DNA of 64,000 bases from Candidatus Bathyarchaeota archaeon (lineage in GTDB: Archaea > Thermoproteota > Bathyarchaeia > Bathyarchaeales > Bathycorpusculaceae): positions 868,001-932,000 of the forward strand of contig JAOZHS010000001.1 in NCBI GenBank assembly GCA_026014745.1, in the 5' to 3' direction. Both the position numbers and the translations under genes were made by a program. Under the pieces are notes generated by a model. That model was not told where the DNA came from. It saw only the letters and a program-made list of their open reading frames with translations, and ran no database searches. Shown piece after piece: positions 1-64,000 of the stretch (position 1 is the first letter of the stretch; every line of letters starts with the position of its first letter).

Positions 1-156
1 GGGTTTTCGCGAAAACTCGGTTTTAGAGAAGTCAAGCTACATGAACTCTTCGTGTATTACTTCTTCTACTCCTCGATATGGATGATAATTATCGTAATTG
101 GGCACATCCAAGTGTTGGCGTTAGGCAAGAAAGCTGGACCCGACTGGAAAACCTAA
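1..156 (+). CDS. C-terminal fragment of a membrane protein (partial)
   Basis: An open frame runs from the first base to a TAA at 154-156 and gives 51 residues, so the gene begins outside the window. The fragment has a charged stretch, then one hydrophobic helix (about residues 21-41, rich in Phe, Tyr, Ile and Trp), then a short polar tail ending KKAGPDWKT. A C-terminal transmembrane helix with a charged tail occurs in many families, including membrane glycosyltransferases, so no function is assigned. Codon use resembles neighbouring genes. Confidence 0.6.
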   Translation, partial: GFSRKLGFREVKLHELFVYYFFYSSIWMIIIVIGHIQVLALGKKAGPDWKT

Positions 157-226
157 ACCCTTCCGTTTTTTCCATTAACGCGTTTTTAGCACAGTTTTTC
201 AACATACTATTAACGCTAAAAACAGT

Positions 227-309
227 CAATAGGACCTACCCCTCTTAGGGAATAGACCCCTCCTCTATCGTTTCTGCATGGATTGGCTATTAGGATCCAA
301 ATAGGCTAC
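227..309 (-). repeat. Dispersed repeat B, copy 1
   Basis: Read on the minus strand this stretch begins CCTATTTGGATCCTAATAG, passes through ATGCAGAAACGATAGAGG and ends CTAAGAGGGGTAG..CCTATTGAC. The same blocks, in the same order, occur on the plus strand at 51115-51234, where the first block is present twice. It is intergenic and has no convincing reading frame. Function unknown; mobile non-coding element or small RNA are both possible. Confidence 0.6.
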
Positions 310-333
310 AAATAGGGTTGCCCAGACCCTTGT

Positions 334-744
334 TTATAGTAGGTTTTTTCGGATTTTTTGTGCGTCAGCATCTAAAAGTTCCGAACTACGGTTTCCGTCG
401 CTATGACGGTACATGTCGCCTTCATTCATGGGGATGATGTGCAGGTGGATGTGGAACACGACTTGTCCTGCGGTTTCGCCGTTGTTTTGCACAATGCGGA
501 TGCCTGTGGTTTGGGTGGCGTCGCGGACGGCGTGGGTTAAGCGTTTGGTTATTTTGAAGAGGTAAGCAGCTTCTTCTTCGGGGATTTCGTAGAGGTCTGC
601 GTAGTGTTTTTTGGGAACCACCAACGTGTGCCCCAAGGTTATGGGGCGATGGCTCAGAAACGCGATGACTTGGTCGTCTTCGTAGACTATGCTTGAGGGT
701 GCTTGTTTGTTTATGATGCGGCAGAACACGCAGTTTTGTGACAT
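334..744 (-). CDS. HIT family nucleotide-binding hydrolase
   Basis: Small cytoplasmic protein of 136 residues, the usual HIT/HINT length. The histidine triad is H98-I-H100-L-H102 followed by IIP, with the conserved GHTLVVPKKH (38-47) upstream and an N-terminal CVFC pair (5-8) that in many HIT proteins binds zinc with a histidine. HIT proteins hydrolyse nucleoside phosphoramidates or dinucleoside polyphosphates; the real substrate here cannot be told. It is divergent from the methionine-synthase-like gene across a short AT-rich gap. Confidence 0.93.
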   Translation of the reverse strand: MSQNCVFCRIINKQAPSSIVYEDDQVIAFLSHRPITLGHTLVVPKKHYADLYEIPEEEAAYLFKITKRLTHAVRDATQTTGIRIVQNNGETAGQVVFHIHLHIIPMNEGDMYRHSDGNRSSELLDADAQKIRKNLL

Positions 745-820
745 AAAACATACCTTTCAAAGGTTTGTTGGTTGGATAGCACTTTAATACCATTTTCAGG
801 TCAATATCTTTTATGGAAAC

Positions 821-1834
821 TTGGTTGATGACGTCGGCAGTTTTCCTTTGCCAAATCAGATTAAACGTGAGGTTTACGCCAAAGCCTACGAAGCCGCCCG
901 AAACGCCATACGTAACCACCAAGCCCCCGAAGACGACGAGTTTATTCGACAAAACTTCTACGATGTGGTGGTGGAGGCTTTTAAGAAAAAACTCGACACG
1001 GGTCTTGACGTTGTCAATTTTCCGTCGATATTTAGCGGTCTTCGACAAGTCGGAGACGCCATACGCGCAGCCATGGAAAACGGCTCCTTTCTCGTAAACA
1101 AAAACGAAGCATTTCTCCCCGAAATATACCCAATAGCTCAAGAAGCCAAACGCTTAAGCGAGGAATACGGCAAAAAAATCCTGCTCCGCGTCTGCATGTT
1201 TGGTCCCATTGAGCAGTACCTCAACATAGTCGGTGCAACCCCCTACCCCGACGTGTTAGATGGGTTCACACAAACCATCAACCGCTTCGCAAAAAACAGT
1301 ATCTTAAACAACAAATACATCGAAACAGCGGTGGTTTCGATTGATGAACCCAGTTATGGGCATAGCAGCTTCCAAGGTTCATCCGAGTTGATTCGGGAGA
1401 CCTTTGAGAAAGCCTACGCTTTTGAGGGGACAACTAAGCAGCTTCATCTGCATTTTGCGTCAGGAATTTATGACTTGTTGCCCGTTCAAGGTATTGATGT
1501 GTTGTCTTTTGAGTATGGGGCTTCACCCAAAAACATAGACTCCGTCTCTAAGAGTATGCTTCAAAAGGCCGACAAACGCATCCGCGTAGGCATCACTCGA
1601 ACGGATATTGATAGTCTCTGGGCGGAACAATACGAAAAAGGCATAACCAACCCATCTGCCCAAGACCTAGTTGACTCCTTAGCCGTCATTCAGAAGCGGT
1701 ATCGGTTTGCCAAAGAAAAATATGGGGAACTATTGGAGTTCACGGGTCCTGACTGCGGGTTAGGCAGTTGGCCCAGTCAAGACACCGCAGCTTATCTGCT
1801 GAAAAGCACCGTGGAAGCGGTAAAAACCGCTTAA
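821..1834 (+). CDS. MetE-like (core, cobalamin-independent-type) methionine synthase
   Basis: 337 residues, matching the single-barrel archaeal form of MetE (catalytic C-terminal half only). VGSFPLP at the N-terminus, IDEP (174-177), FEYG (230-233) and DCGLG (311-315) are family landmarks; such proteins transfer a methyl group to homocysteine, often from a corrinoid donor. E231 and C312 fit zinc ligands, but the usual His-x-Cys is His209-Leu-His211. The start is TTG 821: no ATG or GTG occurs in frame between it and the stop at 785, and starting later would lose VGSFP. No neighbour suggests the methyl donor. Confidence 0.85.
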   Translation: MVDDVGSFPLPNQIKREVYAKAYEAARNAIRNHQAPEDDEFIRQNFYDVVVEAFKKKLDTGLDVVNFPSIFSGLRQVGDAIRAAMENGSFLVNKNEAFLPEIYPIAQEAKRLSEEYGKKILLRVCMFGPIEQYLNIVGATPYPDVLDGFTQTINRFAKNSILNNKYIETAVVSIDEPSYGHSSFQGSSELIRETFEKAYAFEGTTKQLHLHFASGIYDLLPVQGIDVLSFEYGASPKNIDSVSKSMLQKADKRIRVGITRTDIDSLWAEQYEKGITNPSAQDLVDSLAVIQKRYRFAKEKYGELLEFTGPDCGLGSWPSQDTAAYLLKSTVEAVKTA

Positions 1835-1849
1835 CCTACGGGCGCTTGG

Positions 1850-2692
1850 CTATGGTTGTGGCCGTTTAGCATTTGGTTTCTGTGGGGGTTTATGTTCGGG
1901 GTTGCCTGTGGGGATTTCTTTTAAGCCATAAGTGCCCACGGGTGGCCAACCAGCTTCAGGCATATTTGCCGGCACCAGCATGATGGTGTTTGTGCCCGCT
2001 TGTTGCCCCAACTCGTAGAGGATGTTCATCCATCTGAGCCGTAACCCTTCAGCGCTGTTCTCATACATTTTTGCAGCTTCAATCATTTTCTGTGCAGCTT
2101 CAAACTCGGCAGTGGCTAAGGTGACACGTGCGATGCGTTCCCGTTCAGCTTGGGCTTGGCGGCTCATGGCGTCTTGGAGGTTACCTGGGATGATGACGTC
2201 TCGGACTTCCACGGCGGTGGCTTTGATGCCCCAGGCTTCGGTTTTTTCGTCGATGATTTCGCGGAGGTGAGCGCCGACTTTTTCACGTTCAGCGAGCAAG
2301 TCATTGAGGCTGACTTTGCCGATGACTTCTCGTAACGTGGTCTGAGCGGCAAGTTGGGTGGCTTGGTAGTAGTTTTCGACTTGCAGCACTGCTTTTTCAA
2401 GGTCAACGGGTTTCATGTAGAGCACGGAGTCCACGTTGACGGGGACGTTGTCTTTGGTAAGTGTGGATTCGGTGCGGAACTGGATGGTGTCGAGGCGTGT
2501 GGAGATGCGGACGGGGGAGCGGTCAATTAAGGGCAACAGGTAACATATGCCGGGACCTCTTAAACCGACGTAACGACCGAGGCGAAGCACGGGCATACGT
2601 TCCCATTCTTTTAGAACCCGAATACCGCTTAAGAAGAAAATCGCGACTAAGATAGCTAAAAAACCCAATGTGATGACTAAAATGTCAACCAT
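1850..2692 (-). CDS. Slipin/stomatin-like SPFH (band 7) membrane protein
   Basis: An N-terminal hydrophobic segment (residues about 4-25) is followed by the SPFH domain (IRVLKEWERMPVLRLGRY onwards), a helical AQAERERIARVTLATAEFEAAQKM stretch typical of slipins, and a Pro-rich tail. About 280 residues, a normal length. ATG 2692 is preferred over GTG 2707 because GGGAAG lies just before it. It forms a tandem pair with the NfeD gene 39 bases upstream, the classic slipin-NfeD partnership in membrane microdomain organisation and protein quality control. Confidence 0.93.
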   Translation of the reverse strand: MVDILVITLGFLAILVAIFFLSGIRVLKEWERMPVLRLGRYVGLRGPGICYLLPLIDRSPVRISTRLDTIQFRTESTLTKDNVPVNVDSVLYMKPVDLEKAVLQVENYYQATQLAAQTTLREVIGKVSLNDLLAEREKVGAHLREIIDEKTEAWGIKATAVEVRDVIIPGNLQDAMSRQAQAERERIARVTLATAEFEAAQKMIEAAKMYENSAEGLRLRWMNILYELGQQAGTNTIMLVPANMPEAGWPPVGTYGLKEIPTGNPEHKPPQKPNAKRPQP

Positions 2693-2731
2693 ATCTCTTC
2701 CCTTCACTCCACCGTATCGGCTGTTGTGAAG

Positions 2732-3127
2732 TTAAGCTTTTTGCATAGTCGGCTGCACCACTAAAAACATACCATCCATATCGACAACTTGGACGGTTTG
2801 GCCGCTTAGGATTTCGCCGTTTCGACTGGTGGCTTGCCAGAATTCGCCTTCAACGCGGATTTCGCCTTTAGGCGTTAAGGGTGTGGTGACGACGCCTACT
2901 GCGCCTATTAGGGCTTCTTTGCCTGTTTTGATTTTTTTGTATTGCGCTTTGACGCCTTTGTAGAAGAGCCAAGTGAGTATGGCTGCGGCAACAAGGAGAA
3001 CAATGGAGAGGGCGGCTTCGATTTGTACCGCTAACCCATAGTAAGCTATGCCGCTACAGGCAAAAACAATCATGATTGCTCCAATAACCATCAGTACCCC
3101 TGCAAGAAAAGCCAACCATGCCTGCAT
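2732..3127 (-). CDS. Short NfeD-family membrane protein
   Basis: 131 residues: two or three hydrophobic helices (about 5-25 and 33-58) followed by a soluble beta-rich domain (VGVVTTPLTPKGEIRVEGEFWQAT...GQTVQVVDMDGMFLVVQP) characteristic of the NfeD OB fold. It lacks the ClpP-like protease domain, so it is the short form. It immediately precedes the slipin gene on the same strand and probably binds that protein. Confidence 0.92.
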   Translation of the reverse strand: MQAWLAFLAGVLMVIGAIMIVFACSGIAYYGLAVQIEAALSIVLLVAAAILTWLFYKGVKAQYKKIKTGKEALIGAVGVVTTPLTPKGEIRVEGEFWQATSRNGEILSGQTVQVVDMDGMFLVVQPTMQKA

Positions 3128-3351
3128 TTTTAGACCTCACAATTGAGTAAGCGGAATCTGCTTATAAGTTATTTTAAACATCACAAAAAAATAAAAAAGA
3201 AAAGACGCTTAGTTCCAGCGTTCATCAATGACCAGCCGCATTGACGGGTCTGATTGCGGAACTAAACCCAGCTGCGGCATCGGCGATGGACGTCGACGCA
3301 GCGGCGGCGCAGGAATCGGAGACGGCGGGTCAATTTCTAAGGGGGCTCGGT
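3128..3351 (-). other. Gap holding a Pro/Arg-rich open frame after htrA and a T-rich terminator
   Basis: Minus-strand reading past the HtrA stop (3352) shows a second frame that stays open to a TAA at 3209-3211. It encodes a GC-rich, Pro/Arg-rich stretch (EIDPPSPIPAPPLRRRPSPM ending VIDERWN). No strong start codon with a ribosome site is seen. A T-rich run follows the TAA on the minus strand (about 3188-3204), so transcription probably ends after this frame. The upper part (about 3130-3185) is the nfeD promoter region with an AT-rich TATA-like stretch. Confidence 0.35.
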
Positions 3352-4284
3352 TCAGTCTTGTTCGCCTCCTTGGACAGTGGGGATTATGGTTGTTTCGATG
3401 AGGGTTTCTCTGCGGATAATGGTAACGGGGGTTTCTTTGCCGATTACGTCTTCGCTAAGCAATCTGGGCAAATCGTAGAAGTCATTTACGGGTTTACCGT
3501 TAAACTTCACCAAAACATCGCCCATCGCTAAGCCCGCTTTGCGTGCGGGGGAACCATGTTCGACGCTAAAGATCATAACGCCTGTTTCTTGTTCTAGCCC
3601 TGCTTGTTCAGCGATTTCTTGCGGGATGGCAACAGTATTGGCAACTATTCCTAAGTAGCCGCGTTCTGCAGTGCGTCCAGTCATAAGGCGGTCAGTGATA
3701 CCTCGGACCTTGTTTGCGGGTATTGCGATGCCTCTTTGCCACACATACGCCGTGTTAATCCCGATGAGTCGGCCCTGCACGTCGACAAGTGGTCCACCGC
3801 TAAACCCAGGGTTTAGTTGGGCATCGGTGGCGATGACGTTATCCATCGCGGTTGCGCCCCTCCACCCTCGGATGGTGCTGTTCACGCCAGTAACCATGCC
3901 GGATGTGGCAGTGGGCTGGTTTTTGTTAAACGGGTTAGCCAATGCCAAAACATATTGGCCAACACTGATTTTTTCGCTGTCCCCCATTTCTATTGGGGTA
4001 AATTCCCCTCTCTCCGCCTTAAGTAAGGCAACATCATTGTATGGGTCGGTGCCCACGATTTTTGCGTTGAATGTTTTTTCTCCTTGCCCAATTTTGACGG
4101 CGCTGCATCCGGCAAGGACATGATTGCAGGTGACTATGTAGCCGTCTTTGGTTAAGACTACGCCTGTGCCCCGTGACATTTGGGCTTTAACTGCGACAAC
4201 GGATTGCGAGGTTTTTTTGATAAGTAAGCTGGTGGCGTCTGAGAGTGATTTTAAGACTTCTAGCGGATTGGATAGTTGACTCAT
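3352..4284 (-). CDS. HtrA/DegP-type trypsin-like serine protease with PDZ domain
   Basis: 310 residues. The protease domain carries His55 (VTCNHVLAG), Asp84 (YNDVALL) and Ser162 (NPGFSGGPLVD), a complete triad; a PDZ domain (about 205-300: RGYLGIVANT ... GSPARKAGLAMGDVLVKFNGKPV) follows. There is no signal peptide or membrane segment, so a cytoplasmic quality-control protease is inferred, unlike most bacterial HtrA. It lies next to the slipin/NfeD pair, genes also linked to membrane protein quality control. A possible frameshifted C-terminal extension follows it. Confidence 0.93.
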   Translation of the reverse strand: MSQLSNPLEVLKSLSDATSLLIKKTSQSVVAVKAQMSRGTGVVLTKDGYIVTCNHVLAGCSAVKIGQGEKTFNAKIVGTDPYNDVALLKAERGEFTPIEMGDSEKISVGQYVLALANPFNKNQPTATSGMVTGVNSTIRGWRGATAMDNVIATDAQLNPGFSGGPLVDVQGRLIGINTAYVWQRGIAIPANKVRGITDRLMTGRTAERGYLGIVANTVAIPQEIAEQAGLEQETGVMIFSVEHGSPARKAGLAMGDVLVKFNGKPVNDFYDLPRLLSEDVIGKETPVTIIRRETLIETTIIPTVQGGEQD

Positions 4285-4372
4285 GTTTTCACCGCAAAAG
4301 GATATGGTAAAATAGTATTTGTTGACTGAGGAAACCTAAAACTCAGTCACAAACAAAAAATGAGAGACGGGC

Positions 4373-5449
4373 TTAGCCCAAAACGTTTTCTACGTTGAGG
4401 TTAAGCACCACTTCAGAGATGTCGCTGGCGTACTCCGCGGTGCGACGCACACTCTCAATGATTAATCTCAAGCTTACGACTTCTTCAATCTTGGCGGTTT
4501 GTGAAGACAAAACAGCTTCCTTTTCCAGCCGATGCACGGTACCTAATTTTTCTATGACGCTTTCAGCTAAATTGAAGTCATGTTTGAAGAGGGCTTCCAT
4601 GGCGTTTTCAAACATCGAGTTAGCTAAGCTGCTGAGCTGGTCAATTTTCGTAAGCAACTCTTCACTGACGGGTTCTTTAAGCAGCAAGGTGTCCTCAGCG
4701 ATTTTGGTGGCGTGGTCAGCTGAGCGTTCCACTGATTTAGCGATGAGACGGTACCCTAAACATTCTTTTTGATTCGTTAACCCGATTTCTTTAACGATGC
4801 GTTGGTTGGTTACGGCTAGTTTGAGTAAACGCACGATGTAGAGGCCGAAGCGGTTAACTTCGCGGTCGGTTTCTATGACGGCTTTAGCGCTTTGGTAGTC
4901 GAGTTTTCGGAGCGCTGCCATGGCTTCTTTATGCATGGATGACGCGATGATGGACATGCGACTTAACGCGTTCTGTACAGTTAGTTCAGGGTAGTTGAGC
5001 AGAACTTGGAGAGTTAAGTCAGTTGGGGTGTCGATTACTATTTCGGTGCCGACGAGGTAGTGTCGGGCAAAAGTTTTGAGGTGATTGCGGACTTTGGATG
5101 AGAGAAGTTTTTGGCCCGCTGCACGGACGTGCAGGACGTTGTAGCCGTTTAGGTAGGCGGATATGGCGGTTCGCATGATGGCGTCGGGGTTATCGTTTTG
5201 ATTGGTTTTGATGAAGGCTTCATCTTGTTTTTCTTTTTTGGGAAAGGTGGAGGGTGCTATGGAAAGGGAACCGTCTTCTTCTTCGCGGACTATCATGGAG
5301 CTGCCGCGTTTTAGTTCGTTTTTGGTTGCCCATTCTTTGGGTAGAGATAAGATGAAGGTTGAGCCGCCTGTTACCTGGAGTTTTCTTTGTTCTTCGTATA
5401 CTTTTTCTGCTTCTTGGGAGGTCACAAGTGTAGACTCCACTATAGCCAT
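4373..5449 (-). CDS. PhoU-family phosphate regulator with N-terminal AbrB-like DNA-binding domain
   Basis: 358 residues. The N-terminus (about 18-65: RKLQVTGGSTFILSLPKEWA ... RGSSMIVREEEDGSLSI) is a SpoVT/AbrB swapped-hairpin domain; the rest (about 90-350) is two PhoU three-helix bundles, with repeats around KEAMAALRKLD and FENAMEALFKHD. This archaeal architecture is taken to repress or tune phosphate uptake. It is divergent from pstS across about 110 bases, which suits direct control of the pst operon and of itself. Confidence 0.92.
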   Translation of the reverse strand: MAIVESTLVTSQEAEKVYEEQRKLQVTGGSTFILSLPKEWATKNELKRGSSMIVREEEDGSLSIAPSTFPKKEKQDEAFIKTNQNDNPDAIMRTAISAYLNGYNVLHVRAAGQKLLSSKVRNHLKTFARHYLVGTEIVIDTPTDLTLQVLLNYPELTVQNALSRMSIIASSMHKEAMAALRKLDYQSAKAVIETDREVNRFGLYIVRLLKLAVTNQRIVKEIGLTNQKECLGYRLIAKSVERSADHATKIAEDTLLLKEPVSEELLTKIDQLSSLANSMFENAMEALFKHDFNLAESVIEKLGTVHRLEKEAVLSSQTAKIEEVVSLRLIIESVRRTAEYASDISEVVLNLNVENVLG

Positions 5450-5558
5450 ATTGTGGTTGCTTATTATATATGATATATCTATATAGTCTATGGGTTTTAC
5501 TTAGGTTCAATATATATAACGTGTTCCTCAATAAACTCTCCTCGAGGAAAACGAGAAC
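5450..5558. promoter_or_regulatory. Divergent promoter region of the AbrB-PhoU regulator and pstSCAB
   Basis: The gap is strongly AT-rich with two clusters of TATA-like sequence, TATTATATATGATATATC near 5461-5480 and CAATATATATAACG near 5509-5522, one for each direction. A 10-base palindrome TCCTCGAGGA (5539-5548) contains the GAGG that may be the pstS ribosome-binding site. The likely operator for the AbrB-like protein is within the TATAT-rich repeats, but no unique site can be picked by eye. Confidence 0.55.
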
Positions 5559-6659
5559 ATGAAAACTTCATATTTAGTTGCATTAATTGCAATAGTTATC
5601 ATAATAGGTGCAGTAGTAGCATACACCTACTTGGCCACCCCCTCAACGGATTCTTCTGTATTCATCAACGCTTCCGGCGCTACATTTCCCCAGCCTTTTC
5701 TTAACGCCACCATAACAGCTTACTCCGCCGCACATTCCAACGTTCAAATTAACTATCAAGGCGGAGGAAGCGGAAAAGGCGTAACCGACTTCACAAACAA
5801 AATCGTTGACTTCGCCTGCTCAGACGCAGCCCTCACTGATTCTCAACGTGCAGCAGCTACAGATGCCCTTCATATCCCTGAAAGCATCGGCGCAATTACT
5901 GTTGGCTATAACCTACCCGGAGTTGATTCTGGCTTAAAATTAAGTGGTAGTGTTCTTGCCGACATCTTTTTGGGAGAAATAACAAAATGGAACGACCCAG
6001 CAATCGTGGCTCTTAACCCCGATTTAACGCTACCTGACCATTCGATAGCTGTTGTCCACCGCTCAGATGGTTCCGGAACAACCAACTGGTTCACCCGGTA
6101 CCTCTCACTGGTAAGCCCCACTTGGGCATCACAAGTCGGCGCTAACACCACTGTCCAATGGCCTATAGGAACAGGTCAAAGCGGAAACTCAGCAGTTGCA
6201 GGCACAGTCACATCAACAGAGTACTCCATCGGATACATCGAATTAGCTTATGCCCTCCAAAACGACGTTACCGTTGCAGCTCTACAGAACCCCGCAGGAA
6301 ACTTCGTTTTACCCAGTCTTGAATCTACAACCGCGGCAGCCGCATCTCTTCCATCAAGCGGATTGCCCTCAGGCAGTGAAAGCTGGTCTAACGTAGTAAT
6401 CCTCAACGCTCCCGGCGAACAAGCATACCCCATCGTTAACCCAACCTTCATGTTAGTCTACAAAGACCTCGGCGTGGTTTCAGGAATGACCATGGAGAAA
6501 GCAACTGCAGTGGTTCAATACATCTGGTACGTTGTTCATGACGGTCAGCAATACGCTTCAGGCTTATCATACGCGGCGCTTCCAGCGAACTTGGTACAAA
6601 TCGACGAAGCAACACTAAACAGCATAACCTTCAACGGCCAAACCATTCCAACCCACTAA
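5559..6659 (+). CDS. pstS: Phosphate ABC transporter substrate-binding protein PstS
   Basis: 366 residues. An N-terminal hydrophobic anchor (6-26) holds a periplasmic-binding-protein domain outside the membrane. The phosphate-binding signatures are present: NASGATFPQPF, a YQGGGSGKGVTDF loop and HRSDGSGTTNWFT. First gene of pstS-pstC-pstA-pstB-phoU. Its divergent partner is the AbrB-PhoU regulator, so induction under phosphate shortage is expected. A hydrophobic anchor rather than a lipoprotein Cys is typical of many archaeal binding proteins. Confidence 0.96.
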   Translation: MKTSYLVALIAIVIIIGAVVAYTYLATPSTDSSVFINASGATFPQPFLNATITAYSAAHSNVQINYQGGGSGKGVTDFTNKIVDFACSDAALTDSQRAAATDALHIPESIGAITVGYNLPGVDSGLKLSGSVLADIFLGEITKWNDPAIVALNPDLTLPDHSIAVVHRSDGSGTTNWFTRYLSLVSPTWASQVGANTTVQWPIGTGQSGNSAVAGTVTSTEYSIGYIELAYALQNDVTVAALQNPAGNFVLPSLESTTAAAASLPSSGLPSGSESWSNVVILNAPGEQAYPIVNPTFMLVYKDLGVVSGMTMEKATAVVQYIWYVVHDGQQYASGLSYAALPANLVQIDEATLNSITFNGQTIPTH

Positions 6660-6735
6660 AATATCATGAGGTTCGATTAACCTTATCCCAAACCTTTTTT
6701 TTCTCTAGTGTTTACAAGATTCAGGCAGATTCCGC

Positions 6736-7671
6736 ATGAAAGTCAAGCTGACAGGCGATAACATATTCAAGGTCTTAGCGATGGTCATCGCCGCCTCGGC
6801 ATTTGTTATCCTACTAATCAACGCTTATATCCTCATCACTGGATCCTCGCTTGCCTTAGGCACCTTCCGATTTAGTTTCCTGACAGGAACCAGCTGGAAC
6901 CATGTCACCCAAGACTACGGCGTTCTTCCCTACATCTTAGGCACTCTTATCACCTCAGGCATCGCCCTGCTCATCGGGGTGCCCCTAAGCATAGGAATAG
7001 CCATATTCCTCGTGGAAATGGCCCCCAAATTCATCAAAGTCCCCTTATCATACATCGTAGAATTACTTGCAGCGGTGCCCAGCGTTATCTTTGGCCTTTG
7101 GGGCTTGTTTGTCCTCCGCTTCTTTGTACTCAACTATATTGAAACTCCGCTCAATACTTACCTCGGTTGGATACCGATTTTCAGCGGTACCCCCTTCGGT
7201 TTAGACTTCTTCACCGCAGGCATCATTTTGGCCATCATGATTATCCCAACAGTTGCTTCTGTTACACGCGAAGTCATTTCTGCCGTGCCCAACTCTATTC
7301 GTGAAGGCGCTTACAGTATCGGCGCAACTAAATGGGAAGTTATCCGCCACTGGGTCCTTAGTTATGGGCGCTCTGGCATCTTTGGCGCAGTCATTCTTGG
7401 TCTGGGGCGAGCAGTCGGGGAAACTATGGCAGTAACCATGGTGATCGGAAATGCTGTCGGTCCCGCCGCCATGCCTACGTCACTTTTCCAGCCTGGTCAA
7501 ACTTTGCCTTCATTAATCGCTAACGGCTTTTTTGATTCACAATCGCCGCTTGAAGGCTCCTCATACATTGCGGCTGGGGTAGTTTTGCTTGCTATCAGCT
7601 TAATCATCAATGTTATAGCTCATGTGATGGTTACTCGGGTACTGAAAATCAAAGGAGGGGCAGTAGAGTAA
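6736..7671 (+). CDS. pstC: Phosphate ABC transporter permease PstC
   Basis: 311 residues with six hydrophobic segments. The EAA loop that contacts PstB is visible as REGAYSIGATKWEVIRHWVLSYGRSGIFGAVILGLGRAVGETMAVTM around 190-235, with the PstC-type AVGETMAV motif. The stop codon overlaps the pstA ATG by one base (TAATG at 7669-7673), giving translational coupling. Confidence 0.96.
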   Translation: MKVKLTGDNIFKVLAMVIAASAFVILLINAYILITGSSLALGTFRFSFLTGTSWNHVTQDYGVLPYILGTLITSGIALLIGVPLSIGIAIFLVEMAPKFIKVPLSYIVELLAAVPSVIFGLWGLFVLRFFVLNYIETPLNTYLGWIPIFSGTPFGLDFFTAGIILAIMIIPTVASVTREVISAVPNSIREGAYSIGATKWEVIRHWVLSYGRSGIFGAVILGLGRAVGETMAVTMVIGNAVGPAAMPTSLFQPGQTLPSLIANGFFDSQSPLEGSSYIAAGVVLLAISLIINVIAHVMVTRVLKIKGGAVE

Positions 7672-8549
7672 TGCTGGATAAGTTGCTTGCGCGGCTTAAA
7701 CTTGACAATTATCATTTCCGCAAATTCAAAAACAAACTATTCTATGTGCTCTGTCTAATCTGCGTTATAATCGCTATTATCCCTCTTTTGAGCATACTCT
7801 TTGAGGTCATAGTGCGGGGTGCTCCAGTCATCAACTGGCAGTTCTTAACTGCAAACGGTCAACAAGGCGGCATAGGCCCCGCCATACAAGGCACCCTTAT
7901 CCTCGTAGCTTTAACCAGCGTCATAGGCATCCCGCTTGGCGTTTTATCTGGCGTTTATCTCTCTGAATTCGGCGGCAACAAGAAGTATGCGTCTTGGATG
8001 CGAACAGCCAACGACATCCTAACAGAGTTCCCCTCCATCATTGTGGGCATAACCGCTTACAGCCTAATAGTCGTCGGCTTAATCCACATGGGCTTTTCCC
8101 CCCTAGCGGGTGCCGTAGCCCTATCCTTTATGTTAATCCCCATCGTTGCACGAACTACTGAAGAATCGCTCAAACTTGTACCTACCAGCGTTAGAGAAGC
8201 CTCCATGGCGCTGGGTGTTCATCGATGGCGAACCATCTTAAGCGTAGTGTTGCCCTCTGCTAAAGATGGCTTAATCACTGGCACTCTGCTCGCTATAGCA
8301 AGAATCGCAGGCGAAACCGCACCCATCTTGTTAACGATTTTGGGCAGCAGCTTCTTCTTCCAAGGACTCAACGCGCCCATGGATGCGTTACCGTTAAGAA
8401 TATTCCTTGACTCACGGCTGCCCTCTCAGGCGGATCAAGCACAAGCGTGGGGTGCCGCGTTAGTGTTGATTTTAATAGTCTTAGCCTTAAACATAGGTGT
8501 ACGCTTAGTGAGTCGAGGTCGTTTCGGAAAAATTTCAATATCAAGGTGA
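7671..8549 (+). CDS. pstA: Phosphate ABC transporter permease PstA
   Basis: 292 residues, six predicted membrane helices. The cytoplasmic EAA-type loop [24 protein letters not shown] and the following GETAPILLT motif mark the PstA family. It begins inside the pstC stop and ends with a TGA embedded in an AGGTGA that probably serves as ribosome-binding site for pstB. Confidence 0.96.
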
Positions 8550-8554
8550 CCAGA

Positions 8555-9316
8555 TTGGATAACGTAAAAATGCAAAGCATAAACCTCAATGCATGGTTTG
8601 GCACAAAACAAGCCCTAAAAGACATAAACTTGTCAATTAAATCAAACGCTGTCACTGCCATCATTGGACCCTCTGGCTGCGGCAAATCCACCTTCATCCG
8701 CACCCTGAATCGAATGCATGAATTGGTTCCTGGCGCTAAAGTCTCTGGGCAAGTTACTCTAGATGATGAAAACATCTATGGTTCTGAAGTTGACCCCGTC
8801 ATGATTAGACGCCGCGTTGGTATGGTTTTTCAGAAACCCAACCCCTTCCCCACGATGACAATATATGACAATGTCGCTGCGGGACTCAGACTTACAGGTG
8901 CATCTAAAGGCAAAGACCTTGACGCGATTGTTAAAAAAAGTCTGGAGCAGGCCACGCTTTGGGAAGAAGTCAAAGACGACCTAAAGAAACCAGGCACAGG
9001 CATCTCGGGTGGTCAGCAGCAGCGTCTCTGTATTGCTCGCGCTATTGCGTTGGCGCCTGAAGTTATATTGATGGATGAACCCACCTCCGCGCTAGACCCC
9101 ATTGCTTCAGCCAAGATTGAACGCTTGGTAGTGGAGTTAAAACGCAACTATACCGTAGCCATCGTGACCCACAACATGCAGCAGGCTTCCCGAGTTTCCG
9201 ATTACACCGCATTCATGTATCTGGGTTCGCTCATTGAATATGGCGAAACAAAAGACATTTTTGAGTCACCTAAAAATTCATTAACCGAGAAGTATATAAC
9301 TGGGGAATTCGGTTAA
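8555..9316 (+). CDS. pstB: Phosphate ABC transporter ATP-binding protein PstB
   Basis: About 253 residues. Walker A is [10 protein letters not shown], the signature is [15 protein letters not shown], Walker B is [13 protein letters not shown] and the switch His lies in [10 protein letters not shown] longer frame begins upstream inside pstA, but TTG 8555 is chosen: AGGTGA sits 5 bases before it and the N-terminus [15 protein letters not shown] then aligns with ordinary PstB starts. ATG 8570 is the alternative. Confidence 0.95.
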
Positions 9317-9329
9317 GCGAGAGAACGTT

Positions 9330-9980
9330 ATGAACAGAATAATTGACCGCGGTTTAGAGCAGCAATCCGTGCTACTGATACGAATGGGCGAATTAACCTA
9401 TGAAACCCTGAGCTTATCAATACACGGCTACCTTGAAGGTCGAAGCGTACAAACCCAAGTCCGCGAAATGAGCAACCTACTGGTATCAATGGCAAACAAA
9501 GTCGAAGACGAAACCTTCGAATTAATCAGCCGCTACCAACCCGTCGCTTCGGATTTGCGGTCAATTAAATCCTACATGAAAATCGGCAACGACTTCGCCC
9601 GATACGGACGATACGCCCTAGACATATCCGCCATTAACGAGAAAGTCAATGGGCTAAAAGAATGTGAAACTTGGATTAAGGATTACCTTTCCGAGATGAG
9701 CCAAAAAGTTCTCTCCATGGTTAAAGTCAGCATTGAAGCCCTCAAAAAATTCGACATAAACCTCGCCAAAACAATCGCGGAAACCGAGCGACAAGTTGAC
9801 AAAATGTACCTTGAGTACATTGACCGCCTAATCAGCGTGGAGCAAGCGCAAGCCAACAGTCGCTGCATCGTTTCCAGCGCTCTTATCACTCGATATTTGG
9901 AACGCATCGCTGACCATGCAGTTTACGTCTGTGAATCAATCGTCTACATTGTGACGGGCGAAAAGATAACTTTAAGCTAA
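9330..9980 (+). CDS. phoU: Phosphate signalling complex protein PhoU
   Basis: 216 residues, all-helical, two PhoU bundles with the metal-binding-type motif ETERQVDKMYLEYIDR and a C-terminal RYLERIADHAVYVCESIVYIVTGE, a textbook PhoU ending. Last gene of the pst operon, 13 bases after pstB. Unlike the AbrB-fused paralogue at 4373-5449 it has no DNA-binding domain, so it probably gates the transporter or acts through the paralogue. Confidence 0.95.
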   Translation: MNRIIDRGLEQQSVLLIRMGELTYETLSLSIHGYLEGRSVQTQVREMSNLLVSMANKVEDETFELISRYQPVASDLRSIKSYMKIGNDFARYGRYALDISAINEKVNGLKECETWIKDYLSEMSQKVLSMVKVSIEALKKFDINLAKTIAETERQVDKMYLEYIDRLISVEQAQANSRCIVSSALITRYLERIADHAVYVCESIVYIVTGEKITLS

Positions 9981-10071
9981 ACAGAGCAGTTTTTCTTCTC
10001 TGTATCTTTTTCGTATTTTCCTGCACTTTTTAGAGTAACCTTCAAAAGCAACATTTCAGCAATGCATCTTA

Positions 10072-10704
10072 ATGATTCCAGTTCTAAATGTTAATTGGCA
10101 AAGCCCACCAACCGATTGCAGCCTTAGCGAACGCGACGCGGACGTTTTGGCGCTAATCGAAACTGAAGGCTTAGCCACCTTCACCTTCGATGGGTTGAAG
10201 CGTAGAACTGGACTGCACCCCGAAACGCTCTCACGTATCCTTAGCCGCCTCGAACAAGAAGGCATCATAAAAAAGGAACCCGACGGCTACCGCGTAACCC
10301 CAAAAATCACCCAACTCAAACTCCATACCCCACGTCACGAAACCCCAACTGCACCACTTATCCAGACGTTTCTGCCTTCCGATTTGATGACGCAACAGTT
10401 GATTTTGAGTTTGAGAGGCAAATGGTTTGGGCTGCTCCGTTGGTTGGGGGTTTCTGAGAATCAGCAGGGCGTCACGCTAAAGTGGATAACTGAGGACGGT
10501 GCCATTCAGATTTCTGCTTGCATACAGGGTTCTGCCCTAAACATTGACGCCAAATTCTTAACCAGCAGCGATTTGAACTTGGCGCTTAAAGCTTCTTATC
10601 AGTTGATGTCGCTTATTGGCAAATTCTGTAACTCGTCGCAGGCTGCACGGCCAGTTTTGGCTCGCAATGTGGGTTACTACGGCGAATTCAATATGCCTGC
10701 CTAA
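10072..10704 (+). CDS. Winged-helix transcriptional regulator
   Basis: 210 residues. Residues about 22-80 form a winged helix (ERDADVLALIETEGLATFTF ... HPETLSRILSRLEQEGIIKK). The C-terminal 120 residues (TFLPSDLMTQQLILSLRGKW ... ALKASYQLMSLIGKFCNSSQ) are not a domain I recognise and may sense a ligand. It lies 91 bases after phoU on the same strand, so a role in phosphate control is possible but only inferred from position. Confidence 0.75.
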   Translation: MIPVLNVNWQSPPTDCSLSERDADVLALIETEGLATFTFDGLKRRTGLHPETLSRILSRLEQEGIIKKEPDGYRVTPKITQLKLHTPRHETPTAPLIQTFLPSDLMTQQLILSLRGKWFGLLRWLGVSENQQGVTLKWITEDGAIQISACIQGSALNIDAKFLTSSDLNLALKASYQLMSLIGKFCNSSQAARPVLARNVGYYGEFNMPA

Positions 10705-10810
10705 TTGCTTGCCAGTCGCGTTGCGGTGGCGGCGGTGAATTGTTTTTAGCTATGACTTCAATACCCTTGATTTTCTCTAAGAAGCGTAAGTCTAAAACTG
10801 CTTAGGCAGG

Positions 10811-10842
10811 AATGTAAAACCTCATAAGGTAACAGCGACCAA
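10811..10842 (+). promoter_or_regulatory. Duplicated promoter/leader element, copy 1
   Basis: A 32-base sequence starting AATGTAAAACCTCATAA is repeated with two mismatches at 11603-11634. Each copy lies shortly before the start of a surface-protein reading region (ATG 10852 here). The GTAAAAC part can act as TATA-like element for a start near 10840. Shared sequence implies shared control or a recent duplication. Confidence 0.55.
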
Positions 10843-10851
10843 AGGTAACTG

Positions 10852-11604
10852 ATGAATTTGAGGAAGAGACTGTTTCTCTATGCTTCCCCTCTGGTGTTAT
10901 CATTACTGCTTATGCTACAGGTTGTTGCTGAAGCCAATCCGATGATTTTTCCAACTCATACAGCTCCTCCAGACAATGCGGTTCTTTCAGTTAAATTGTT
11001 AAGCCCAAAAGAAAATGCAACATACACCAATGGGACAATCAACGTTTGTTTCACCAAAGAAATTAACAGCCTTCCCGGAATCTCCACATCTGTCCATCTC
11101 ATAAGCTCCTATCAGGGAGATTGGATGAATAGCAGCAAATGGTGTCCCTTTCCACCTGGAGCCGATGCTGGGCATTGGAACAGTTTTCAGGTCCTACAGC
11201 ATAACTTCACACTCACCCAAATACCCGTCGGGTGGCATACACTGAAAATAGATTCACAAGGACAAGGTAGCTATTATTTAAACGAAACCGAGTATGTTTT
11301 TGATCTGCAAAAGAAAATAGTTATCTCTTTTTTTATAGACTCATCACCAGTTAATAGAAGTCAAACAGTGAATCAAATTCCAAATGCGACTCCAATAGTT
11401 CCAGAGGTCTCCGCCTCAACTACGTCCACTTCAAGCCAAAGCAAGCCTACTCTTAACACAGGCTCTATAGCCCCAAGTTCAATCAATTCATTATTGATAG
11501 CTGTAATAGCTATTCTAGTAATTGCGGTAATGACAATATTGTTGTATGTATTCAGAAGAAGAGAAACGCTAACAAGTAAAGAGTTTTCTCTAACTTCAGA
11601 GTAA
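10852..11604 (+). CDS. Surface-anchored protein, unknown function
   Basis: 250 residues. A signal peptide (about 1-28) leads to an extracellular beta-rich region of about 140 residues (VKLLSPKENATYTNGTINVC, typical of Ig-like starts), a Ser/Thr-rich spacer (about 175-205) and one C-terminal transmembrane helix (INSLLIAVIAILVIAVMTIL) with an Arg-rich cytoplasmic tail. Several N-x-S/T sequons suggest glycosylation. No enzymatic motif is seen. Confidence 0.75.
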   Translation: MNLRKRLFLYASPLVLSLLLMLQVVAEANPMIFPTHTAPPDNAVLSVKLLSPKENATYTNGTINVCFTKEINSLPGISTSVHLISSYQGDWMNSSKWCPFPPGADAGHWNSFQVLQHNFTLTQIPVGWHTLKIDSQGQGSYYLNETEYVFDLQKKIVISFFIDSSPVNRSQTVNQIPNATPIVPEVSASTTSTSSQSKPTLNTGSIAPSSINSLLIAVIAILVIAVMTILLYVFRRRETLTSKEFSLTSE

Positions 11605-11634
11605 TGTAAAACCTCATAAAGTAACAGCAACCAA
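11603..11634 (+). promoter_or_regulatory. Duplicated promoter/leader element, copy 2
   Basis: Near-identical (30 of 32 bases) to 10811-10842 and overlapping the stop region of the preceding gene. An ATG at 11652 opens a 20-codon frame that overlaps the beta-propeller gene start at 11707, so the leader may encode a short peptide or simply be a duplicated promoter whose old start is a remnant. Confidence 0.55.
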
Positions 11635-11706
11635 TAGCCAATCGGTAACATATGAAAGGGCAAAAGGGGCGGTGTCGGTTCCTACTTCCAGAGGTTGTTG
11701 CTAACT

Positions 11707-12987
11707 ATGGATAAAAATAAGTCATTTGCCCTAATCTTGTCACTCTTGGTTCTTTCTGCCTCTGCAAGTACAGTGCGGGCAGTTGAAGTAGTCAAAAGAG
11801 TTCCTATTCATTGCGTACCAGTGATGGTGTATGATTCCTATAAAGGCGCAATTTGGGTCGCCCCTGACTACTTCACTGGATATTGGGGCGTTGAGGGTAA
11901 TCTGCCATCTTACTCACCAACTAACACCGTTGTTGCAATATCAGACAACGACAGTTCAGTGCTTGCAAATTTCACATTTGCTCTTGACCCACATCCAGTG
12001 GCATATGATTCTACACTACACGAAGTCTACGTTGTCGTTGAAAATACAGTGTCGGTAATATCTGATGAAAGCAACTCGGTTATAGCAACCATCGAGCCCA
12101 ACACAAGCATTATTGATGGCCCTTCTAGGTGGGTCTATGACTCCGGCAAAGGAGAAATGTTTACTATCACCCACAACCAAACCTACAACTATACTTCTGG
12201 GTATACTAACTATACTAATGGAGTTACAGTAATCTCATGTATTACCAAACAAGTTGTGGCAACTATTCCTTTAGGAGACTATCCCGCCCATCCCGCGCCA
12301 CAAGGCTTAACCTACGATTCAGAGAAAGGAGAGATATATGTTAGCTACGTGAGCTATGTTGAGCAGTCTGAAAATTACGTTTCCGTCATATCAGACTCCA
12401 ACAACTCTGTTATTGCAACCATACCTTTAGGCAACATTACACGTCATGTTGGGTCTGGAGCCTACGATTCAGCAACAGGCGAAATATATCTGCCCATGGA
12501 CAATAATACCGTTCTTGTCATATCCGATAAGACGCATACGGTGACTGATACTATTGAGATACCACGCCCCAAAGAACATGTTGGTCCATTTGACATTGTC
12601 TATGACCCGGTAAAGAGCGTAATATTTGCAGCTTTCCCAGATGGAGCGTTCATTATATCGACTAGAACAAAAAGTGTTATTGAAACCTCCCCAATAGGCA
12701 GTGTAGAATCGATTGTTTATGATTCAGGACAGAACCTAATAGTTTTTATGTATTTCGATGGTATCGATTTTATTTCTCTTGCCTCTTTACCCGACCCTCC
12801 GCCGACACCTACTCCTACACCTACCGCTACGCCGACGCCAAGTCTTCAAAACCCCGTTTTTCTAGATTTAGACTGGGTGCAAATAGCCATCTTAGTGGCG
12901 ATGGGTATAATCGCGGTGGCTGCCGGTGTGGCTGCGTTTCGGTTTCTAAGAAAAGACACGGCGCAAAAGCAAACCGAGCAAGAATGA
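11707..12987 (+). CDS. Surface beta-propeller protein (YVTN-type repeats)
   Basis: About 426 residues. A signal peptide is followed by recurring units of the form VxVISDxxNSVIATIxxG with YDSxxGExYV between them, at least six, as in archaeal surface-layer YVTN beta-propellers. Then come a Pro/Thr linker (PTPTPTATPTPS) and one C-terminal transmembrane helix with a short charged tail. ATG 11707 gives a normal signal peptide; TTG 11695 would add four residues. The role is probably cell-surface binding or adhesion. Confidence 0.85.
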   Translation: MDKNKSFALILSLLVLSASASTVRAVEVVKRVPIHCVPVMVYDSYKGAIWVAPDYFTGYWGVEGNLPSYSPTNTVVAISDNDSSVLANFTFALDPHPVAYDSTLHEVYVVVENTVSVISDESNSVIATIEPNTSIIDGPSRWVYDSGKGEMFTITHNQTYNYTSGYTNYTNGVTVISCITKQVVATIPLGDYPAHPAPQGLTYDSEKGEIYVSYVSYVEQSENYVSVISDSNNSVIATIPLGNITRHVGSGAYDSATGEIYLPMDNNTVLVISDKTHTVTDTIEIPRPKEHVGPFDIVYDPVKSVIFAAFPDGAFIISTRTKSVIETSPIGSVESIVYDSGQNLIVFMYFDGIDFISLASLPDPPPTPTPTPTATPTPSLQNPVFLDLDWVQIAILVAMGIIAVAAGVAAFRFLRKDTAQKQTEQE

Positions 12988-13049
12988 AAGTTTCAGCCTT
13001 GCCGTTGCTGCTGTGGTGTTGGTCTTGTGGAGAAAAAACCAATCCATAC

Positions 13050-13227
13050 ATACTTCCACATGCACACCGCTGCGATTTCAACATAGCGGCATGTTAGGCG
13101 TGTGGGTGAATCTGGTTATGCCACGTCCAAATAGACGCAGAGCGACGTTGCAAACCCAAAAAGCAACCCAAACCAACAACCATCATGTGGCATCCTGTAA
13201 ACCGCCAAACCCACACAAAGAGACAAA
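13050..13227 (+). repeat. Dispersed repeat A, copy 1 (decayed)
   Basis: This stretch matches 43900-44078 and, inverted, 57230-57397. Shared blocks run from TTCCACATGCACACCGC through CAACATAG and the GACGCAGA.. region to CCGCCAAACCCACACAAAG. The frame that is open in the 57 kb copy contains several stops here, so if the element encodes a small protein this copy is a pseudogene. It fills most of the gap between the beta-propeller gene and the small Cys-rich gene. Confidence 0.7.
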
Positions 13228-13260
13228 AGAAAAATTTGATCTATTGTTTAACAAAAATCG

Positions 13261-13283
13261 AGGTACGCTTTTTGGGCGTACCT
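13261..13283 (-). terminator. Perfect 8-bp hairpin followed by T-run on the minus strand
   Basis: Arms AGGTACGC and GCGTACCT are exact complements around a 7-base loop. On the minus strand the hairpin is followed by CGATTTTTG and lies 30 bases beyond the stop of the Cys-rich small gene (13314-13499), so it reads as that gene's terminator and supports the gene being transcribed. Confidence 0.55.
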
Positions 13284-13313
13284 TTCAGTGTACCTATTTA
13301 GGTTTCTGCTTGG

Positions 13314-13499
13314 TTACTGTATTGCTGGAATTAGACAGAACATTTCTGGGTTCTGGGGGACACTGTCGGAGTCTATTAGGTGTGCGGTTCCGTCGGGGCA
13401 GTAGACTTTGTCGCCGTGGCGGGTTCTTTGGTACCGTTTGCTGCATGGTTTTAGGTTTGAGCAGCCATCACAATCTCTTGAGAGCATTCTTTTTTTCAC
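13314..13499 (-). CDS. Small Cys-rich, probably zinc-binding protein
   Basis: 61 residues from a GTG start. Cysteines at 10, 13, 19 and 34 (DCDGCSNLKPC ... VYCPDG) plus 55 suggest a zinc knuckle. GGAAG lies just upstream of the GTG, and a strong hairpin with T-run lies downstream. No family is recognised; the compact basic, Cys-rich form resembles small archaeal zinc-ribbon proteins that bind nucleic acid or partners. It stands alone between repeat A and the HAD gene. Confidence 0.6.
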   Translation of the reverse strand: MKKRMLSRDCDGCSNLKPCSKRYQRTRHGDKVYCPDGTAHLIDSDSVPQNPEMFCLIPAIQ

Positions 13500-13650
13500 C
13501 TTCCATTTTCAGGTTATGATGGGCTTCGGCGACCTATAGAGGTAACCTCCATAATATATATAGAAAATATAGTTGGGGCTATTGCGGGAAAACCAGAAAA
13601 AACCTCAGAAACCTTTAAACCCCAAAAAACAATCAAAAAACAAACATACC

Positions 13651-14307
13651 ATGAGCATCAACAAACTAAAAGCCAAAGCTATCTTTCTAGACTTAGACGG
13701 CACACTTGTAGACTCCACCGACGCCTACATAGAGGCCGCCAGAATAGCCTTCCACGCCATCGGACAAACCCCCCCAAAACCTTCCGTCGCCCTAGAAATT
13801 CCCCGTCGACTAGAAAAAGGAATATCCCTAAACGACATAACCAACGGCGAAACTAAACGGCTCTTACCCATATACTTTGACGCCTTCTACTCTGTAAGCG
13901 AAGCTAAAGCCCGTCTTATGCCAAACGTTATCTCCACTTTAGAGGCGCTTTCTAGCCGTGCAAAGCTAGCCGTAATAACGATGCGGTTTGTTCCTAACCA
14001 GGTGGTACAAAAAGAACTCGACTACTTTGGAATCTCCAAATACTTTAGCTATGTCATGACTGCCCTGGACACCGCCAAACCCAAACCCTCCCCAGACGCA
14101 TTAATCCACTGTGTCGAAGCTTTGGATATTGAGATGCGCGACGTCTTAATGGCAGGAGATTCAGTAAGCGACATACGCGCTGGAAAGGCAGCAGGTGCAA
14201 AAACGGTTGCTTTCCTCTCCGGGCTATACGGCCGCGAAGAATTGGCTTTAGAAGACCCCGATTTGATATTACCCAACGTAAATGCCCTTCCCCAACACAT
14301 TGAGTAG
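13651..14307 (+). CDS. HAD-superfamily phosphatase (phosphoglycolate-phosphatase-like)
   Basis: 218 residues from ATG 13651 (the frame is open further upstream, but the DLDGT motif lies 14 residues in, as is normal). Motif I is DLDGTLVDS, motif II lies in KLAVITMR, the motif III lysine is in AKPKPSPDAL and motif IV is GDSVSDIRAG; a helical cap occupies about 25-90. A TATA-like CCTTTAAAC lies about 30 bases upstream, suggesting a leaderless transcript. The substrate is probably a small phosphorylated metabolite. Confidence 0.88.
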   Translation: MSINKLKAKAIFLDLDGTLVDSTDAYIEAARIAFHAIGQTPPKPSVALEIPRRLEKGISLNDITNGETKRLLPIYFDAFYSVSEAKARLMPNVISTLEALSSRAKLAVITMRFVPNQVVQKELDYFGISKYFSYVMTALDTAKPKPSPDALIHCVEALDIEMRDVLMAGDSVSDIRAGKAAGAKTVAFLSGLYGREELALEDPDLILPNVNALPQHIE

Positions 14308-14440
14308 AATTTTTTAATATATCAATTTGTGAAATATCTGCTATAAAGCTGATTTCTGAACTAATAAGATATCAAAAAATAGGTTTAATTAAAACCTAGG
14401 ACTTTAACAATAAACGGAGAGGGCTTCAGCGGGAATCAAC

Positions 14441-15055
14441 ATGAACTTTGTTGAAATTATGATAGGGGAGAAATTGAAAGACGCGGAACCGGCCCTAGAC
14501 ATTTCGGGGTCTGACCGCAAAGTACTACAAGTGGCTTGTCAGGACTTCACCAACTACCTCAAATTTCATTGGAACCTAATCGGAGCCGAAGCAAGCCAAT
14601 GCACCTTGGTTGAACGTTTAGAACATCTTTTCCGAGACAACCCAGAGGAACTTGACGAGTACCTCACTGTCTGGACTGGCATATGGTTCAAGAAATGGAA
14701 GGAACGCGTAAAACTACTCATCGGCGACCAAAGCGCTAACAAATGGAACAAAATGACCAAAGCCATCAGCAGCGCAGAACCACTCTGGCAAAAAATCGAG
14801 AACAAACAAGAACTTCAAGAAATCGTCGTTGCCACACTTATCAAAAACGGCGAAATCTGCGGCACCGAAATCTTAGCCGAGAACCTCCTTAAAATGGAAC
14901 TTGGAGAAAAACGCAACCAATTCCTCACAGACAAAGAACGCATCTTCAGCACAGTCAACAATACCTTGCACAGGGCACGTGAGATGGCGCAGAGCCGCGG
15001 TCCCTTGATTTTCGTCAAGGTTGACAAAGGCTACTACAACACCTCAAACGACTAA
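14441..15055 (+). CDS. Conserved-looking protein of unknown function
   Basis: 204 residues, soluble, mostly helical and highly charged, with many Trp residues in the middle (VWTGIWFKKWKERVKLLIGD). The C-terminal part (about 120-200: EIVVATLIKNGEICGTEILA ... ARGPL-like ending) has a winged-helix flavour but no certain match. A TATA candidate GGTTTAATTAAAACC lies about 50 bases upstream inside a 6-bp inverted repeat (AGGTTT / AAACCT). No function is proposed. Confidence 0.7.
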   Translation: MNFVEIMIGEKLKDAEPALDISGSDRKVLQVACQDFTNYLKFHWNLIGAEASQCTLVERLEHLFRDNPEELDEYLTVWTGIWFKKWKERVKLLIGDQSANKWNKMTKAISSAEPLWQKIENKQELQEIVVATLIKNGEICGTEILAENLLKMELGEKRNQFLTDKERIFSTVNNTLHRAREMAQSRGPLIFVKVDKGYYNTSND

Positions 15056-15166
15056 CCCTGTCCTTTCTTTTTATTTTGTTTTCTCAAGCAAGTTTATGCC
15101 GCGCTTGTCACATTTTGACTGCACAAACCCTTAAACGGCTAATCCTCTGAAGAAACAGCGATAGCC

Positions 15167-16030
15167 ATGGCAAAAACCATACTTGTAGCAGCAATTTTGT
15201 TTGCTTTACTGGTAGGCTCCGTAGGTTTCAACATCTATCAGTATAGCACTAACCAGACACTTACCCAGCAAAGCATCAAACAGGAAATGGCTACTCTTCT
15301 TATCCATGCCCAAACAAACATAGACACACAATTAGCCTACCTAGACCAACAACTCCTAGCCGCCTGCCAACGACTCTCCACTACAGGCTTGAGTGGTCCC
15401 CAAGCAGACGAAATCCTAAACGACCTTTACACGAATAATTCCTTACTTATCGTTAACGCCGCCACCTCTGATGCCCAAAACGTTCTAGTGGCAGTTCAAC
15501 CCGCCCAGTACAGTAGCATCATCAGCGAAGACATCAGCGCCCAAGAACAAAACATCCAGATGCACAAAACCATGCGACCCGCCATGAGCAATTTAATTCC
15601 GCTGGTAGAAGGCTTCCCCGGCGTCGTGTTAGTTGCGCCAATTTTTGACGACGACGAACAATTCATCGGCGCACTGAGCATTGTCATACAGCCCTACCAA
15701 CTCATAAGCCCCATAATCGATGAACTTGTTAACGCCTCTCCCTATTCGATGTGGGGTATGCAGACAAACGGCACTTTAATCTATGACCCTGACCCCGCGC
15801 AGCAGGGTAAAAACCTCTTCACCGACCCCATCTACGTCAACTATACCGAGGTGCAGAATTTTGTTCGCCAAGTCGCCGCTGCCCCTTCAGGGTATGGCAC
15901 TTATCAATATTATAACACCAACCTTGCTGATAATTCCAAGGTTCTGGTGAACAAGGAAGCCTACTGGATAACTGTGGGTATCTACGGAACGGAGTGGCGT
16001 ATGGTTATCTGGCGCTCCATAAACCCCTAA
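15167..16030 (+). CDS. Membrane-anchored dCache-like extracellular sensor domain
   Basis: 287 residues. One N-terminal membrane helix (about 4-26) is followed by an extracellular domain with the double-Cache layout: a long helix (TNQTLTQQSIKQEMATLLIH ... ), then PAS-like strands with VLVAPIFDDDEQFIGALSIV (about 155-175) and a second module with MQTNGTLIYDPDPAQQGKNL. There is no C-terminal membrane helix and no kinase, methyl-accepting or cyclase domain. The LytS-type 5TM protein follows 24 bases downstream, so the two may form a split receptor. Confidence 0.8.
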   Translation: MAKTILVAAILFALLVGSVGFNIYQYSTNQTLTQQSIKQEMATLLIHAQTNIDTQLAYLDQQLLAACQRLSTTGLSGPQADEILNDLYTNNSLLIVNAATSDAQNVLVAVQPAQYSSIISEDISAQEQNIQMHKTMRPAMSNLIPLVEGFPGVVLVAPIFDDDEQFIGALSIVIQPYQLISPIIDELVNASPYSMWGMQTNGTLIYDPDPAQQGKNLFTDPIYVNYTEVQNFVRQVAAAPSGYGTYQYYNTNLADNSKVLVNKEAYWITVGIYGTEWRMVIWRSINP

Positions 16031-16054
16031 TACTGAAGAGGCGAAACAAAACTC

Positions 16055-16669
16055 ATGACTGATATAGTATCCAACCTGATGAGCATTGTCTACCTGCTAA
16101 CAACAGCATCCTTTATGATTGTCATCGCTTTAACCGCACAAAGTCTCAAATTATTCCAAGCCAGTCCTCAAAAAAACAGTGTATTCGCCAAAATCGCCGT
16201 TGGCGTCATTTTTGGGTTACTGGCAATATTTGGAACCTTCATGGGTACCCCGCTATCTGACGGCACAATCATAAATGTCCGCGAACTTTCCGCCATGATT
16301 GCGGGCTTAGCAGGTGGACCCGTCGGTGGATTACTCGCAGGCGTGATTGGCGGCGTTCAAAGATACACGGTTGGCGGCGCGACTGCTCTGCCCTGTACCA
16401 TATCCACCATACTGATTGGTTTGGTTTCAGGTTTAGTGTCTATGTGGATTGCTGGGCGTTTCTATCTCTTGAAGGGTGCATTGCTTGGGTTAGTGCTGGA
16501 ATCAGCGGCTATGGGCATGATTTTGCTGCTTGTTCCGTTTACTCAGGCGCTCTCTATTGTCGGGAAAATCGCGGTGCCCATGATTGCCGCAAACACAATT
16601 GGCTTAGTATTGTGGTTGTATCTGGCAAAGAAATGGCGTCCCTCATCCAGTACACCAGATAACCCGTAA
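16055..16669 (+). CDS. LytS/YhcK-type 5TM receptor module, stand-alone
   Basis: 204 residues with about six hydrophobic segments. The 5TM-5TMR_LYT signature is clear: INVRELSAMIAGLAGGP, VGGLLAGVIGGVQRY and GGATALPC resemble the membrane part of LytS histidine kinases. The usual GAF, kinase or cyclase output is absent; the protein ends in a short charged tail. It follows the dCache gene directly, which suggests a ligand-sensing unit that signals through an unknown partner or acts as a transporter. Confidence 0.85.
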   Translation: MTDIVSNLMSIVYLLTTASFMIVIALTAQSLKLFQASPQKNSVFAKIAVGVIFGLLAIFGTFMGTPLSDGTIINVRELSAMIAGLAGGPVGGLLAGVIGGVQRYTVGGATALPCTISTILIGLVSGLVSMWIAGRFYLLKGALLGLVLESAAMGMILLLVPFTQALSIVGKIAVPMIAANTIGLVLWLYLAKKWRPSSSTPDNP

Positions 16670-16808
16670 GAGTAACAGTTTATTATCTTAATTGTGCTGC
16701 AATGCAGTCAGTGCCCTTAGTCACGCGGGAGTATTTTAGACAAGCATGAACTGAACTGACGAAGGAAAAAATAACAAAAATAAAAGATGTTAAAAGAGGA
16801 CTGAGCGA

Positions 16809-17006
16809 TTACCGGACTGTTGCGACTCTTTCTCTTTGCAGAGTCTTGGTTCGCCAGTGATAGCGGCGGAGTGTGGCTTGTTCGCCAAAACCGCAGGCAG
16901 CACAACGTTTATTGCGTACATGGTAAGCACGTCTGCCGCATCGTCTACACATGATGTGTACGGTTTTGCCCGCGTGTTTACCCATTGATGGAGTGCCTTT
17001 TCCCAC
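16809..17006 (-). CDS. rpl37e: Ribosomal protein eL37
   Basis: 65 residues. The zinc site is C-x2-C-x11-C-x2-C in CRRCGRRAYHVRNKRCAACG, and GTPSMGK is the family N-terminus; it ends YHWRTKTLQRERVATVR. GTG 17006 is chosen because AGGTGA (the LSm stop region) lies 5 bases before it; GTG 17015 would add three residues. LSm-eL37 is a widely conserved archaeal gene pair and a strong marker of archaeal origin. Confidence 0.95.
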   Translation of the reverse strand: MGKGTPSMGKHAGKTVHIMCRRCGRRAYHVRNKRCAACGFGEQATLRRYHWRTKTLQRERVATVR

Positions 17007-17011
17007 GGCAA

Positions 17012-17239
17012 TCACCTAGGTGGAGGAGAAATAAGGACTACGTTGTCTCCGCGGACGATGATAAGTCCCAGTTTCTTTTGGTCTTCTACTATGGTTGTAT
17101 CTTCTGTTTCTTCTAGTACTAAGTTTAAATGTTGATCGAAACCCTTCAGCCTGCCTCTAAGGCTTTTGCCGCCTTTTAAGCGAACCAGCACGATTTTGCT
17201 GAGGTTCTGTTCAAGGATTTCAGTTGTCATTTCGCTCAT
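17012..17239 (-). CDS. Archaeal Sm-like protein (LSm/SmAP)
   Basis: 75 residues. Sm1 is VLVRLKGGKSLRGRLKGFDQHLNLVLEE and Sm2 is LGLIIVRGDNVVLISP, with the IRGDNV-type RNA-binding turn. It forms hexa- or heptameric rings that bind U-rich RNA. It is co-transcribed with eL37, and its TGA overlaps the downstream ribosome-binding site. Length and both motifs are normal for the family. Confidence 0.96.
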   Translation of the reverse strand: MSEMTTEILEQNLSKIVLVRLKGGKSLRGRLKGFDQHLNLVLEETEDTTIVEDQKKLGLIIVRGDNVVLISPPPR

Positions 17240-17426
17240 ATTGGAATCCTCAAGTATCTTTATCTCTTCTATACTTGAACTCTCGACATTTAAACCTATC
17301 TAAGTTGCGGAACAGAATATCTTATAGACCGTCCGCTTTGCTAATCAGGGCTGTTCGGGGAAATTTACACGCACGCACTTATAAGCGGAGAGTTACTATT
17401 TTCTGGAAAAGAAAGGGCACAGCAGA

Positions 17427-18107
17427 ATGGCTTCACCAATTGACTTCATAATTATCTTTGCAACTGCTTTTGGGTTAAACCTGATTCCATTCGCTGGACC
17501 CTCAAACCTGCTGATAGCCTCAACCGTCGGCGTTGGTTTAGGCGACGCTAACATCGCCACCTTAGTATTGGTTGGCGTATTAATCGCGTTTGCTGCTGCA
17601 TTAGCCAAGGGGATTCATTATATGGTGACCTTCTTTGTTAGCGGGCACCTGAGCCAGAAACGCCAAGAAAGGCTCAACACTGACGCTAAAAAGATCCGGC
17701 GCTGGGCTTTTCCGTTGCTTTTTGTAGCGGCTGCCTCCCCTATTCCCGATGAACCCATAGTTATCCCGTTGGGTTTGATGAAGTATAGCCCAGCAAAGTT
17801 TTTTGCTGCATATTTTCTGGGGAAACTATCCATTACGGTTGCCGGCGTCTTTTTAGGTGGTTGGCTAGGCGACGTTGCAGAATCATGGTTTGGTCTTAGC
17901 GTAGAAACCACCTTCATACTCTCCGTAATCATATCTGTCATTCTGACCATAATCATCACGGTTATCATCCTCAAAGTAGACGTGGAGAAGCTATCCCAGA
18001 AGTATCTCCACCGCAAACCAACCGCACCTCAAGAAAACCCATATAAACCCAGCCAAGAACCCAATACAGACGAATCAACATGTCCACTCAACGAAGATAC
18101 CCTATAA
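17427..18107 (+). CDS. VTT-domain (DedA/SNARE-associated-like) membrane protein
   Basis: 226 residues with about five membrane segments. The core AAASPIPDEPIVIPLGLMKY ... FFAAYFLGKLSITVAGVFLG is the VTT signature with its re-entrant loop. VTT proteins move or scramble lipids and other substrates across membranes; no substrate can be given. The last 27 bases overlap the PUA gene, so the two are translationally coupled. Confidence 0.85.
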   Translation: MASPIDFIIIFATAFGLNLIPFAGPSNLLIASTVGVGLGDANIATLVLVGVLIAFAAALAKGIHYMVTFFVSGHLSQKRQERLNTDAKKIRRWAFPLLFVAAASPIPDEPIVIPLGLMKYSPAKFFAAYFLGKLSITVAGVFLGGWLGDVAESWFGLSVETTFILSVIISVILTIIITVIILKVDVEKLSQKYLHRKPTAPQENPYKPSQEPNTDESTCPLNEDTL

Positions 18108-18580
18108 AAGCTAAAGAAGCCAAACAACTCCTAGCTGAAGCATCTGCTTGCCTAAAGCTTGACCTTGAAGCGCTTTTCGGCGCCAAAGCCAATGTCGAAG
18201 TTATTGAGTCCAGTGTGGGGCTAATTTATGTTGTCGGCGGCAAACCGGTATTCTTCAAAGCGGAGAATCGTGTGCTGCCTACGTTGCTGTTTAGCGAGTT
18301 TCTTGTGGGTGCCCCAAAAATCGTCGTTGACATGGGTGCAGTGCCTTATGTTTGCAAAGGCGCAACGGTTATGGCGCCGGGTGTTGTGCGTGTGGAAGGA
18401 GAATTCGGTAAAGGTGACTTTGTCCAGGTAGTTGACGTGAAACATGGCAAGGCGTTGGCGTTGGGGGAGAGCCTTATGGATGCTGCGACTGCTCGAATAA
18501 CAAAGAAGGGGCCGATGGTGAAGACGCTGCATTATGTGGGCGACAAGATTTGGGAATATATTAAATCAGTCGCGGAATAG
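18080..18580 (+). CDS. PUA-domain RNA-binding protein (MCT-1-like archaeal family)
   Basis: 166 residues: an N-terminal pre-PUA domain (about 1-80) and a PUA domain (about 85-160; DMGAVPYVCKGATVMAPGVV and FGKGDFVQVVDVKHGKALALG). Stand-alone proteins of this layout are related to MCT-1/Tma20 and are thought to bind structured RNA, possibly on the ribosome. It overlaps the VTT gene. Confidence 0.88.
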   Translation: MSTQRRYPIKAKEAKQLLAEASACLKLDLEALFGAKANVEVIESSVGLIYVVGGKPVFFKAENRVLPTLLFSEFLVGAPKIVVDMGAVPYVCKGATVMAPGVVRVEGEFGKGDFVQVVDVKHGKALALGESLMDAATARITKKGPMVKTLHYVGDKIWEYIKSVAE

Positions 18581-18866
18581 GTGATTTTTGGGTTTTAATT
18601 GCGTTTTTTATTGAATTTTTTTGTTTTCCGTTTTAGTTTGTTTTGGGGTCGGTTGATTTGTGTATTTGATGTGATTTTTCGGTCGGTTTGTTTTGTTTCG
18701 ATTTTTTTGGTTGGTTTTTTGTTTGAATTTTCAGTGCACCTTTTTGTTGCACCTTTAATTCCACTCATATGGTTAAAAAACAAAACCATAACTTCTTTAA
18801 TGCAACAAAACGCCGACTTTTTTGATAAAATACCTTAAGAGGGCTAAACTGTCATATTTTTTGAGC
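18581..18866. other. T-rich intergenic stretch with no gene
   Basis: About 285 bases, the first half extremely T-rich on the plus strand (runs such as TTTTTTATTGAATTTTTTTG), consistent with a terminator for the VTT-PUA operon. An open frame on the other strand consists almost only of Lys, Asn and Thr and is composition-driven. TTTTTTGATAAAATACC (18817-18833) may be the GH16 TATA region. Confidence 0.5.
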
Positions 18867-19652
18867 ATGCGACTGAAAAAACCCCTCTCAGGCACACTCA
18901 TAATAGCTTTCTTAACCCTCATAATTCTCGAAGCAACCCCCACCATGATCAACTCAAGCGCACCCTCACCCTTTGTAGACGCTGCAACCTCCGCCACATA
19001 CATCAAATGGTCAGGCTACACATGGCTTGTCCGAAACAGCAACGAAAAAGCCACCAACCCCGGCCCCAACTACTGGTCAAACAGCACCCAAAACGTTTGG
19101 TTAGACTCAAACGGTTACCTGCACCTCAAAATCACTCAACGCAACGGCAAATGGTACTGCGCCGAAGTAACCTGCACCCAACCCCTAGGATACGGCACCT
19201 ACGCCTTCTACACCATTGGACGCATAGACCAACTTGACCAGAACGTAGTTTTAGGCCTATTCGCGTATAAAGATGACACTCATGAAATCGACATTGAATT
19301 TGCCAAATGGGGCGATGCAAGTTACCCTAACAGCTGGTTCTCTGTACAACCGCCGCCCTTCATTGCAGGCGTTAACCAAAAAACATTCAACCTCAAACTC
19401 TACGGCAGCTACACAACCCACTACTTCACCTATAAACCGCAATCAGTATATTTTGAAACTTTCGCTGGGCATTATCCCGTTGGAACCGAACCCGCTTCTA
19501 ATGTCATCGCTAAACTTACCTGCAACAAATCCGTTGACTTAGGCGACGCAAAAGCCAACATCAACTTCTGGCTATATCGAGGTAATGCTCCTTCTAATGG
19601 GCAACCAGTTGAGGTAGTCATAAAAAGCTTCCAATTTATTCCGCTTAATTGA
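18867..19652 (+). CDS. Secreted glycoside hydrolase family 16-like enzyme
   Basis: 261 residues from ATG 18867. An N-terminal hydrophobic signal (about 8-22) leads to a beta-jelly-roll domain with the GH16 catalytic motif E140-I-D142-I-E144 in THEIDIEFAKWGD, where the first Glu is the nucleophile and the last the acid/base. Upstream WSNSTQNVWLDSNGYLHLKI is the usual GH16 start. Members cleave beta-1,3/1,4-glucans, agar, carrageenan or related polymers. An upstream TTG (18822) would add 15 residues. With GH5 at 25.7 kb it suggests external polysaccharide degradation. Confidence 0.88.
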   Translation: MRLKKPLSGTLIIAFLTLIILEATPTMINSSAPSPFVDAATSATYIKWSGYTWLVRNSNEKATNPGPNYWSNSTQNVWLDSNGYLHLKITQRNGKWYCAEVTCTQPLGYGTYAFYTIGRIDQLDQNVVLGLFAYKDDTHEIDIEFAKWGDASYPNSWFSVQPPPFIAGVNQKTFNLKLYGSYTTHYFTYKPQSVYFETFAGHYPVGTEPASNVIAKLTCNKSVDLGDAKANINFWLYRGNAPSNGQPVEVVIKSFQFIPLN

Positions 19653-19685
19653 AAGCTAATACCCCAAACCTTTTTTCTTTAAGGC

Positions 19686-19703
19686 ACACCTATAAAAGGG
19701 TGT
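19686..19703 (+). promoter_or_regulatory. TATA box flanked by inverted repeat
   Basis: ACACC-TATAAAAG-GGTGT places complementary 5-bp arms directly around a perfect TATA-like core, about 45 bases before the ATG of the next gene. Such a layout fits a repressor that occludes TBP. Confidence 0.5.
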
Positions 19704-19738
19704 AAAACTATCTTGCCTACATTCAAAGCGGAATAAAC

Positions 19739-20065
19739 ATGACTGAAGAACCAAACCAACAAAACCCTATAATTGAAAAACTTTTAATCGACAACCTCGA
19801 AAACTTTCCGTTCCACGCCGCATACCTCGTTTACTCTGAAGCCTTCGACAAAGTAAACGACCCTGATGCGAAGGAAGAACTTAACCAAAATATCCAAGAT
19901 TTAGCAGATAAAAAAATCGACACCGAAACCTTCTACATGAATGTGTCAAGGTATCGGAAACTCGACGTTCCCCGTCAAGAAAGGTTTTCCATGCAGACCC
20001 AACGCAAAAAGGACTGGCGCAAGAAAACCCAACGGCAAGAACGCATAAAACGACATAAAAAGTAG
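19739..20065 (+). CDS. Small charged protein of unknown function
   Basis: 108 residues. The N-terminal 70 residues are acidic and helical (ENFPFHAAYLVYSEAFDKVN), and the C-terminal 35 are strongly basic (QRKKDWRKKTQRQERIKRHK). The bipolar charge suggests nucleic-acid or partner binding. The family is not recognised. It has its own TATA element within an inverted repeat. Confidence 0.65.
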   Translation: MTEEPNQQNPIIEKLLIDNLENFPFHAAYLVYSEAFDKVNDPDAKEELNQNIQDLADKKIDTETFYMNVSRYRKLDVPRQERFSMQTQRKKDWRKKTQRQERIKRHKK

Positions 20066-20098
20066 TTTTCTTACTTTTCTTCTGCCCAAGCACAAACC

Positions 20099-20995
20099 TT
20101 ATGAAACTATCCTTGGGTCACCCTCAGCCAAAAGCAGAGCCTTCACTGCGCTTGTTTCCTTGTCTTTAATTTCAAGCATCACATCAAAATCAAACCCCTG
20201 AGTACCAGCCAGAAACAACGAGAAATCCTCAGCGTCAAGCGTGGGAGCATGTTGACCCGGTTTGCCGCCGATTTTCTGGCTGCTATAATCAACCATCGGC
20301 AACCCATCCCTTTTCTGATTCCAAGTTTGTTTCATCCTCTCAAAATAGTCTCCTCTGAAGGCTGTTTGATGGTTAATTTTGTCATGTAACACGTCAAAAA
20401 CCACCGGAACCCCCGTTTTAACCGAAATCTCTAGGCACTCCTCGGTGTTGTAGAGTCTTTCATCGTTCTCGATAACTAATCTTTGCTTTATCGCTTCTTG
20501 AAGGGTTCTATATCGGTCGATGAATGTTTGCATGCTTTGGGTTTTGTTGCCGTAGGCTCCGCCGACGTGGATCTGTATCTTGGCTTGGGTGTCTAGTTGC
20601 ATGAGGTCGAGCAGTTGGGCATGGTATAGGAGTTCTTTTTTGCTGTTCTCAAAAATCTCTTGGCTGGGTGAGTTGATTAGGGTGAATTGGTCGGGATGAA
20701 CCGAGATTCTAAAGCCACTCTGTTTGGCGTAGGCGCCGATTGTCCCAAACTTGTCTCTGAAATGGTTCTGCCAGTTAAAGGTGTTAATGGGATGTGATGC
20801 GAAGGGGACGATGCCTGAACAGACCCGAAAAAACAGAAGACCATGCACTTTGTTGTACTCGAGCGTTTTTTGGAGGCAGTCCAGATTTTGTTTTATGGTG
20901 TCTTTTAGGCGCTCTTCAGAGTAGGATTTAAGGCGAAAAGTGTGACCGCTGGTGCATCCAATTGAGTTATTGATACAAGGGTACCCAATTTTCAT
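20099..20995 (-). CDS. uvsE: UV damage endonuclease UvsE/UvdE
   Basis: 298 residues from ATG 20995, giving the family start MKIGYPCINNSIGCT; ATG 21055 would add 20 basic residues and has a TATA-like palindrome about 35 bases upstream, so it is a real alternative. The TIM-barrel metal-site motifs are visible: ISVHPDQFTLINSP, IQIHVGGAYGNK, LVIENDER, VVFDVLHDKINHQ, MVDYSSQ and VMLEIKDKE. The enzyme nicks 5' to UV photoproducts and starts a repair route separate from the UvrABC genes also found here. Confidence 0.95.
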   Translation of the reverse strand: MKIGYPCINNSIGCTSGHTFRLKSYSEERLKDTIKQNLDCLQKTLEYNKVHGLLFFRVCSGIVPFASHPINTFNWQNHFRDKFGTIGAYAKQSGFRISVHPDQFTLINSPSQEIFENSKKELLYHAQLLDLMQLDTQAKIQIHVGGAYGNKTQSMQTFIDRYRTLQEAIKQRLVIENDERLYNTEECLEISVKTGVPVVFDVLHDKINHQTAFRGDYFERMKQTWNQKRDGLPMVDYSSQKIGGKPGQHAPTLDAEDFSLFLAGTQGFDFDVMLEIKDKETSAVKALLLAEGDPRIVS

Positions 20996-21088
20996 GTGTT
21001 TAACCCCAAAAATGCTATATGATTTACCTCTTCTCGCCTTAAAAAGCCTCTTCATGAGTTCTGCGTGCGAATAAATGTGTTATCCAGA

Positions 21089-21104
21089 TTTAAACATGTT
21101 TAAA
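21089..21104. promoter_or_regulatory. Perfect 16-bp palindrome TTTAAACATGTTTAAA
   Basis: The palindrome lies between uvsE (minus) and the ECF-like gene (plus). Each arm contains TTTAAA, usable as a TATA box in either direction, so a protein bound here could control both genes. Confidence 0.5.
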
Positions 21105-21180
21105 CATTATAAACGGAATACTTAAACGCTTAACTTTATCAAAAAATACAAAATTAAATTCAAAGAGGTAACAATCTGCA

Positions 21181-21918
21181 TTGCACCTAAAAACTCAAGA
21201 TGTAGTCGTAATCGGAATCAGTGCAGCGCTTTATGCTGCGTTTGGGATTTTGACAGCTGGCTTTAGTTTTCTCGGCGTAGGTTTCTTACCTGCCGTAGTA
21301 ATACCTGCTGTGTTCGCCGCTTTATATGGACCCTGGGTGGGTGGTTTAGGCGCGGCTATAGGAATCTTTATCCGCGACATGGTCGTGCACGGAAATGCCG
21401 CCTTAAGCCTCGTTGCAGGCGTACCCGCCAACTTTATTGTCTTTTTCCTGATTGGTTACATAGCCTTAAGAAACATTAGCCTCAAACAAACTCTTGCAGG
21501 TTTAACAATAGCTGCCGTAGGTCTGCTTGTTCCAACTCTGGTTTTCCTTCCCGATTTTGTGGCTTTTACTGGTTTATCAACTGAAGCGTTTCTAGCTACT
21601 TTTGTGTTAACCGTTATCCTTAGTTTAGCGGTTATCGGTGTAGTTTCTGTTCGTTATAAGGAATGGCGAAGCTACGCTATTGGTGCTGTGGTGGGTCAAA
21701 TAATGGGTGCAATGTTGCTTTCCGTTACTGTAGTGGCTGTCAGCCCACTTTTCCTTGGATATTTCGGGGAGGCTCTGGCTTCTTGGGTTGTTCTTCCCCT
21801 GTTCATTTGGACATTTGCAACAGAGGTTCCATTTGTTCTGCTACTGGGACCGCCAATTATAAAAGCCGCCTACCGAGCAATTCCATCGTTAAAGCGAAAG
21901 GAACACCAAGTGAACTAA
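21181..21918 (+). CDS. ECF-transporter S-component-like membrane protein
   Basis: 245 residues with about six or seven hydrophobic helices. The N-terminal half (VVVIGISAALYAAFGILTAG, then FAALYGPWVGGLGAAIGIFI and HGNAALSLVAGVPANFI) has the look of energy-coupling-factor substrate-binding components. The start is TTG 21181 after GAGGTAAC. It is followed one base after its stop by pantoate kinase and then CoaD, so a CoA precursor (pantothenate or pantoate) is a plausible substrate; this is inferred from context only. Confidence 0.7.
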   Translation: MHLKTQDVVVIGISAALYAAFGILTAGFSFLGVGFLPAVVIPAVFAALYGPWVGGLGAAIGIFIRDMVVHGNAALSLVAGVPANFIVFFLIGYIALRNISLKQTLAGLTIAAVGLLVPTLVFLPDFVAFTGLSTEAFLATFVLTVILSLAVIGVVSVRYKEWRSYAIGAVVGQIMGAMLLSVTVVAVSPLFLGYFGEALASWVVLPLFIWTFATEVPFVLLLGPPIIKAAYRAIPSLKRKEHQVN

Positions 21919-21919
21919 A

Positions 21920-22852
21920 GTGAGTAAAACCGCATCCGCATTTGCACCCGGCGCCATTTCAAGTTTCTTTGAGATACATGACGCCGAAAATGGGGTGCCC
22001 TTAACTGCTTTGGAGCGGATGGGCGCAATCGGCGGCGGCTTCGGATTGGACCGTGGCGTCCACACCCAAGTCACCGTTGAGGAAGCCCCCCAAAACAGCA
22101 TCGACGTATCCATCAACTCCGTCCCTGTGCCTGAAGCCAAAACCACCAAAGCCATGATAAACGCGCTTCTCTCACAAACAAACAAAAAATTCGCAGTTAA
22201 AGTTGAACACAAAATTGAGGTCCCCATAGGCACCGGTTTTGGAACCAGCGCCGGCGGAGCCCTAACCGCAGGCATCGCGTTGTGCGCAGCTATTGACTTG
22301 CCGCTTACCTATAATCAAATTGGCAGAATCGCCCACACAGTCGAAATTCAATGTCAAACTGGTCTGGGAACTGTGAGTTCGTTAACGTTTGGCGGCGGAT
22401 GCATCCTTGTGGTTTCGCCTGGGGCTCCGGGTATCTGCCAAATCGACCGCATCCCCATAAGCCCCGACTACAAAATCGTGGCAGGTTTCTTTAAAACAAA
22501 AATCCCCAAAACTATCCTTGCCTCGCCTGAGAAGAAACGTGAAATAAACGGGTATGGCAAACAAACCCTTGCTTCTGTTTTGGCGGCGCCGACTTTGCAG
22601 AATTTTTTGGATTGCTGCTGGAGTTTCGCGCAGAAAACGGGGTTCGCTACTGAAGGCGTCTGCCAACTTGTGGATGTTGCCAAGAAGGCGGGGGCGGTTG
22701 GCGCAGCCCAAAACATGATTGGACACGCCGTACATGCTGTGGTGCATAAACAGAAAGCTCGGTTGGTAGCAGAAGCTTTTAAAGAGATTTTGCCGTCTGA
22801 ACAAGTGATAGTTAGCGGAATCGATTTTCAAGGCGCTAGGCTGATAACATGA
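21920..22852 (+). CDS. Pantoate kinase (archaeal CoA pathway, GHMP family)
   Basis: 310 residues from GTG. The GHMP ATP loop is PIGTGFGTSAGGALTAG (about 106-122), preceded by the archaeal pantoate-kinase N-terminus SAFAPGAISSFFEIHD. It phosphorylates pantoate to 4-phosphopantoate, which phosphopantothenate synthetase then uses; bacteria and eukaryotes do not use this route. It overlaps coaD by four bases. Confidence 0.93.
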   Translation: MSKTASAFAPGAISSFFEIHDAENGVPLTALERMGAIGGGFGLDRGVHTQVTVEEAPQNSIDVSINSVPVPEAKTTKAMINALLSQTNKKFAVKVEHKIEVPIGTGFGTSAGGALTAGIALCAAIDLPLTYNQIGRIAHTVEIQCQTGLGTVSSLTFGGGCILVVSPGAPGICQIDRIPISPDYKIVAGFFKTKIPKTILASPEKKREINGYGKQTLASVLAAPTLQNFLDCCWSFAQKTGFATEGVCQLVDVAKKAGAVGAAQNMIGHAVHAVVHKQKARLVAEAFKEILPSEQVIVSGIDFQGARLIT

Positions 22853-23328
22853 CGAAATTCAAGAAAGTAGGGGTTGGCGGGACTTTCGACGAATTGCATC
22901 GTGGTCACAAAGCACTTCTTGCCAAAGCTTTTGAAGTTGGCGAAAAAGTCGTTATCGGCTTAACCTCGGATGTGTTTGTGGCAAAAATGGGTAAGCCGCA
23001 TCGGACTTCGTCTTTTGCAGCGCGGCGTCGAGAACTGCAACAGTTTCTGGAGGCTTCGGGAGTGGCTCAGCGAGCGCAGATTGTTGCCTTAGATGACCCC
23101 TTTGGGCAAACGATGGATGGTGAAGGATTAGAGGCGTTGGTGGTTAGTCAAGAGACCCAAAAAACCGGCGACGCCATTAACGAAAAACGCCAAAACAGAG
23201 GGTTGCCTCCACTAAAAATCATTACCGTAGACATGGTTCCCGCCGAGAATTTCGAGCCCATTTCAACAACTCGGATTCGCCGTGGCGAAATCGACCGCAA
23301 CGGACACATCCTTGCAAGCGCGCATTAA
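22849..23328 (+). CDS. coaD: Archaeal phosphopantetheine adenylyltransferase
   Basis: 159 residues. Nucleotidyltransferase motifs GVGGTFDELHRGHKALL (HxGH) and ISTTRIRRGEID are present. It converts 4'-phosphopantetheine and ATP to dephospho-CoA. Of archaeal type, related to the eukaryotic PPAT domain rather than bacterial CoaD. It is coupled to pantoate kinase, so the unit covers two CoA steps. It is convergent with the RHH-AIRS gene, with one base between the stops. Confidence 0.93.
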   Translation: MTKFKKVGVGGTFDELHRGHKALLAKAFEVGEKVVIGLTSDVFVAKMGKPHRTSSFAARRRELQQFLEASGVAQRAQIVALDDPFGQTMDGEGLEALVVSQETQKTGDAINEKRQNRGLPPLKIITVDMVPAENFEPISTTRIRRGEIDRNGHILASAH

Positions 23329-23329
23329 A

Positions 23330-24259
23330 TCAGAGGATTTCTCCAACTACTTTGATTGGTTTAGGAATCAGCGCCTCTAAATCTTCCAGTCTCTGGGGGT
23401 CTATGGTGGCTAAGACGACGGTGGCTGGACCCGCCGACTTATTCAAATCCAACCCTGAACTCTCAACAAGCTTAAGTTGACGCCCCACACCATACGCCAT
23501 CATACGTGCCTCGCTGGCGATGCCGAAGCCGCCCACACATGAAATGTCATGCACGTATTTGCGTTGGCTGAGTTGGAGAATGTTTTTGAGGTCTGCTATT
23601 TCTCCGTGGGCTTCTGCAGCTATGACTTCTTGGCCTACTTTGGGTTTGCCTACGGCTACGATGAGGTCTCCGGGGCTGGTTTTTCCGAGGCGGAGTTCAT
23701 CTTCGTTTGCGAATCCGACGACGGTTAGGCCTGCGCCGGTTTGGGTGGTTTGGAAGTTGTCTTCGGTGTTTTCCATAAGCACTTGGTTGGGGTCTAAGCC
23801 TATGGTTCGGGCTTCGCGTCGGATGCCTTCGGCTATTTCGTTGCCTGTGGGGTCTTTTTCTACGCCTAAGGTGACTGAGAGAAGTACGGGGAAGGCGCCG
23901 GTTGCGGTTACATCCATCAAAGCGACGCGACCTAAGAATTTGCCGAGTACGCGTCCGTTGACTTTGACTTGGTCTTGGGGTTTGGGTCCGACTGCGCCGC
24001 TGGAGGTGGAGCCGACGACTATGGCGTGTCCGGTGGGGAGTTTTAGGATGGAGACGTCGCCGTGGCGGGTGTAGCTGATTTGGGCGGGTTTGACTTGGAA
24101 GACTATTGGGCGGAGCATGGTGCCGACGTTTTCGGTGAGGTGGAGGTATATGGTTAGGGCTTGGCGGATGACTTCGCTGCGGGTTAGTTCGTGTTTTTTG
24201 GCGAGTTGGTCGACGTCTTTGGCGATTTTGTCTGGTAATCGGACGTTTATGATTTCCAC
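23330..24259 (-). CDS. Ribbon-helix-helix / AIRS-like fusion, putative cobamide-salvage regulator
   Basis: 309 residues from GTG 24259 (AGGTG lies 8 bases upstream). Residues 1-45 (EIINVRLPDKIAKDVDQLAK ... LTRSEVIRQALTIYLHL) are a CopG/NikR ribbon-helix-helix DNA-binding domain. Residues about 65-309 are an AIR-synthase/ThiL-like two-domain kinase fold clearly homologous to the CblS-like protein at 24856-25626 (shared GPKP, GKF..RVALM, QTG.G.TVVG, KSAGPAT). The palindrome at 24271-24288 lies just upstream of the start and the CblT-CblS pair is divergent. Inference: the kinase-like domain senses alpha-ribazole or a nucleotide and controls the locus. Confidence 0.8.
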   Translation of the reverse strand: MEIINVRLPDKIAKDVDQLAKKHELTRSEVIRQALTIYLHLTENVGTMLRPIVFQVKPAQISYTRHGDVSILKLPTGHAIVVGSTSSGAVGPKPQDQVKVNGRVLGKFLGRVALMDVTATGAFPVLLSVTLGVEKDPTGNEIAEGIRREARTIGLDPNQVLMENTEDNFQTTQTGAGLTVVGFANEDELRLGKTSPGDLIVAVGKPKVGQEVIAAEAHGEIADLKNILQLSQRKYVHDISCVGGFGIASEARMMAYGVGRQLKLVESSGLDLNKSAGPATVVLATIDPQRLEDLEALIPKPIKVVGEIL

Positions 24260-24270
24260 AAATAGCACCT

Positions 24271-24288
24271 GTATTACGTATGTAATAC
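24271..24288. promoter_or_regulatory. Perfect palindrome GTATTACGTATGTAATAC, putative RHH operator
   Basis: Arms GTATTAC and GTAATAC are exact complements around GTAT. The site lies 12 bases before the GTG of the RHH-AIRS gene and about 52 bases before the cblT-like ATG, whose TATA candidate CTTTTATGCC follows at about 24299. RHH dimers bind short two-fold sites of this size, so autoregulation and control of cblTS are likely. Confidence 0.7.
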
Positions 24289-24340
24289 GTGTAGATAGTC
24301 TTTTATGCCTTATCCTCAGCCTTCTAAAACCTGACCAACC

Positions 24341-24859
24341 ATGACCCAAAACAACCTCCAAATCACCCTAACAAGCAACCGAACCAGCATCCGCATCGCA
24401 AGAATCGCCATCTTCTCCGCACTATGCGCAGTCGGCGCACTCATCCAAATCCCCAGCCCACTTGGCAGCTTAGCCTTCGACTCAGCAGCAGGCTTCTTTG
24501 TCGCCCTCTACTTCGGATCCAAAGAAGGCGCAGCAGTATGTGGCCTCGGACACCTCGCAACCGCAGTCGTCAGCGGCTTCCCCTTAGGTTACCTCCACAT
24601 TCCAATCGCCCTTGGCATGGTTCTAGCTGGAGCCGCCATCGGAACCCTAAACAAAATGAACAAAAAATGGGGTTTCCTACCAGCCTTAGGCGTCGGAGTA
24701 GCTATCAACACCCTCTTCACCTTCGTTGTGGCACCTGACCCCAACTACGGCTTAGCCATAGCCATCGCTTTACTACCGTTTGTCTTCACCGCTGCTGTGC
24801 TCAACGGCGTTGCCTCAGGCCTAGTCTACGCTGGCATACGAGGGAAAAAACCAATTTGA
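24341..24859 (+). CDS. CblT-like ECF S-component (putative alpha-ribazole transporter)
   Basis: 172 residues with about five or six hydrophobic helices and the ECF-S pattern RIARIAIFSALCAVGALIQI ... GFFVALYFGSKEGAAVCGLG. In Listeria and Geobacillus a small S-component-like protein (CblT) pairs with the alpha-ribazole kinase CblS; here the same order occurs with a 4-base overlap (TTTGA). The substrate assignment rests on that pairing. A leaderless-type TATA lies about 35 bases upstream. Confidence 0.7.
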   Translation: MTQNNLQITLTSNRTSIRIARIAIFSALCAVGALIQIPSPLGSLAFDSAAGFFVALYFGSKEGAAVCGLGHLATAVVSGFPLGYLHIPIALGMVLAGAAIGTLNKMNKKWGFLPALGVGVAINTLFTFVVAPDPNYGLAIAIALLPFVFTAAVLNGVASGLVYAGIRGKKPI

Positions 24860-25626
24860 ACCTCACCCACCCATTTTTTCCGCTAAAAACCCCCCGCGAC
24901 CTGCGACTTTTCCAATACACAGCAGATGACGTGCTCGTTATCGCTTGCGACTCTTTAGGCGGCATAGGTCCTAAACCACTTGACTATGTCCACGTCGACG
25001 GTTATACTGTAGGTAAATTCACCGCCCGAGTTGCTCTCATGGAGACCCTCTCAGTTGGCGCTCTACCCCTTTGCGTTGCAGATAACCTCTGCGTAGAATA
25101 CGAACCTACCGGAAGGGAGATACTGCGAGGAGTATGCGACGAAGCAATCTTGGCGGGATTAGACCCTGAGTCGGCTGTAACGGGTAGTACCGAGAAAAAC
25201 ATCAGCGTAGAACAAACGGGCCTAGGCGTAACCGTGGTGGGCACCTGCAAAAAAGCGGCGTTGCGCATTGGCGTTTCAAAGCCAAACGATGTCGTCATCG
25301 CCATTGGTGACCCCTCTGTTGGGGAAGAAGTGGTGCCTGCTGAGGCAGAAGGCAGAATTTGTGGTGTCGCTGATGTTTTGAAGCTTTTGAGTGTTGAGGG
25401 TATGCATGAAGTTTTACCTGTTGGCTCTGAGGGGCTGGGGCATGAAATTGAAGTTTTGTCCGCTTCTTCAGGCCTCCACTTTTCGCCTGATTTTGTGAAG
25501 GTTGATTTGGCAAAATCCGCTGGGCCCGCAACTGCTCTTTTAGCTTCCATATCCGCTTCCAAAATCGATGCAGTAAAGCAGTTGTTTAAAAACAAACCCG
25601 TCCGAAAACTTGGCGCTCTCTCTTAG
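24856..25626 (+). CDS. CblS-like alpha-ribazole kinase (AIRS/ThiL fold)
   Basis: 256 residues from TTG 24856, overlapping the transporter stop. The AIR-synthase-like N domain holds LVIACDSLGGIGPKPLDYVH and GKFTARVALMETLSVGALPL; the C domain has VVIAIGDPSVGEEV and VDLAKSAGPATALLASIS. The reaction expected for CblS is ATP-dependent phosphorylation of alpha-ribazole to alpha-ribazole phosphate for lower-ligand salvage of cobamides. Relatives include ThiL and HypE, but the partner gene favours CblS. It ends near a bidirectional hairpin terminator. Confidence 0.75.
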   Translation: MNLTHPFFPLKTPRDLRLFQYTADDVLVIACDSLGGIGPKPLDYVHVDGYTVGKFTARVALMETLSVGALPLCVADNLCVEYEPTGREILRGVCDEAILAGLDPESAVTGSTEKNISVEQTGLGVTVVGTCKKAALRIGVSKPNDVVIAIGDPSVGEEVVPAEAEGRICGVADVLKLLSVEGMHEVLPVGSEGLGHEIEVLSASSGLHFSPDFVKVDLAKSAGPATALLASISASKIDAVKQLFKNKPVRKLGALS

Positions 25627-25649
25627 AACTTTTATAAAAAAGAAAATGG

Positions 25650-25664
25650 GGCGTTTTTAACGCC
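25650..25664. terminator. Hairpin terminator between convergent cblS-like and GH5 genes
   Basis: GGCGTT-TTT-AACGCC is a perfect 6-bp stem that includes the GH5 stop codon. It is followed on the minus strand by CCATTTTCTTTTTTA, and A/T-rich sequence also precedes it, so it can end transcription from the minus strand and perhaps from both. Confidence 0.6.
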
Positions 25665-27294
25665 AGAAGGAGAACCACATGTGGAATCGGTTCCATGAGA
25701 ACATGTTCCATATGTTCCATTGACAGTGGTATGTTGGTATGTGGCGTGGTATCCATGTATTTCCTGGCTGGTTTGGTGAAGTGGTTGGTGTTGGAGTTGG
25801 GTCTGTCGGGGTATCGGTTGGGGTGGGTGTTGTGGTTGGTTTAGTTGTAGGTGTAGGCGTCTGTGTTGTTGTTGGAGTGGGGGTGGGGTTGGGGGTTGGA
25901 GTCGAGGTTGGGGTAGACGTTGGGGTGGAAGTCGGCGTTGGGGTCGGTGTTGCAGTCGGTGAGGGCGTGGGGGTTGTGGGGTTGGAGGGGGGACCGTTGT
26001 AAGCGTTGATGTATGCTTGACCCATAGTGTTTGGTGTGTAGTTTGTGCCCGTAGAAAGCATGGTTTCGCTTGAATAAGCGGGTCCTAAGCCTGCGTCGCT
26101 GAGCCAGTAGTATGCGCCTGCGCCTATGCCTAAGTCGCGTTGTGCTAAGACGAGGTTTTGCCACCAAGTGTAGTCGGCTTGTCTGTTGCTTGATGCGATG
26201 AGGCAGGAGCCTTCTTCGTTGATGACTAGGGGTGCGGTGACGCCCATGCTGTTGATGCCTGTTTGAATCTGTGTTTTAAGGGTGTTGTAGTCGGTTGCCC
26301 AGTAGGAGGTTAGGTCGCTTGGTGCGTGGTAATAGAAGTGTGTGGTGTAGACAATGTTTGTTGGGTGGATGGCGTCGTTGATTTGTTTTGCGAAGCCTAA
26401 GGTTGCGCCGTAGCCGTTTGGCATCCAGCCCATGTGCCACTGCATCATGATTAGGTGGTTTGAGCCTGTGCCGCGGATGGCGTTGTACATTGTTTGGAGA
26501 TAGGTCATGTAGGATGAGGGTATCGGGTCAACGTCAGTGCCGGGTTGGGGTTCGTTCCATGCTTCAAAGATTGCGTTGGGGCAGTCTTTTAGTGTGGTTG
26601 CCATGTCGCTCCAGAACTTGCTCCAGAAGCCTTGTTCGTTGCCTGCGTAGCCTGCGTCGCTTAGGAATTTGGTTCCTACGCTGTCCCAGCCCATCATGGG
26701 TAGGCCTTGGGATCCTGCCATGTTTGGTGATGCATATTTGTCTGCGCCGAATGAACCAGAGTAGGGAGTTAGCATGTAGGGGACGATGTCAACGTAGATT
26801 CCGTATTTTGCTGCTTCATTGCAGAGGGTTTGCAAGTACGCTTTGGTGCTAATTGGGGTGGTTAGGTGCGAGTAGCTGCTATCTACCTGTGCTGGTACAA
26901 TGTTGTCTTGGTAGTACCAGCTTGGGAAGATAAAGACCCGAATCATGTTGACATGCCACTGTGACTGCATTGCGCTGAAGGTCTGGTCCATTACGGAGGT
27001 GGGGTTGTAGTTCCATTGATCCGCCCAAGAGTCTCCTCCGCTTGAGTCCCAAAGAATAAGGTCAGGCGCGAAGCCTGCAAGGCCTACGCCGCGGAGGTAA
27101 ACGACGTTTCCGTTAGCGTCAAGAATCTGTGCTCCTGACGTGTGAAGCGCCGTGGCTGTTGCTGCTTTTGCGGTAGGTGCCAATGACAGCGTTGATACCA
27201 TGCTGACGATGAAGATGGCGGTGAGGCAGAGAACCAGTGGCTTTGCGATTTTTCGTTTGTAGTGCAGATTTTTTCCAAATATGTTGGGTTTCAT
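25657..27294 (-). CDS. Secreted GH5 cellulase-like glycoside hydrolase with Pro/Thr linker
   Basis: 545 residues. A signal segment (about 15-45) precedes a GH5 barrel: LRGVGLAG at the entry, acid/base Glu248 in EAWNEPQPG, YYHAPS, and the nucleophile Glu in LVINEEGS (360-361). Residues about 437-515 are an almost pure Pro/Thr/Ser linker. The last 28 residues are neither a membrane helix nor a known binding module but rich in Trp, His, Phe and Met (CQWNIWNMFSWNRFHMWFSF). AGGAAGAG lies before the ATG. Expected to cleave beta-1,4-linked glucans or mannans outside the cell. Confidence 0.9.
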   Translation of the reverse strand: MKPNIFGKNLHYKRKIAKPLVLCLTAIFIVSMVSTLSLAPTAKAATATALHTSGAQILDANGNVVYLRGVGLAGFAPDLILWDSSGGDSWADQWNYNPTSVMDQTFSAMQSQWHVNMIRVFIFPSWYYQDNIVPAQVDSSYSHLTTPISTKAYLQTLCNEAAKYGIYVDIVPYMLTPYSGSFGADKYASPNMAGSQGLPMMGWDSVGTKFLSDAGYAGNEQGFWSKFWSDMATTLKDCPNAIFEAWNEPQPGTDVDPIPSSYMTYLQTMYNAIRGTGSNHLIMMQWHMGWMPNGYGATLGFAKQINDAIHPTNIVYTTHFYYHAPSDLTSYWATDYNTLKTQIQTGINSMGVTAPLVINEEGSCLIASSNRQADYTWWQNLVLAQRDLGIGAGAYYWLSDAGLGPAYSSETMLSTGTNYTPNTMGQAYINAYNGPPSNPTTPTPSPTATPTPTPTSTPTSTPTSTPTPNPTPTPTTTQTPTPTTKPTTTPTPTDTPTDPTPTPTTSPNQPGNTWIPRHIPTYHCQWNIWNMFSWNRFHMWFSFWR

Positions 27295-27556
27295 TTGTCT
27301 CTCTTCCTGAATTGAGAAACAACCTATTGGTTGAAGGTATTTTATGGCTTTTTGAAAAATCCATTAACGTGAATTAGTGAAGCCAAGCGCTCATTTTGCA
27401 AAGTCAAGTTAACAAGCTTGAGAAGCACAAAAACGTCTGCTGCTTTGCCAATTTTGCATTCAGTTAAAGAAAAAAAGGCAGATTAGCCCTCCTACAAGCG
27501 GAAAAGCACAAGTGTTATATGCTTAATGTCATTAAAAAAATCAGGAGGATTCAAAG

Positions 27557-28516
27557 TTGAAAAACAAGATTCTAGCTTTAAGTCTCCTTTTACTATTAGC
27601 AACCCTGATGATTGTCAGTGTTTCGCCGCCAGCTTCGGCTGCAGGAGAAGGACAATGGATAACCGCGTATACAATTGAAGATGCGTCAACTGGGGAACCA
27701 CTGGTAGAATACAACTCCGCTACTGGAGTTAACGAAACCTATTCGCCTGTGTTACCTGGCGCAGACATCAAAGTTACCTTTACCATCGACGTGTTTGCCT
27801 CAGGTTCAGGCAACCTCAAACTTACAACCTCCCTAACAAAATCGGCTTCTCACCCTAACGGCTACTGGGAACTGCTAACTGACGACTATGACTTGGGTCC
27901 TGACTATAACCCGGCATCTAAATCAACTGAATTCAACTGGGACGTCGGAACCTTCGATATGGCATTATACGGCACCGTTCCAAGCACCACTTCAAAAACT
28001 GCTAAAACCGTTAACGTTGTGACTCTGACTAGTGAAGCAGGCGGAGCAGCCATCGACCAAATTAGCGTGCAAGCCACCAGCGCCGGATTAGCTGCCTTCA
28101 ACTCCCTCTACAGTAAGCAAGAAGACAAACTCCAAACACTCATAGACGGTGGAGTCGCCAAAGGTTACATCGACATCTACACCAACGTGCTCAACGCTTC
28201 CAAAGCCATCGCCAACAGCGGAAACGTCGAAGAAGCAATGGCACTCCTAAACGGACTTAACGTTGCAAACGAGCCTGTTTCGTCCACAATGGAGACGTTG
28301 TTCTTGCCAATAGTTGTCGTGTTGGCTGTTGTAGCGGTTATATTTGTGGTATTGTTCATGCGGATCAGAGGTAAAGTTAGTTACTTCCAGCTTGTGGTGG
28401 AAGACCAAATCAAGGACTTAGAGGGCTTAACGCTAAGAGCTTCAAAGATTGATCGTTCTATGTCATCAAGTTTAGAATCCATTAAAGACCGTCTAAAAAA
28501 CCTCGTTGGGATGTGA
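27557..28516 (+). CDS. Surface protein with one membrane helix and cytoplasmic helical tail, linked to tubulin-like gene
   Basis: 319 residues from TTG 27557 (strong AGGAGG 8 bases upstream). A signal peptide (1-28) precedes an extracellular beta-rich domain (about 30-175), a helical stretch (about 180-240), a membrane helix (LFLPIVVVLAVVAVIFVVLF, about 246-266) and a cytoplasmic coiled tail (VSYFQLVVEDQIKDLEGLTL ... SSSLESIKDRLKNLVGM). The TGA overlaps the GTG that starts the tubulin-like gene, so the two are translationally coupled. Inference: membrane receptor or anchor for that filament protein. Confidence 0.8.
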   Translation: MKNKILALSLLLLLATLMIVSVSPPASAAGEGQWITAYTIEDASTGEPLVEYNSATGVNETYSPVLPGADIKVTFTIDVFASGSGNLKLTTSLTKSASHPNGYWELLTDDYDLGPDYNPASKSTEFNWDVGTFDMALYGTVPSTTSKTAKTVNVVTLTSEAGGAAIDQISVQATSAGLAAFNSLYSKQEDKLQTLIDGGVAKGYIDIYTNVLNASKAIANSGNVEEAMALLNGLNVANEPVSSTMETLFLPIVVVLAVVAVIFVVLFMRIRGKVSYFQLVVEDQIKDLEGLTLRASKIDRSMSSSLESIKDRLKNLVGM

Positions 28517-31216
28517 TAGCATACGAGAATCTACCAAAACAGTGTACAGCTCATAGGGCTTGGTTCAGCTGGAACTAACATAGTAGAAACTTTCCTGACC
28601 AACAAAAAAACCCGCGAACTAGTTGGGAATGACCTTACCCGTCTTTCCCTTTTGGCAATCGACATTGCTGACCCTGAAATCCGCAGCCTCCAAGAAACCC
28701 ATGAGCAAATACAACGACAGATGATAAAAGCAGGCATACCCCGTGAACGCATGCGCCTTATCGCGCAGTCCGTCAAGTTCCCCACTGCCGAAGCAATGTT
28801 TGACTTCATCAACCAGAAATATGGTGAATACCTCATAGGGGAAGGCTCAAAGCTAGAAAACTTTGTTCCTTGGCTCCAAAGCACAATGGCCATTCCTCCT
28901 ATGGCTGGCGGGGCAGGACGCAGACGCGCACTTGCCAAAGCTATCTACGCCTTAAACTATTACCAACTCGGAATCATCCGAAACGCCATAAACTCTTTCA
29001 AAGAACAGGCGCTTTCATCAATTGTCACCCCCACGGTGGCTGTGGTTTACGGTTTAGGCGGAGGAACTGGCAGCGGAGTATTCTTCGACTTCGTTAAACA
29101 CCTTCGAAAAGTTTTAGGCTCAGGCGTCGCCATAATCGCGTTTGTCATTACCCCCTGTGGCGGAGATGACCCCCCAGCAAAAGGTTGCTCCTCCTTTGTC
29201 GCCTTAAACGAACTCAACCTCATGCTCAACAAAGACTACAACGAATACGTCATCAAAGAATTCGGCGAACCCTACCGCAACCCCCTCAACGCACTCATCT
29301 ATTTACCCTTGCTCCCTGCATTCTCCAAAGTCGGCAACATCGTGAGTGCTCGACGGGAAATGGACGAAATGGTTGTGGACTTGCTTTATGTGCTGATGGA
29401 CTTTGACTTAGCAGACCTCTTAGGCGGCATAGGCACCGAAGTCGGCTTAACTAACAACTCTGCACACACCTTAGGCATGACCAAAGTCATTTACCCCGTT
29501 GAAGACTACATCCTTGCCTACAAACTCAAATTTGAATCCATGCAGATGCTTCAAGACTCCCGCAAAGAAAAACTGGACATACTCGACGAAATAAACAGCG
29601 TCATAAAAGTCGACAGCGACGTAACTCGGGAACTCTTCAAGAATTACCTCATCAAAGCAGGCACCTTTAACGAGGACCAATTTGACGACAAACTCAAAAC
29701 CATCATAAACAGCAACCCACGCCTCGAAGACGATACTATCCTGCACGTGAAGGGTGTAGAAATCCAAGTTAAAAACTGGATAAACGACATCATGCAGTTC
29801 CTAGCTACCATCAAGCTCATGGGCAAGACTGGTCCCATCGAGCAATCCATCATTGACTTAACCCTTAAAAAAGAGGGCACACGCAAGATGGATAACCTCG
29901 AATCGCTGCTTACCAACCTCACCAAGACCTATCTGGACTTTTTCGATAAGAAAGCCCAAATCGTAGAACGCCTCAACCAACTCATACCCAGCTCGCAAAT
30001 CTTCACATTAAGACAAAAGAAGGTACTCGGAGACCTCGTCAACATCGCCGAACTCGCCGATAAATCGCTAAGAATCCTCAAATTCTACGATGAAACCCGC
30101 TACGTCACCGACGCGCTTTTACGCTACTATGAAGCGCTGCCCGAATGTCAGGCAGAAATCCAAGAGCTAAAAGACATCCAAAACGAACTCGCCACCATCT
30201 ACCTAATCATCCAACTTATGCTGCGAACACCCTCTGACGAAGTCAGAATGATCGATGAACACCTCACATACATCAACGAAATCCTCGACAGACGCCTGCA
30301 GAAACGTGGCGACTTCGACAATGAAGTCATGCGCGTCCAAGAAATCAAGAAACGCAAAGAATTCGATAAAACAAAGCTGGAACGCCAAGTCCGCAAATTC
30401 TTAAGTAGCAAACGCTACGCCCGCGAGCAGCTCCTCGGCATCGACCGTGAACTCAAACGCGTCGAACAGGAAGAAGCCTTCGCGCTTGAGAACTTAGACA
30501 AAGTTGACAACACCATTAAGCTCTACGAGAAACTCTCTAAACGCTTTGAGTTGGTGGCTGAATATCGTAAGCGCCTCAACAAAATCGTTGACCTGCATGA
30601 TGAATACAAGGCAAAAATCGCCGAGATTGTCGCGCCGAAACGTTACTTCGAGAAGAACGCTGACCTCACCGAGCGGGAACAACTCAAAATCATCTTCAAA
30701 ATCCTAACCGAGCAAGAAGAGAACCTTACCCGAGATGTCATCTACAAAGACATCCTAGACTTAGACCACTTCAAAGACTACATGAAGAGTGTTGTCCGCG
30801 CTTTCAAAACACCCAGCATCATGGGCTTCAAACCAACCTACAAAACTGACTACCTCTGGGTCACCATCGCTACACCGCCCAAAATGTGGACCGAAGACAT
30901 GTCACAGGAAATCTACACTTCCCTTGCAGGCTACGTTACCAGCGAAGTCAGCAGAACCGTTACTGTTCGTGTACTTGAGTCACGTGACGAATGGATAACC
31001 CGCATCATGGTTGTTGCAGGACGCGGTAAACCCGAAGACATGGAAGCCTTCGACGAAATGCAGTTACTGTTCAGCAAATCCAGCGACTTCGAACGCTACC
31101 TCTCACGCAGCTATCTACTTGAACACGGCGTACACGCAGGGCAAATCATCAAAAAACTCGAATATCTCAACGGCAACGTCAACGGCTCAAGCCAACCAAA
31201 CAACAATAAACGATAA
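28513..31216 (+). CDS. Large tubulin/FtsZ-superfamily GTPase with helical C-terminal extension (start disrupted by one-base frameshift)
   Basis: About 900 residues if read from GTG 28513 with one A removed from the AAAA run at 28536-28539. Nucleotide motifs follow in order: GLGSAGTN (about 15-22), AGGAGRRRA (about 131-139), tubulin signature GGGTGSG (182-188), and a T7-like loop DFDLADL with Asp 298 and Asp 301 matching the catalytic FtsZ NxDxAD positions. From about 340 to 800 it is mostly long helices (QRGDFDNEVMRVQEIKKRKE style coiled coil); a compact C-terminal domain (about 800-880) precedes a polar tail. Without the correction the first usable start is TTG 28652, which omits the G-loop. 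FtsZ is about 370 residues, so over 500 are extra. Close to FtsZ-like families proposed for membrane remodelling; not a normal FtsZ or CetZ. Confidence 0.85.
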
Positions 31217-31224
31217 TAATCCAC

Positions 31225-31256
31225 GCAGCTTTTTGCTGCCTCCCTTAATTTTTATT
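31225..31256 (+). terminator. Hairpin terminator of the tubulin-like gene
   Basis: GCAGC-TTTTT-GCTGC is a perfect 5-bp stem just after the stop at 31216, followed by CTCCCTTAATTTTTATTTTA. It separates the tubulin-like gene from the convergent degenerate paralogue. Confidence 0.6.
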
Positions 31257-31339
31257 TTAGCAATTAGACATAGACGCAAGTCTGTTTCTGCAGAATATGA
31301 CTTGAGGGAGCGATAACTATCTAAAAAGAGTGCTTAACT

Positions 31340-32746
31340 CTATTTAGCCGCTGTTTTTCTTGCTCTGGACGTACGTTTAGGTTTGGTTGCGGTTTTCTTT
31401 GGTTTGGTTTTTTCTTGAGTAGGTTGCGTCTCGGCTTTTTTGGTTCGGCGGCTGCGTTTAGGCTTCTCCGGGGCAGTTTCAGTTTCCATGCTTTGGGGCG
31501 CTGCAACTTGGGCTTCTACTGTTGGCGTCGGTGCAATTGGCTCCTCTGGTATATTTGGCTCTTCAGGGAGCGGGGGCGCTGGCACTTCTACAGGTTGTTC
31601 TTTTGGTGCCTCCGCAGGTGGCGCGGGTTGGGTTATTTGAATTACCTGCCAATCATCCGTAATCCAGCCCTTTTCAACGGCTTGGGTTTTGAGGGCTGCC
31701 GATTTCTTCTCTAACTCGGAAAACAACGGCGATGTGTCAAATCCGCCTATGAATAGTGCGATGTCAATGCGGTCGGTTAAATCTTGGGTGTAGATGGGTT
31801 CGGTTATGTAGATGGATTTGAGTTTCGCTTTATCCTTGAACCAGTCGGCTATGGTTAGCTCGATTTTGCCTACGGGTAGCTTGTCTTTGAGATTTAACGG
31901 CAGACGAATTAGACCATAGAGAACAGTGGCTGTGGAGAGGTCAAAGCCTGTGAAGGGCTTAAGCATGGCGGTGTTTAGCATGTTTTCTATGTTGCCATAG
32001 ATTTTGAGGCTGGCACCCGTTATAAGTATAGGCGTGAAGAGTTGATTGCCGAAGTTTTTGGATAACTCGGAAACTTCATCCACCAAAGTGTCTTTACTTA
32101 TGCACATATTCACCAAATAGTTTGCGACGGTGCTGCCTTTGATGGGTTTTCCCTGTCGGTCTACCCCCTGATAGCTTTCGAGGAGGTCACGGTCCATCAG
32201 CAGAACAGTTGCGCCCTCTATGGTTTGGCAAGCTTGCAACGCCGCGAAGGTGTTGAATTGGGCGTCTGCAGGCTGCACACGCGAAGGCAAAACCGCTATC
32301 CCCAACGCATCCTGATTGAGGGTTTTTAGCTTCTTTATATTAGTGGGCAGGGCTGCGGAGCCAATGCCATCCCAGACCGACGCGAAAACCACCGCGCCAT
32401 GTAGCTTCTCGATTGACCTCTTTTTTAGGCTCTCAAGGATGGTTTCATCGCTTGTAAGCGCTGGTTGTATGTTGTAATAGAAGTGGGTTTCGACTTTTTG
32501 GTCTTCAAACCCTAAAATGTGATGTACATAGAATCCTCGGGGAATCATTCGGTAGATTTCGTCGCCGTCTTTTTCTACCAAAATGGGCAGTGGTCCACCT
32601 TTGCTGATTGTGGGGCCCCTTAAAAGCAGTTTAATGGGGTATTCTCCTGCGCATATAACGGCTTGTTTAGGTAAAAGCGGCTTAAGCGATTCAATATGTT
32701 TCTCTACGCTTGCCAGTATGTTAAAACTGCCTTTTCCATCTTTCAT
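31340..32746 (-). CDS. Degenerate tubulin/FtsZ-like protein with Pro- and Lys/Arg-rich tail
   Basis: 468 residues. The middle part resembles the FtsZ core: VVFASVWDGIGSAALPTN (119-136) at the place of the GGGTGSG loop, then LGIAVLPSRVQPADAQFNTF, and ATVLLMDRDLLES (179-191), like the FtsZ run ending in IVIPNDRLLE; TGFDLSTATVLYG (266-278) sits where T7 should be. The N-terminal G-loop is missing and the Gly-rich loop altered, so GTP binding is unlikely. Residues about 371-430 are Pro/Glu-rich and 430-468 strongly basic (KRTSRARKTAAK), as in DNA- or acid-surface-binding tails. Convergent with the active-looking paralogue and divergent from the membrane protein. Confidence 0.75.
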   Translation of the reverse strand: MKDGKGSFNILASVEKHIESLKPLLPKQAVICAGEYPIKLLLRGPTISKGGPLPILVEKDGDEIYRMIPRGFYVHHILGFEDQKVETHFYYNIQPALTSDETILESLKKRSIEKLHGAVVFASVWDGIGSAALPTNIKKLKTLNQDALGIAVLPSRVQPADAQFNTFAALQACQTIEGATVLLMDRDLLESYQGVDRQGKPIKGSTVANYLVNMCISKDTLVDEVSELSKNFGNQLFTPILITGASLKIYGNIENMLNTAMLKPFTGFDLSTATVLYGLIRLPLNLKDKLPVGKIELTIADWFKDKAKLKSIYITEPIYTQDLTDRIDIALFIGGFDTSPLFSELEKKSAALKTQAVEKGWITDDWQVIQITQPAPPAEAPKEQPVEVPAPPLPEEPNIPEEPIAPTPTVEAQVAAPQSMETETAPEKPKRSRRTKKAETQPTQEKTKPKKTATKPKRTSRARKTAAK

Positions 32747-32807
32747 CCGAGGTACCTACATAAGGTTTAAGAGCAGTTTACTCAAAATAAGGTTTTAGGT
32801 TGATCGC

Positions 32808-35225
32808 TTGACTAAGGCTCCCAAAAGACCTTCTGGTTTAAGTGTTTGGTACAACGCTTCAAAACAGAAACGAAAAGAAAAAGAAGAACAGCAACGCAAT
32901 CAGGAGCCAGGCTCACTGAAATGGCTCACCCTAATCATAACGCTAGTCGCCATGTCGGTGGGCATGTCGATTTTGCCCCTTTTTCCCCAGCCGCTTCCCA
33001 TATTCCTCGCTGTACTGGTAGCATTCATTACCTATCAGGTCCCCCGTGTTGGAATGCCAATTGGCGGCTTCATCCTCGGGTTAGGCTTACTCTATCATTT
33101 AGCCGAATTGTACTTCATCTCATTTTTAGGCGACACTGCCGTCCGAGTTGCATTCATCGTCATCTGGATGGCGCTTTTCATCATCCCCCCTGCTCTCTTT
33201 AACCGCTACAGAAGCGCCTTAGCCATCGACTTCGGTATCCTCGCGGTCGCAGCCCTTTTCTCCGCGCCTCTCTACTTCATGGCAATCCCTCTAATCATTG
33301 CTTCAGCGGTTTTCTTCAAAAAATACGTGGGCTTCACAGTCATCTACTATGTGTTGCTCTCGGTGCCCCTGCAAATTATGCAGTACTACCAATACACCGT
33401 GTTGCCAATAGTCGAAGATGAGTGGTGGCTTGAAGCAGGTTCCGCCCCGCCTCTGCTTGTCCCCCTAACCGACATCGCCAAAGACCTCAACATCTCCATG
33501 AGCCAATTTCGACTCTATGATGTGTCGCAGGCCTTCTACTCCATTGCTGGCCAAACCACTTGGACCCCTGACTGGAGCGGTCGCTCCATAGCAGACGCAG
33601 TTGTCCAATATCGCGACTCTATTCCCGGCATCTTGATGTTTGCGGTTATTGTAGTAGGATTGGCATTAACGCTGCTTTTCTTCACCAAATTCATGACCAA
33701 AGAAGGCATCATAGGCGTCAACGACAAATATTTCCTAATCTTCACCGCCACCATGGCAGCCGCCATCTTCTTCGTGCTGCTAAGCGCCCTACAGAAACCC
33801 CTAGCATTTACAGCCGACGTCAGCGCAACAACCATGGTGCTAGGAATCTTTGGTACCCTTCTGCTAACTTTGCCCGTGTTATTCATTGACACTTCGCCCA
33901 AACAGACCACTTCCTTTGCGGAAGTCAAAGAAAAAGCTGAGAAACTCAAAGCTGACCTAGACAAATTTGCAGCTCAACTTAACGTCGTAAAAGACGCCTT
34001 GCCCGTTGTGGTAGCTGGGCCTGAAGGTAAAGCGCTTCGAATTCAAGATTCCTTAAATGAGATACTCAAAAACATTGAACTCCGCAAATATGACCAAACT
34101 GACTTGGACCAGAAACTCAAAGACATCCAAACCCTAAACACAGAAAAAGACACCCTTGAAGCCGAAGTTAACCGTATCCTCACTGAATATCAAATCTCTG
34201 CCAACGGCGAATACTCTAATTGGGTCGGCAAACTCCGCACTGAATGTGGCATAAACATCCAAACCAGCTATGTACCCCAAATCCTCAAAGACCAAACCAT
34301 CGAGCAACGCGTTGAAGCTATCAAAACTGTGCTGGCGGCGGGCCGCTCGGTCACTCGTGAAACCATCGATGTTGTGGCCCCAATTTATGATATTATCCGA
34401 CCTCTCTATGACCCTAACTTGCCTGAGAAATGCCGCGCAGTTGAATACTCTAATCAGAAGTTGGCAACCAAAGAAGCTCCTTGGTTAGCTATTGATGCCC
34501 TCTACTTGGCACTGAACAATTGGCGGCGCCAGTATGGTGCGGACATTCAAACTTCGCTTAGGTACCTCAAGAAGTCCCTTGCGCCAATTGCAGCCCTGAA
34601 TGGTCAAGCGGATTTGTTGCCTGCAGTTTTTGGGGATGAAACTCCAAAAATCCTTGACTACGCCAAAAAAGCCGAAGGCATGCGGACGCTTACGGCGAAG
34701 CGGCTGGAGAAAGAAGAAATTAACATCCTCGATGTGGTCGCCTTCAAAGATGACATCCAAGCCTTCCTCGGCATGGCCAACGATGTGCTGCTGATGCTCT
34801 ACAAGCAGCTAATCGGTGAGGAGACTGACATTGATGAGTTGGTGCCCACTAAAGATTATCTTTGGGAGAAAAACCAAACTCTGGGCGAACGCCTCAAAAA
34901 AGCCACCACCCGTCTCTCCAACCCCAAGGACTACAAGATCAATCAAATCATGGAGAAACTCCCCGAGTACCTCTCATACGTAGATGAAGCCGTGCAGACT
35001 CTGTCGGTTTATAGTGAACGTAAAGAGTTCCTGCTAAACTACCCGCTTGCTGAAGCAGCCATACAACAACAGCTCCAAACCAAACAGCAACTAACCCCCA
35101 AAGACTTGCCTTTTAACCCGCAATTCGCAGGCGAATACCTACGTCTCTACTACACACAACGATATGGAGAATATGCGTTTGATAAGGACACGCAGGTGTT
35201 AACCCGCAGGCTCTCCCCCATTTAG
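32808..35225 (+). CDS. Polytopic membrane protein with large cytoplasmic helical domain, tubulin-like cluster
   Basis: 805 residues from TTG 32808. A basic N-terminal segment (KQKRKEKEEQQR) is followed by about nine to eleven membrane helices up to residue about 365, with one extracellular loop of about 90 residues (EDEWWLEAGSAPPLLVPLTD ... WTPDWSGRS). Residues about 370-805 are cytoplasmic and helical, with coiled coil at 372-480. No transporter signature is recognised. It is divergent from the degenerate tubulin-like gene with 61 bases between starts, so shared control is likely; the soluble part is a candidate docking site for the filament protein. Confidence 0.75.
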   Translation: MTKAPKRPSGLSVWYNASKQKRKEKEEQQRNQEPGSLKWLTLIITLVAMSVGMSILPLFPQPLPIFLAVLVAFITYQVPRVGMPIGGFILGLGLLYHLAELYFISFLGDTAVRVAFIVIWMALFIIPPALFNRYRSALAIDFGILAVAALFSAPLYFMAIPLIIASAVFFKKYVGFTVIYYVLLSVPLQIMQYYQYTVLPIVEDEWWLEAGSAPPLLVPLTDIAKDLNISMSQFRLYDVSQAFYSIAGQTTWTPDWSGRSIADAVVQYRDSIPGILMFAVIVVGLALTLLFFTKFMTKEGIIGVNDKYFLIFTATMAAAIFFVLLSALQKPLAFTADVSATTMVLGIFGTLLLTLPVLFIDTSPKQTTSFAEVKEKAEKLKADLDKFAAQLNVVKDALPVVVAGPEGKALRIQDSLNEILKNIELRKYDQTDLDQKLKDIQTLNTEKDTLEAEVNRILTEYQISANGEYSNWVGKLRTECGINIQTSYVPQILKDQTIEQRVEAIKTVLAAGRSVTRETIDVVAPIYDIIRPLYDPNLPEKCRAVEYSNQKLATKEAPWLAIDALYLALNNWRRQYGADIQTSLRYLKKSLAPIAALNGQADLLPAVFGDETPKILDYAKKAEGMRTLTAKRLEKEEINILDVVAFKDDIQAFLGMANDVLLMLYKQLIGEETDIDELVPTKDYLWEKNQTLGERLKKATTRLSNPKDYKINQIMEKLPEYLSYVDEAVQTLSVYSERKEFLLNYPLAEAAIQQQLQTKQQLTPKDLPFNPQFAGEYLRLYYTQRYGEYAFDKDTQVLTRRLSPI

Positions 35226-35285
35226 GGATTTACTCCTGAACCCACGGCTTTTTTGAGTTTTTCACGTATAAACAAAGAATTTGGG

Positions 35286-36116
35286 TTAGATGGGAATCCT
35301 TGACCCGTCAAACCCCATTTTAGAAATCCCTAACTCATCCTTGATTTCCCGTAGCTGCGCCGCCGTAAACACGGGACCATCACGGCAAACTCTGTACTTA
35401 CCAATAACGCAACTACCGCACAGTCCAATCCCGCAGCGCATCAACCTCTCTAGACTCGCTTCTAGGGGAAGTTTGCGGGCTTCGGTGAGTTCAAAGATTT
35501 TTTTCACCATGATTTCAGGTCCACAAGTGTAAATCATATCGAAGCGTTCTTTGTTTAGCAGTTCTGCGAGGGGTTCGGTTACGAGGCATTGTAGTCCTGC
35601 GGTGCCGTCGTCGGTTGTGGTTACGAGGTTTTTTTCTCTGCAAATCCCGCCAAGTTCGCGGACGAAAAGGAGTTCATTTTTGGTTTTGGCGCCTTCAACA
35701 AAGGATAACCTCTCAGTTTTAGCCGCCAACTGCCGTGCAAGGAAGACCAGAGGCGCGGTGCCTGTGCCGCCGCTAACTAAGAGTACTCTGCCGCGGCTTT
35801 CCGTGAAACAGTTGCCGAAGGGTCCTCGTATCCCCACGGTTGAGCCTGCTTCCATGTTGTGGAGGTGGCGTGTGGCGTCTCCGACGGCTTTTACTGAAAC
35901 CGAGACTAACCCGTCTGCTGCTTCAAAGATGCTTAGGGGGATTTCGTCTATGCCGGGTATCCAGAGCATGAGGAACTGGCCGGGTTTGGCTTTGCTGCAT
36001 AATCGGTCGGTAAACGTGAAGGTTTTAACCGATGGACTTTCGGTTCGGATATTCACAATTTCGGTTGTTCTTAGGGTGTTATTTGCGGTGAGCGAGCCCA
36101 ACAATGTCTGATACAC
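35286..36116 (-). CDS. pyrK: Dihydroorotate dehydrogenase electron-transfer subunit PyrK
   Basis: 276 residues. A FAD-binding barrel (residues 15-105, IPLSIFEA, GIRGPFGN) and NAD-binding domain (VLLVSGGTGTAPLVFLA) precede the [2Fe-2S] site C228, C233, C236 and C244 (RCGIGLCGSCVIGKYRVCRDGP). It passes electrons from the PyrD flavin to NAD+. Its start lies inside the end of pyrD (38-base overlap). ATG 36116 is kept because it gives the whole FAD domain. Confidence 0.95.
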   Translation of the reverse strand: MYQTLLGSLTANNTLRTTEIVNIRTESPSVKTFTFTDRLCSKAKPGQFLMLWIPGIDEIPLSIFEAADGLVSVSVKAVGDATRHLHNMEAGSTVGIRGPFGNCFTESRGRVLLVSGGTGTAPLVFLARQLAAKTERLSFVEGAKTKNELLFVRELGGICREKNLVTTTDDGTAGLQCLVTEPLAELLNKERFDMIYTCGPEIMVKKIFELTEARKLPLEASLERLMRCGIGLCGSCVIGKYRVCRDGPVFTAAQLREIKDELGISKMGFDGSRIPI

Positions 36117-36996
36117 TCCTGTAATGTTTCTTTCTTAGGTAAACTTCTATGCCCCGAGTTATAGCCTCAAAAACCTCGACGTCTGCAGCTACGGCTGTGC
36201 CAATCTGAACCGCAGATGCGCCCGCCAAGAAGAATTCTACGGCATCCTGCCAATCCGATACGCCACCACAGCCGATGATGGGTACCTCATATGCTTCTGC
36301 CAAGTCGTATACGCATCGTAACGCGACGGGTTTCATAGCTGGACCCGACAATCCGCCTTTTCGGTTAGCCAGAATCGGCAGTTGCGTTTCTGCGTCAATC
36401 GCCATGGCTTTTAGGGTGTTTACGGCGGTTAAGATGTCTGCGCCTGCCTCGATTGCCGCCTGAGCTAACACCGTGATGTCTGCGACGTTGGGGGATAGCT
36501 TGACGATGAGGGGTTTGTTGATGGCGGCTTTGGTTTTTTCGACGACTTCACCCAGAAATTTGGGGCTTTGTCCAATTTCAGCGCCAGTCTGCTTGACATG
36601 GGGGCAGGAGACGTTGAGTTCGATGGCGTCTGCGCCTGCATCTGCAGCTTTTTTCGCAACTGAGGCGTAGTCTTCTGCGGAATAACCAAAGACACTGACG
36701 ATAAGCGGTACGCGGAGAATGGTTTTGGAGAACTTGATCTCTTCGGTGTAGACGTCGATGCCTGGGTTGGGAAGACCCATGGCGTTGATTAAGCCTGCTT
36801 GGGCTTGGACGATGGTGGGGTTGGGGTAGCCGACTCGGGGTTCGGTGCCGATGGATTTGGTTACGACTGCTCCTGCGCCGCCTTTGGCTACGCGGTTGAG
36901 GGATTCTGTAGAGTAGCCTAATACGCCGGATGCGAGTATGGTGGGGTTTTTGAGTTCCAGTCCAGCAAGGCTTGTGCTTAACGGATGGTTTTCCAA
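36079..36996 (-). CDS. pyrD: Dihydroorotate dehydrogenase, type 1B catalytic subunit
   Basis: 305 residues, a TIM barrel with the catalytic-loop motif ELNVSCPHVKQTG (Cys as base, the type 1B mark), PLIVKLSP, NTLKAMAIDAETQLPILANR, KGGLSGPAMKP and FMN phosphate-loop IIGCGGVSDWQDAVEFFLAG. It oxidises dihydroorotate to orotate in pyrimidine synthesis and forms a heterotetramer with PyrK, encoded immediately downstream. Confidence 0.96.
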   Translation of the reverse strand: MENHPLSTSLAGLELKNPTILASGVLGYSTESLNRVAKGGAGAVVTKSIGTEPRVGYPNPTIVQAQAGLINAMGLPNPGIDVYTEEIKFSKTILRVPLIVSVFGYSAEDYASVAKKAADAGADAIELNVSCPHVKQTGAEIGQSPKFLGEVVEKTKAAINKPLIVKLSPNVADITVLAQAAIEAGADILTAVNTLKAMAIDAETQLPILANRKGGLSGPAMKPVALRCVYDLAEAYEVPIIGCGGVSDWQDAVEFFLAGASAVQIGTAVAADVEVFEAITRGIEVYLRKKHYRSVSDIVGLAHRK

Positions 36997-37151
36997 ATAA
37001 ATTTCACCGTTGTGTCTAGTTAATGCAATTAATCTGATAAAGCTTCGTTTGCCATGTTTTTGGCTCTTTAAGTTTGTTTTGGCGTGTTTATGTCAATTTT
37101 GGTGTGCTGAGAATGTGCCGTGCGTTTTTGTTGAAAAAAGAAAAGTGAGGA

Positions 37152-37174
37152 TAAAGCGGTTAGCTAACGCTTTA
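37152..37174 (-). terminator. Hairpin at the end of the micropeptide gene
   Basis: Arms TAAAGCG and CGCTTTA plus the inner palindrome TTAGCTAA form a long stem with a single extra G. The TAA of the 16-codon gene lies in its edge. It reads as a terminator for that gene. Confidence 0.5.
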
Positions 37175-37222
37175 TTTCTTCTTTTTCCCCTTTTTCGCTG
37201 CTTTTTTTGCAGTCTTAGCCAC
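37172..37222 (-). CDS. 16-residue Lys/Ala-rich micropeptide MAKTAKKAAKKGKKKK
   Basis: The gene begins at GTG 37222 with GAGG eight bases upstream and has a TATA box TTTAAATA at about 37258-37265, placing transcription start about 15 bases before the ribosome-binding site. It ends in a strong hairpin. Ten of 16 residues are lysine, as in histone H1 or ribosomal-protein tails. Too short for gene finders; the full set of expression signals is why I call it. DNA or RNA compaction or ribosome association is a guess. Confidence 0.5.
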   Translation of the reverse strand: MAKTAKKAAKKGKKKK

Positions 37223-37422
37223 GATAATAACCTCAAACCTATAATTGACTATGAATTGTATTTAAAATTTGCTAACCGCTAAGCAAACTGCCGCAACAAA
37301 CAAATCGACAATTAAACTGACGCTAACACCAAAATACGCCAAAAAACAAGCGCTAAAAAAGCTACAAATCGCCAATTCAAAGGAAAATGTCACATTTTAC
37401 ACAAAAATGTCAAAAAACTGCT

Positions 37423-38976
37423 CTACCTAAACAAAACCTCGTCCTGAACATAACTCTTCCCCACACGCAACGCCACCTCCGCCTTCGCCAACTCAACCCC
37501 TAAATATCCCGCATGATCCAACCGCGAAACCAACCCACACCGCAAAATCTCCCCCAAAACCGCCTCCGCACTGCCCCCACGAATCACATGCAACGGTTCT
37601 GAAGTATCACCCGACGCATAATGCGCCGCAACCAGCATGCCGCCTTGATGGTCCACCAAAACACGGAAAACCCCGCAGGGATCCGACACGAACGGCGCTG
37701 TTTCATGTGTCTGGGCTGTAACGGCGTTCTTTACATCCAAACGGAGAGGGCTTTCGCGGTCAATTTTATCTTTTAAGATGAGCAGGTCTAGGCCGAGGTC
37801 TCGGGGCACTGAATCGCGTTTTTTGGCTAAAAACATCATCTTCGCTGCTGTTGAGGCTTCTTTTATGCTGCCTCGTGTTTTTGGGGTTTCTTCGGTTACC
37901 AGCAAAATGTCCGCTCCCACCTCTGCTGAGAGCCGCGTTAGGAGCGCGTTGAGTCCCACGGAGTCTGCGTCGAAGAGTTCCACTACATTGGCGATTCCAA
38001 TCATCAGCGGAACGTTTGGGTTTCGGTGGGCGAATTCTCGGAAAGCCACGTATGAGTCGAGGATTTTGGTGGGTTCCAAGATGAGGTCGCCTATGATTTT
38101 TTTGAAGCCCAACTCTTGGGCATGTGCGATTAGGCGTTCGAGGAGTTCTACGCGTTCTCGGGGCGTTTGGGGGAAGTAGCCACGCCGCTGATTGGTTGGG
38201 ATAACCACCACTGCGGTGTCACGTGCAAAGGGCGCAATGGCTTCCAAGTTTCCTTCGTCGGCGCTCAAAATCAAATCCGCCCCCGCCGCTACAGCCGCCT
38301 CAACCTCCACGGGATTAAGTGTATCGATGCTCACGGGCACACCCACAGCTGCTTTCACTGCTTCCACCGCACGTTTAGCGTCGCTGGGCCGAGTTTGCCC
38401 CGCCACCATTCCTAAATCAATGATGTTCGCTCCTGAGGCTACGTATTGCTTTGCTAACTGTGCAATCTTTTGGGTCTCAAGCAAGGGGGCGTCAGCGATT
38501 TCGGCTAAAACCCGCATCGGAAACGCTTTTCCCAAAGCCACGTCTTTTACTGTTAGGTTGCCTGGGGTTTGAAGCAGTGTTTCTTTGTTGGTTTCGGTTT
38601 TTTTGAGTTCTTGGAGGGCTGCCTCTTTGACTTTTTCACGCATCAAATCGCAGGCAGGAACTACTGTGGATAGAGTTACTTTTCCCAGTGCGTCGAGTAC
38701 GACGGGGAGGTCGGCGGCGTATCGGGGGCCCTTGTAGGTGGGGATGTGGAGGGCGTCGGTGATGGGTTGGGTGTTGTGGGGCATTTGGCCAGGGGTTAGG
38801 ATTAGGTCTATGTTTTTGAGGGGGGTTTGTTGGAGGGTTTGGATTATGGTTTGGGGGGTTAGGAAGGCGGCGACGGGTGTGTTTAGGGCGAGGACTTGGG
38901 TTTGGGTGTGGCTTTGGTTGGCGTATTGTTTAACGGTGGCTTCTGCGAGGGTCCCGGTGACGAGTAAGGCTTTCAT
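37423..38976 (-). CDS. Dihydropteroate-synthase-related protein (TIGR00284 type)
   Basis: 517 residues. An N-terminal Rossmann-like part (1-150, starting MKALLVTGTLAEATVKQY) precedes a pterin-binding TIM barrel (about 165-420; IIDLGMVAGQTRP, GVPVSIDTLNPVEVEAAVAA, ILLVTEETPKTRG) and a C-terminal domain. The family is found mainly in methanogens and relatives with tetrahydromethanopterin or folate C1 carriers; its reaction is not settled. It is divergent from a membrane transporter-like gene, which suggests a pterin- or precursor-uptake partner. Confidence 0.88.
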   Translation of the reverse strand: MKALLVTGTLAEATVKQYANQSHTQTQVLALNTPVAAFLTPQTIIQTLQQTPLKNIDLILTPGQMPHNTQPITDALHIPTYKGPRYAADLPVVLDALGKVTLSTVVPACDLMREKVKEAALQELKKTETNKETLLQTPGNLTVKDVALGKAFPMRVLAEIADAPLLETQKIAQLAKQYVASGANIIDLGMVAGQTRPSDAKRAVEAVKAAVGVPVSIDTLNPVEVEAAVAAGADLILSADEGNLEAIAPFARDTAVVVIPTNQRRGYFPQTPRERVELLERLIAHAQELGFKKIIGDLILEPTKILDSYVAFREFAHRNPNVPLMIGIANVVELFDADSVGLNALLTRLSAEVGADILLVTEETPKTRGSIKEASTAAKMMFLAKKRDSVPRDLGLDLLILKDKIDRESPLRLDVKNAVTAQTHETAPFVSDPCGVFRVLVDHQGGMLVAAHYASGDTSEPLHVIRGGSAEAVLGEILRCGLVSRLDHAGYLGVELAKAEVALRVGKSYVQDEVLFR

Positions 38977-39054
38977 GGTGTGTCTGTGTGCTTTTTGGGG
39001 TTGGGAGTATTTGTTTTTTGTGGGGTTGCGTAACTTTTTTATATGTTAACGCTG

Positions 39055-39068
39055 TGTAAAAACTTACA
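39055..39068. promoter_or_regulatory. Inverted repeat TGTAAAAACTTACA downstream of TATA box
   Basis: Arms TGTAA and TTACA surround AAAC, about 14 bases after a TTTTTTATATG TATA-like element (39035-39045) and 36 bases before the ATG at 39104. The position over the expected transcription start fits an operator for the transporter-like gene. Confidence 0.4.
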
Positions 39069-39103
39069 TAACGATGAAAACATTTACAATTGGAGAGCTA
39101 TAA

Positions 39104-39892
39104 ATGGCAACCATAAACACTTCAAATAGAGCAGTAACATCCGCGATATACATCGCCCTAATAGCCATATGGACCGCACTGCTTCTCGCAGTCTCAGTTA
39201 TCCCCGCATACCCATTACTTGGAACCGGCGCAACCATCACCGTATCCAGCATTCTCCTCTCAAGCCTCACCGCCCCCCTCCTCGGACCCGTATACGGCAC
39301 AGTCGCTGGTCTAATCTTCGGCATGGCCGTCCCCTACGTAAACCCTATGACATCCATCGGCCTACTAACCTTCCTCGCACCCACCCTCTCAGCATTAATG
39401 GCTGGCTTGTTATTATTCAACAAATGGAAAGAAGCCACAATCATACTCGTAGTCCAACTAATAATCTGGTTCGCAAACCCCTTTGCATTCTACCAACTTA
39501 TGCCCATCATCACCTGGGAGTTCATACCCGTATTCATCTTCCTACTCGTTCCCCCAGTCCGAAAATTCATAATCAACACCATCGTAAACGTTGACAAACG
39601 CTACCTGCCCATTGCACTCTGGTGCTTAGCTTGGACCGCACGCATCGGCGGAGATGTCGTAACTGGCAACAACATCGGCGTTTGGGTAATGGGTTGGGGA
39701 ACCCCCGAGATGTATCCATTCTGGGCACCTCTCACACTATACTATGCCATCGCTGATACATTGAACTGCTTAGCAGGCGCACTCATAGGCACGGGCGTCT
39801 TGGTGGCTCTACAGAAAAGCGGTTTTCACTTCACCGCCGTGGATCATCTGCGTGAAAAAGTAAAGAAGTTGAGTCCTAAACCAGTGGCTTAG
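39104..39892 (+). CDS. Membrane protein, ECF S-component-like
   Basis: 262 residues, six or seven hydrophobic segments. The first part (AIYIALIAIWTALLLAVSVI ... ITVSSILLSSLTAPLLGPVY then GTVAGLIFGMAVPYVNP) has the spacing of S components; residues about 180-215 hold several charged and aromatic residues (WTARIGGDVVTGNNIGVWVM). GGAGAG lies eight bases before the ATG. Divergent from the DHPS-related gene, so a pterin, folate precursor or p-aminobenzoate-like substrate is possible but not shown. Confidence 0.6.
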   Translation: MATINTSNRAVTSAIYIALIAIWTALLLAVSVIPAYPLLGTGATITVSSILLSSLTAPLLGPVYGTVAGLIFGMAVPYVNPMTSIGLLTFLAPTLSALMAGLLLFNKWKEATIILVVQLIIWFANPFAFYQLMPIITWEFIPVFIFLLVPPVRKFIINTIVNVDKRYLPIALWCLAWTARIGGDVVTGNNIGVWVMGWGTPEMYPFWAPLTLYYAIADTLNCLAGALIGTGVLVALQKSGFHFTAVDHLREKVKKLSPKPVA

Positions 39893-40006
39893 GCTCACTC
39901 ACCAACTTTTTTGTTTCTTGCTTTCTCTTGATAACCGCATTCAGGTATGTTCAATTTTTCCCGTTATACATGGTAGAGACTTTGAAAACTGAATTATAAT
40001 TAGAGT

Positions 40007-40035
40007 GGGGGCCACCCTTCTGGTAGGTGACCCCC
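40007..40035. terminator. Strong G/C hairpin, terminator or structured RNA
   Basis: Arms GGGGGCCACC and GGTGACCCCC pair at nine of ten positions around a 9-base loop. It lies 115 bases after the transporter-like gene and is not followed by a long T-run, so a structured RNA element is as likely as a terminator. Confidence 0.45.
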
Positions 40036-40145
40036 TGCCCCTCTCGCATGGGATAGCTGGGTTTTTCTGGTGCAGATGAGCGAAACCCCGAGGTGGCGGT
40101 TTTTCGCTGTTTATGTCTTGGTTGTTTTTGGTTTTATGGTTTTTC

Positions 40146-40161
40146 GTCAAGGAACCTTGAC
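40146..40161. promoter_or_regulatory. Palindrome GTCAAGGAACCTTGAC (operator 1)
   Basis: Perfect two-fold site with 7-bp arms. It shares GTCAAG..CTTGAC with the second palindrome, whose centre is 34 bases downstream (about three helical turns). Both precede the winged-helix gene at 40288. Confidence 0.65.
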
Positions 40162-40176
40162 TACGGTCTGCGGGGT

Positions 40177-40198
40177 TTAGTCAAGAAATCTTGACTAA
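40177..40198. promoter_or_regulatory. Palindrome with arms TTAGTCAAGA / TCTTGACTAA (operator 2)
   Basis: Perfect 10-bp arms around AA, the stronger of the two tandem sites. Its right edge is about 30 bases before the TATA-like element of the winged-helix gene, close enough to influence the transcription machinery. Confidence 0.65.
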
Positions 40199-40287
40199 GC
40201 AGCAAAATCTTGGTCTGCATTGATTAAGCTTTTAAACCCATCAAGCAACCACTAAGGGATATAGGCTAAAGCTGCATCGGTGTATTG

Positions 40288-40545
40288 ATGGCGGATAAGC
40301 GGAAAGGTTCAGTGCAAATACGCTTCGAGGTTCTTGAATACCTATTCTTCGCTGGCAAAAATCAACTCCGCACCCATGTATGGCGAAAAGCCACAGATGC
40401 CTCTTACGATGATTTCCTTAAGCATCTGGTCTTTCTAAAAGAGAAAGGCTTTGTGGACGAAACCGCTGAAGGACAAATCCTCATAACCCCCGAGGGACGA
40501 AAAGTCTACACTCGACTCCGAGATGCGCTGCCCTCGCTGCTTTAG
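40288..40545 (+). CDS. Small winged-helix regulator
   Basis: 85 residues, essentially one winged helix: IRFEVLEYLFFAGKNQLRTH, then DDFLKHLVFLKEKGFVDETA and the wing GQILITPEGRKVY, like the archaeal one-domain wHTH proteins. ATG 40288 is preferred to TTG 40285. Two tandem perfect palindromes upstream indicate autoregulation. The two-helix membrane gene follows 52 bases later and may be its sensor or target. Confidence 0.82.
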   Translation: MADKRKGSVQIRFEVLEYLFFAGKNQLRTHVWRKATDASYDDFLKHLVFLKEKGFVDETAEGQILITPEGRKVYTRLRDALPSLL

Positions 40546-40597
40546 CTTTCACCATCGGTGAATCATCTATATAACCAAAAAATGGGATGAAAAAGTG

Positions 40598-40957
40598 ATG
40601 AATCAAAAAGACCCTGAAGAAGTGTACCCTGTGAGGACTATGCATGAGTTCCTCTATCAAGTGGAAAAAGAGACGAATAGGTTCAAGCGGGGCGCAGTCA
40701 TAAGCATAATGGTCTCAGCGTTGATGCTGGTCGTTTTGGTTTTTGTTGCCTACATGACAATTCTTCGAAGCTTCGCCGCCAGCGGTATCATCCTGCTAGC
40801 CGTGTTGGCAGGCGTGCTTGTCTACAGTATCTATTTGATGAGTTTCCAGTATCGCTTCTTCCGCAAATGGGAAAACCGCCTCAACCGCCTTAGTATGCTT
40901 GAAGAAAAAATGATGCCGGAGTTAAGTAACCAAGAAGAAACCTCAGATAAACCCTAA
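40598..40957 (+). CDS. Two-helix membrane protein of unknown function
   Basis: 119 residues with two adjacent membrane helices (about 33-56 and 62-82) and cytoplasmic ends that are charged and helical (RTMHEFLYQVEKETNRFKRG and RKWENRLNRLSMLEEKMMPE). ATG 40598 follows GTG 40595 directly; either may be used. It lies just after the small winged-helix gene, a common archaeal pairing of regulator and membrane partner. Confidence 0.7.
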   Translation: MNQKDPEEVYPVRTMHEFLYQVEKETNRFKRGAVISIMVSALMLVVLVFVAYMTILRSFAASGIILLAVLAGVLVYSIYLMSFQYRFFRKWENRLNRLSMLEEKMMPELSNQEETSDKP

Positions 40958-40992
40958 CGCTTCCTAGTCTGCTTACAGCGAACGTCCTTCTA

Positions 40993-42219
40993 TCATGTTA
41001 CTCTTCCGCTTCTTTCCGTTTTAACCCACTTAAACGGGCTATTGGACAGGATATCAAAATATGCTTTGAGCGAAACACTCAAACTCATGAAGTAACCGCC
41101 TATCATCATGGGTATAACGAATTTCAGATAACGTAGTTGCTTAATTTGGTAGAGTCCTGCAAAAACCATAGCTATAGCTGATATTGTTGACAATATCATA
41201 AACGCTAATGCGTATGGTTGTGGTATGAGGCTGACCGGTGTGAGAACCAATTGTGCAATCCCGCTGGCTAGCCCTATTACTATCAATATTGGGATAAGGT
41301 TGATGTTTAGCCAAAGTAACCCTTCCAGTTTCTCTCGTATAGACAGAAAAGGCGAGGCAAGAAGTTTTGTAGTGTACTTTAGACCACAAACCGTGTGTCC
41401 TCGAATCCAGCGATATCTCTGTTTGCAGTACACCTTTAGTTTATCTGGTGCTTCTTCGCCACAATCTACAGTCACGTCATATTTTGTCTTGTAGCCCGCT
41501 AATAGAGCTCGGCAGGTTAAGTCCGTGTCTTCACTATACACTTTAGGTTCCCATTCACCGACTTTGCTGATGAGCTCTCTTCTAAAACCTCCCGCAGTAC
41601 CCCCATATTGGGCTGAAAGTCCGATTTTGTCTCGTGCTTGAAGTTCGCATAAGAACCCAGCTGATCTTTCTGCGTGAACCGTCTTGGTTAAGAAATTCTC
41701 ATCTTTATTCACCACATGTATTCTCCCTTGCACTAACCCAACCTTTGGGTCTTCAAACCATCGCACGAGTCTTTTAATAGTGTCAGGTGCTGGCGTGTAG
41801 TCCGCATCGAATACTAAAACTATCTCATTTTTAGATTCGGATATTCCCTGATTCATAACGTCTCCTTTGCCCATCCCGCCTATGGGTCTGTCGACGACAC
41901 GAATGTAGGCAAATTTATCCGCCCATTGATGAGCAATCTCTGAGGTTTTATCGGTCGAGGCATCGTTTAGGACCAAGATTTCAATCTTGTCAGGTGGATA
42001 GTCAAGTTTGCTCATGTAGCACAATGTTCGGTCAAGTACTTTCTCTTCGTTTCTTGCAGGAATCAATATTGAAACAGTGCGAGTGGGTGCATAGTCTGTG
42101 AATTTGTCTGGTTCACTTTGCCGCAATGTTACAATAGAAAAAAGGTATTGGCGCACCACGTATGGCAATAATAAAAGTGGAAAGATGATGTTCATTATAC
42201 CGAAAAACTCGCCTATCAT
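40993..42219 (-). CDS. Processive membrane glycosyltransferase, family 2
   Basis: 408 residues from ATG 42219, which overlaps the TAA of a 34-codon upstream frame (TAATG); the longer frame to 42246 is less likely. An N-terminal membrane helix precedes a GT-A domain with VLNDASTDKT, VFDADYTPAP (DxD), SEDTDLTCRA and the processive QRYRWIRGH (QxxRW), then three or four membrane helices. The architecture is that of cellulose/hyaluronan-synthase-like enzymes that extrude polysaccharide. Confidence 0.9.
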   Translation of the reverse strand: MIGEFFGIMNIIFPLLLLPYVVRQYLFSIVTLRQSEPDKFTDYAPTRTVSILIPARNEEKVLDRTLCYMSKLDYPPDKIEILVLNDASTDKTSEIAHQWADKFAYIRVVDRPIGGMGKGDVMNQGISESKNEIVLVFDADYTPAPDTIKRLVRWFEDPKVGLVQGRIHVVNKDENFLTKTVHAERSAGFLCELQARDKIGLSAQYGGTAGGFRRELISKVGEWEPKVYSEDTDLTCRALLAGYKTKYDVTVDCGEEAPDKLKVYCKQRYRWIRGHTVCGLKYTTKLLASPFLSIREKLEGLLWLNINLIPILIVIGLASGIAQLVLTPVSLIPQPYALAFMILSTISAIAMVFAGLYQIKQLRYLKFVIPMMIGGYFMSLSVSLKAYFDILSNSPFKWVKTERSGRVT

Positions 42220-42323
42220 TATTTCAGCCTCGAGCCGCAGTGGCATGGCAAAATGATACCGCCTGTTTTGTGGGCAGTAACAATGTCTTTTCTTGGTGTA
42301 ATCGTTTTTTCGGTATTATCCAT
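42219..42323 (-). CDS. Small 34-residue frame coupled to the glycosyltransferase
   Basis: Starts ATG 42323 (AGAGGC nine bases upstream; TATA-like GTTATATTCC near 42355-42364) and ends with TAA sharing two bases with the glycosyltransferase ATG. The sequence is charged at first (MDNTEKTITPRKD) and ends ILPCHCGSRLK, with a C-x-C that could bind metal. Either a small partner protein or a leader peptide that couples translation. No family is known. Confidence 0.4.
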   Translation of the reverse strand: MDNTEKTITPRKDIVTAHKTGGIILPCHCGSRLK

Positions 42324-42570
42324 GTGTAAATGCCTCTTAGGCTCTTGAATTCATTGGAATATAACCCCACGCCTCAGAACGTTATGTTCAAAACTTAGTA
42401 CAAGGAAAAGCAATATTGCGGAAAGTCGCGGCGGTTATAAGAAGAAGGGTTCCAATTGGCAAAGCACTTAACATTAAAAACAAGAAAACGACAAATGCCT
42501 TGATGGCTCGTCATCCTAACGCACAATTCTTAATTCTGCGCTTCGCTTCAAAAGAAATCAGGCAGAGGTT

Positions 42571-42897
42571 TTATAATACACCTAGTTTTTTGAGTTTTTT
42601 TTGTGGTAGGCAGGATTTGATTTCGTCGAAGTCGTAGAAGGTGTTGACGAATTCGTCTATGGATGCTTCAAGGGCTTTTTCGCCTTTTTCTGTGATTGAG
42701 TAGCGTTTGTTTTGATCTACGGTGAGGATGCCCATGCTGTTTAGGTTTTTTAAGACGGGGTAGATGGTGCCGGGGCTGGGTTTTTTTCCGCGACGTTTTT
42801 CGAGTTCTTGTGAGATTTCTGCGCCGGTTTTTGGTTCTTTGCGGATTAGCCATACGATTAGGAATGAGAGGAGTCCTTTGGAGCTGCATTCGGTCAT
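42571..42897 (-). CDS. PadR-family transcriptional regulator
   Basis: 108 residues. The winged helix is LLSFLIVWLIRKEPKTGAEI ... KKPSPGTIYPVLKNLNSMGIL, with the PadR PSPGTIYPVL recognition-helix signature, then a wing and a short helical tail that may dimerise. It is divergent from the EFR1 gene with nested inverted repeats between them, a normal arrangement for local repression. Confidence 0.92.
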   Translation of the reverse strand: MTECSSKGLLSFLIVWLIRKEPKTGAEISQELEKRRGKKPSPGTIYPVLKNLNSMGILTVDQNKRYSITEKGEKALEASIDEFVNTFYDFDEIKSCLPQKKLKKLGVL

Positions 42898-42926
42898 AGG
42901 ATAGAGTTTGGGTTTTGGTGTTTTAA

Positions 42927-42992
42927 GGTTATCGGTTTTGCGATATATTTATCTGCAAGTATCGTATAACCAATATCGTAAACCCAATATCG
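42927..42992. promoter_or_regulatory. Nested inverted and direct repeats in the padR/EFR1 promoter
   Basis: Outer arms GGTTAT (42927-42932) and ATAACC (42966-42971) enclose inner arms CGATA (42941-42945) and TATCG (42960-42964), with the TATA-like ATATATTTAT between. Two direct repeats AACCAATATCG and AACCCAATATCG follow (42968-42978 and 42981-42992). The layout places candidate PadR sites directly on the promoter of the EFR1 gene. Confidence 0.55.
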
Positions 42993-43003
42993 ACGGGATT
43001 AAA

Positions 43004-43813
43004 ATGAACACAATCTACTACTTCACCTCAACCGGCAACTCCCTAGAAATAGCCCGCCAAATAGCAACAAAACTCGGCGACACCCAACTCATATCCATGG
43101 CAACACAACCACCCAAAAACCAAGTCGGCGGACCCAACCAGACAATTGGCTTTGTCTTCCCCGTCTACTTCTTCGGTATGCCCCGCATAGTCAAACGCTT
43201 TGTCCAAAGCCTAACCATTGCCCCCAGAACCTATTGCTTTGCCATTGCAAGCTATGGCGGAACAAAACAGGACACGTTGGGCATGCTCGACGATGTTCTG
43301 AAGAAAAAAGGTGCCCACTTGTCATATGCCGAAGGAGTGTTGATGCCGGGGAACTATATCGTTCGCTATGGTTCCGAATCCCCCGAAGAGGCAGCGGAGA
43401 TGAGGCAGAACGCCCAGATAAAGGTGGAAGAAGCGGCACATGCCATAAGTAATCGCGTAGCTAAATCTGTTGAAAGAGGAAATAAACTGCTAAGCAGAGC
43501 CGCCAACAAAATAATCTACACCAACATCGAAGGTTTCGACAAGAAATTCAACGCAACCGATGCCTGCGTGAGCTGCGGCTTATGCAGCCAAATCTGCCCC
43601 GTCCAAAACATCAAACTGGAGGACCACCGCCCCGTTTGGCAGCACCACTGCGAACGATGCTTGGCTTGTATCCAATGGTGCCCAACCGAAGCAATCCAGT
43701 ACGGCACAAAAACTGCAAATCGCCAAAGATACCACAACCCAACCGTTAAAGCGCAAGATATTATCGCTGAAAACATGGGTGTTCTAGCAGAGGCTAAGTT
43801 ACTTTCTACATAG
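43004..43813 (+). CDS. EFR1-type flavodoxin/ferredoxin fusion protein
   Basis: 269 residues from ATG 43004. A flavodoxin-like domain (YYFTSTGNSLEIARQIATKL, FPVYFFGMPRIVKRFV) is followed by two [4Fe-4S] ferredoxin clusters, CVSCGLCSQICPV and CERCLACIQWCP. EFR1 proteins are soluble electron carriers linking FMN and Fe-S redox. Controlled locally by the divergent PadR gene. The partner enzymes are unknown; the flavodoxin-like membrane protein 435 bases downstream may be functionally related. Confidence 0.92.
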   Translation: MNTIYYFTSTGNSLEIARQIATKLGDTQLISMATQPPKNQVGGPNQTIGFVFPVYFFGMPRIVKRFVQSLTIAPRTYCFAIASYGGTKQDTLGMLDDVLKKKGAHLSYAEGVLMPGNYIVRYGSESPEEAAEMRQNAQIKVEEAAHAISNRVAKSVERGNKLLSRAANKIIYTNIEGFDKKFNATDACVSCGLCSQICPVQNIKLEDHRPVWQHHCERCLACIQWCPTEAIQYGTKTANRQRYHNPTVKAQDIIAENMGVLAEAKLLST

Positions 43814-43899
43814 ATTGTTTTTGGCAGCGTTTCTGGCTGGCTAACTGCACGAATGCTCTGTGCTGTTTATTGGTAATGTGCATTTTATGGAAGACTTAA

Positions 43900-44078
43900 C
43901 ATGCTTCCACATCCACACCGCGGCGTTTTCAACATAGACCTATGCAGGGCATGTGGAGAGAATCGCTGCGCCCACACCGAAACAGACGCCGAAAAACGTT
44001 GCAACCCAAAAAAGCATTGCTTTGCGCAAACCGTCTTGTGGCGCCGCAAAAACCGCCACACCCACATAAAGAGACAAA
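43900..44078 (+). repeat. Dispersed repeat A, copy 2
   Basis: Matches 13050-13227 in direct orientation and 57230-57397 in reverse. The frame that is open in the 57 kb copy (VE..A..TPKQT.K ... KP.CGAA.TATPT stop) is conserved here for its last 38 codons, including the stop, but is broken upstream by a TAG shared with copy 1. A second overlapping frame (ATG 43901) is Cys/His-rich and also open. It sits in a gap (43814-44248) that otherwise shows no gene. Confidence 0.7.
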
Positions 44079-44248
44079 CGGAGTTCACCTTTGGTGTATA
44101 GGTCGAGTGCGTTAGCGTTTATACAAAGATTTGACTCCTTCCGATTAACAAGGAACGGACGAATCAAAATGAACAAAAACACTAACCAAAAAACAAAAAC
44201 CCAAACCCGAAATCGAAGCCAAACTCCGCTAACTGGGAGGGCGCTGCG

Positions 44249-44812
44249 TTGAGATTTTGGCCGCAGCAGAGGTGGAAAAAAATGTTGCTAACCGCGCTCT
44301 TAGTTGCATTGGTGGTGCTTGTTGGTTTCGCCGCATACCTCGAATACAGCGTTTACCGAGAAATCGCCACACCCCTCGAAACTCTAAACGCGGCTGGCGA
44401 GAAATCGGCGCTGGTAGTGTATCATCCGGGCACCACTGACTTCGCAAAAAACATCACCTACACCTATGCAGAGACCCTCGCAGCCAACGGCTGGCGAGTA
44501 GACGTAAGCACGGTGAGTTCTCAAACCCCTGCGGACCTGTCGAAGTATTCACTGCTGGTGCTGAACTGGGCAATATACGACTTAAACCCTGCTCCAACCA
44601 TGACAAACTATATCCACCGCATCGGAAACCTAAACAACATAAACACAACAGTCATAACAATCAGCGGTGGCATGGACCCCCTAAATGCCAAAGATACCAT
44701 GAACCAAATTGTCCAAGACGCCCACGGCAACATCGTGCAGTCGCTTGCGTCTTCACGTAGCAACCGTGACTTTGAAGGTCTACGTGCGGCAGCAAACAAC
44801 TTAACCCCGTAG
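44249..44812 (+). CDS. Membrane-anchored flavodoxin-like protein
   Basis: 187 residues from TTG 44249 (GGGAGG nine bases upstream). One N-terminal membrane helix (about 12-33) is followed by a flavodoxin-like fold: SALVVYHPGTTDFAKNITYT, TVSSQTPADLSKYSLLVLNW and TTVITISGGMDPLNAKDTMN. The phosphate loop is weaker than in true flavodoxins, so FMN binding is uncertain. It lies 9 bases before the CDP-alcohol phosphatidyltransferase, probably in one operon. Confidence 0.75.
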   Translation: MRFWPQQRWKKMLLTALLVALVVLVGFAAYLEYSVYREIATPLETLNAAGEKSALVVYHPGTTDFAKNITYTYAETLAANGWRVDVSTVSSQTPADLSKYSLLVLNWAIYDLNPAPTMTNYIHRIGNLNNINTTVITISGGMDPLNAKDTMNQIVQDAHGNIVQSLASSRSNRDFEGLRAAANNLTP

Positions 44813-44821
44813 GTTTGAGCC

Positions 44822-45382
44822 ATGAACAAAAACGCGTTAATCCCCTCAGGCATCAGTTCGCTGCGGCTTGCAGCCCTGCCTATATTTTTCTATTTCAACA
44901 GCATAGGCTCTCCCTCGATGTGTCTACTTGTTTTCGCTTTAGCCGCCGGCACGGACCTGCTTGACGGCTTCATCGCCCGAAAGCTCAAAGTCGCCTCAAA
45001 GAAGGGTGCCTACTTTGATGCGGTAGTGGACTTTTTGTTTGTCGCAGGCATATTCACAGCCTTCATACAAAACGGCTACTATCCAGCTTGGATTTTTCTG
45101 GTGATAGCGGCTTCATTTGTCCAGTTCGTGGTTTCAGGCTTCTACACAAAGAAGCTCTACGACCCCTTGGGAAAATACATTGGAAGCGTCCTCTACATAG
45201 CCATAATCTTGACGTTGCTGGCTCCCACCTCAGTGGTGTTTGCGGTTGTGGAAGTAGGCTTCCCAATTTGGGCTGGAGCATCTTTTATCACACGCACCCT
45301 CAGCTTCACTGCAAATTACCGCAGAAGCCTCCTCTTACAAAAAAACCTGCTAAATCAACCCCACCAAACCACACGACCATAG
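44822..45382 (+). CDS. CDP-alcohol phosphatidyltransferase
   Basis: 186 residues, about five or six membrane helices. The catalytic motif is complete: D45-x2-D48-G-x2-A-R53, then G62-x3-D66-x3-D70 (GTDLLDGFIARKLKVASKKG). Enzymes of this family attach an alcohol head group (inositol phosphate, glycerol phosphate, serine) to a CDP-activated lipid; the acceptor cannot be told. The next gene begins 9 bases downstream. Confidence 0.9.
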   Translation: MNKNALIPSGISSLRLAALPIFFYFNSIGSPSMCLLVFALAAGTDLLDGFIARKLKVASKKGAYFDAVVDFLFVAGIFTAFIQNGYYPAWIFLVIAASFVQFVVSGFYTKKLYDPLGKYIGSVLYIAIILTLLAPTSVVFAVVEVGFPIWAGASFITRTLSFTANYRRSLLLQKNLLNQPHQTTRP

Positions 45383-45391
45383 GTAGGCGAA

Positions 45392-46408
45392 ATGACCGCA
45401 ACAACCCCAAACCTCGCTTTGCCCCCTCAAGTGAGGGTTTCTTTAGGCTCCGCCATCGTCCTGGGTCTTTCTGAAGGCAAATTGGACGCGGCACCCACCA
45501 CCGTCTACCTTATGACCCACCGTCAAGGTAAATGCGGCGCTAATTGTGGGTTCTGCTCCCAAGCCCGTAGCAGCAAAAGCAGCACTGAATTGCTTTCCCG
45601 CGTCACATGGCCCACCTACTCCACCCTAACAATTTTAGCCGCGTTACCCAACGTAGTTGCCGAGGGCAAAATCCGCCGAGTCTGCATTCAAGCCCTCAAT
45701 TACCCCGCCGTCTTTGACGAATTAGAAGCCCTTGTAAAAAAAATCAAACAATGCGTGACCGTTGAGGTTTCGGTTTCTTGTCAACCCCAAAGCCGACAGA
45801 ACATGGAACGTCTCAAGGCGTCAGGCGTGGACCGATTGGGAATTGCCCTAGACGCTGCAACCGAAGCAATATTTGACCGCGTCAAAGGCAAAGACATCGG
45901 CGGCAACTACTCATGGAGTGAGCAGTTTCGGCTCATGGCTGAGGCTTTACAAGTTTTTGGTCGCGGCAATGTTAGTACACATGTGATTGTGGGTTTGGGT
46001 GAAACGGAGCAGCAAGCCGTAGAAGTCCTTGACCGATGTCTGCGGTTGGGGGTTTTGCCGGGGCTGTTCGCGTTTACACCAGTGCGAGGTACTGCGCTGG
46101 AGGCATCTTTGCCCCCGCGGCTGGATACGTATCGGCGCGTTCAGGTTGCGAGATATCTTCTAGTAAACAAAAAGGCAAAGCTCGCGGATATGCGGTTTGA
46201 CACAGAAGGAAAAATCATCGGTTTCGGGGTGCCTCTCGAAGTGCTTGATGCCCTAATCGAATCTGGTGCGCCTTTTCGAACTTCTGGCTGCCCTGACTGC
46301 AACCGCCCCTACTATAACGAGAAACCCAGTGGACCCATCTACAATTACCCAACAAAACTTACGCAAAAAGAAGTGGAGACAGCTAAAAAAGAGCTGCTCA
46401 AGGTATGA
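45392..46408 (+). CDS. BioB/LipS2-like radical SAM enzyme
   Basis: 338 residues. The radical SAM cluster motif is C48-x3-C52-x2-C55 in GKCGANCGFCSQAR, the form seen in biotin-synthase-like enzymes. A C-terminal TSGCPDCNRPYYNEKPSGP contributes two more cysteines that could bind an auxiliary cluster, as in archaeal lipoyl synthase subunit LipS2. Biotin or lipoate sulfur insertion are the leading roles; LipS2 is favoured by the C-terminus, but no lipS1 is in the window. The end overlaps the convergent HMGL gene by 11 bases. Confidence 0.75.
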   Translation: MTATTPNLALPPQVRVSLGSAIVLGLSEGKLDAAPTTVYLMTHRQGKCGANCGFCSQARSSKSSTELLSRVTWPTYSTLTILAALPNVVAEGKIRRVCIQALNYPAVFDELEALVKKIKQCVTVEVSVSCQPQSRQNMERLKASGVDRLGIALDAATEAIFDRVKGKDIGGNYSWSEQFRLMAEALQVFGRGNVSTHVIVGLGETEQQAVEVLDRCLRLGVLPGLFAFTPVRGTALEASLPPRLDTYRRVQVARYLLVNKKAKLADMRFDTEGKIIGFGVPLEVLDALIESGAPFRTSGCPDCNRPYYNEKPSGPIYNYPTKLTQKEVETAKKELLKV

Positions 46409-47747
46409 GTTGATCTGCGGTTTGGTCACCCTGTTTTTTGACGGGTTTGAGTGGCTTTGGTTTCTGCCGTGTAACCTGTTCGACTAGTCGCCAAAACTCA
46501 TCCATTGTGTAGCCTTTGAGCAGGTCTTTCATGAGTTTCTTGACTTGGTAGTACGTCATTTGGGCTTCGCCTTTGTCGAGGCTTTCCTGTGGACCTTTGA
46601 TGCGGCGGAATAATTCGTCCATTTGACGTGGAGAGGCGCGGATGCCTGCTTTTTCTAGCAGTTTCTGGATGAGGGTTTGTCCCGTGTTTCGGCCGATGAA
46701 TATCATAGTTTCTCTGCCGACGATTTCAGGTGGGAACGGCTCAAACACCAGCGGTTGCTGCATCATTTCTTCCACTTCTTCTTCGACTTCGTGGGTGAAG
46801 ATGTTTTCGCCGATGATGGGCTTGTGGAATTGAATGGGCATAGCAAAGGCTTTCTCTGCGGACTGGGCGATACGATAGATTTTGCCCATGTCGATACCTG
46901 TGTCTATGTTGTAGAGTAATTCGGCTGCGGTGACGACTTCTTCGAAGGGCGCGATGCCTGCGCGTTCGCCAAATCCCGCGATGCAGGTGTGGAGGTAGGG
47001 TACGCCTTCTTCCATGGCGGCAAGGGTGTTGGCGGAGGCTAAGCCGAAGTCGTTGTGACAGTGAATTGCTAATGGTGCTTTCTTTTTGACAGCTTCGGGC
47101 AATCCCTCGCGGATATGTGAAATCAGGTAACGCATGGATAGGGGTCGTATGAAGCCGACGCTGTCTGCTATGGCGAGGCGTACGGCGCCTGCGTTTGCTG
47201 CAACTTCAAAAACTTGGATGATGTCTTCTAGTGGGGTGCGGGTGCCATCCATAAGGGTAAAGTTAACGTTTGTGCCATGTTTTTTGGCGTATTCTATGGT
47301 TTCGGTGATGCGTTGGAGTTGTTGTTCTTTGGTTAATTTCAGTTTATACTGAAGGTTTAGTCCGTTTATGGGAGTTTCTATAGTGATTTCTTTTATGCCG
47401 CATTCCAGGCATGCGTTAACGCTGTTTTTGGTGGCTTCGGCAGATGCCGTAAGTTTAGCGTAGCTAAAACTCTCATTGACGATGCGTTTGACTGTACGTT
47501 TTTCCTCGTCGGATAGGGCGGGGAAACCTACGTTTATGACTGCGACGCCTGCTTCATCCATCAGCTTGGCTAGGCGAACCTGTTCTACGTAAGTTAAGTA
47601 GACGGTCGGCGCTTTGATGCCTTCGCGGAAGGTTTCGTCCCAGATGAATGCGCGGTCAGGAAGTTTAGGCGGCAGGTTCTTTCTTAAACGGTTATAGTTT
47701 GCAATCAATCCCTGAGCTTCTAGCTTCTTGAATATAGTCTTCCTCAT
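46398..47747 (-). CDS. HMGL-like acyltransferase (isopropylmalate/homocitrate synthase family)
   Basis: 449 residues. The TIM barrel begins IWDETFREGIKAP (family DxTxRDG position with changes), and has the metal ligands in LAIHCHNDFGLASANTLAAM and the GFGERAGIAPFEEVV motif; a helical C-terminal region follows (about 330-449). LeuA, CimA, homocitrate synthase and re-citrate synthase share this layout; the C-terminal part lacks the LeuA regulatory domain signature. The exact acyl acceptor is open. Confidence 0.8.
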   Translation of the reverse strand: MRKTIFKKLEAQGLIANYNRLRKNLPPKLPDRAFIWDETFREGIKAPTVYLTYVEQVRLAKLMDEAGVAVINVGFPALSDEEKRTVKRIVNESFSYAKLTASAEATKNSVNACLECGIKEITIETPINGLNLQYKLKLTKEQQLQRITETIEYAKKHGTNVNFTLMDGTRTPLEDIIQVFEVAANAGAVRLAIADSVGFIRPLSMRYLISHIREGLPEAVKKKAPLAIHCHNDFGLASANTLAAMEEGVPYLHTCIAGFGERAGIAPFEEVVTAAELLYNIDTGIDMGKIYRIAQSAEKAFAMPIQFHKPIIGENIFTHEVEEEVEEMMQQPLVFEPFPPEIVGRETMIFIGRNTGQTLIQKLLEKAGIRASPRQMDELFRRIKGPQESLDKGEAQMTYYQVKKLMKDLLKGYTMDEFWRLVEQVTRQKPKPLKPVKKQGDQTADQLIP

Positions 47748-47953
47748 TTAGACACAATCCAACCAACAATACGCGCTAAATTAACACCTTTAATTTGCAA
47801 TTTCCTATATAAAACTGCATCTATATTTAGCCATCCAGCACAGACTTTACCATACACTCGCTTGACCACCAAGACTTTTACCTACCGTTTTTTGGTGTTG
47901 CAAAAGCTTAAGTGCAGTTAGAATAATAATCAACCGCATAAGGGACAACTATC

Positions 47954-48208
47954 ATGTGTAGCCTCCGAGTCACCATAGAAAAAATCAAAAGCTTAGAAGA
48001 GGAAAAAAAGAGCCTCCTCCAAGAAATTGACGAACTCAAAAAAATCGCGGACCAAAAAGCCCTCGAGCTAGAAAGCGAAGTCGGCAAACTCCGTGACGAG
48101 GTCAAATCTTTAAAGGTCCTAATGAACGGCGCCCAAACCCCTGTGGCGGCTCCTTTAGAACCCGCCGCGGCGCCACTTGTGGAACCCGCAAACAACTCTC
48201 CCTCCTAA
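47954..48208 (+). CDS. Small coiled-coil protein
   Basis: 84 residues. Residues about 6-55 are one heptad-type coiled coil (IEKIKSLEEEKKSLLQEIDE ... ELESEVGKLRDEVKSLKVLM), followed by an Ala/Pro-rich tail (TPVAAPLEPAAAPLVEPA). The composition of the helix and the codon pattern favour a real gene. No family is assigned; prefoldin- or leucine-zipper-like dimers are examples of such short coils. Confidence 0.65.
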   Translation: MCSLRVTIEKIKSLEEEKKSLLQEIDELKKIADQKALELESEVGKLRDEVKSLKVLMNGAQTPVAAPLEPAAAPLVEPANNSPS

Positions 48209-48390
48209 ATTTTGGTGTTTAAAAAACCCGCAACTGCTTTGCACACTTTACTTTAAGTGCCCTCTTGGTTAATTGACGCCAGAGTAGCGCTTTCAAAAAT
48301 CCTCATGAGCCCTCTTAGGGTTCTAAATGGGAAAAAAAGATAATGTTAGGAACCCGATTGGATGAGCCGACTTGATGAGCTGTTCGGGTT

Positions 48391-49242
48391 TTAGGCGGTT
48401 GAGGGAGGCACCCGCTTTAGCAGGTTGTTGATGGCGTCTACTGTTGCGTTGCAGGCGGTTTGTCTTGCCGTAGTTGAGGTATCGGTTTCGAGTTTTTCAA
48501 GTTCTTTGTGCAGTTGGTCGCTGATTTGGTTGAGTTCCTGTTTATGTTTCTCGTAGTTGTCATGCAGCTTTTCCTGTTCTGCTGAGAAGCTTTGCAGTTT
48601 AACTTCTAATTCGGTTTTGGCTGTCTCAAGGTCACTGGTGGTTTTTGCCAGTTTCTCAGTTGCTAAGCGTTTTTCTTTGAATTTGAAGAATCCAAGTTTG
48701 ACGTCCTGCTGCTCGGCTAAGTCATCTTCTAAGTCGCGAATTCGATTAGAGAGTTGTTGGACTTCGGTGTTTCGGGTAGTGCTAAGTTGGCGGCTTTTCT
48801 CAGCGTATTCTTTGTCTGCTTCAACGATTTTGTGGTTGTTTTCCGCTAAGGCGTTTGATTGCTGATTAACTTCGTCTTCTTGGATGCGGTTTTCAGCCAA
48901 CGCTGCTTCCACATCAAGGAAGATTTGGCTGATTTCTTTTTGGAATTGTTCATCGATTTTAACGGCGGGGTTCGCTTCAAACTCATTTACGGTACGTTTG
49001 AGCATAACGAGCCAATCATCAAAGTACTGACTAAACGGGGACAACGCAAAAATCTGGCTTCCGAGCCTGTTTAGGCAGTTGATGGTTTTTTCCGCCACTT
49101 CCTGTGCAGTTGCCTGCGGGGCTTCTTCTTGGAGGTACTTGGCACCTGTTTTAGCCTTTTTATCTTTAGCCTTCTTTTGACGAGTACTCTTAGAATTTTG
49201 TCGGCTTGCTCCCCGAGGGCTGCCTCGTGATCTAAAACTCAT
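48391..49242 (-). CDS. Coiled-coil protein with basic N-terminus
   Basis: 283 residues from ATG 49242 (TTG 49263 would add seven). Residues 1-40 are Arg/Lys/Ser-rich and likely disordered (SRQNSKSTRQKKAKDKKAKT). About 45-125 is globular helical (INCLNRLGSQIFALSPFSQY). About 130-265 is a long coiled coil (LSNRIRDLEDDLAEQQDVKL ...). A TATA-like CTTTAAATATT lies upstream. Resembles chromosome- or cytoskeleton-associated helical proteins in form only; function unknown. Confidence 0.72.
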   Translation of the reverse strand: MSFRSRGSPRGASRQNSKSTRQKKAKDKKAKTGAKYLQEEAPQATAQEVAEKTINCLNRLGSQIFALSPFSQYFDDWLVMLKRTVNEFEANPAVKIDEQFQKEISQIFLDVEAALAENRIQEDEVNQQSNALAENNHKIVEADKEYAEKSRQLSTTRNTEVQQLSNRIRDLEDDLAEQQDVKLGFFKFKEKRLATEKLAKTTSDLETAKTELEVKLQSFSAEQEKLHDNYEKHKQELNQISDQLHKELEKLETDTSTTARQTACNATVDAINNLLKRVPPSTA

Positions 49243-49337
49243 AGCTAATCTCTCAGTCTCCAATTAACGCAGGAAATATTTAAAGAATGGCACTACTTTT
49301 GGGGGAAGAAAAAAGGAAAAAAATAAACTTGTGGGGT

Positions 49338-50396
49338 CTATTTTTTACGTCTAGCTCTGGCTTTAGCTTTTTTGGTTGGCTTTGTCTCAACGGGCTTTGG
49401 ATTGTCTTTGGGTTTCCGTGCCCGCCACGCTAAAAATGCTCCTGCCACGACCGCGAGCCCTAACACTGCCACAACGGCGTAAACCCATGTCGGCTGCGCA
49501 TCTGATGTGTTACCTGAATCTGGTGTCTCTGTAGCTGTTGGCGCAGTGGTTTCTCCTGGGTTTGTGGGCGTTACCGGTGTACTGGTGCTGCCAGGGTTGG
49601 GGGTGGCTGTGTTTTTAGGATAAGTGTTTGAGGGGTAAGCTGTTGCTTGGGGTGCTGTTCCTGTGGGGGTAGGTGACTCAGCTTGTACCAGCAGTGTGTA
49701 CGTGTTAATTTTGTACTCTGACGGAAGGCTTGATTGGTTCACGTCGTATGCGCCGAATTTGAAGTCTTTGGATGCGCCTGATGATAGCGAGGGGGTTAAC
49801 ACTTCTTGTCCATCATAACCGCCTACAGCTACAACTTCGCCTGCGGAATTGTAGAAAGTGCCAAAGACGCGGAGGTTTGTAGCGGTGTCTGACCCTGTGT
49901 TTTTGACGGTGCCGCTGACCCAGTAGACCCCTTTATCATCGGAGCCGGTGCCTACGCTGGTGGATTGAGCTGTGATGGTTAAGCCAGGGTACTGGTACTT
50001 GTCTGTGGTGTCTGCGCTTAGCACGCTGACTTCTAGGCTTGAGATGTCGCTTGTGGTGTAGCTTGTTGTGCCTGACAAGATGTCGCCTAACACGAAGGAC
50101 AGATAGAAGGGTGCTTTCTGTTGGGGCGCTAAGTATTGCACCCAAACGGTGCCTGAGATGTCTTTTACGGTGCCGTCTGTTAAGGTAACTGTTGCGCCTA
50201 AGTGGACGATGTTTATGGTGCTTGTGCCGACGTTTTGGACTTCGCCAACTACGTCTAGGAGACCCATTGTGTCGAAGTAATAGTTTTTGCTGACGATTTT
50301 TACGTCACTGGCGCTGCTGAGGCCAGTTGGGATTATGCATAGACTGAGCATGAGTGTGGTTAATGCAACCAAAAGGTACGCTGATTGCTTTTTCAT
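49338..50396 (-). CDS. Surface protein with FxLYD-like repeats and C-terminal anchor
   Basis: 352 residues. Signal peptide (1-29), then two related beta-domains of about 100 residues (DTMGLLDVVGEVQNVGTSTI and DKGVYWVSGTVKNTGSDTAT, the FxLYD pattern), a Pro/Thr/Asn-rich linker (about 240-300), a membrane helix (WVYAVVAVLGLAVVAGAFLA) and a Lys/Arg-rich cytoplasmic tail (TKKAKARARRKK). Probably part of the cell-surface coat. Confidence 0.82.
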   Translation of the reverse strand: MKKQSAYLLVALTTLMLSLCIIPTGLSSASDVKIVSKNYYFDTMGLLDVVGEVQNVGTSTINIVHLGATVTLTDGTVKDISGTVWVQYLAPQQKAPFYLSFVLGDILSGTTSYTTSDISSLEVSVLSADTTDKYQYPGLTITAQSTSVGTGSDDKGVYWVSGTVKNTGSDTATNLRVFGTFYNSAGEVVAVGGYDGQEVLTPSLSSGASKDFKFGAYDVNQSSLPSEYKINTYTLLVQAESPTPTGTAPQATAYPSNTYPKNTATPNPGSTSTPVTPTNPGETTAPTATETPDSGNTSDAQPTWVYAVVAVLGLAVVAGAFLAWRARKPKDNPKPVETKPTKKAKARARRKK

Positions 50397-50541
50397 TAAT
50401 GTGTTTCTCCTCTGTTGTTAAGCGAGAGTCTGATAAGTAGTATAAAACAGTTTTTCAAAATTACACCTAAATGCCGAGCGCAATTTTTTTAATGGGCTAT
50501 ATAGAGTCGGGGCGCAATTCTTAAATGTAGAATATGGCGAT

Positions 50542-51033
50542 ATGCTGTCTGAAGGAACCTCTGTGGCCGAAAAATTACATCCCTATGTAGTATTTCTTCC
50601 AGTCGAAAAAAAAGATAAAATCCTAAGCGCAATATTTGGCTCCAAAGCAGGAGTCGACCTACTGCGCTTTAGCCTCCATCAAGGCATAGCCAAAAACATC
50701 TACCAAAAAGACCTGGTCCAACAACTCAACTACAGCAACAAAACCATAATCGGAAACCTCAAAGCACTCACCTCACTGGGAGTCTTAAAAGAAAGCATGG
50801 AGAAAAACGAAAAAGAAGGCCGTATCATCTGGATAAAAACCTACCAACTCACCGACCTCGGCCGATGGTTTGCCCTGCTTCTGGCACAGGAAACTGAACT
50901 CTCCGAAGGCGAACGAGCAGACATCCTCAAAAGCCTATTTCGAACTTACGTTAAACAAGTAAAAAACTTGGCTGAAGAAATCGGCATCGCCAAAAAAACG
51001 CTTGAAGACACCTTCAAAGAAGAAATGAAATAA
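50542..51033 (+). CDS. Winged-helix transcriptional regulator with helical tail
   Basis: 163 residues. The HTH (about 32-110) reads LLRFSLHQGIAKNIYQKDLV, NYSNKTIIGNLKALTSLGVL and a wing with EGRIIWIKTYQLTDLGRW, similar to archaeal ArsR/MarR-like proteins. The C-terminal helices (about 115-163) may dimerise. It stands alone, divergent from the FxLYD surface protein, which is a possible target. Confidence 0.8.
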   Translation: MLSEGTSVAEKLHPYVVFLPVEKKDKILSAIFGSKAGVDLLRFSLHQGIAKNIYQKDLVQQLNYSNKTIIGNLKALTSLGVLKESMEKNEKEGRIIWIKTYQLTDLGRWFALLLAQETELSEGERADILKSLFRTYVKQVKNLAEEIGIAKKTLEDTFKEEMK

Positions 51034-51114
51034 TCCCCCACCTAATTTAATGTAGACTTTTTGAAATGCGCCCTTGAAATTAAGTAATAATAGCAATCAT
51101 GTTATTGTTAACGA

Positions 51115-51234
51115 ACCTATTTGGATGCTAATATTCAACCTATGCTGAAACGATAGAGGGGGAGCCCAACGTGCATATTTGGATCCTATTAGTGGTTCTA
51201 TGCAGAAACCTAAGAGGGGTAGATCACTATTGAC
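51115..51234 (+). repeat. Dispersed repeat B, copy 2 (two tandem head units)
   Basis: The head block TATTTGGAT.CTAAT..ATGC.GAAAC occurs twice (51118-51155 and 51176-51210), and the second is followed by CTAAGAGGGGTAG.TC.CTATTGAC, as in copy 1 at 227-309. It lies in the 304-base gap between two convergent genes; the rest of the gap holds only the palindrome at 51278-51294. Confidence 0.6.
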
Positions 51235-51277
51235 ACAGAAACAACCCAAAAGCATGTTGAAAACCAGAAGAATTGCT

Positions 51278-51294
51278 CGCCCTAAATTAGGGCG
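51278..51294. terminator. 17-base palindrome CGCCCTAAATTAGGGCG between convergent genes
   Basis: The arms are fully complementary around a central A. An alternative stem uses CTCGCC (from 51276) with GGCGAG (51297-51302). It lies about 45 bases beyond the DUF1634 stop on the minus strand. Terminator or small structured RNA. Confidence 0.4.
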
Positions 51295-51337
51295 GAGGCG
51301 AGAGGTTCTCTATCTGACCGCTACCCAAAAACACGAG

Positions 51338-51721
51338 TTAATGCAGTGCTAAACTTATCGTCAGTACTATGAGCACAAAGAGCGTTATGAGTACGTATTT
51401 GAGGTTTTTTTCCCAAGCAAAATAGGCAACCGATGTTATGGCTCGAATGTAAGGCGTGAGCAGGAGAACGATGATTCCTAACGTCATAAAGACCAGCGCG
51501 TTCTCTGCCGTGAAGAGGTTTTGGACTTCTAGCGCGATAAACGAGAAAAAGTTGTCTCCGCTGATGTAGACGGCAGGATCCGTGGAAACCGCCACGTTGC
51601 CAAACGCCCCAAAATATAGCCCTATCCCGATGACTTCTAAAACAACACTGACGATAACTCCGACCACCAGCAAGTAACTCACTGCGACTTCTAGTTTGGC
51701 TTCTCCGCTGCCTAAACTCAT
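51338..51721 (-). CDS. DUF1634 membrane protein
   Basis: 127 residues with three hydrophobic helices (about 14-34, 70-90 and 106-126), the DUF1634 layout (LLVVGVIVSVVLEVIGIGLY ... LGIIVLLLTPYIRAITSVAY). Its start overlaps the TauE/SafE stop by four bases. DUF1634 proteins are repeatedly found beside TauE/SafE permeases and probably form an accessory subunit. Confidence 0.9.
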   Translation of the reverse strand: MSLGSGEAKLEVAVSYLLVVGVIVSVVLEVIGIGLYFGAFGNVAVSTDPAVYISGDNFFSFIALEVQNLFTAENALVFMTLGIIVLLLTPYIRAITSVAYFAWEKNLKYVLITLFVLIVLTISLALH

Positions 51722-52548
51722 AGCGACGTCACTCCTTTGTAGAGCATCTGGATAATCATCACCGTCACAATAACCAAAAACAACACGCGTAGGTGCTTGT
51801 CATGGAAGCGGTTGAGGATTCTGCCGCCCACCAACGCGCCCACGGTGACGCCGACCGCCATCGGAGCCATCAACGTCAAATTCAGCAACCCCGAAAACAG
51901 ATAAACACTCACACCCGCCAATGCGGTCATGCCTATGATGAAGTTGCTCGTCGCACTGGAGACTTTAGCGGGTATCTTTAACACTTTTTCTTGTACAACC
52001 ACCTTAAACGCGCCTGCACCGATGCCCAGCATGCCTGCCGCTAAGCCTGCAACAATCATGCCTAAGCCGCCCAGAAAAGCGTTGGTGGCTTTGTATTCGA
52101 CGATTTTGTTTTTTGCTTTGTCAAAGTAGCTGCCTTCGAGCCGTAGCCATCTTGAAAGTTTGTCCTGTGTTGCTGGGGGAGCGTATTCTTGTTTTAGTGA
52201 GGCGCGGATATTGATGTATGAGGTCATTAGGAAGGCGGCGAAAAGGAAGTAGAGAAAGATGGGTGCGATGATGACAGTTATGGTTGCGCCCACGATGGCT
52301 CCGGTGATGGTGAACATTTCTAGGTACATGGCGAGTTTGACGTTAGCGATTTTCTCACGCACAAACGACGCCGCGGAGCCACTGGACGTGGCGATTATAG
52401 CGACCATGCCGCAGGCTACTGCGACTTTTACGTCGATGCCTAAGAACACCAGAATCGGTGTGAGGATGCTTGCGCCGCCTAATCCTGTAAGCGCACCCAA
52501 AAAGCCCACAAGTATCGAAATAAGCAGCAGCGAAAGCATATCCAGCAA
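51718..52548 (-). CDS. TauE/SafE family anion permease
   Basis: 276 residues, about eight membrane helices in two homologous halves: LVGFLGALTGLGGASILTPI and AGLAAGMLGIGAGAFKVVVQ. Members export sulfite, sulfoacetate or related organic and sulfur anions. It is translationally coupled to the DUF1634 gene. No sulfur metabolism gene lies nearby to define the substrate. Confidence 0.92.
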   Translation of the reverse strand: MLDMLSLLLISILVGFLGALTGLGGASILTPILVFLGIDVKVAVACGMVAIIATSSGSAASFVREKIANVKLAMYLEMFTITGAIVGATITVIIAPIFLYFLFAAFLMTSYINIRASLKQEYAPPATQDKLSRWLRLEGSYFDKAKNKIVEYKATNAFLGGLGMIVAGLAAGMLGIGAGAFKVVVQEKVLKIPAKVSSATSNFIIGMTALAGVSVYLFSGLLNLTLMAPMAVGVTVGALVGGRILNRFHDKHLRVLFLVIVTVMIIQMLYKGVTSL

Positions 52549-52655
52549 AGTTTTTCTCCAAACTCTATGAGTACACGAGGTTATTAAACAGGCACTTTAG
52601 CGTTTACTGCGCTGCGGGAAAAATAAAATAGACGATATAGAGGGGGAACTGGGGG

Positions 52656-53363
52656 TTAGGGGTGGAGTTGTTGGCGTTTGCGGTAGATGATGAAGGCCGC
52701 TGCGCAGGAAACCATAGCTAAGAGTGCACCAAGAGGATATTCAGGTAACTCCATGCAAGGCGTTATGGTAAAGGTTGCCGATGCAATGATGGTTGGATGA
52801 GCTTTTTCTGAAACTGCAACTGGGTAGCCAAAGCCCGGCGAGATACTGGGCACGTTGAAGGTGGCGGTAAAGGTGCCTTTTTTGCCGTCGACTTCGAGGT
52901 GGCCGAGCGCGAGGGCTTTGCCGTTGAAAGTTGCTTGGAGGCCGTCAGCTGCGGTGGAGGAGTAGCCTTTGCCTGTGATGGTTATGGTTGTCCCTTGGGG
53001 TCCGCTGTTTTGGCTAAGCTGGATTTTGGGCAGGATGGTGAATTTCACCGTGTCTTTGTTGCCTTCCGCGTCTTGAGCTACGACATCATAGGTGCCTGCG
53101 GTCAATCCGCTGTCGGGTATGGTGATTTCGGATTTGAATTGTCCTGATTTGTCGGTTGTTGTTTCAAACTTGAATAGTTCGATGGTTAGTTTGGATTTGT
53201 GGGCGAAGCCTACTCCTGTTACAGTGATGACGTCGCCTATGCAGGCGCTGTCTTTGTCTAGGGTTATTTTTGGGTTTTTTGCGCTTGCTGTGTTTAGTGA
53301 AGCGACTAGGGTTAGGCATATGAGGGTTAATGCCATGATTGTTAGGCTTTTCTTGTTTTGCAT
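52656..53363 (-). CDS. Secreted IPT/TIG-domain protein with archaeosortase-like C-terminal signal
   Basis: 235 residues from ATG 53363 (GGTG seven bases upstream; GTG 53372 also possible). Signal peptide, then two Ig-like IPT/TIG domains (SACIGDVITVTGVGF and NSGPQGTTITITGKGY). The end is PEYPLGALLAMVSCAAAFIIYRKRQ-like: a PEF-type tripartite signal of short motif, membrane helix and basic residues used by archaeosortases. Probably surface-linked through lipid after cleavage. Confidence 0.82.
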   Translation of the reverse strand: MQNKKSLTIMALTLICLTLVASLNTASAKNPKITLDKDSACIGDVITVTGVGFAHKSKLTIELFKFETTTDKSGQFKSEITIPDSGLTAGTYDVVAQDAEGNKDTVKFTILPKIQLSQNSGPQGTTITITGKGYSSTAADGLQATFNGKALALGHLEVDGKKGTFTATFNVPSISPGFGYPVAVSEKAHPTIIASATFTITPCMELPEYPLGALLAMVSCAAAFIIYRKRQQLHP

Positions 53364-53511
53364 AGGGTACACCGTGAATTGTGTATTGAGAAGTACGATT
53401 GCTGTGTTTGGTTAATAACTAAGATTACCAAACCTGACACATATCCAAACCCGCAAGTTCCGAATAGACAAGCATATTAACCCTCAAAGAAATCTCCATA
53501 CGGCGACGAGC

Positions 53512-53922
53512 ATGGCAAAACAGGTTTTCATCTCAGGCCCGATCCTTGGTATGGAAAAACAGCAGGACTACCGAAAAACCGTAACCGACATCTGTACTAA
53601 ACTCGGTTTAACAGTCATTGACCCTTGGAAACGTGAGCGTGTTCTCTATAACGGTACTGAGGAATGTTGGTGGGATAAGGTGCCTACGTTTGAGTTTATC
53701 TCGCGTGACCTTGACGACGCTGACCGTTGCGATATTATGGTGGTTTATTTGCCGATAATTTCTGCGGGTGCCTGTATGGAGATGTTTTATGCTAAGCGCA
53801 AAGGCAAACATGTTATTGTTGTGTCCGAAAATCGTTGTCTTAGTCCTTGGATAATTTTCCACGCTGATGCTGTTATTACAAATTTTGATAAACTTGAAGA
53901 AAAACTGAAAAATCTCCTATAA
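53512..53922 (+). CDS. Nucleoside 2-deoxyribosyltransferase-like protein
   Basis: 136 residues, Rossmann-like. Family points are the start QVFISGPILGMEKQQDYRKT, DLDDADRCDIMVVYLP and SAGACMEMFYAKRKGKHVIV, the last matching the S.GT..E...A substrate loop with the catalytic Glu. Relatives transfer deoxyribose between bases or hydrolyse nucleotides (DNPH1-like). The exact activity is open. Confidence 0.82.
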   Translation: MAKQVFISGPILGMEKQQDYRKTVTDICTKLGLTVIDPWKRERVLYNGTEECWWDKVPTFEFISRDLDDADRCDIMVVYLPIISAGACMEMFYAKRKGKHVIVVSENRCLSPWIIFHADAVITNFDKLEEKLKNLL

Positions 53923-53994
53923 CTGAGCCTAAAAACTGAATACTTGCGGAAACTATATCCATGCCTTCTGAAACTATGTTTTAGGTGTAACCCC

Positions 53995-54555
53995 GTGGAT
54001 GCCGTAACCATCATCCTAATCGCATTTGGCTTAGCTATGGATGCCTTCGCTGTCTCCATCGCAAACGGCCTGACAATCACCAAAAACCGCCCGCAAGCCG
54101 CCCTGTTAACCGCTGGGTTCTTTGGCGGGTTCCAAATGTTGATGCCTGCGATTGGCTGGCTTGCAGGATTTAGCCTCCAAAGCATCCTATCAAGCGTAGG
54201 CGACTGGATTGCCTTTGTCCTCTTAGCATTTATCGGCGGAAAAATGATTTACGACGGCGTAAAAAACAAAAACATCACTGGCACATCAGACCAACTCAAA
54301 CTCCACAAGCTGCTTTTATTATCCGTTGCAACCAGCATCGATGCCCTCTTGGTTGGCTTTAGCTTCGCATTTATAGAGACCGCAATCTTTGTGCCCATAC
54401 TAGTGATTGGGGGCATCACGTTTTTGCTCTCGTATGTGGGCTTCTCTTTTGGAACTGGCTTAGGCGAAATGTTCGGTGAAAGAATAAAGATTGTAGGCGG
54501 GATAATACTGGTACTTATCGGGTTGAAGATTCTTCTTGAGAACCTAGCCGTTTAG
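53995..54555 (+). CDS. mntP: MntP-type manganese efflux pump
   Basis: 186 residues from GTG 53995 (AGGTG upstream), the normal MntP length; an ATG 51 bases upstream would add a non-hydrophobic extension and is rejected. Six membrane helices in two repeats with the paired acidic motifs GLAMDAFAVSIANG and ATSIDALLVGFSFA. It exports Mn2+. The neighbouring convergent gene is a second candidate manganese exporter. Confidence 0.94.
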   Translation: MDAVTIILIAFGLAMDAFAVSIANGLTITKNRPQAALLTAGFFGGFQMLMPAIGWLAGFSLQSILSSVGDWIAFVLLAFIGGKMIYDGVKNKNITGTSDQLKLHKLLLLSVATSIDALLVGFSFAFIETAIFVPILVIGGITFLLSYVGFSFGTGLGEMFGERIKIVGGIILVLIGLKILLENLAV

Positions 54556-54629
54556 GAGCCACCTGCCCGCGTGGCTTCTGTTTTTTCTTTCGCGGTGTTT
54601 TGGTGAACTTGTGGAAGCCAAAAAATTCT

Positions 54630-55346
54630 TTAGTTTTTCTCTATTGGAGTCTGTTCTTCACTGGATTTGTCGTTGTCTATTTTTTGGCGTTTGACTAACC
54701 AGTAAGCCATTAGTATTGAAAAGGTTGTTAGCAGAACAACTGTCAAAATGCTGTAGCTTAACCCGATTTTTTCAACCAAGATTTCGTAGGTGCCAACTAA
54801 TCCGAATAGTATGAAGATGCTGGCTGAGAACCATTTGATTGTTTTTTGTGGAATACGCTTGCACAGGACCACGCCGATTACTATTCCGATGCCGTCTGCG
54901 ATTATCATTCCTAACGTTGTACCCATTAGTACACTTACTGCATTTTGGTACTCAACAGCTAAGCTAATAGTTGCCAACTGGGTTTTGTCTCCGAATTCCG
55001 CTATGAAGAACGCGATAGCAACGGTGGCGACGGGTCCAAACCGTGAAGGCTTTTTGTCTTCACCCTTCAATTGGTCTCCTCGTATAGTCCAAAGTCCAAA
55101 ACCGATAAACGAAATTGAGGCGACCAAGGAAATTATGTCAACGGGTACAATTGTAACCAAGAATTGACCTGCCAAAACTGCCAATGCATGATTTGCAATC
55201 GTTGCGATAAAGACGGCGATAAGTACTTTTGAGGCCTTGAAACGGGTAGCAAAGGACATTGCAAGAAGCTGGGTCTTATCACCCATTTCCGCGAGAACAA
55301 CAAACGCCAAAGACGCCAAGAACGCCGCTACACTTAACTCAAACAT
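54630..55346 (-). CDS. Gdt1/TMEM165 (UPF0016) family cation exporter
   Basis: 238 residues with six membrane helices and both family motifs E-x-G-D-K-T: AEMGDKTQLLAMSFATRF (first half) and AEFGDKTQLATISLAVEY (second half). The family moves Mn2+ and Ca2+ out of the cytoplasm. Convergent with mntP, giving two unrelated manganese exporters side by side. Confidence 0.94.
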   Translation of the reverse strand: MFELSVAAFLASLAFVVLAEMGDKTQLLAMSFATRFKASKVLIAVFIATIANHALAVLAGQFLVTIVPVDIISLVASISFIGFGLWTIRGDQLKGEDKKPSRFGPVATVAIAFFIAEFGDKTQLATISLAVEYQNAVSVLMGTTLGMIIADGIGIVIGVVLCKRIPQKTIKWFSASIFILFGLVGTYEILVEKIGLSYSILTVVLLTTFSILMAYWLVKRQKIDNDKSSEEQTPIEKN

Positions 55347-55490
55347 GAACGGTCACCGCCAAGTTATGGTTGCGTCTCGTGGAATTAGGCATCCCCCGAT
55401 GTACAACTTTGGACAATTATAAAATTATCTGGAGAAAAACGGCGGTTTCTTCAATAAACATAAGACATAACCGAGTGGTTCAAACGATTG

Positions 55491-57119
55491 TTAAGTTTTT
55501 GACGTGTGATTTTTTCTTTTAGGTGTGAATTCTTGTCGTATTTTCATTTCGCGTCGTTTACGGTTGTAGCCAATTGAGAAGTCATGGGTGGCGTCGCGGA
55601 TTTTGCGGAGCAACAGCATCATGCGGCTGTTTTTATCAAAGACATGCGGCGTGGGGTTGTCGGGGAAGTAGATTTCTTCGCGTTCCTTCGCTAACCCAAT
55701 AAGCGGCAATTTTAGCCCAAGTTTGTCTAAGGCAGCTTTTGCGGCTGCAACTTGTCCGGGTCCGCCGTCCACCATCACCAAGTCGGGGAGGGGCTGCTTT
55801 TCTTCTTGGAGCCGTTTGTAGCGTCGGGAGACGACCTCATGCATGCTTGCGAAGTCATTTTGGCCTGTGAAGGTTTTGATTTTGAATTTGCGGTAGTTTT
55901 TCTTGTCAGGTTTGGCGTCTCTAAACGTGACCATGCCTGAGACTACGTGTTCGGTGCCCAAGTTGGAGATGTCGAAGCATTCAATCACATGAGGCAAGGT
56001 CGGGAGGGGGAGGTTGTTTTGGAGGTCTACGAGTGCGGAGTCAACTTCAAGGGTGGATTCAAGGTTCTTCTCCGCCAACTGCACTAATGCCAGTTTGTCG
56101 GCTTTCCTTGGAATCGTCAATGACACTGGCGCCAGCCGTTTCGAAGAAAGGAACTCTTCGAGCGCCTTTTTTTCTTCAGGTTCTTGCCAGACGGGCTTGT
56201 TTAGTAGGATTTCGCGGGGAATCTGGTTGGTGGTGTAGTAGGCTTTGAGGAATTCTTGTTCAATTTGGGGCTGTAAATCCACCGTAAACTCTTTTTTTCC
56301 CAACAGCACGCCTTTACGTACACCCATCTGCACCGCCATCAGTTTCTCGCCTACCTGACGAAAAACCATCACGTCTTGGTCAAAGCGGCGTTCATTATCC
56401 ACAATTTGGCGTTCAGTGAGCAGGCGGATGCTGGCGATTTGGTTGCGGATTTCAAGCGCATCCTCAAACTGTTGATTCATGGACGCAATCTGCATCTGAT
56501 TGTTGAGCTCCGCCATGGTTTGGTCGTAGTTGCCATTTAGAAACTCGCGAGCGCCCCTGACCTGCTTATCATATTCCTCAGCGGTGACGTGTCCTACGCA
56601 TGGCGCGGTGCAGAGGTGGATGTGGTAGTTGAGGCAGGCGCGTTTATGCATGTTTTTGCAGGTGCGGAGTTTGAATACGCGGACGACGGCGCGTTGGAGG
56701 TCTTGACGTGTAAAGCCCTCGGTGTAGGGACCAAACGATTCGAGTTTGCGGCTGACTTTGCGGCTCATCATAATCCTTGGGTAGCTTTCGCGTGTGAGCG
56801 CAATGTAGGCGTAGGTTTTGGCGTCTTTTAGGTTAATGTTGTACTTGGGAGTGTGCTGTTTGATGAGTTTGTTCTCCAGCAGAAGCGCCTCAACCTCATT
56901 GTTTACAACCACCCAGTCGATGCTGCGAATATGCAAAACGAGTTGGCGGGTTTTGATGGGTTGGTCCTTGTTTAGGAAGTAGCTTTTTACTCGGGCGCGG
57001 AGGTTTTTGGCTTTGCCCACATAGATGATTTCCCCTGCCTCATCACGGTACAAATAAACGCCGGGCTCAGTGGGGATGTCGCTGGTTTTGAATTCGGAGG
57101 GGTCACTTAGGGGAATCAT
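55491..57119 (-). CDS. uvrC: Excinuclease ABC subunit C, without C-terminal HhH domain
   Basis: 542 residues. GIY-YIG nuclease (PGVYLYRDEAGEIIYVGKAK, about 19-95), Cys-rich segment (CKNMHKRACLNYHIHLCTAPC), UVR motif (about 205-240), and the RNase-H-like 5' nuclease (IECFDISNLGTEHVVSGMV ... LVMVDGGPGQVAAA ... IRDATHDFSIGYNRKRREM). Standard UvrC goes on for about 60-70 residues with two helix-hairpin-helix motifs; here the frame stops about 20 residues after YNRKRR, and no HhH is found in other frames downstream. Confidence 0.95.
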   Translation of the reverse strand: MIPLSDPSEFKTSDIPTEPGVYLYRDEAGEIIYVGKAKNLRARVKSYFLNKDQPIKTRQLVLHIRSIDWVVVNNEVEALLLENKLIKQHTPKYNINLKDAKTYAYIALTRESYPRIMMSRKVSRKLESFGPYTEGFTRQDLQRAVVRVFKLRTCKNMHKRACLNYHIHLCTAPCVGHVTAEEYDKQVRGAREFLNGNYDQTMAELNNQMQIASMNQQFEDALEIRNQIASIRLLTERQIVDNERRFDQDVMVFRQVGEKLMAVQMGVRKGVLLGKKEFTVDLQPQIEQEFLKAYYTTNQIPREILLNKPVWQEPEEKKALEEFLSSKRLAPVSLTIPRKADKLALVQLAEKNLESTLEVDSALVDLQNNLPLPTLPHVIECFDISNLGTEHVVSGMVTFRDAKPDKKNYRKFKIKTFTGQNDFASMHEVVSRRYKRLQEEKQPLPDLVMVDGGPGQVAAAKAALDKLGLKLPLIGLAKEREEIYFPDNPTPHVFDKNSRMMLLLRKIRDATHDFSIGYNRKRREMKIRQEFTPKRKNHTSKT

Positions 57120-57229
57120 GGGTTAATGCGCTAAATATCTGACTCTCCACTGGATGCATTAAGCATTTCCTATAGTCACACAAATTGCTTGGGTTGTTTG
57201 TTCTATGAAAAAGAAACAACAGCCCTTAT

Positions 57230-57397
57230 TCTGCTCTTTATGTGGGTGTGGCGGTTTCTGCAGCACCACAAAACGGTTTGAGCAGCATGCTGCTTTTTGT
57301 TATCGCATTGCTTTTCTGCGTCTGTTTCGGTGTGGCAACAGCATTTTCCACTACAAGAATACATAGAAAACCCCGATTATGCGTGTGGTGACATGTT
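57230..57397 (-). repeat. Dispersed repeat A, copy 3 (reading frame intact)
   Basis: The reverse complement matches copies at 13050-13227 and 43900-44078, most strongly over CACACCGAAACAGACGC and GAAACCGCCACACCCACATAA. In this copy one frame runs unbroken through the entire element. Confidence 0.7.
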
Positions 57398-57435
57398 GAG
57401 TCTTCTTTAAAATTCACGCCATCAATGAAAGCCAA
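57238..57435 (-). CDS. Possible small protein encoded by repeat A (65 residues)
   Basis: The frame starts at TTG 57435 or GTG 57417 and ends at the repeat's conserved TAA. It reads EDSTCHHTHN early, then ATPKQTQKSNA and KPFCGAAETATPT. Several differences from the 44 kb copy are silent in this frame (GGT/GGC, GCT/GCC), which hints at protein coding. A TATA-like element lies about 20 bases upstream of the TTG. Low confidence: it may be only a non-coding repeat. Confidence 0.3.
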   Translation of the reverse strand: MAFIDGVNFKEDSTCHHTHNRGFLCILVVENAVATPKQTQKSNAITKSSMLLKPFCGAAETATPT

Positions 57436-57614
57436 AAGAATAGTACTGTATTATAATTAAATGGTTTTTTTCATGTCCTGTTTTCTTAACTTTATGATTA
57501 AACAATAAACTCCTAAAATCCCTGCGAACTTTATTTTCCAAATCTGAGGCTGTAAGGGTCAACCAAATGTACCCCGTAAAATTAGTTTGTGAAAAATACT
57601 AAGAAAAGTGATGA

Positions 57615-60509
57615 CTAATTCTTGGCGACAGTTCTTGCTTCTTCCAACTTTTGATTAAGTATCTTTTGCAGAAACATGCCTGTATAGGAGCCTGAGATTT
57701 TTGCGACTTCTTCGGGTGTGCCTTGTGCGAGGAGTTTGCCGCCTGCCGCGCCGCCTTCAGGTCCAAGGTCAATGAGTTGGTCGCAGCTTTTAATCACGTC
57801 AAGGTTGTGCTCGATGATGTAGACGGTGTTGCCGTTGTCGACGAGGCGGTTGAGTACGCGGATGAGGCGTTTAGTGTCATCAAAGTGCAAGCCGGTGGTA
57901 GGTTCGTCAAGCATGTAAACCACATGCCCCGACTTGTGTTTGGACAGTTCGCGGGTGATTTTGATGCGTTGACTCTCGCCGCCAGATAGCTGCGTGCTGC
58001 TTTGCCCCAGCTTAATGTAACCTAAGCCCACATCGAGCAGGGTTTGGAGTTTGCGGCTGACCCGCGGCGTGTTCTCAAAGAATTTCGCGGCTTCCTCAAC
58101 CGTCATATCCAGCACCTCGGCGATGTTTTTGCCCTTATACTGCACGGCGAGGGTTTCTTTGTTGTAGCGTTTGCCTTTGCATTCGCTGCATTGCACGTAG
58201 ACGTCGGGGAGGAAGTTCATTTCGATGCGTATGACTCCGTCGCCTTGGCAGTTTTCGCAGCGTCCGCCTTTGACGTTGAAGCTAAAGCGACCCTCCTTGT
58301 AGCCTCGGGCTTTGGCTTCTTTGGTGGAGGCGAAGATGCGGCGGATTTCGTCGAAAAGTTTGGTGTAGGTAGCGGGGTTGCTGCGTGGGGTACGCCCGAT
58401 GGGGTCTTGGTCGATGACGATGACGTTGCGGACAACTTCGGGGACAGCGAGGTTTGCGTGTTTGCCGACTTTGTCAACTTGTTCGCCAAACATCTGCTTA
58501 AGCGCGGGGATAACGGTGAGATTCATCAGGGTACTTTTACCTGAGCCCGACACGCCAGTGATTCCGCAAAGCACACCCAGCGGGAGTTGGAGGCTGAGGT
58601 GTTTGAGGTTGTTTTCCGTAGCGTCATTAACAGTGACATAGTCGACGGGGCTGCGGCGCTTTTTGGGGACTTCAATTTGGAGTTCCCCCGCAAGATATTT
58701 GCCTGTGAGGCTGCGGTTGTTAGCCATAACTTCCTGAGGTGAACCTTCCGCGACAATGTGCCCGCCGTGTACGCCTGCGCCGGGGCCCATATCCACAATG
58801 TAGTCGGCGTGACGCATGGTGTCCTCGTCATGTTCCACTACGATGAGCGTGTTGCCTAAGTCGCGCAGACGCTGCAGGGTGCCGATGAGTTTAGCGTTGT
58901 CACGCTGGTGCAGTCCGATGCTGGGTTCGTCAAGGATGTAGAGCACGCCCATGAGGTTGCTGCCAATCTGCGTCGCAAGACGGATACGTTGCGCTTCTCC
59001 ACCCGATAATGTCCGCGCTGCGCGGGACAGTGAGAGGTAGCCTAAGCCGACGTTTTTGAGAAAGCCCAGTCGTTGGTTGATTTCTTTGAGCACCTGTTTG
59101 CCGATTGCCATTTCCTTCTCGTTAAGCTGGGCTGGGAGGTTTGCGAAGAAGTCGACGGCTTCCTCGATGGAGAGGTCGGTGACGTCGATGATGCTTTTGC
59201 TCAAAATCTGCACCGCCAAAACGACGGGTTGGAGCCGTTTGCCGTGGCAGCTGTTGCAGGGGCGTGCAGTCATGAATTTCTCGATGTCTTCTTTGCGCCA
59301 GTCGCTTTCGGTTTGGCGGTAGAGGCGCATGGTTTGGGGGATGACGCCTTCCCAGCCTTCACGCATCCACATGTTGGCGCCGTTGGACCAGTTGCCGTTG
59401 ATTGGCTCATGGTCGCCGTTGAGGAGTACGTGGAGTTGCTCTGGCGTGAAGTCTTTAACGGGGGTGAAAACGTCAAAGCCATGTTTTTTGCCTACGGTTG
59501 CGAGTTGCTGGGCGCGCCAGCTCAAATCCATTTTTCCGTAGACTGCGAGTGCGCCGTCCATGATGGAGAGGTTCATGTCTGGTATGACTTTGTCGGCTGT
59601 GACTTCGGTGATTTCGCCAAGACCATGGCAGGTGGGGCAAGCACCCCAGGGCGAATTAAAACTGAACATACGCGGTTCAAGGCTTTCAAACACGATTTCG
59701 GGGTGATTGGGGCATGCGCCAAAGGTGCTATACATTGTTTCGCCCTCAAAACGTTCCAGCTCCCGTTTCTTGTCTGCGTCCTGTTCGGCTGCGTCGATAA
59801 CAATCATGGTGCCTTTTCCTGTTTTTAGGGCGGCTTCGACGGCTTCGGCGACGCGGGACCGTTCCTCATCGCAGACTTTTACGGTGTCGATGACGGCTTC
59901 TATCCAGTGCTTCTCGTAGCGGATCAGTTTAACTTCTTCTTTGATGTGGTCGGATTCGTAGATTTTTTGGTCCACACGGATTTTGCTATAGCCCTCTTTC
60001 TTGAGGTCATCAAAGACCGTTTCGTGGGTGCCTTTCATGCCCCGGATAATCGGCGCTAAAAACACCAGTGTTTTGCCCTGTTCGGACATGATGAGGCTGG
60101 TGATGTTTTCTGGGCTCTGCGGATGAATGCTGCTGCCACATTGCGGGCAGTGATGGGTGCCGATGCGGGCGAAGAGTAAGCGGAGGTAGTCGTAGATTTC
60201 GGTGACGGTGCCTACTGTGCTGCGGGGGTTTTTGCTGGTAGATTTCTGTTCGATGCTGATGGCGGGGGAGAGGCCTTCGATGCTGTCTACGTCGGGTTTG
60301 TCCATTAAGCCTAGGAATTGGCGGGCATACGCTGAGAGGCTCTCGACGTAGCGGCGTTGTCCCTCGGCGTAGATGGTGTCAAACGCTAGGGTGGATTTGC
60401 CTGAGCCAGAGAGTCCAGTGATGACTATGAGTTTGTTTCGGGGCAACTCTAAGTCTATGTTTTTTAGGTTGTGTTCCCGTGCACCTTTGATGGAAATGTT
60501 ATCCCGCAT
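57615..60509 (-). CDS. uvrA: Excinuclease ABC subunit A
   Basis: 964 residues with two ABC modules. First Walker A is ITGLSGSGKSTLAFD, second ITGVSGSGKSTLMNL; signatures are TLSGGEAQRIRLA and QLSGGESQRIKITRE. Zinc sites are visible as CPQCGSSIHP-type and GRCENCQGDGVIRIEMNFLP ... CSECKGKRYN. Damage sensor of nucleotide excision repair. Encoded 72 bases downstream of uvrB on the same strand. Bacterial-type UvrABC in archaea is generally regarded as acquired by transfer. Confidence 0.97.
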   Translation of the reverse strand: MRDNISIKGAREHNLKNIDLELPRNKLIVITGLSGSGKSTLAFDTIYAEGQRRYVESLSAYARQFLGLMDKPDVDSIEGLSPAISIEQKSTSKNPRSTVGTVTEIYDYLRLLFARIGTHHCPQCGSSIHPQSPENITSLIMSEQGKTLVFLAPIIRGMKGTHETVFDDLKKEGYSKIRVDQKIYESDHIKEEVKLIRYEKHWIEAVIDTVKVCDEERSRVAEAVEAALKTGKGTMIVIDAAEQDADKKRELERFEGETMYSTFGACPNHPEIVFESLEPRMFSFNSPWGACPTCHGLGEITEVTADKVIPDMNLSIMDGALAVYGKMDLSWRAQQLATVGKKHGFDVFTPVKDFTPEQLHVLLNGDHEPINGNWSNGANMWMREGWEGVIPQTMRLYRQTESDWRKEDIEKFMTARPCNSCHGKRLQPVVLAVQILSKSIIDVTDLSIEEAVDFFANLPAQLNEKEMAIGKQVLKEINQRLGFLKNVGLGYLSLSRAARTLSGGEAQRIRLATQIGSNLMGVLYILDEPSIGLHQRDNAKLIGTLQRLRDLGNTLIVVEHDEDTMRHADYIVDMGPGAGVHGGHIVAEGSPQEVMANNRSLTGKYLAGELQIEVPKKRRSPVDYVTVNDATENNLKHLSLQLPLGVLCGITGVSGSGKSTLMNLTVIPALKQMFGEQVDKVGKHANLAVPEVVRNVIVIDQDPIGRTPRSNPATYTKLFDEIRRIFASTKEAKARGYKEGRFSFNVKGGRCENCQGDGVIRIEMNFLPDVYVQCSECKGKRYNKETLAVQYKGKNIAEVLDMTVEEAAKFFENTPRVSRKLQTLLDVGLGYIKLGQSSTQLSGGESQRIKITRELSKHKSGHVVYMLDEPTTGLHFDDTKRLIRVLNRLVDNGNTVYIIEHNLDVIKSCDQLIDLGPEGGAAGGKLLAQGTPEEVAKISGSYTGMFLQKILNQKLEEARTVAKN

Positions 60510-60581
60510 AAGTGGTTCTCCGTTGTTGCGATTTCTATCCTGTTTTAGTCTGTGGGATTAGAACTTTATTGCATCAAACCT

Positions 60582-62540
60582 CTAAATTTCCGCGTGTACC
60601 GCCCCATTTTCCTCCTTCTTAGCCAACGCGCGGTTAAGTTCGGCTATGGCGTCGCGGTACTGGATGGCTTTTTCGAAGTCCAGCTTCTCGGCGGCTTCCC
60701 GCATCTTGGCATCTAACTCGATGATTTGGCGTCGCATGTCCGATTTGGGCAGGTGTTTGGTGCCTTTGATGACTCCTTCTTTGTGAGAAACGCCCTTGAT
60801 GATGGTTTTGGGTGTGATGCCGTGTTGTTGGTTGTAGCGTTTTTGGAAGTTTCGGCGGTACCACGTGGTTTCCATGGCTTTTTTGATGGATTGGGTTTGG
60901 TTGTCGGCGTAGAGGATGACTTTGCCGTTGACGTTGCGTGCGGCGCGTCCGATGGTTTGGATGAGGCTGCGTTCATCGCGCAGAAAGCCCTCTTTGTCAG
61001 CGTCAAGGATGAATATCGTCGCCACCTCGGGTATGTCGAGCCCTTCGCGCAGCAAGTTGATGCCGACGAGTATGTCAAATTCGCCGACGCGAAGCTGCCG
61101 CACCAGTTCAATGCGGTCAAGGCTCTCGATTTCGCTGTGCATGTAGCGCACGCGGAAACCCTCCTTCACAAGATAATCTGCCAAGTCCTCTGCCATACGT
61201 TTGGTGAGTGTGGTGACCAGCACGCGGTCGCCCCGCGCTATGGTGGTTTTTGCTTCTTTCATGAGGTCCCGCATCTGACCCTCAATGGGGCGCATCTCCA
61301 CCTCAGGATCCAGCAGCCCCGTGGGTCGCGTGATTAACTCGACTGGGGCGCCGCTTTTTTCGAGTTCGTATTCAGCGGGGGTTGCTGAGGTAAAGAGAAC
61401 CCGACCCATCTTTTCTTCGAATTCTTCGAAGCGTAGGGGGCGGTTGTCGAGTGCGCTGGGGAGGCGGAAGCCGAAGTCGACGAGGTTCTTTTTGCGGCTG
61501 TAGTCGCCGTTGTACATGCCTCGGGCTTGGGGGATGGTTTGGTGGCTTTCGTCGATGATTAGGAGGTAGTCTTTGGGGAAGTAATCTATCAGCGTGAAGG
61601 GTGGCACTCCGGGTCGGCGTCCGTCGAAGTGGCGGCTATAATTTTCCATCCCCCCGCAGAAGCCGACTTCCCGAATCATTTCAAGGTCATAGTTAGTGCG
61701 TTGCTTAAGCCTCTGCGCTTCCAGCGGCGGCAACTCCTGCAACCGCGTCTCAAGCTCCTGCTGGATATGTTCCAGTGCCAGCTTCTGTTTCTCTTCGGGC
61801 ACCACATACTGCCGCGCGGGGTAGAGGGTGAGGCGGTCTACGCTGTTTTTGACGTCGCCTGTTAAGGTGTGGACTTCTTTGATTTTGCTGATGGTGTTGG
61901 CTGCGAATTCGACTCGTATGATGTCGTTTTCGTAGGATGGCACAACGTCGATTGTGTCGCCTCGGACGCGAAACCTGCCGGGCTCAAGCACCATGTCGTT
62001 GCGTTCGTATTGCATGTCTACGAGTTGGCGGATGAGTTCTTGGCGTGTTAAGGGTGCGCCGACTTCGAGTTTGATGGACATGGTGCGGAAATCGTCGGGG
62101 TTGCCTAAGCTGTAAATGCAGCTAATCGAAGCCACAATGATTGTGTCGTCGCGGCTAACTATGCTTGACACGGCGTGCATGCGCATCTTTTCGATTTCAT
62201 CGTTTACCGTGGAGTCCTTCTCAATGTACATATCCTGCGCGGGCAGGTACGATTCAGGCTGATAGTAATCGTAAAAGGAGATGAAGAATTCAACTCTGTT
62301 GTGTGGGAAGAGTTCTTTGAGTTCGCCATAAAGCTGCGCCGCCAAGGTTTTGTTGTGTGCCAAAATAAGGGTGGGTCTTTGCAGTTTTTGGATGACGTTT
62401 GCCATAACGAAGGTTTTCCCTGAACCCGTGATGCCTAGAAGCGTCTGTTTGTCTTTTGTGGTGAAGTTGTGGGTTAATTTCTCGACGGCTTCCGCTTGTC
62501 CTGGCGAGATTTTATATGGCGAGATAAGTTCAAACTGCAA
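60582..62540 (-). CDS. uvrB: Excinuclease ABC subunit B
   Basis: 652 residues from a TTG start (AGGGA upstream). Walker A is LLGITGSGKTFVMANV, the beta-hairpin region is SFYDYYQPESYLPAQDMYIE, helicase motifs include LLIIDESHQTIPQ and QTIGRAARNVNGKVILYAD, and the C-terminal UVR motif (about 612-645) binds UvrA and UvrC. A TATA-like AACTTATTAATCC lies about 40-55 bases upstream. First gene of the uvrBA unit. Confidence 0.97.
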   Translation of the reverse strand: MQFELISPYKISPGQAEAVEKLTHNFTTKDKQTLLGITGSGKTFVMANVIQKLQRPTLILAHNKTLAAQLYGELKELFPHNRVEFFISFYDYYQPESYLPAQDMYIEKDSTVNDEIEKMRMHAVSSIVSRDDTIIVASISCIYSLGNPDDFRTMSIKLEVGAPLTRQELIRQLVDMQYERNDMVLEPGRFRVRGDTIDVVPSYENDIIRVEFAANTISKIKEVHTLTGDVKNSVDRLTLYPARQYVVPEEKQKLALEHIQQELETRLQELPPLEAQRLKQRTNYDLEMIREVGFCGGMENYSRHFDGRRPGVPPFTLIDYFPKDYLLIIDESHQTIPQARGMYNGDYSRKKNLVDFGFRLPSALDNRPLRFEEFEEKMGRVLFTSATPAEYELEKSGAPVELITRPTGLLDPEVEMRPIEGQMRDLMKEAKTTIARGDRVLVTTLTKRMAEDLADYLVKEGFRVRYMHSEIESLDRIELVRQLRVGEFDILVGINLLREGLDIPEVATIFILDADKEGFLRDERSLIQTIGRAARNVNGKVILYADNQTQSIKKAMETTWYRRNFQKRYNQQHGITPKTIIKGVSHKEGVIKGTKHLPKSDMRRQIIELDAKMREAAEKLDFEKAIQYRDAIAELNRALAKKEENGAVHAEI

Positions 62541-62618
62541 TTTGCTTCCCTACAAACTTCAAAATGACCCCTCAATTTGGATTAATAAGTTTTGTCTAGC
62601 AACAACGCAAAATCAGGG

Positions 62619-62666
62619 TTATGCAGTTTTGAGGAGAAAACGCTCTTCGGCGGGTAATGATAGCAT
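62619..62666 (-). CDS. Possible 15-residue peptide upstream of uvrB
   Basis: ATG 62666 opens MLSLPAEERFLLKTA. Upstream are GGGAGAGGT and a TATA-like ATTTATAGTTTAAAATA at the right distance for a nearly leaderless transcript. It could be a leader peptide or chance. Listed because both signals are present. Confidence 0.2.
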   Translation of the reverse strand: MLSLPAEERFLLKTA

Positions 62667-62752
62667 GCGGACCTACCTCTCCCTTATTTTAAACTATAAA
62701 TCAGCTTAAGATTCTGCAGGTTTTTCTGTCCCAAAAAAAGGGTAAGGTATAG

Positions 62753-64000
62753 TCAAATGGATGGTTGGGGTTTGTGTGTTTGGTTTTTTTGGTAAAGCAC
62801 CAGACCCACACCCACAGCGAACCCTGCTCCTAGCACAGCAAAGACGCAGAGGGTAAACGTTAACTCTGAACCGCTCGGCGTTTCGTTTACTTTAGTCAAG
62901 ATGTCGTTTGGAGTGGATAGGACATAGTTGTCTGCAGATTTCATCGGGATTGGGACGGGTTTTGTGAGGGGATAGCGGTCGGTGTTGTTAGCATAGATTG
63001 TGTAGGGGGTGTCGCTTATGCCGTTGTGGTCTTGGTCGCTAGGGGCATAGTCTATCCAGTAGTTGCCTTCAGCGCCGTAGTCGTAGTAGTTGGTGGATAG
63101 GGGTGGTGGAGGGAAAAAGTTGACGCCGCTGACATATGCCGCTAACAACTGCACCTTGCCTGAACCAACCGTTGCAGTTGTGGACAAAGTGGAGGTGCCG
63201 TTTTCTCCAGCGTCCACGACTTGGCGGTCGTTGTGGAGGAAATTGTTGCGGTAAATCGTGTTATATGAAGACGAAGAAAAGTAAAGCGCCATCCTGTTGC
63301 CCTCGAAGGTGTTTTGGGTTATGGTGCTGCCTGAACTCTCCGAGAAAGAGATTGCCACGCCATTGTTTTGGAAGGTGTTGTCTTTGATGGTTGTGGCTCC
63401 TTGGATGGTTAAGGCGTTGGCGTTGTCGGTAAATGTGTTTGTTGCTATCAAGTTGCCTTCTGAAGGTGTAAGCCCAATTTGGCCTACAGCTTGGCTGTTG
63501 CCTGTGAAGGTGTTGCCTGCTATGACGTTACTATCTGAGTTGGTTAATGTTAATCCGCGTGTTCTGGTGTTGGCGATGGTGTTGTCCACGATGCGGTTGT
63601 CCGAGGAATTGGTTAGGCGTATGCCGATTGCGGAGCCATCGATGTTGCTGTTGAGGATGTTTATGTTTGTGCAGGCTACGAGTTCTATGCCTGCGGTGCT
63701 GGGGTCAGAAAGGAAGACATTGCTTATGGTGACGTTGTGAGTTGAGAAGAGGTTAATGGATTTGGGGCTGGTGTCTTGGATGATGATGTTTTGGCAATTA
63801 GCCAAAACGATTGTGTCGCCATCAGTGGGCACCACTTGGTCTTGGATGTTGGTAAAGTAATAGATTGGTTTCCCGTCTACCGTGTTGGAGGTGTCAAGGT
63901 CGTTTAGGTAGGCACCGCCCGATAAGCCGCCGACGCCAAAGTCACAGTTGACTAAACGGTTATCCCGAAATAGACAGTCATCAGCTTGGCTCAAATCAAT
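62753..64000 (-). CDS. NosD-like right-handed beta-helix surface protein (5' end beyond window)
   Basis: The frame is open to the last base, so the N-terminus is missing; 415 residues are visible. Repeating units such as SSDNRIVDNTIANTRTRGLT, NSDSNVIAGNTFTGNSQAVG and GSTITQNTFEGN are CASH/NosD parallel beta-helix rungs. The C-terminal part has YDYGAEGNYWIDYAPSDQDH, a common end of such archaeal helices (near-calcium type), then a membrane helix and short basic tail. Probable extracellular polysaccharide- or surface-binding protein. Confidence 0.88.
   Translation of the reverse strand: MDLSQADDCLFRDNRLVNCDFGVGGLSGGAYLNDLDTSNTVDGKPIYYFTNIQDQVVPTDGDTIVLANCQNIIIQDTSPKSINLFSTHNVTISNVFLSDPSTAGIELVACTNINILNSNIDGSAIGIRLTNSSDNRIVDNTIANTRTRGLTLTNSDSNVIAGNTFTGNSQAVGQIGLTPSEGNLIATNTFTDNANALTIQGATTIKDNTFQNNGVAISFSESSGSTITQNTFEGNRMALYFSSSSYNTIYRNNFLHNDRQVVDAGENGTSTLSTTATVGSGKVQLLAAYVSGVNFFPPPPLSTNYYDYGAEGNYWIDYAPSDQDHNGISDTPYTIYANNTDRYPLTKPVPIPMKSADNYVLSTPNDILTKVNETPSGSELTFTLCVFAVLGAGFAVGVGLVLYQKNQTHKPQPSI

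Follow-up and report, generated by a model that had tools for sequence, protein, structure and literature searches.

Organisation of the locus

The window analysed here, the whole stretch of 64,000 nucleotides, contains four neighbouring genes (g1 to g4) whose open frames agree with the positions given in a preliminary description of this DNA. Coordinates are those of the window:

27557..28516, + strand: g1, with a signal-like hydrophobic N-terminus, a divergent extracellular domain, one transmembrane (TM) helix and a short cytoplasmic coil
28361..28513, + strand: cytoplasmic tail of g1 (residues 269-319), its best-conserved part
28508..28522, + strand: g1/g2 junction GGGATGTGATAGCAT, which includes the g1 stop TGA (28514-28516) and contains GTGA
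28523..28525, + strand: putative start codon ACG of g2, recognised by codon conservation within the family
28523..31216, + strand: g2, a GTPase of the Tubulin_2 (FtsZ-like 1) type whose tubulin-like core contains, or is followed by, a long helical stretch
29057..29077, + strand: T4 GTP-binding loop GGGTGSG of g2 (residues 179-185)
29402..29416, + strand: T7 synergy-loop motif FDLAD of g2 (residues 294-298), the equivalent of the FtsZ DxxD catalytic acids
29498..30808, + strand: long helical region of g2 (residues ~326-762), from the secondary structure of a moderate-confidence model
31340..32746, − strand: g3, a tubulin-fold protein with T4 replaced by SxWDG[VI]GS and the T7 acid pair lost
31343..31462, − strand: basic C-terminal tail of g3, seen in some close relatives and otherwise not conserved
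32747..32807, no strand: divergent g3/g4 intergenic region, 61 bp
32808..35225, + strand: g4, a polytopic membrane protein whose hydrophobic segments fall within residues 35-363
33897..35222, + strand: C-terminal hydrophilic domain of g4 (residues ~364-805)

The genes g1 (319 aa) and g4 (805 aa) start with TTG, preceded in g1 by AGGAGG, and g3 (468 aa) starts with ATG. The open frame of g2 gives 897 codons when counted from ACG; the preliminary description, which gave about 900 residues, overlooked this start codon though it noticed the coupling of g1 and g2. As it had also stated, g2 and g3 are convergent and g3 and g4 diverge from a gap of 61 bases; the stops of g2 and g3 lie 123 bases apart. 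A scan for sigma-70-type sites, the sole promoter scan applied to this gap, identified no promoter.

The TM helix of g1 lies at about residues 244-268. Mean pairwise identity reaches 75% in the cytoplasmic tail of g1 versus 43% in its ectodomain. The TM helix and coil together give a weak PspB-like match far under the PspB cut-offs (17 bits against 25.6, and 20.5 against 90), and an identity of g1 as PspB was rejected. The C-terminal domain of g4 is presumed to be helical and cytoplasmic.

A GTPase with intact motifs and a degenerate tubulin

The g2 protein matches Pfam Tubulin_2 (PF13809) with 56.5 bits (cut-off 27, E=3.7e-15). It is not a canonical FtsZ, as it stays below the PF00091 cut-off (26.2 bits against 33) and has 897 codons versus ~360 residues; the canonical FtsZ of this genome is a separate gene. 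The motifs GLGSAGTN, GGGTGSG and FDLADLL are invariant or nearly so among homologues, and T1, T4 and T7 are intact and conserved across 36 sequences. T4 is invariant but for GGGSGSG in one genome (G211), and both Asp of T7 are invariant in 36 of 36 sequences, the motif varying as FD[LMIV][AS]D and, in the distant genomes G547 and G543, as ID[VI]AD. The GGGTGSG and the DxxAD T7-like loop that had been read from the letters are therefore both present and conserved. In the structure model the T7 motif follows the predicted H7 helix, and the helical region probably lies between the strands corresponding to tubulin S7 and S8. The protein thus combines an N-terminal FtsZ-like GTPase carrying GGGTG(S/T)G with an extended helical or coiled-coil region behind it. 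TM helices are absent from g2, and are present within the GTPase itself in two other genomes (G332, G485). The C-terminal 140 residues searched alone gave no Pfam match. With the full-length model (pLDDT 66) as query, a structure search found nothing at E <= 0.001; long coiled proteins ranked top and gamma-tubulin was among the weak matches, so that the tubulin assignment of g2 rests on Pfam and motifs.

The fold of g3 is better resolved. Its model (pLDDT 70-88 in the core and 60 overall) has CetZ (3zid) as its best Foldseek match (E=7.9e-13), the matches listed belong to the tubulin superfamily throughout, a profile match to Asgard AtubB2 was obtained (E=1.6e-4), and PF00091 is found in 9 of 13 family members. 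The GTPase motifs are lost: SxWDG[VI]GS stands in place of GGGTGS and the T7 acids are not kept. The preliminary reading of g3 as a degenerate tubulin-like protein agrees with this, whereas the basic tail, limited to some close relatives, does not define it. Likewise, its placement of both proteins in the tubulin superfamily holds, with a structure-based fold recovered for g3 and not for g2. A recent duplication of g2 was rejected as the source of g3, the profile comparison of the two giving a probability of 0.8% with the T4 regions aligned; because of this weak comparison, g3 is placed through its tubulin superfamily matches.

A conserved ACG as the probable start codon

The 5' end of the g2 frame contains no ATG, GTG or TTG. 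After the in-frame stops TGA and TAG (28514-28519) the sequence continues CAT ACG AGA, which puts ACG 6 nt past the g1 stop (4-6 nt in relatives). The GTGA at the junction is a partial match to the archaeal Shine-Dalgarno core. Within the family ACG occupies this position in 20 of 22 genomes, one of the remaining two having ATG and the other TTG, and its distribution on the tree is consistent with a single origin; the sister family has ATG or TTG here. This conservation exceeds synonymous drift: ACG makes up just 9% of the Thr codons in g2, none of 107 comparable fourfold-degenerate columns is conserved to that degree, and pairwise identity at those sites is 36%. The codons AUC and GUA were rejected as starts since both vary between genomes and ACG does not. 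A search for a conserved RNA structure at the junction among relatives found none. An upstream in-frame canonical start is absent with a sole exception, a GTG just before ACG in G101 (L032). In these archaea ACG thus appears to be a highly unusual, non-canonical start codon under selection. A literature search for archaeal ACG starts found no relevant report among the papers covered, and to our knowledge no conserved ACG start has been known in archaea before. The simplest route would be that ribosomes leaving g1 reinitiate at ACG, a mechanism that would hold g2 below g1 in amount and couple its production to that of g1; the codon would probably act as a translational throttle.

That g2 begins elsewhere, by readthrough or frameshift from g1 or at a downstream TTG, is in our view highly improbable. 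In many genomes g1 and g2 do lie in one frame with stops between them, gene callers limited to ATG, GTG and TTG would pick the first canonical start of the frame (TTG at 28652), and the upstream GTG of G101 might serve as the start there. However, the frame of g1 relative to g2 varies among genomes, including the 20 that share ACG, so that neither a shared readthrough or shift nor an assembly error can account for the start; the TTG start would cut the conserved T1 loop and the first 43 residues; and the codons replacing ACG in the exceptional genomes are exactly ATG and TTG. Even less is to be expected of C-to-U editing of the mRNA, by which plastid ACG starts are converted: AUG is one such change away from ACG and canonical initiation would result, but nothing in the sequence demands editing, and we know of no such mRNA editing in archaea.

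Distribution of the module

Among 257 Bathyarchaeia genomes g2 occurs in 39, g3 in 37 and g4 in 38, which are nearly the same set, and the genes are arranged identically in them. The co-occurrence of g2 and g3 is far beyond chance, with g2 found in 36 of the 37 g3-positive genomes (Fisher p about 3e-39, uncorrected for relatedness), and a g1 homologue lies upstream of g2 in nearly all contigs reaching that far. Across families f1 and f27 the order g1>g2><g3<>g4 is kept; across them the identity of g2 is 49-87%, while that of g1, g3 and g4 goes down to 24-30%. More distant Thermoproteota (G547, G543, G555) have a matching layout, and in four genomes (G263, G291, G528, G251) the genes form a co-directional run g1-g2-g4-g3, where g4 of G263 and G291 is assigned from its position and a match over part of its length. 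The neighbourhood is thus conserved, and the preliminary proposal escapes the second of the refutations it had set for itself, namely that the four genes are never neighbours in related genomes. Reduced cases are G552 with g1 and g2 only and G211, where g2 stands without recognisable g1, g3 or g4 nearby. The module is patchy even inside the genus, which implies that it is dispensable. A fifth conserved gene was rejected: the candidates downstream in the distant operons resemble one another in size and make-up, without significant similarity. A PADLOC search of the locus for defence systems gave no match.

Comparison with known systems

CetZ, the best fold match of g3, is like it an archaeal member of the tubulin superfamily, but g3 lacks the GTPase motifs, and we know of no comparable gene module around CetZ. 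FtsZ with SepF and other tethers likewise joins a tubulin-superfamily GTPase to the membrane, as is presumed here; by contrast, g1 and g4 match no known tether family and the module occurs with or without FtsZ.

The closest relatives of g2 are the FtsZ-like 1 (FtsZl1) proteins of Makarova and Koonin 2010 (PMC2875224), whose FtsZ-like proteins have been equated with Pfam Tubulin_2 (PMC9871819). Shared are the Pfam match, the size of ~900 residues, the N-terminal GTPase with GGGTGSG and the helical region after it, as well as membrane proteins nearby and genomes that often also have FtsZ. The preliminary description held the system distinct from these families, which is not tenable given the Tubulin_2 score of g2; the partners alone differ. 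An FtsZl1-type operon has a vWA protein, a predicted P-loop GTPase, a protein kinase or an OmpA-like protein, whereas the conserved neighbours here are a degenerate tubulin and a particular pair of membrane proteins. Neither a vWA nor an OmpA partner is seen; the earlier claim that a vWA partner is absent nearby holds, as the sole VWA_2 match of the genome (C1:991546) lies beyond the window end (932000). T6-H7 could not be placed in FtsZl1 in 2010 (PMC2875224), whereas the T7-like FDLAD of g2 is identifiable and invariant, and we regard the unplaced T6-H7-T7 as a descriptive, not a defining, trait. Also unlike FtsZl1, strands past the helical region of g2 suggest a tubulin-type C-terminal domain. 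The crenarchaeal SSO1376 has an N-terminal TM (PMC2875224) and is likewise a divergent, membrane-linked FtsZ-like protein of Thermoproteota, though its TM helices lie inside the GTPase and g2 has none.

For the start codon, the nearest parallels are sigR of Streptomyces, with a GTC start conserved in 32 of 34 species (PMC5472188), and infC with AUU, both conserved non-canonical starts in a coupled pair that set a protein ratio. These are bacterial and IF3-controlled, whereas g2 is archaeal, has ACG and is the downstream gene of its pair.

Proposed function

We favour, with moderate confidence, the reading that the four genes encode a conserved membrane-attached machine of the tubulin superfamily with an accessory role in membrane shaping, in which g2 is translated from ACG by reinitiation. 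The g2 protein is probably an active GTPase. As it has kept both its nucleotide-binding loop and the catalytic loop at the filament interface, it would most likely self-assemble in a GTP-dependent manner. The g3 protein would probably be a catalytically dead partner, acting as a cap or nucleator of g2 or assembling together with it, and g1 and g4 may hold the polymer to the membrane and join it with the surface of the cell. Such a device would probably be separate from ordinary cell division, to which it would serve as an accessory that shapes or remodels the membrane.

A trans-envelope signalling or secretion device appears unlikely: g1 would sense or bind outside, g4 would serve as channel or scaffold, and g2 with g3 would work as a GTP switch without a filament. 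The secreted, TM-anchored g1 and the polytopic g4 are in line with such a device, and the long helical arms of g2 would fit a tether; g2, however, keeps the T7 acids that are important in assembling tubulins, and no receptor or transporter family matched above cut-off. Less probable again is a division machine that stands in for FtsZ, which several near-complete genomes with the module and without canonical FtsZ could suggest (G054, G065, G108, G121, G241, G242). Against it, canonical FtsZ accompanies the module in G000, G068, G237 and G247, Snf7/ESCRT-III-like matches occur in 16 of 16 genus genomes tested whether or not the module is present, and seven tested module-free genomes likewise lack FtsZ (G022, G026, G038, G077, G114, G116, G140). 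The co-existence of the module with FtsZ, ESCRT-III or both argues instead for the accessory membrane or shape apparatus favoured above.

More tentatively, the module might represent an undescribed, Thermoproteota-wide cytoskeleton, composed of an active Tubulin_2 GTPase, an obligate pseudo-tubulin and two dedicated membrane anchors, with a family-fixed ACG throttle on the filament-forming subunit. The case of ACG in g2 suggests that a start beyond ATG, GTG and TTG can become fixed in archaeal genes and be retained by selection. Standard gene callers miss such starts, and g2 would be shortened by 43 residues and lose its first nucleotide-binding loop. In the literature we found no paper assigning a function to FtsZ-like 1 proteins. 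The locus provides a defined minimal partner set for archaeal FtsZ-like 1, with one surface protein, one polytopic protein and one pseudo-tubulin. Since this set has been kept between very distant lineages, the idea of membrane remodelling can be put to a direct test with four proteins.

Organisation and conservation of the locus

The four genes that the preliminary description had placed together were all found in the window at the expected positions:

27557-28516, +, g1, surface protein with a cytoplasmic coil
frame ending 31216, +, g2, Tubulin_2 GTPase
31340-32746, -, g3, degenerate tubulin
32808-35225, +, g4, polytopic membrane protein

These genes make up a genuine conserved system (hereafter the module), in which a GTPase of a known but so far uncharacterised family has new partners. 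Of 151 genomes scanned in the order, 27 carry g2 (two by marginal matches only); in the class, 39 of 257 do. Among the same 257, g4 occurs in 38 and g3 in 37, and the genome sets of the three genes are almost identical (Fisher tests, which ignore kinship of the genomes, p about 3e-39 and 5e-38). Genome G127 has g4 and, at a contig edge, g3; in G112 g2 runs past the contig end, in G139 g4 is only an 85-residue piece, and the g2 genes of G211 and G251 are distant. The order g1>g2><g3<>g4 recurs in nearly every intact contig of family f1, to which the window genome belongs, and of f27, a second family of the class, and persists even where identity in g1, g3 and g4 has fallen to about 24-30%; at locus L011 additional sequence separates g2 and g3. 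Frame changes, from sequencing error or decay, interrupt g2, g3 and g4 of G120 (L012/L033).

In many genus relatives a secreted, GH5 cellulase-like protein whose tail is rich in Pro and Thr lies upstream of the module (25657-27294, - strand, in the window). By eye, 23330-24361 (-), with an apparent ribbon-helix-helix N-terminus, and 24856-25626 (+) appear to encode AIR-synthase-related (PurM-like) paralogues, between which sits an ECF transporter S-component (24341-24859).

Properties of the four proteins

The g2 protein matches Pfam Tubulin_2 at E=3.7e-15 (56.5 bits, cut-off 27), a model that, according to PMC9871819, stands for Makarova and Koonin's FtsZ-like proteins (PMC2875224). Its nucleotide-binding loops T1 and T4 are conserved in 36 sequences, and both acids of the catalytic T7 loop are invariant in them, the most distant included. 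In the predicted structure (pLDDT 66), T7 is preceded by a helix and followed by a single strand and some 430 helical residues, after which come further strands and another helix. This may represent a tubulin core whose C-terminal domain carries a long helical insertion; we keep this reading tentative because a fold search with the whole g2 model gave no significant match.

The predicted g3 structure (pLDDT 70-88 in the core, 60 for the model as a whole) has a match to CetZ at E=7.9e-13, all matches listed belonging to the tubulin superfamily; its sequence profile matches Asgard AtubB2 (E=1.6e-4) and CetZ (E=0.003), and PF00091 matches 9 of 13 members. It is probably not a GTPase, because SxWDG[VI]GS has taken the place of T4 and the paired acids of T7 are lost. 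A Pro/Lys-rich basic tail is confined to close relatives.

The g1 protein begins with a signal-like sequence and has a single TM segment. Mean identity among relatives is 75% in its 51-residue cytoplasmic tail and 43% in the ectodomain, as would be expected if the tail docked onto a conserved partner inside the cell. The hydrophobic segments of g4 lie within residues 35-363, and its C-terminal half is hydrophilic.

A conserved, probable ACG start codon

In one archaeal family g2 has a conserved ACG as its probable start codon. Between the stops TGA TAG and the T1 loop of g2, the window contains no ATG, GTG or TTG. Of 22 aligned f1 genomes, 20 have ACG at the position of 28523, and the other two have ATG and TTG there; the preceding codons are variable, with stops in many genomes, and the frame relative to g1 differs. 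Within g2, 8.9% of all Thr codons are ACG. A codon alignment of 20 g2 sequences holds 107 fourfold-degenerate columns with invariant first two bases, in which the top third base is shared by at most 17 of 20 (mean 10) and pairwise identity is 36%; g2 synonymous sites are thus near saturation. At the start position of the same alignment, G stands in 20/20 and ACG in 19/20. The ACG genomes form one clade of the g2 tree, within which the codon later changed twice, once to TTG and once to ATG. In f27 the equivalent site, shortly after the g1 stop, is ATG or TTG, and the start codons of g1 and g4 differ among relatives, always being canonical.

The g1 stop and the ACG are 4-6 nt apart, which would fit termination-reinitiation; conserved RNA structure sought at the g1/g2 junction in relatives was not found. 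The nearest precedent that we found is the GTC start of Streptomyces sigR, which 32 of 34 species retain and which sets the ratio in a coupled pair (PMC5472188). Gene callers would cut g2 short, starting at TTG 28652. The conserved ACG (28523-28525, with the matching codon of 22 relatives) had no place in the preliminary description.

Distant relatives in Thermoproteota

Tubulin_2 matches occur in 28 of 349 genomes of the phylum, and some weak ones, in 360-400-residue frames, are probably ordinary FtsZ genes. Near the long g2 genes, profiles built only from Bathyarchaeia proteins detect g1 (E 5e-20 to 1e-33), g3 (3e-3 to 1.5e-9) and, near some, g4 (about 1e-8 to 6e-10). The layout is that of the window in G547, G543 and G555, and a co-directional run g1-g2-g4-g3 in G263, G291, G528 and G251, the last having the weakest g3 assignment among distant relatives. 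Against the class-wide g4 profile, g4 of G547/G543 aligns over 708 columns (E=1e-14) and that of G263/G291 over 323 (E=3e-9), to which hydrophobic composition may contribute. The g4 E-value of 3e-64 for G528 is circular, since its sequence was already inside the profile, and strong g1-g3 E-values from iterated search are likewise circular.

In distant lineages the module has a fifth gene behind it, 212-296 residues long; sizes are alike, and no significant similarity was found between the lineages compared. None was seen beside the window module.

L118:12468-13334, fifth gene
L119:13547-14437, fifth gene
L108:14390-15121, fifth gene
L104:2302-3039, fifth gene
L075:4194-4832, fifth gene

The g2 of G528 (L108:8514-11170) is split in two open frames, by sequencing error or decay. 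The distant g2 of G211 (L074:8408-11290) ends in a zinc-ribbon-like extension, and none of g1, g3 and g4 could be recognised nearby; this g2 adjoins pyrK and pyrD, which also neighbour the window module. G332 (L105:8052-11207) and G485 (L106:8307-11357) encode Tubulin_2 proteins of >1000 residues with predicted TM helices and other neighbours, resembling SSO1376 as described.

Relation to cell division systems

The window genome (2.7 Mb) has one canonical FtsZ, outside the module. FtsZ and Snf7 were surveyed in 20 genomes; many Snf7 matches fall under the Pfam cut-off, as does the Sulfolobus control. Canonical FtsZ is patchy in close Bathyarchaeia (present in G000, G050, G068, G097, G237 and G247, as against G054, G065, G108, G121, G241, G242 and others). 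Every tested genus member has Snf7/ESCRT-III-like matches, and each of four f27 genomes tested has either an FtsZ or a Snf7 match.

The module accompanies FtsZ with no Snf7 match in G237 and G247, Snf7-like genes with no FtsZ in the six genomes G054 to G242 just listed, and both in G000 and G068; seven tested module-free genomes gave Snf7-like matches and no FtsZ. Module presence tracks neither the FtsZ nor the Snf7 division system, and for this reason we favour a role that would lie beside division, such as cell shape, surface organisation, or vesicle or membrane remodelling.
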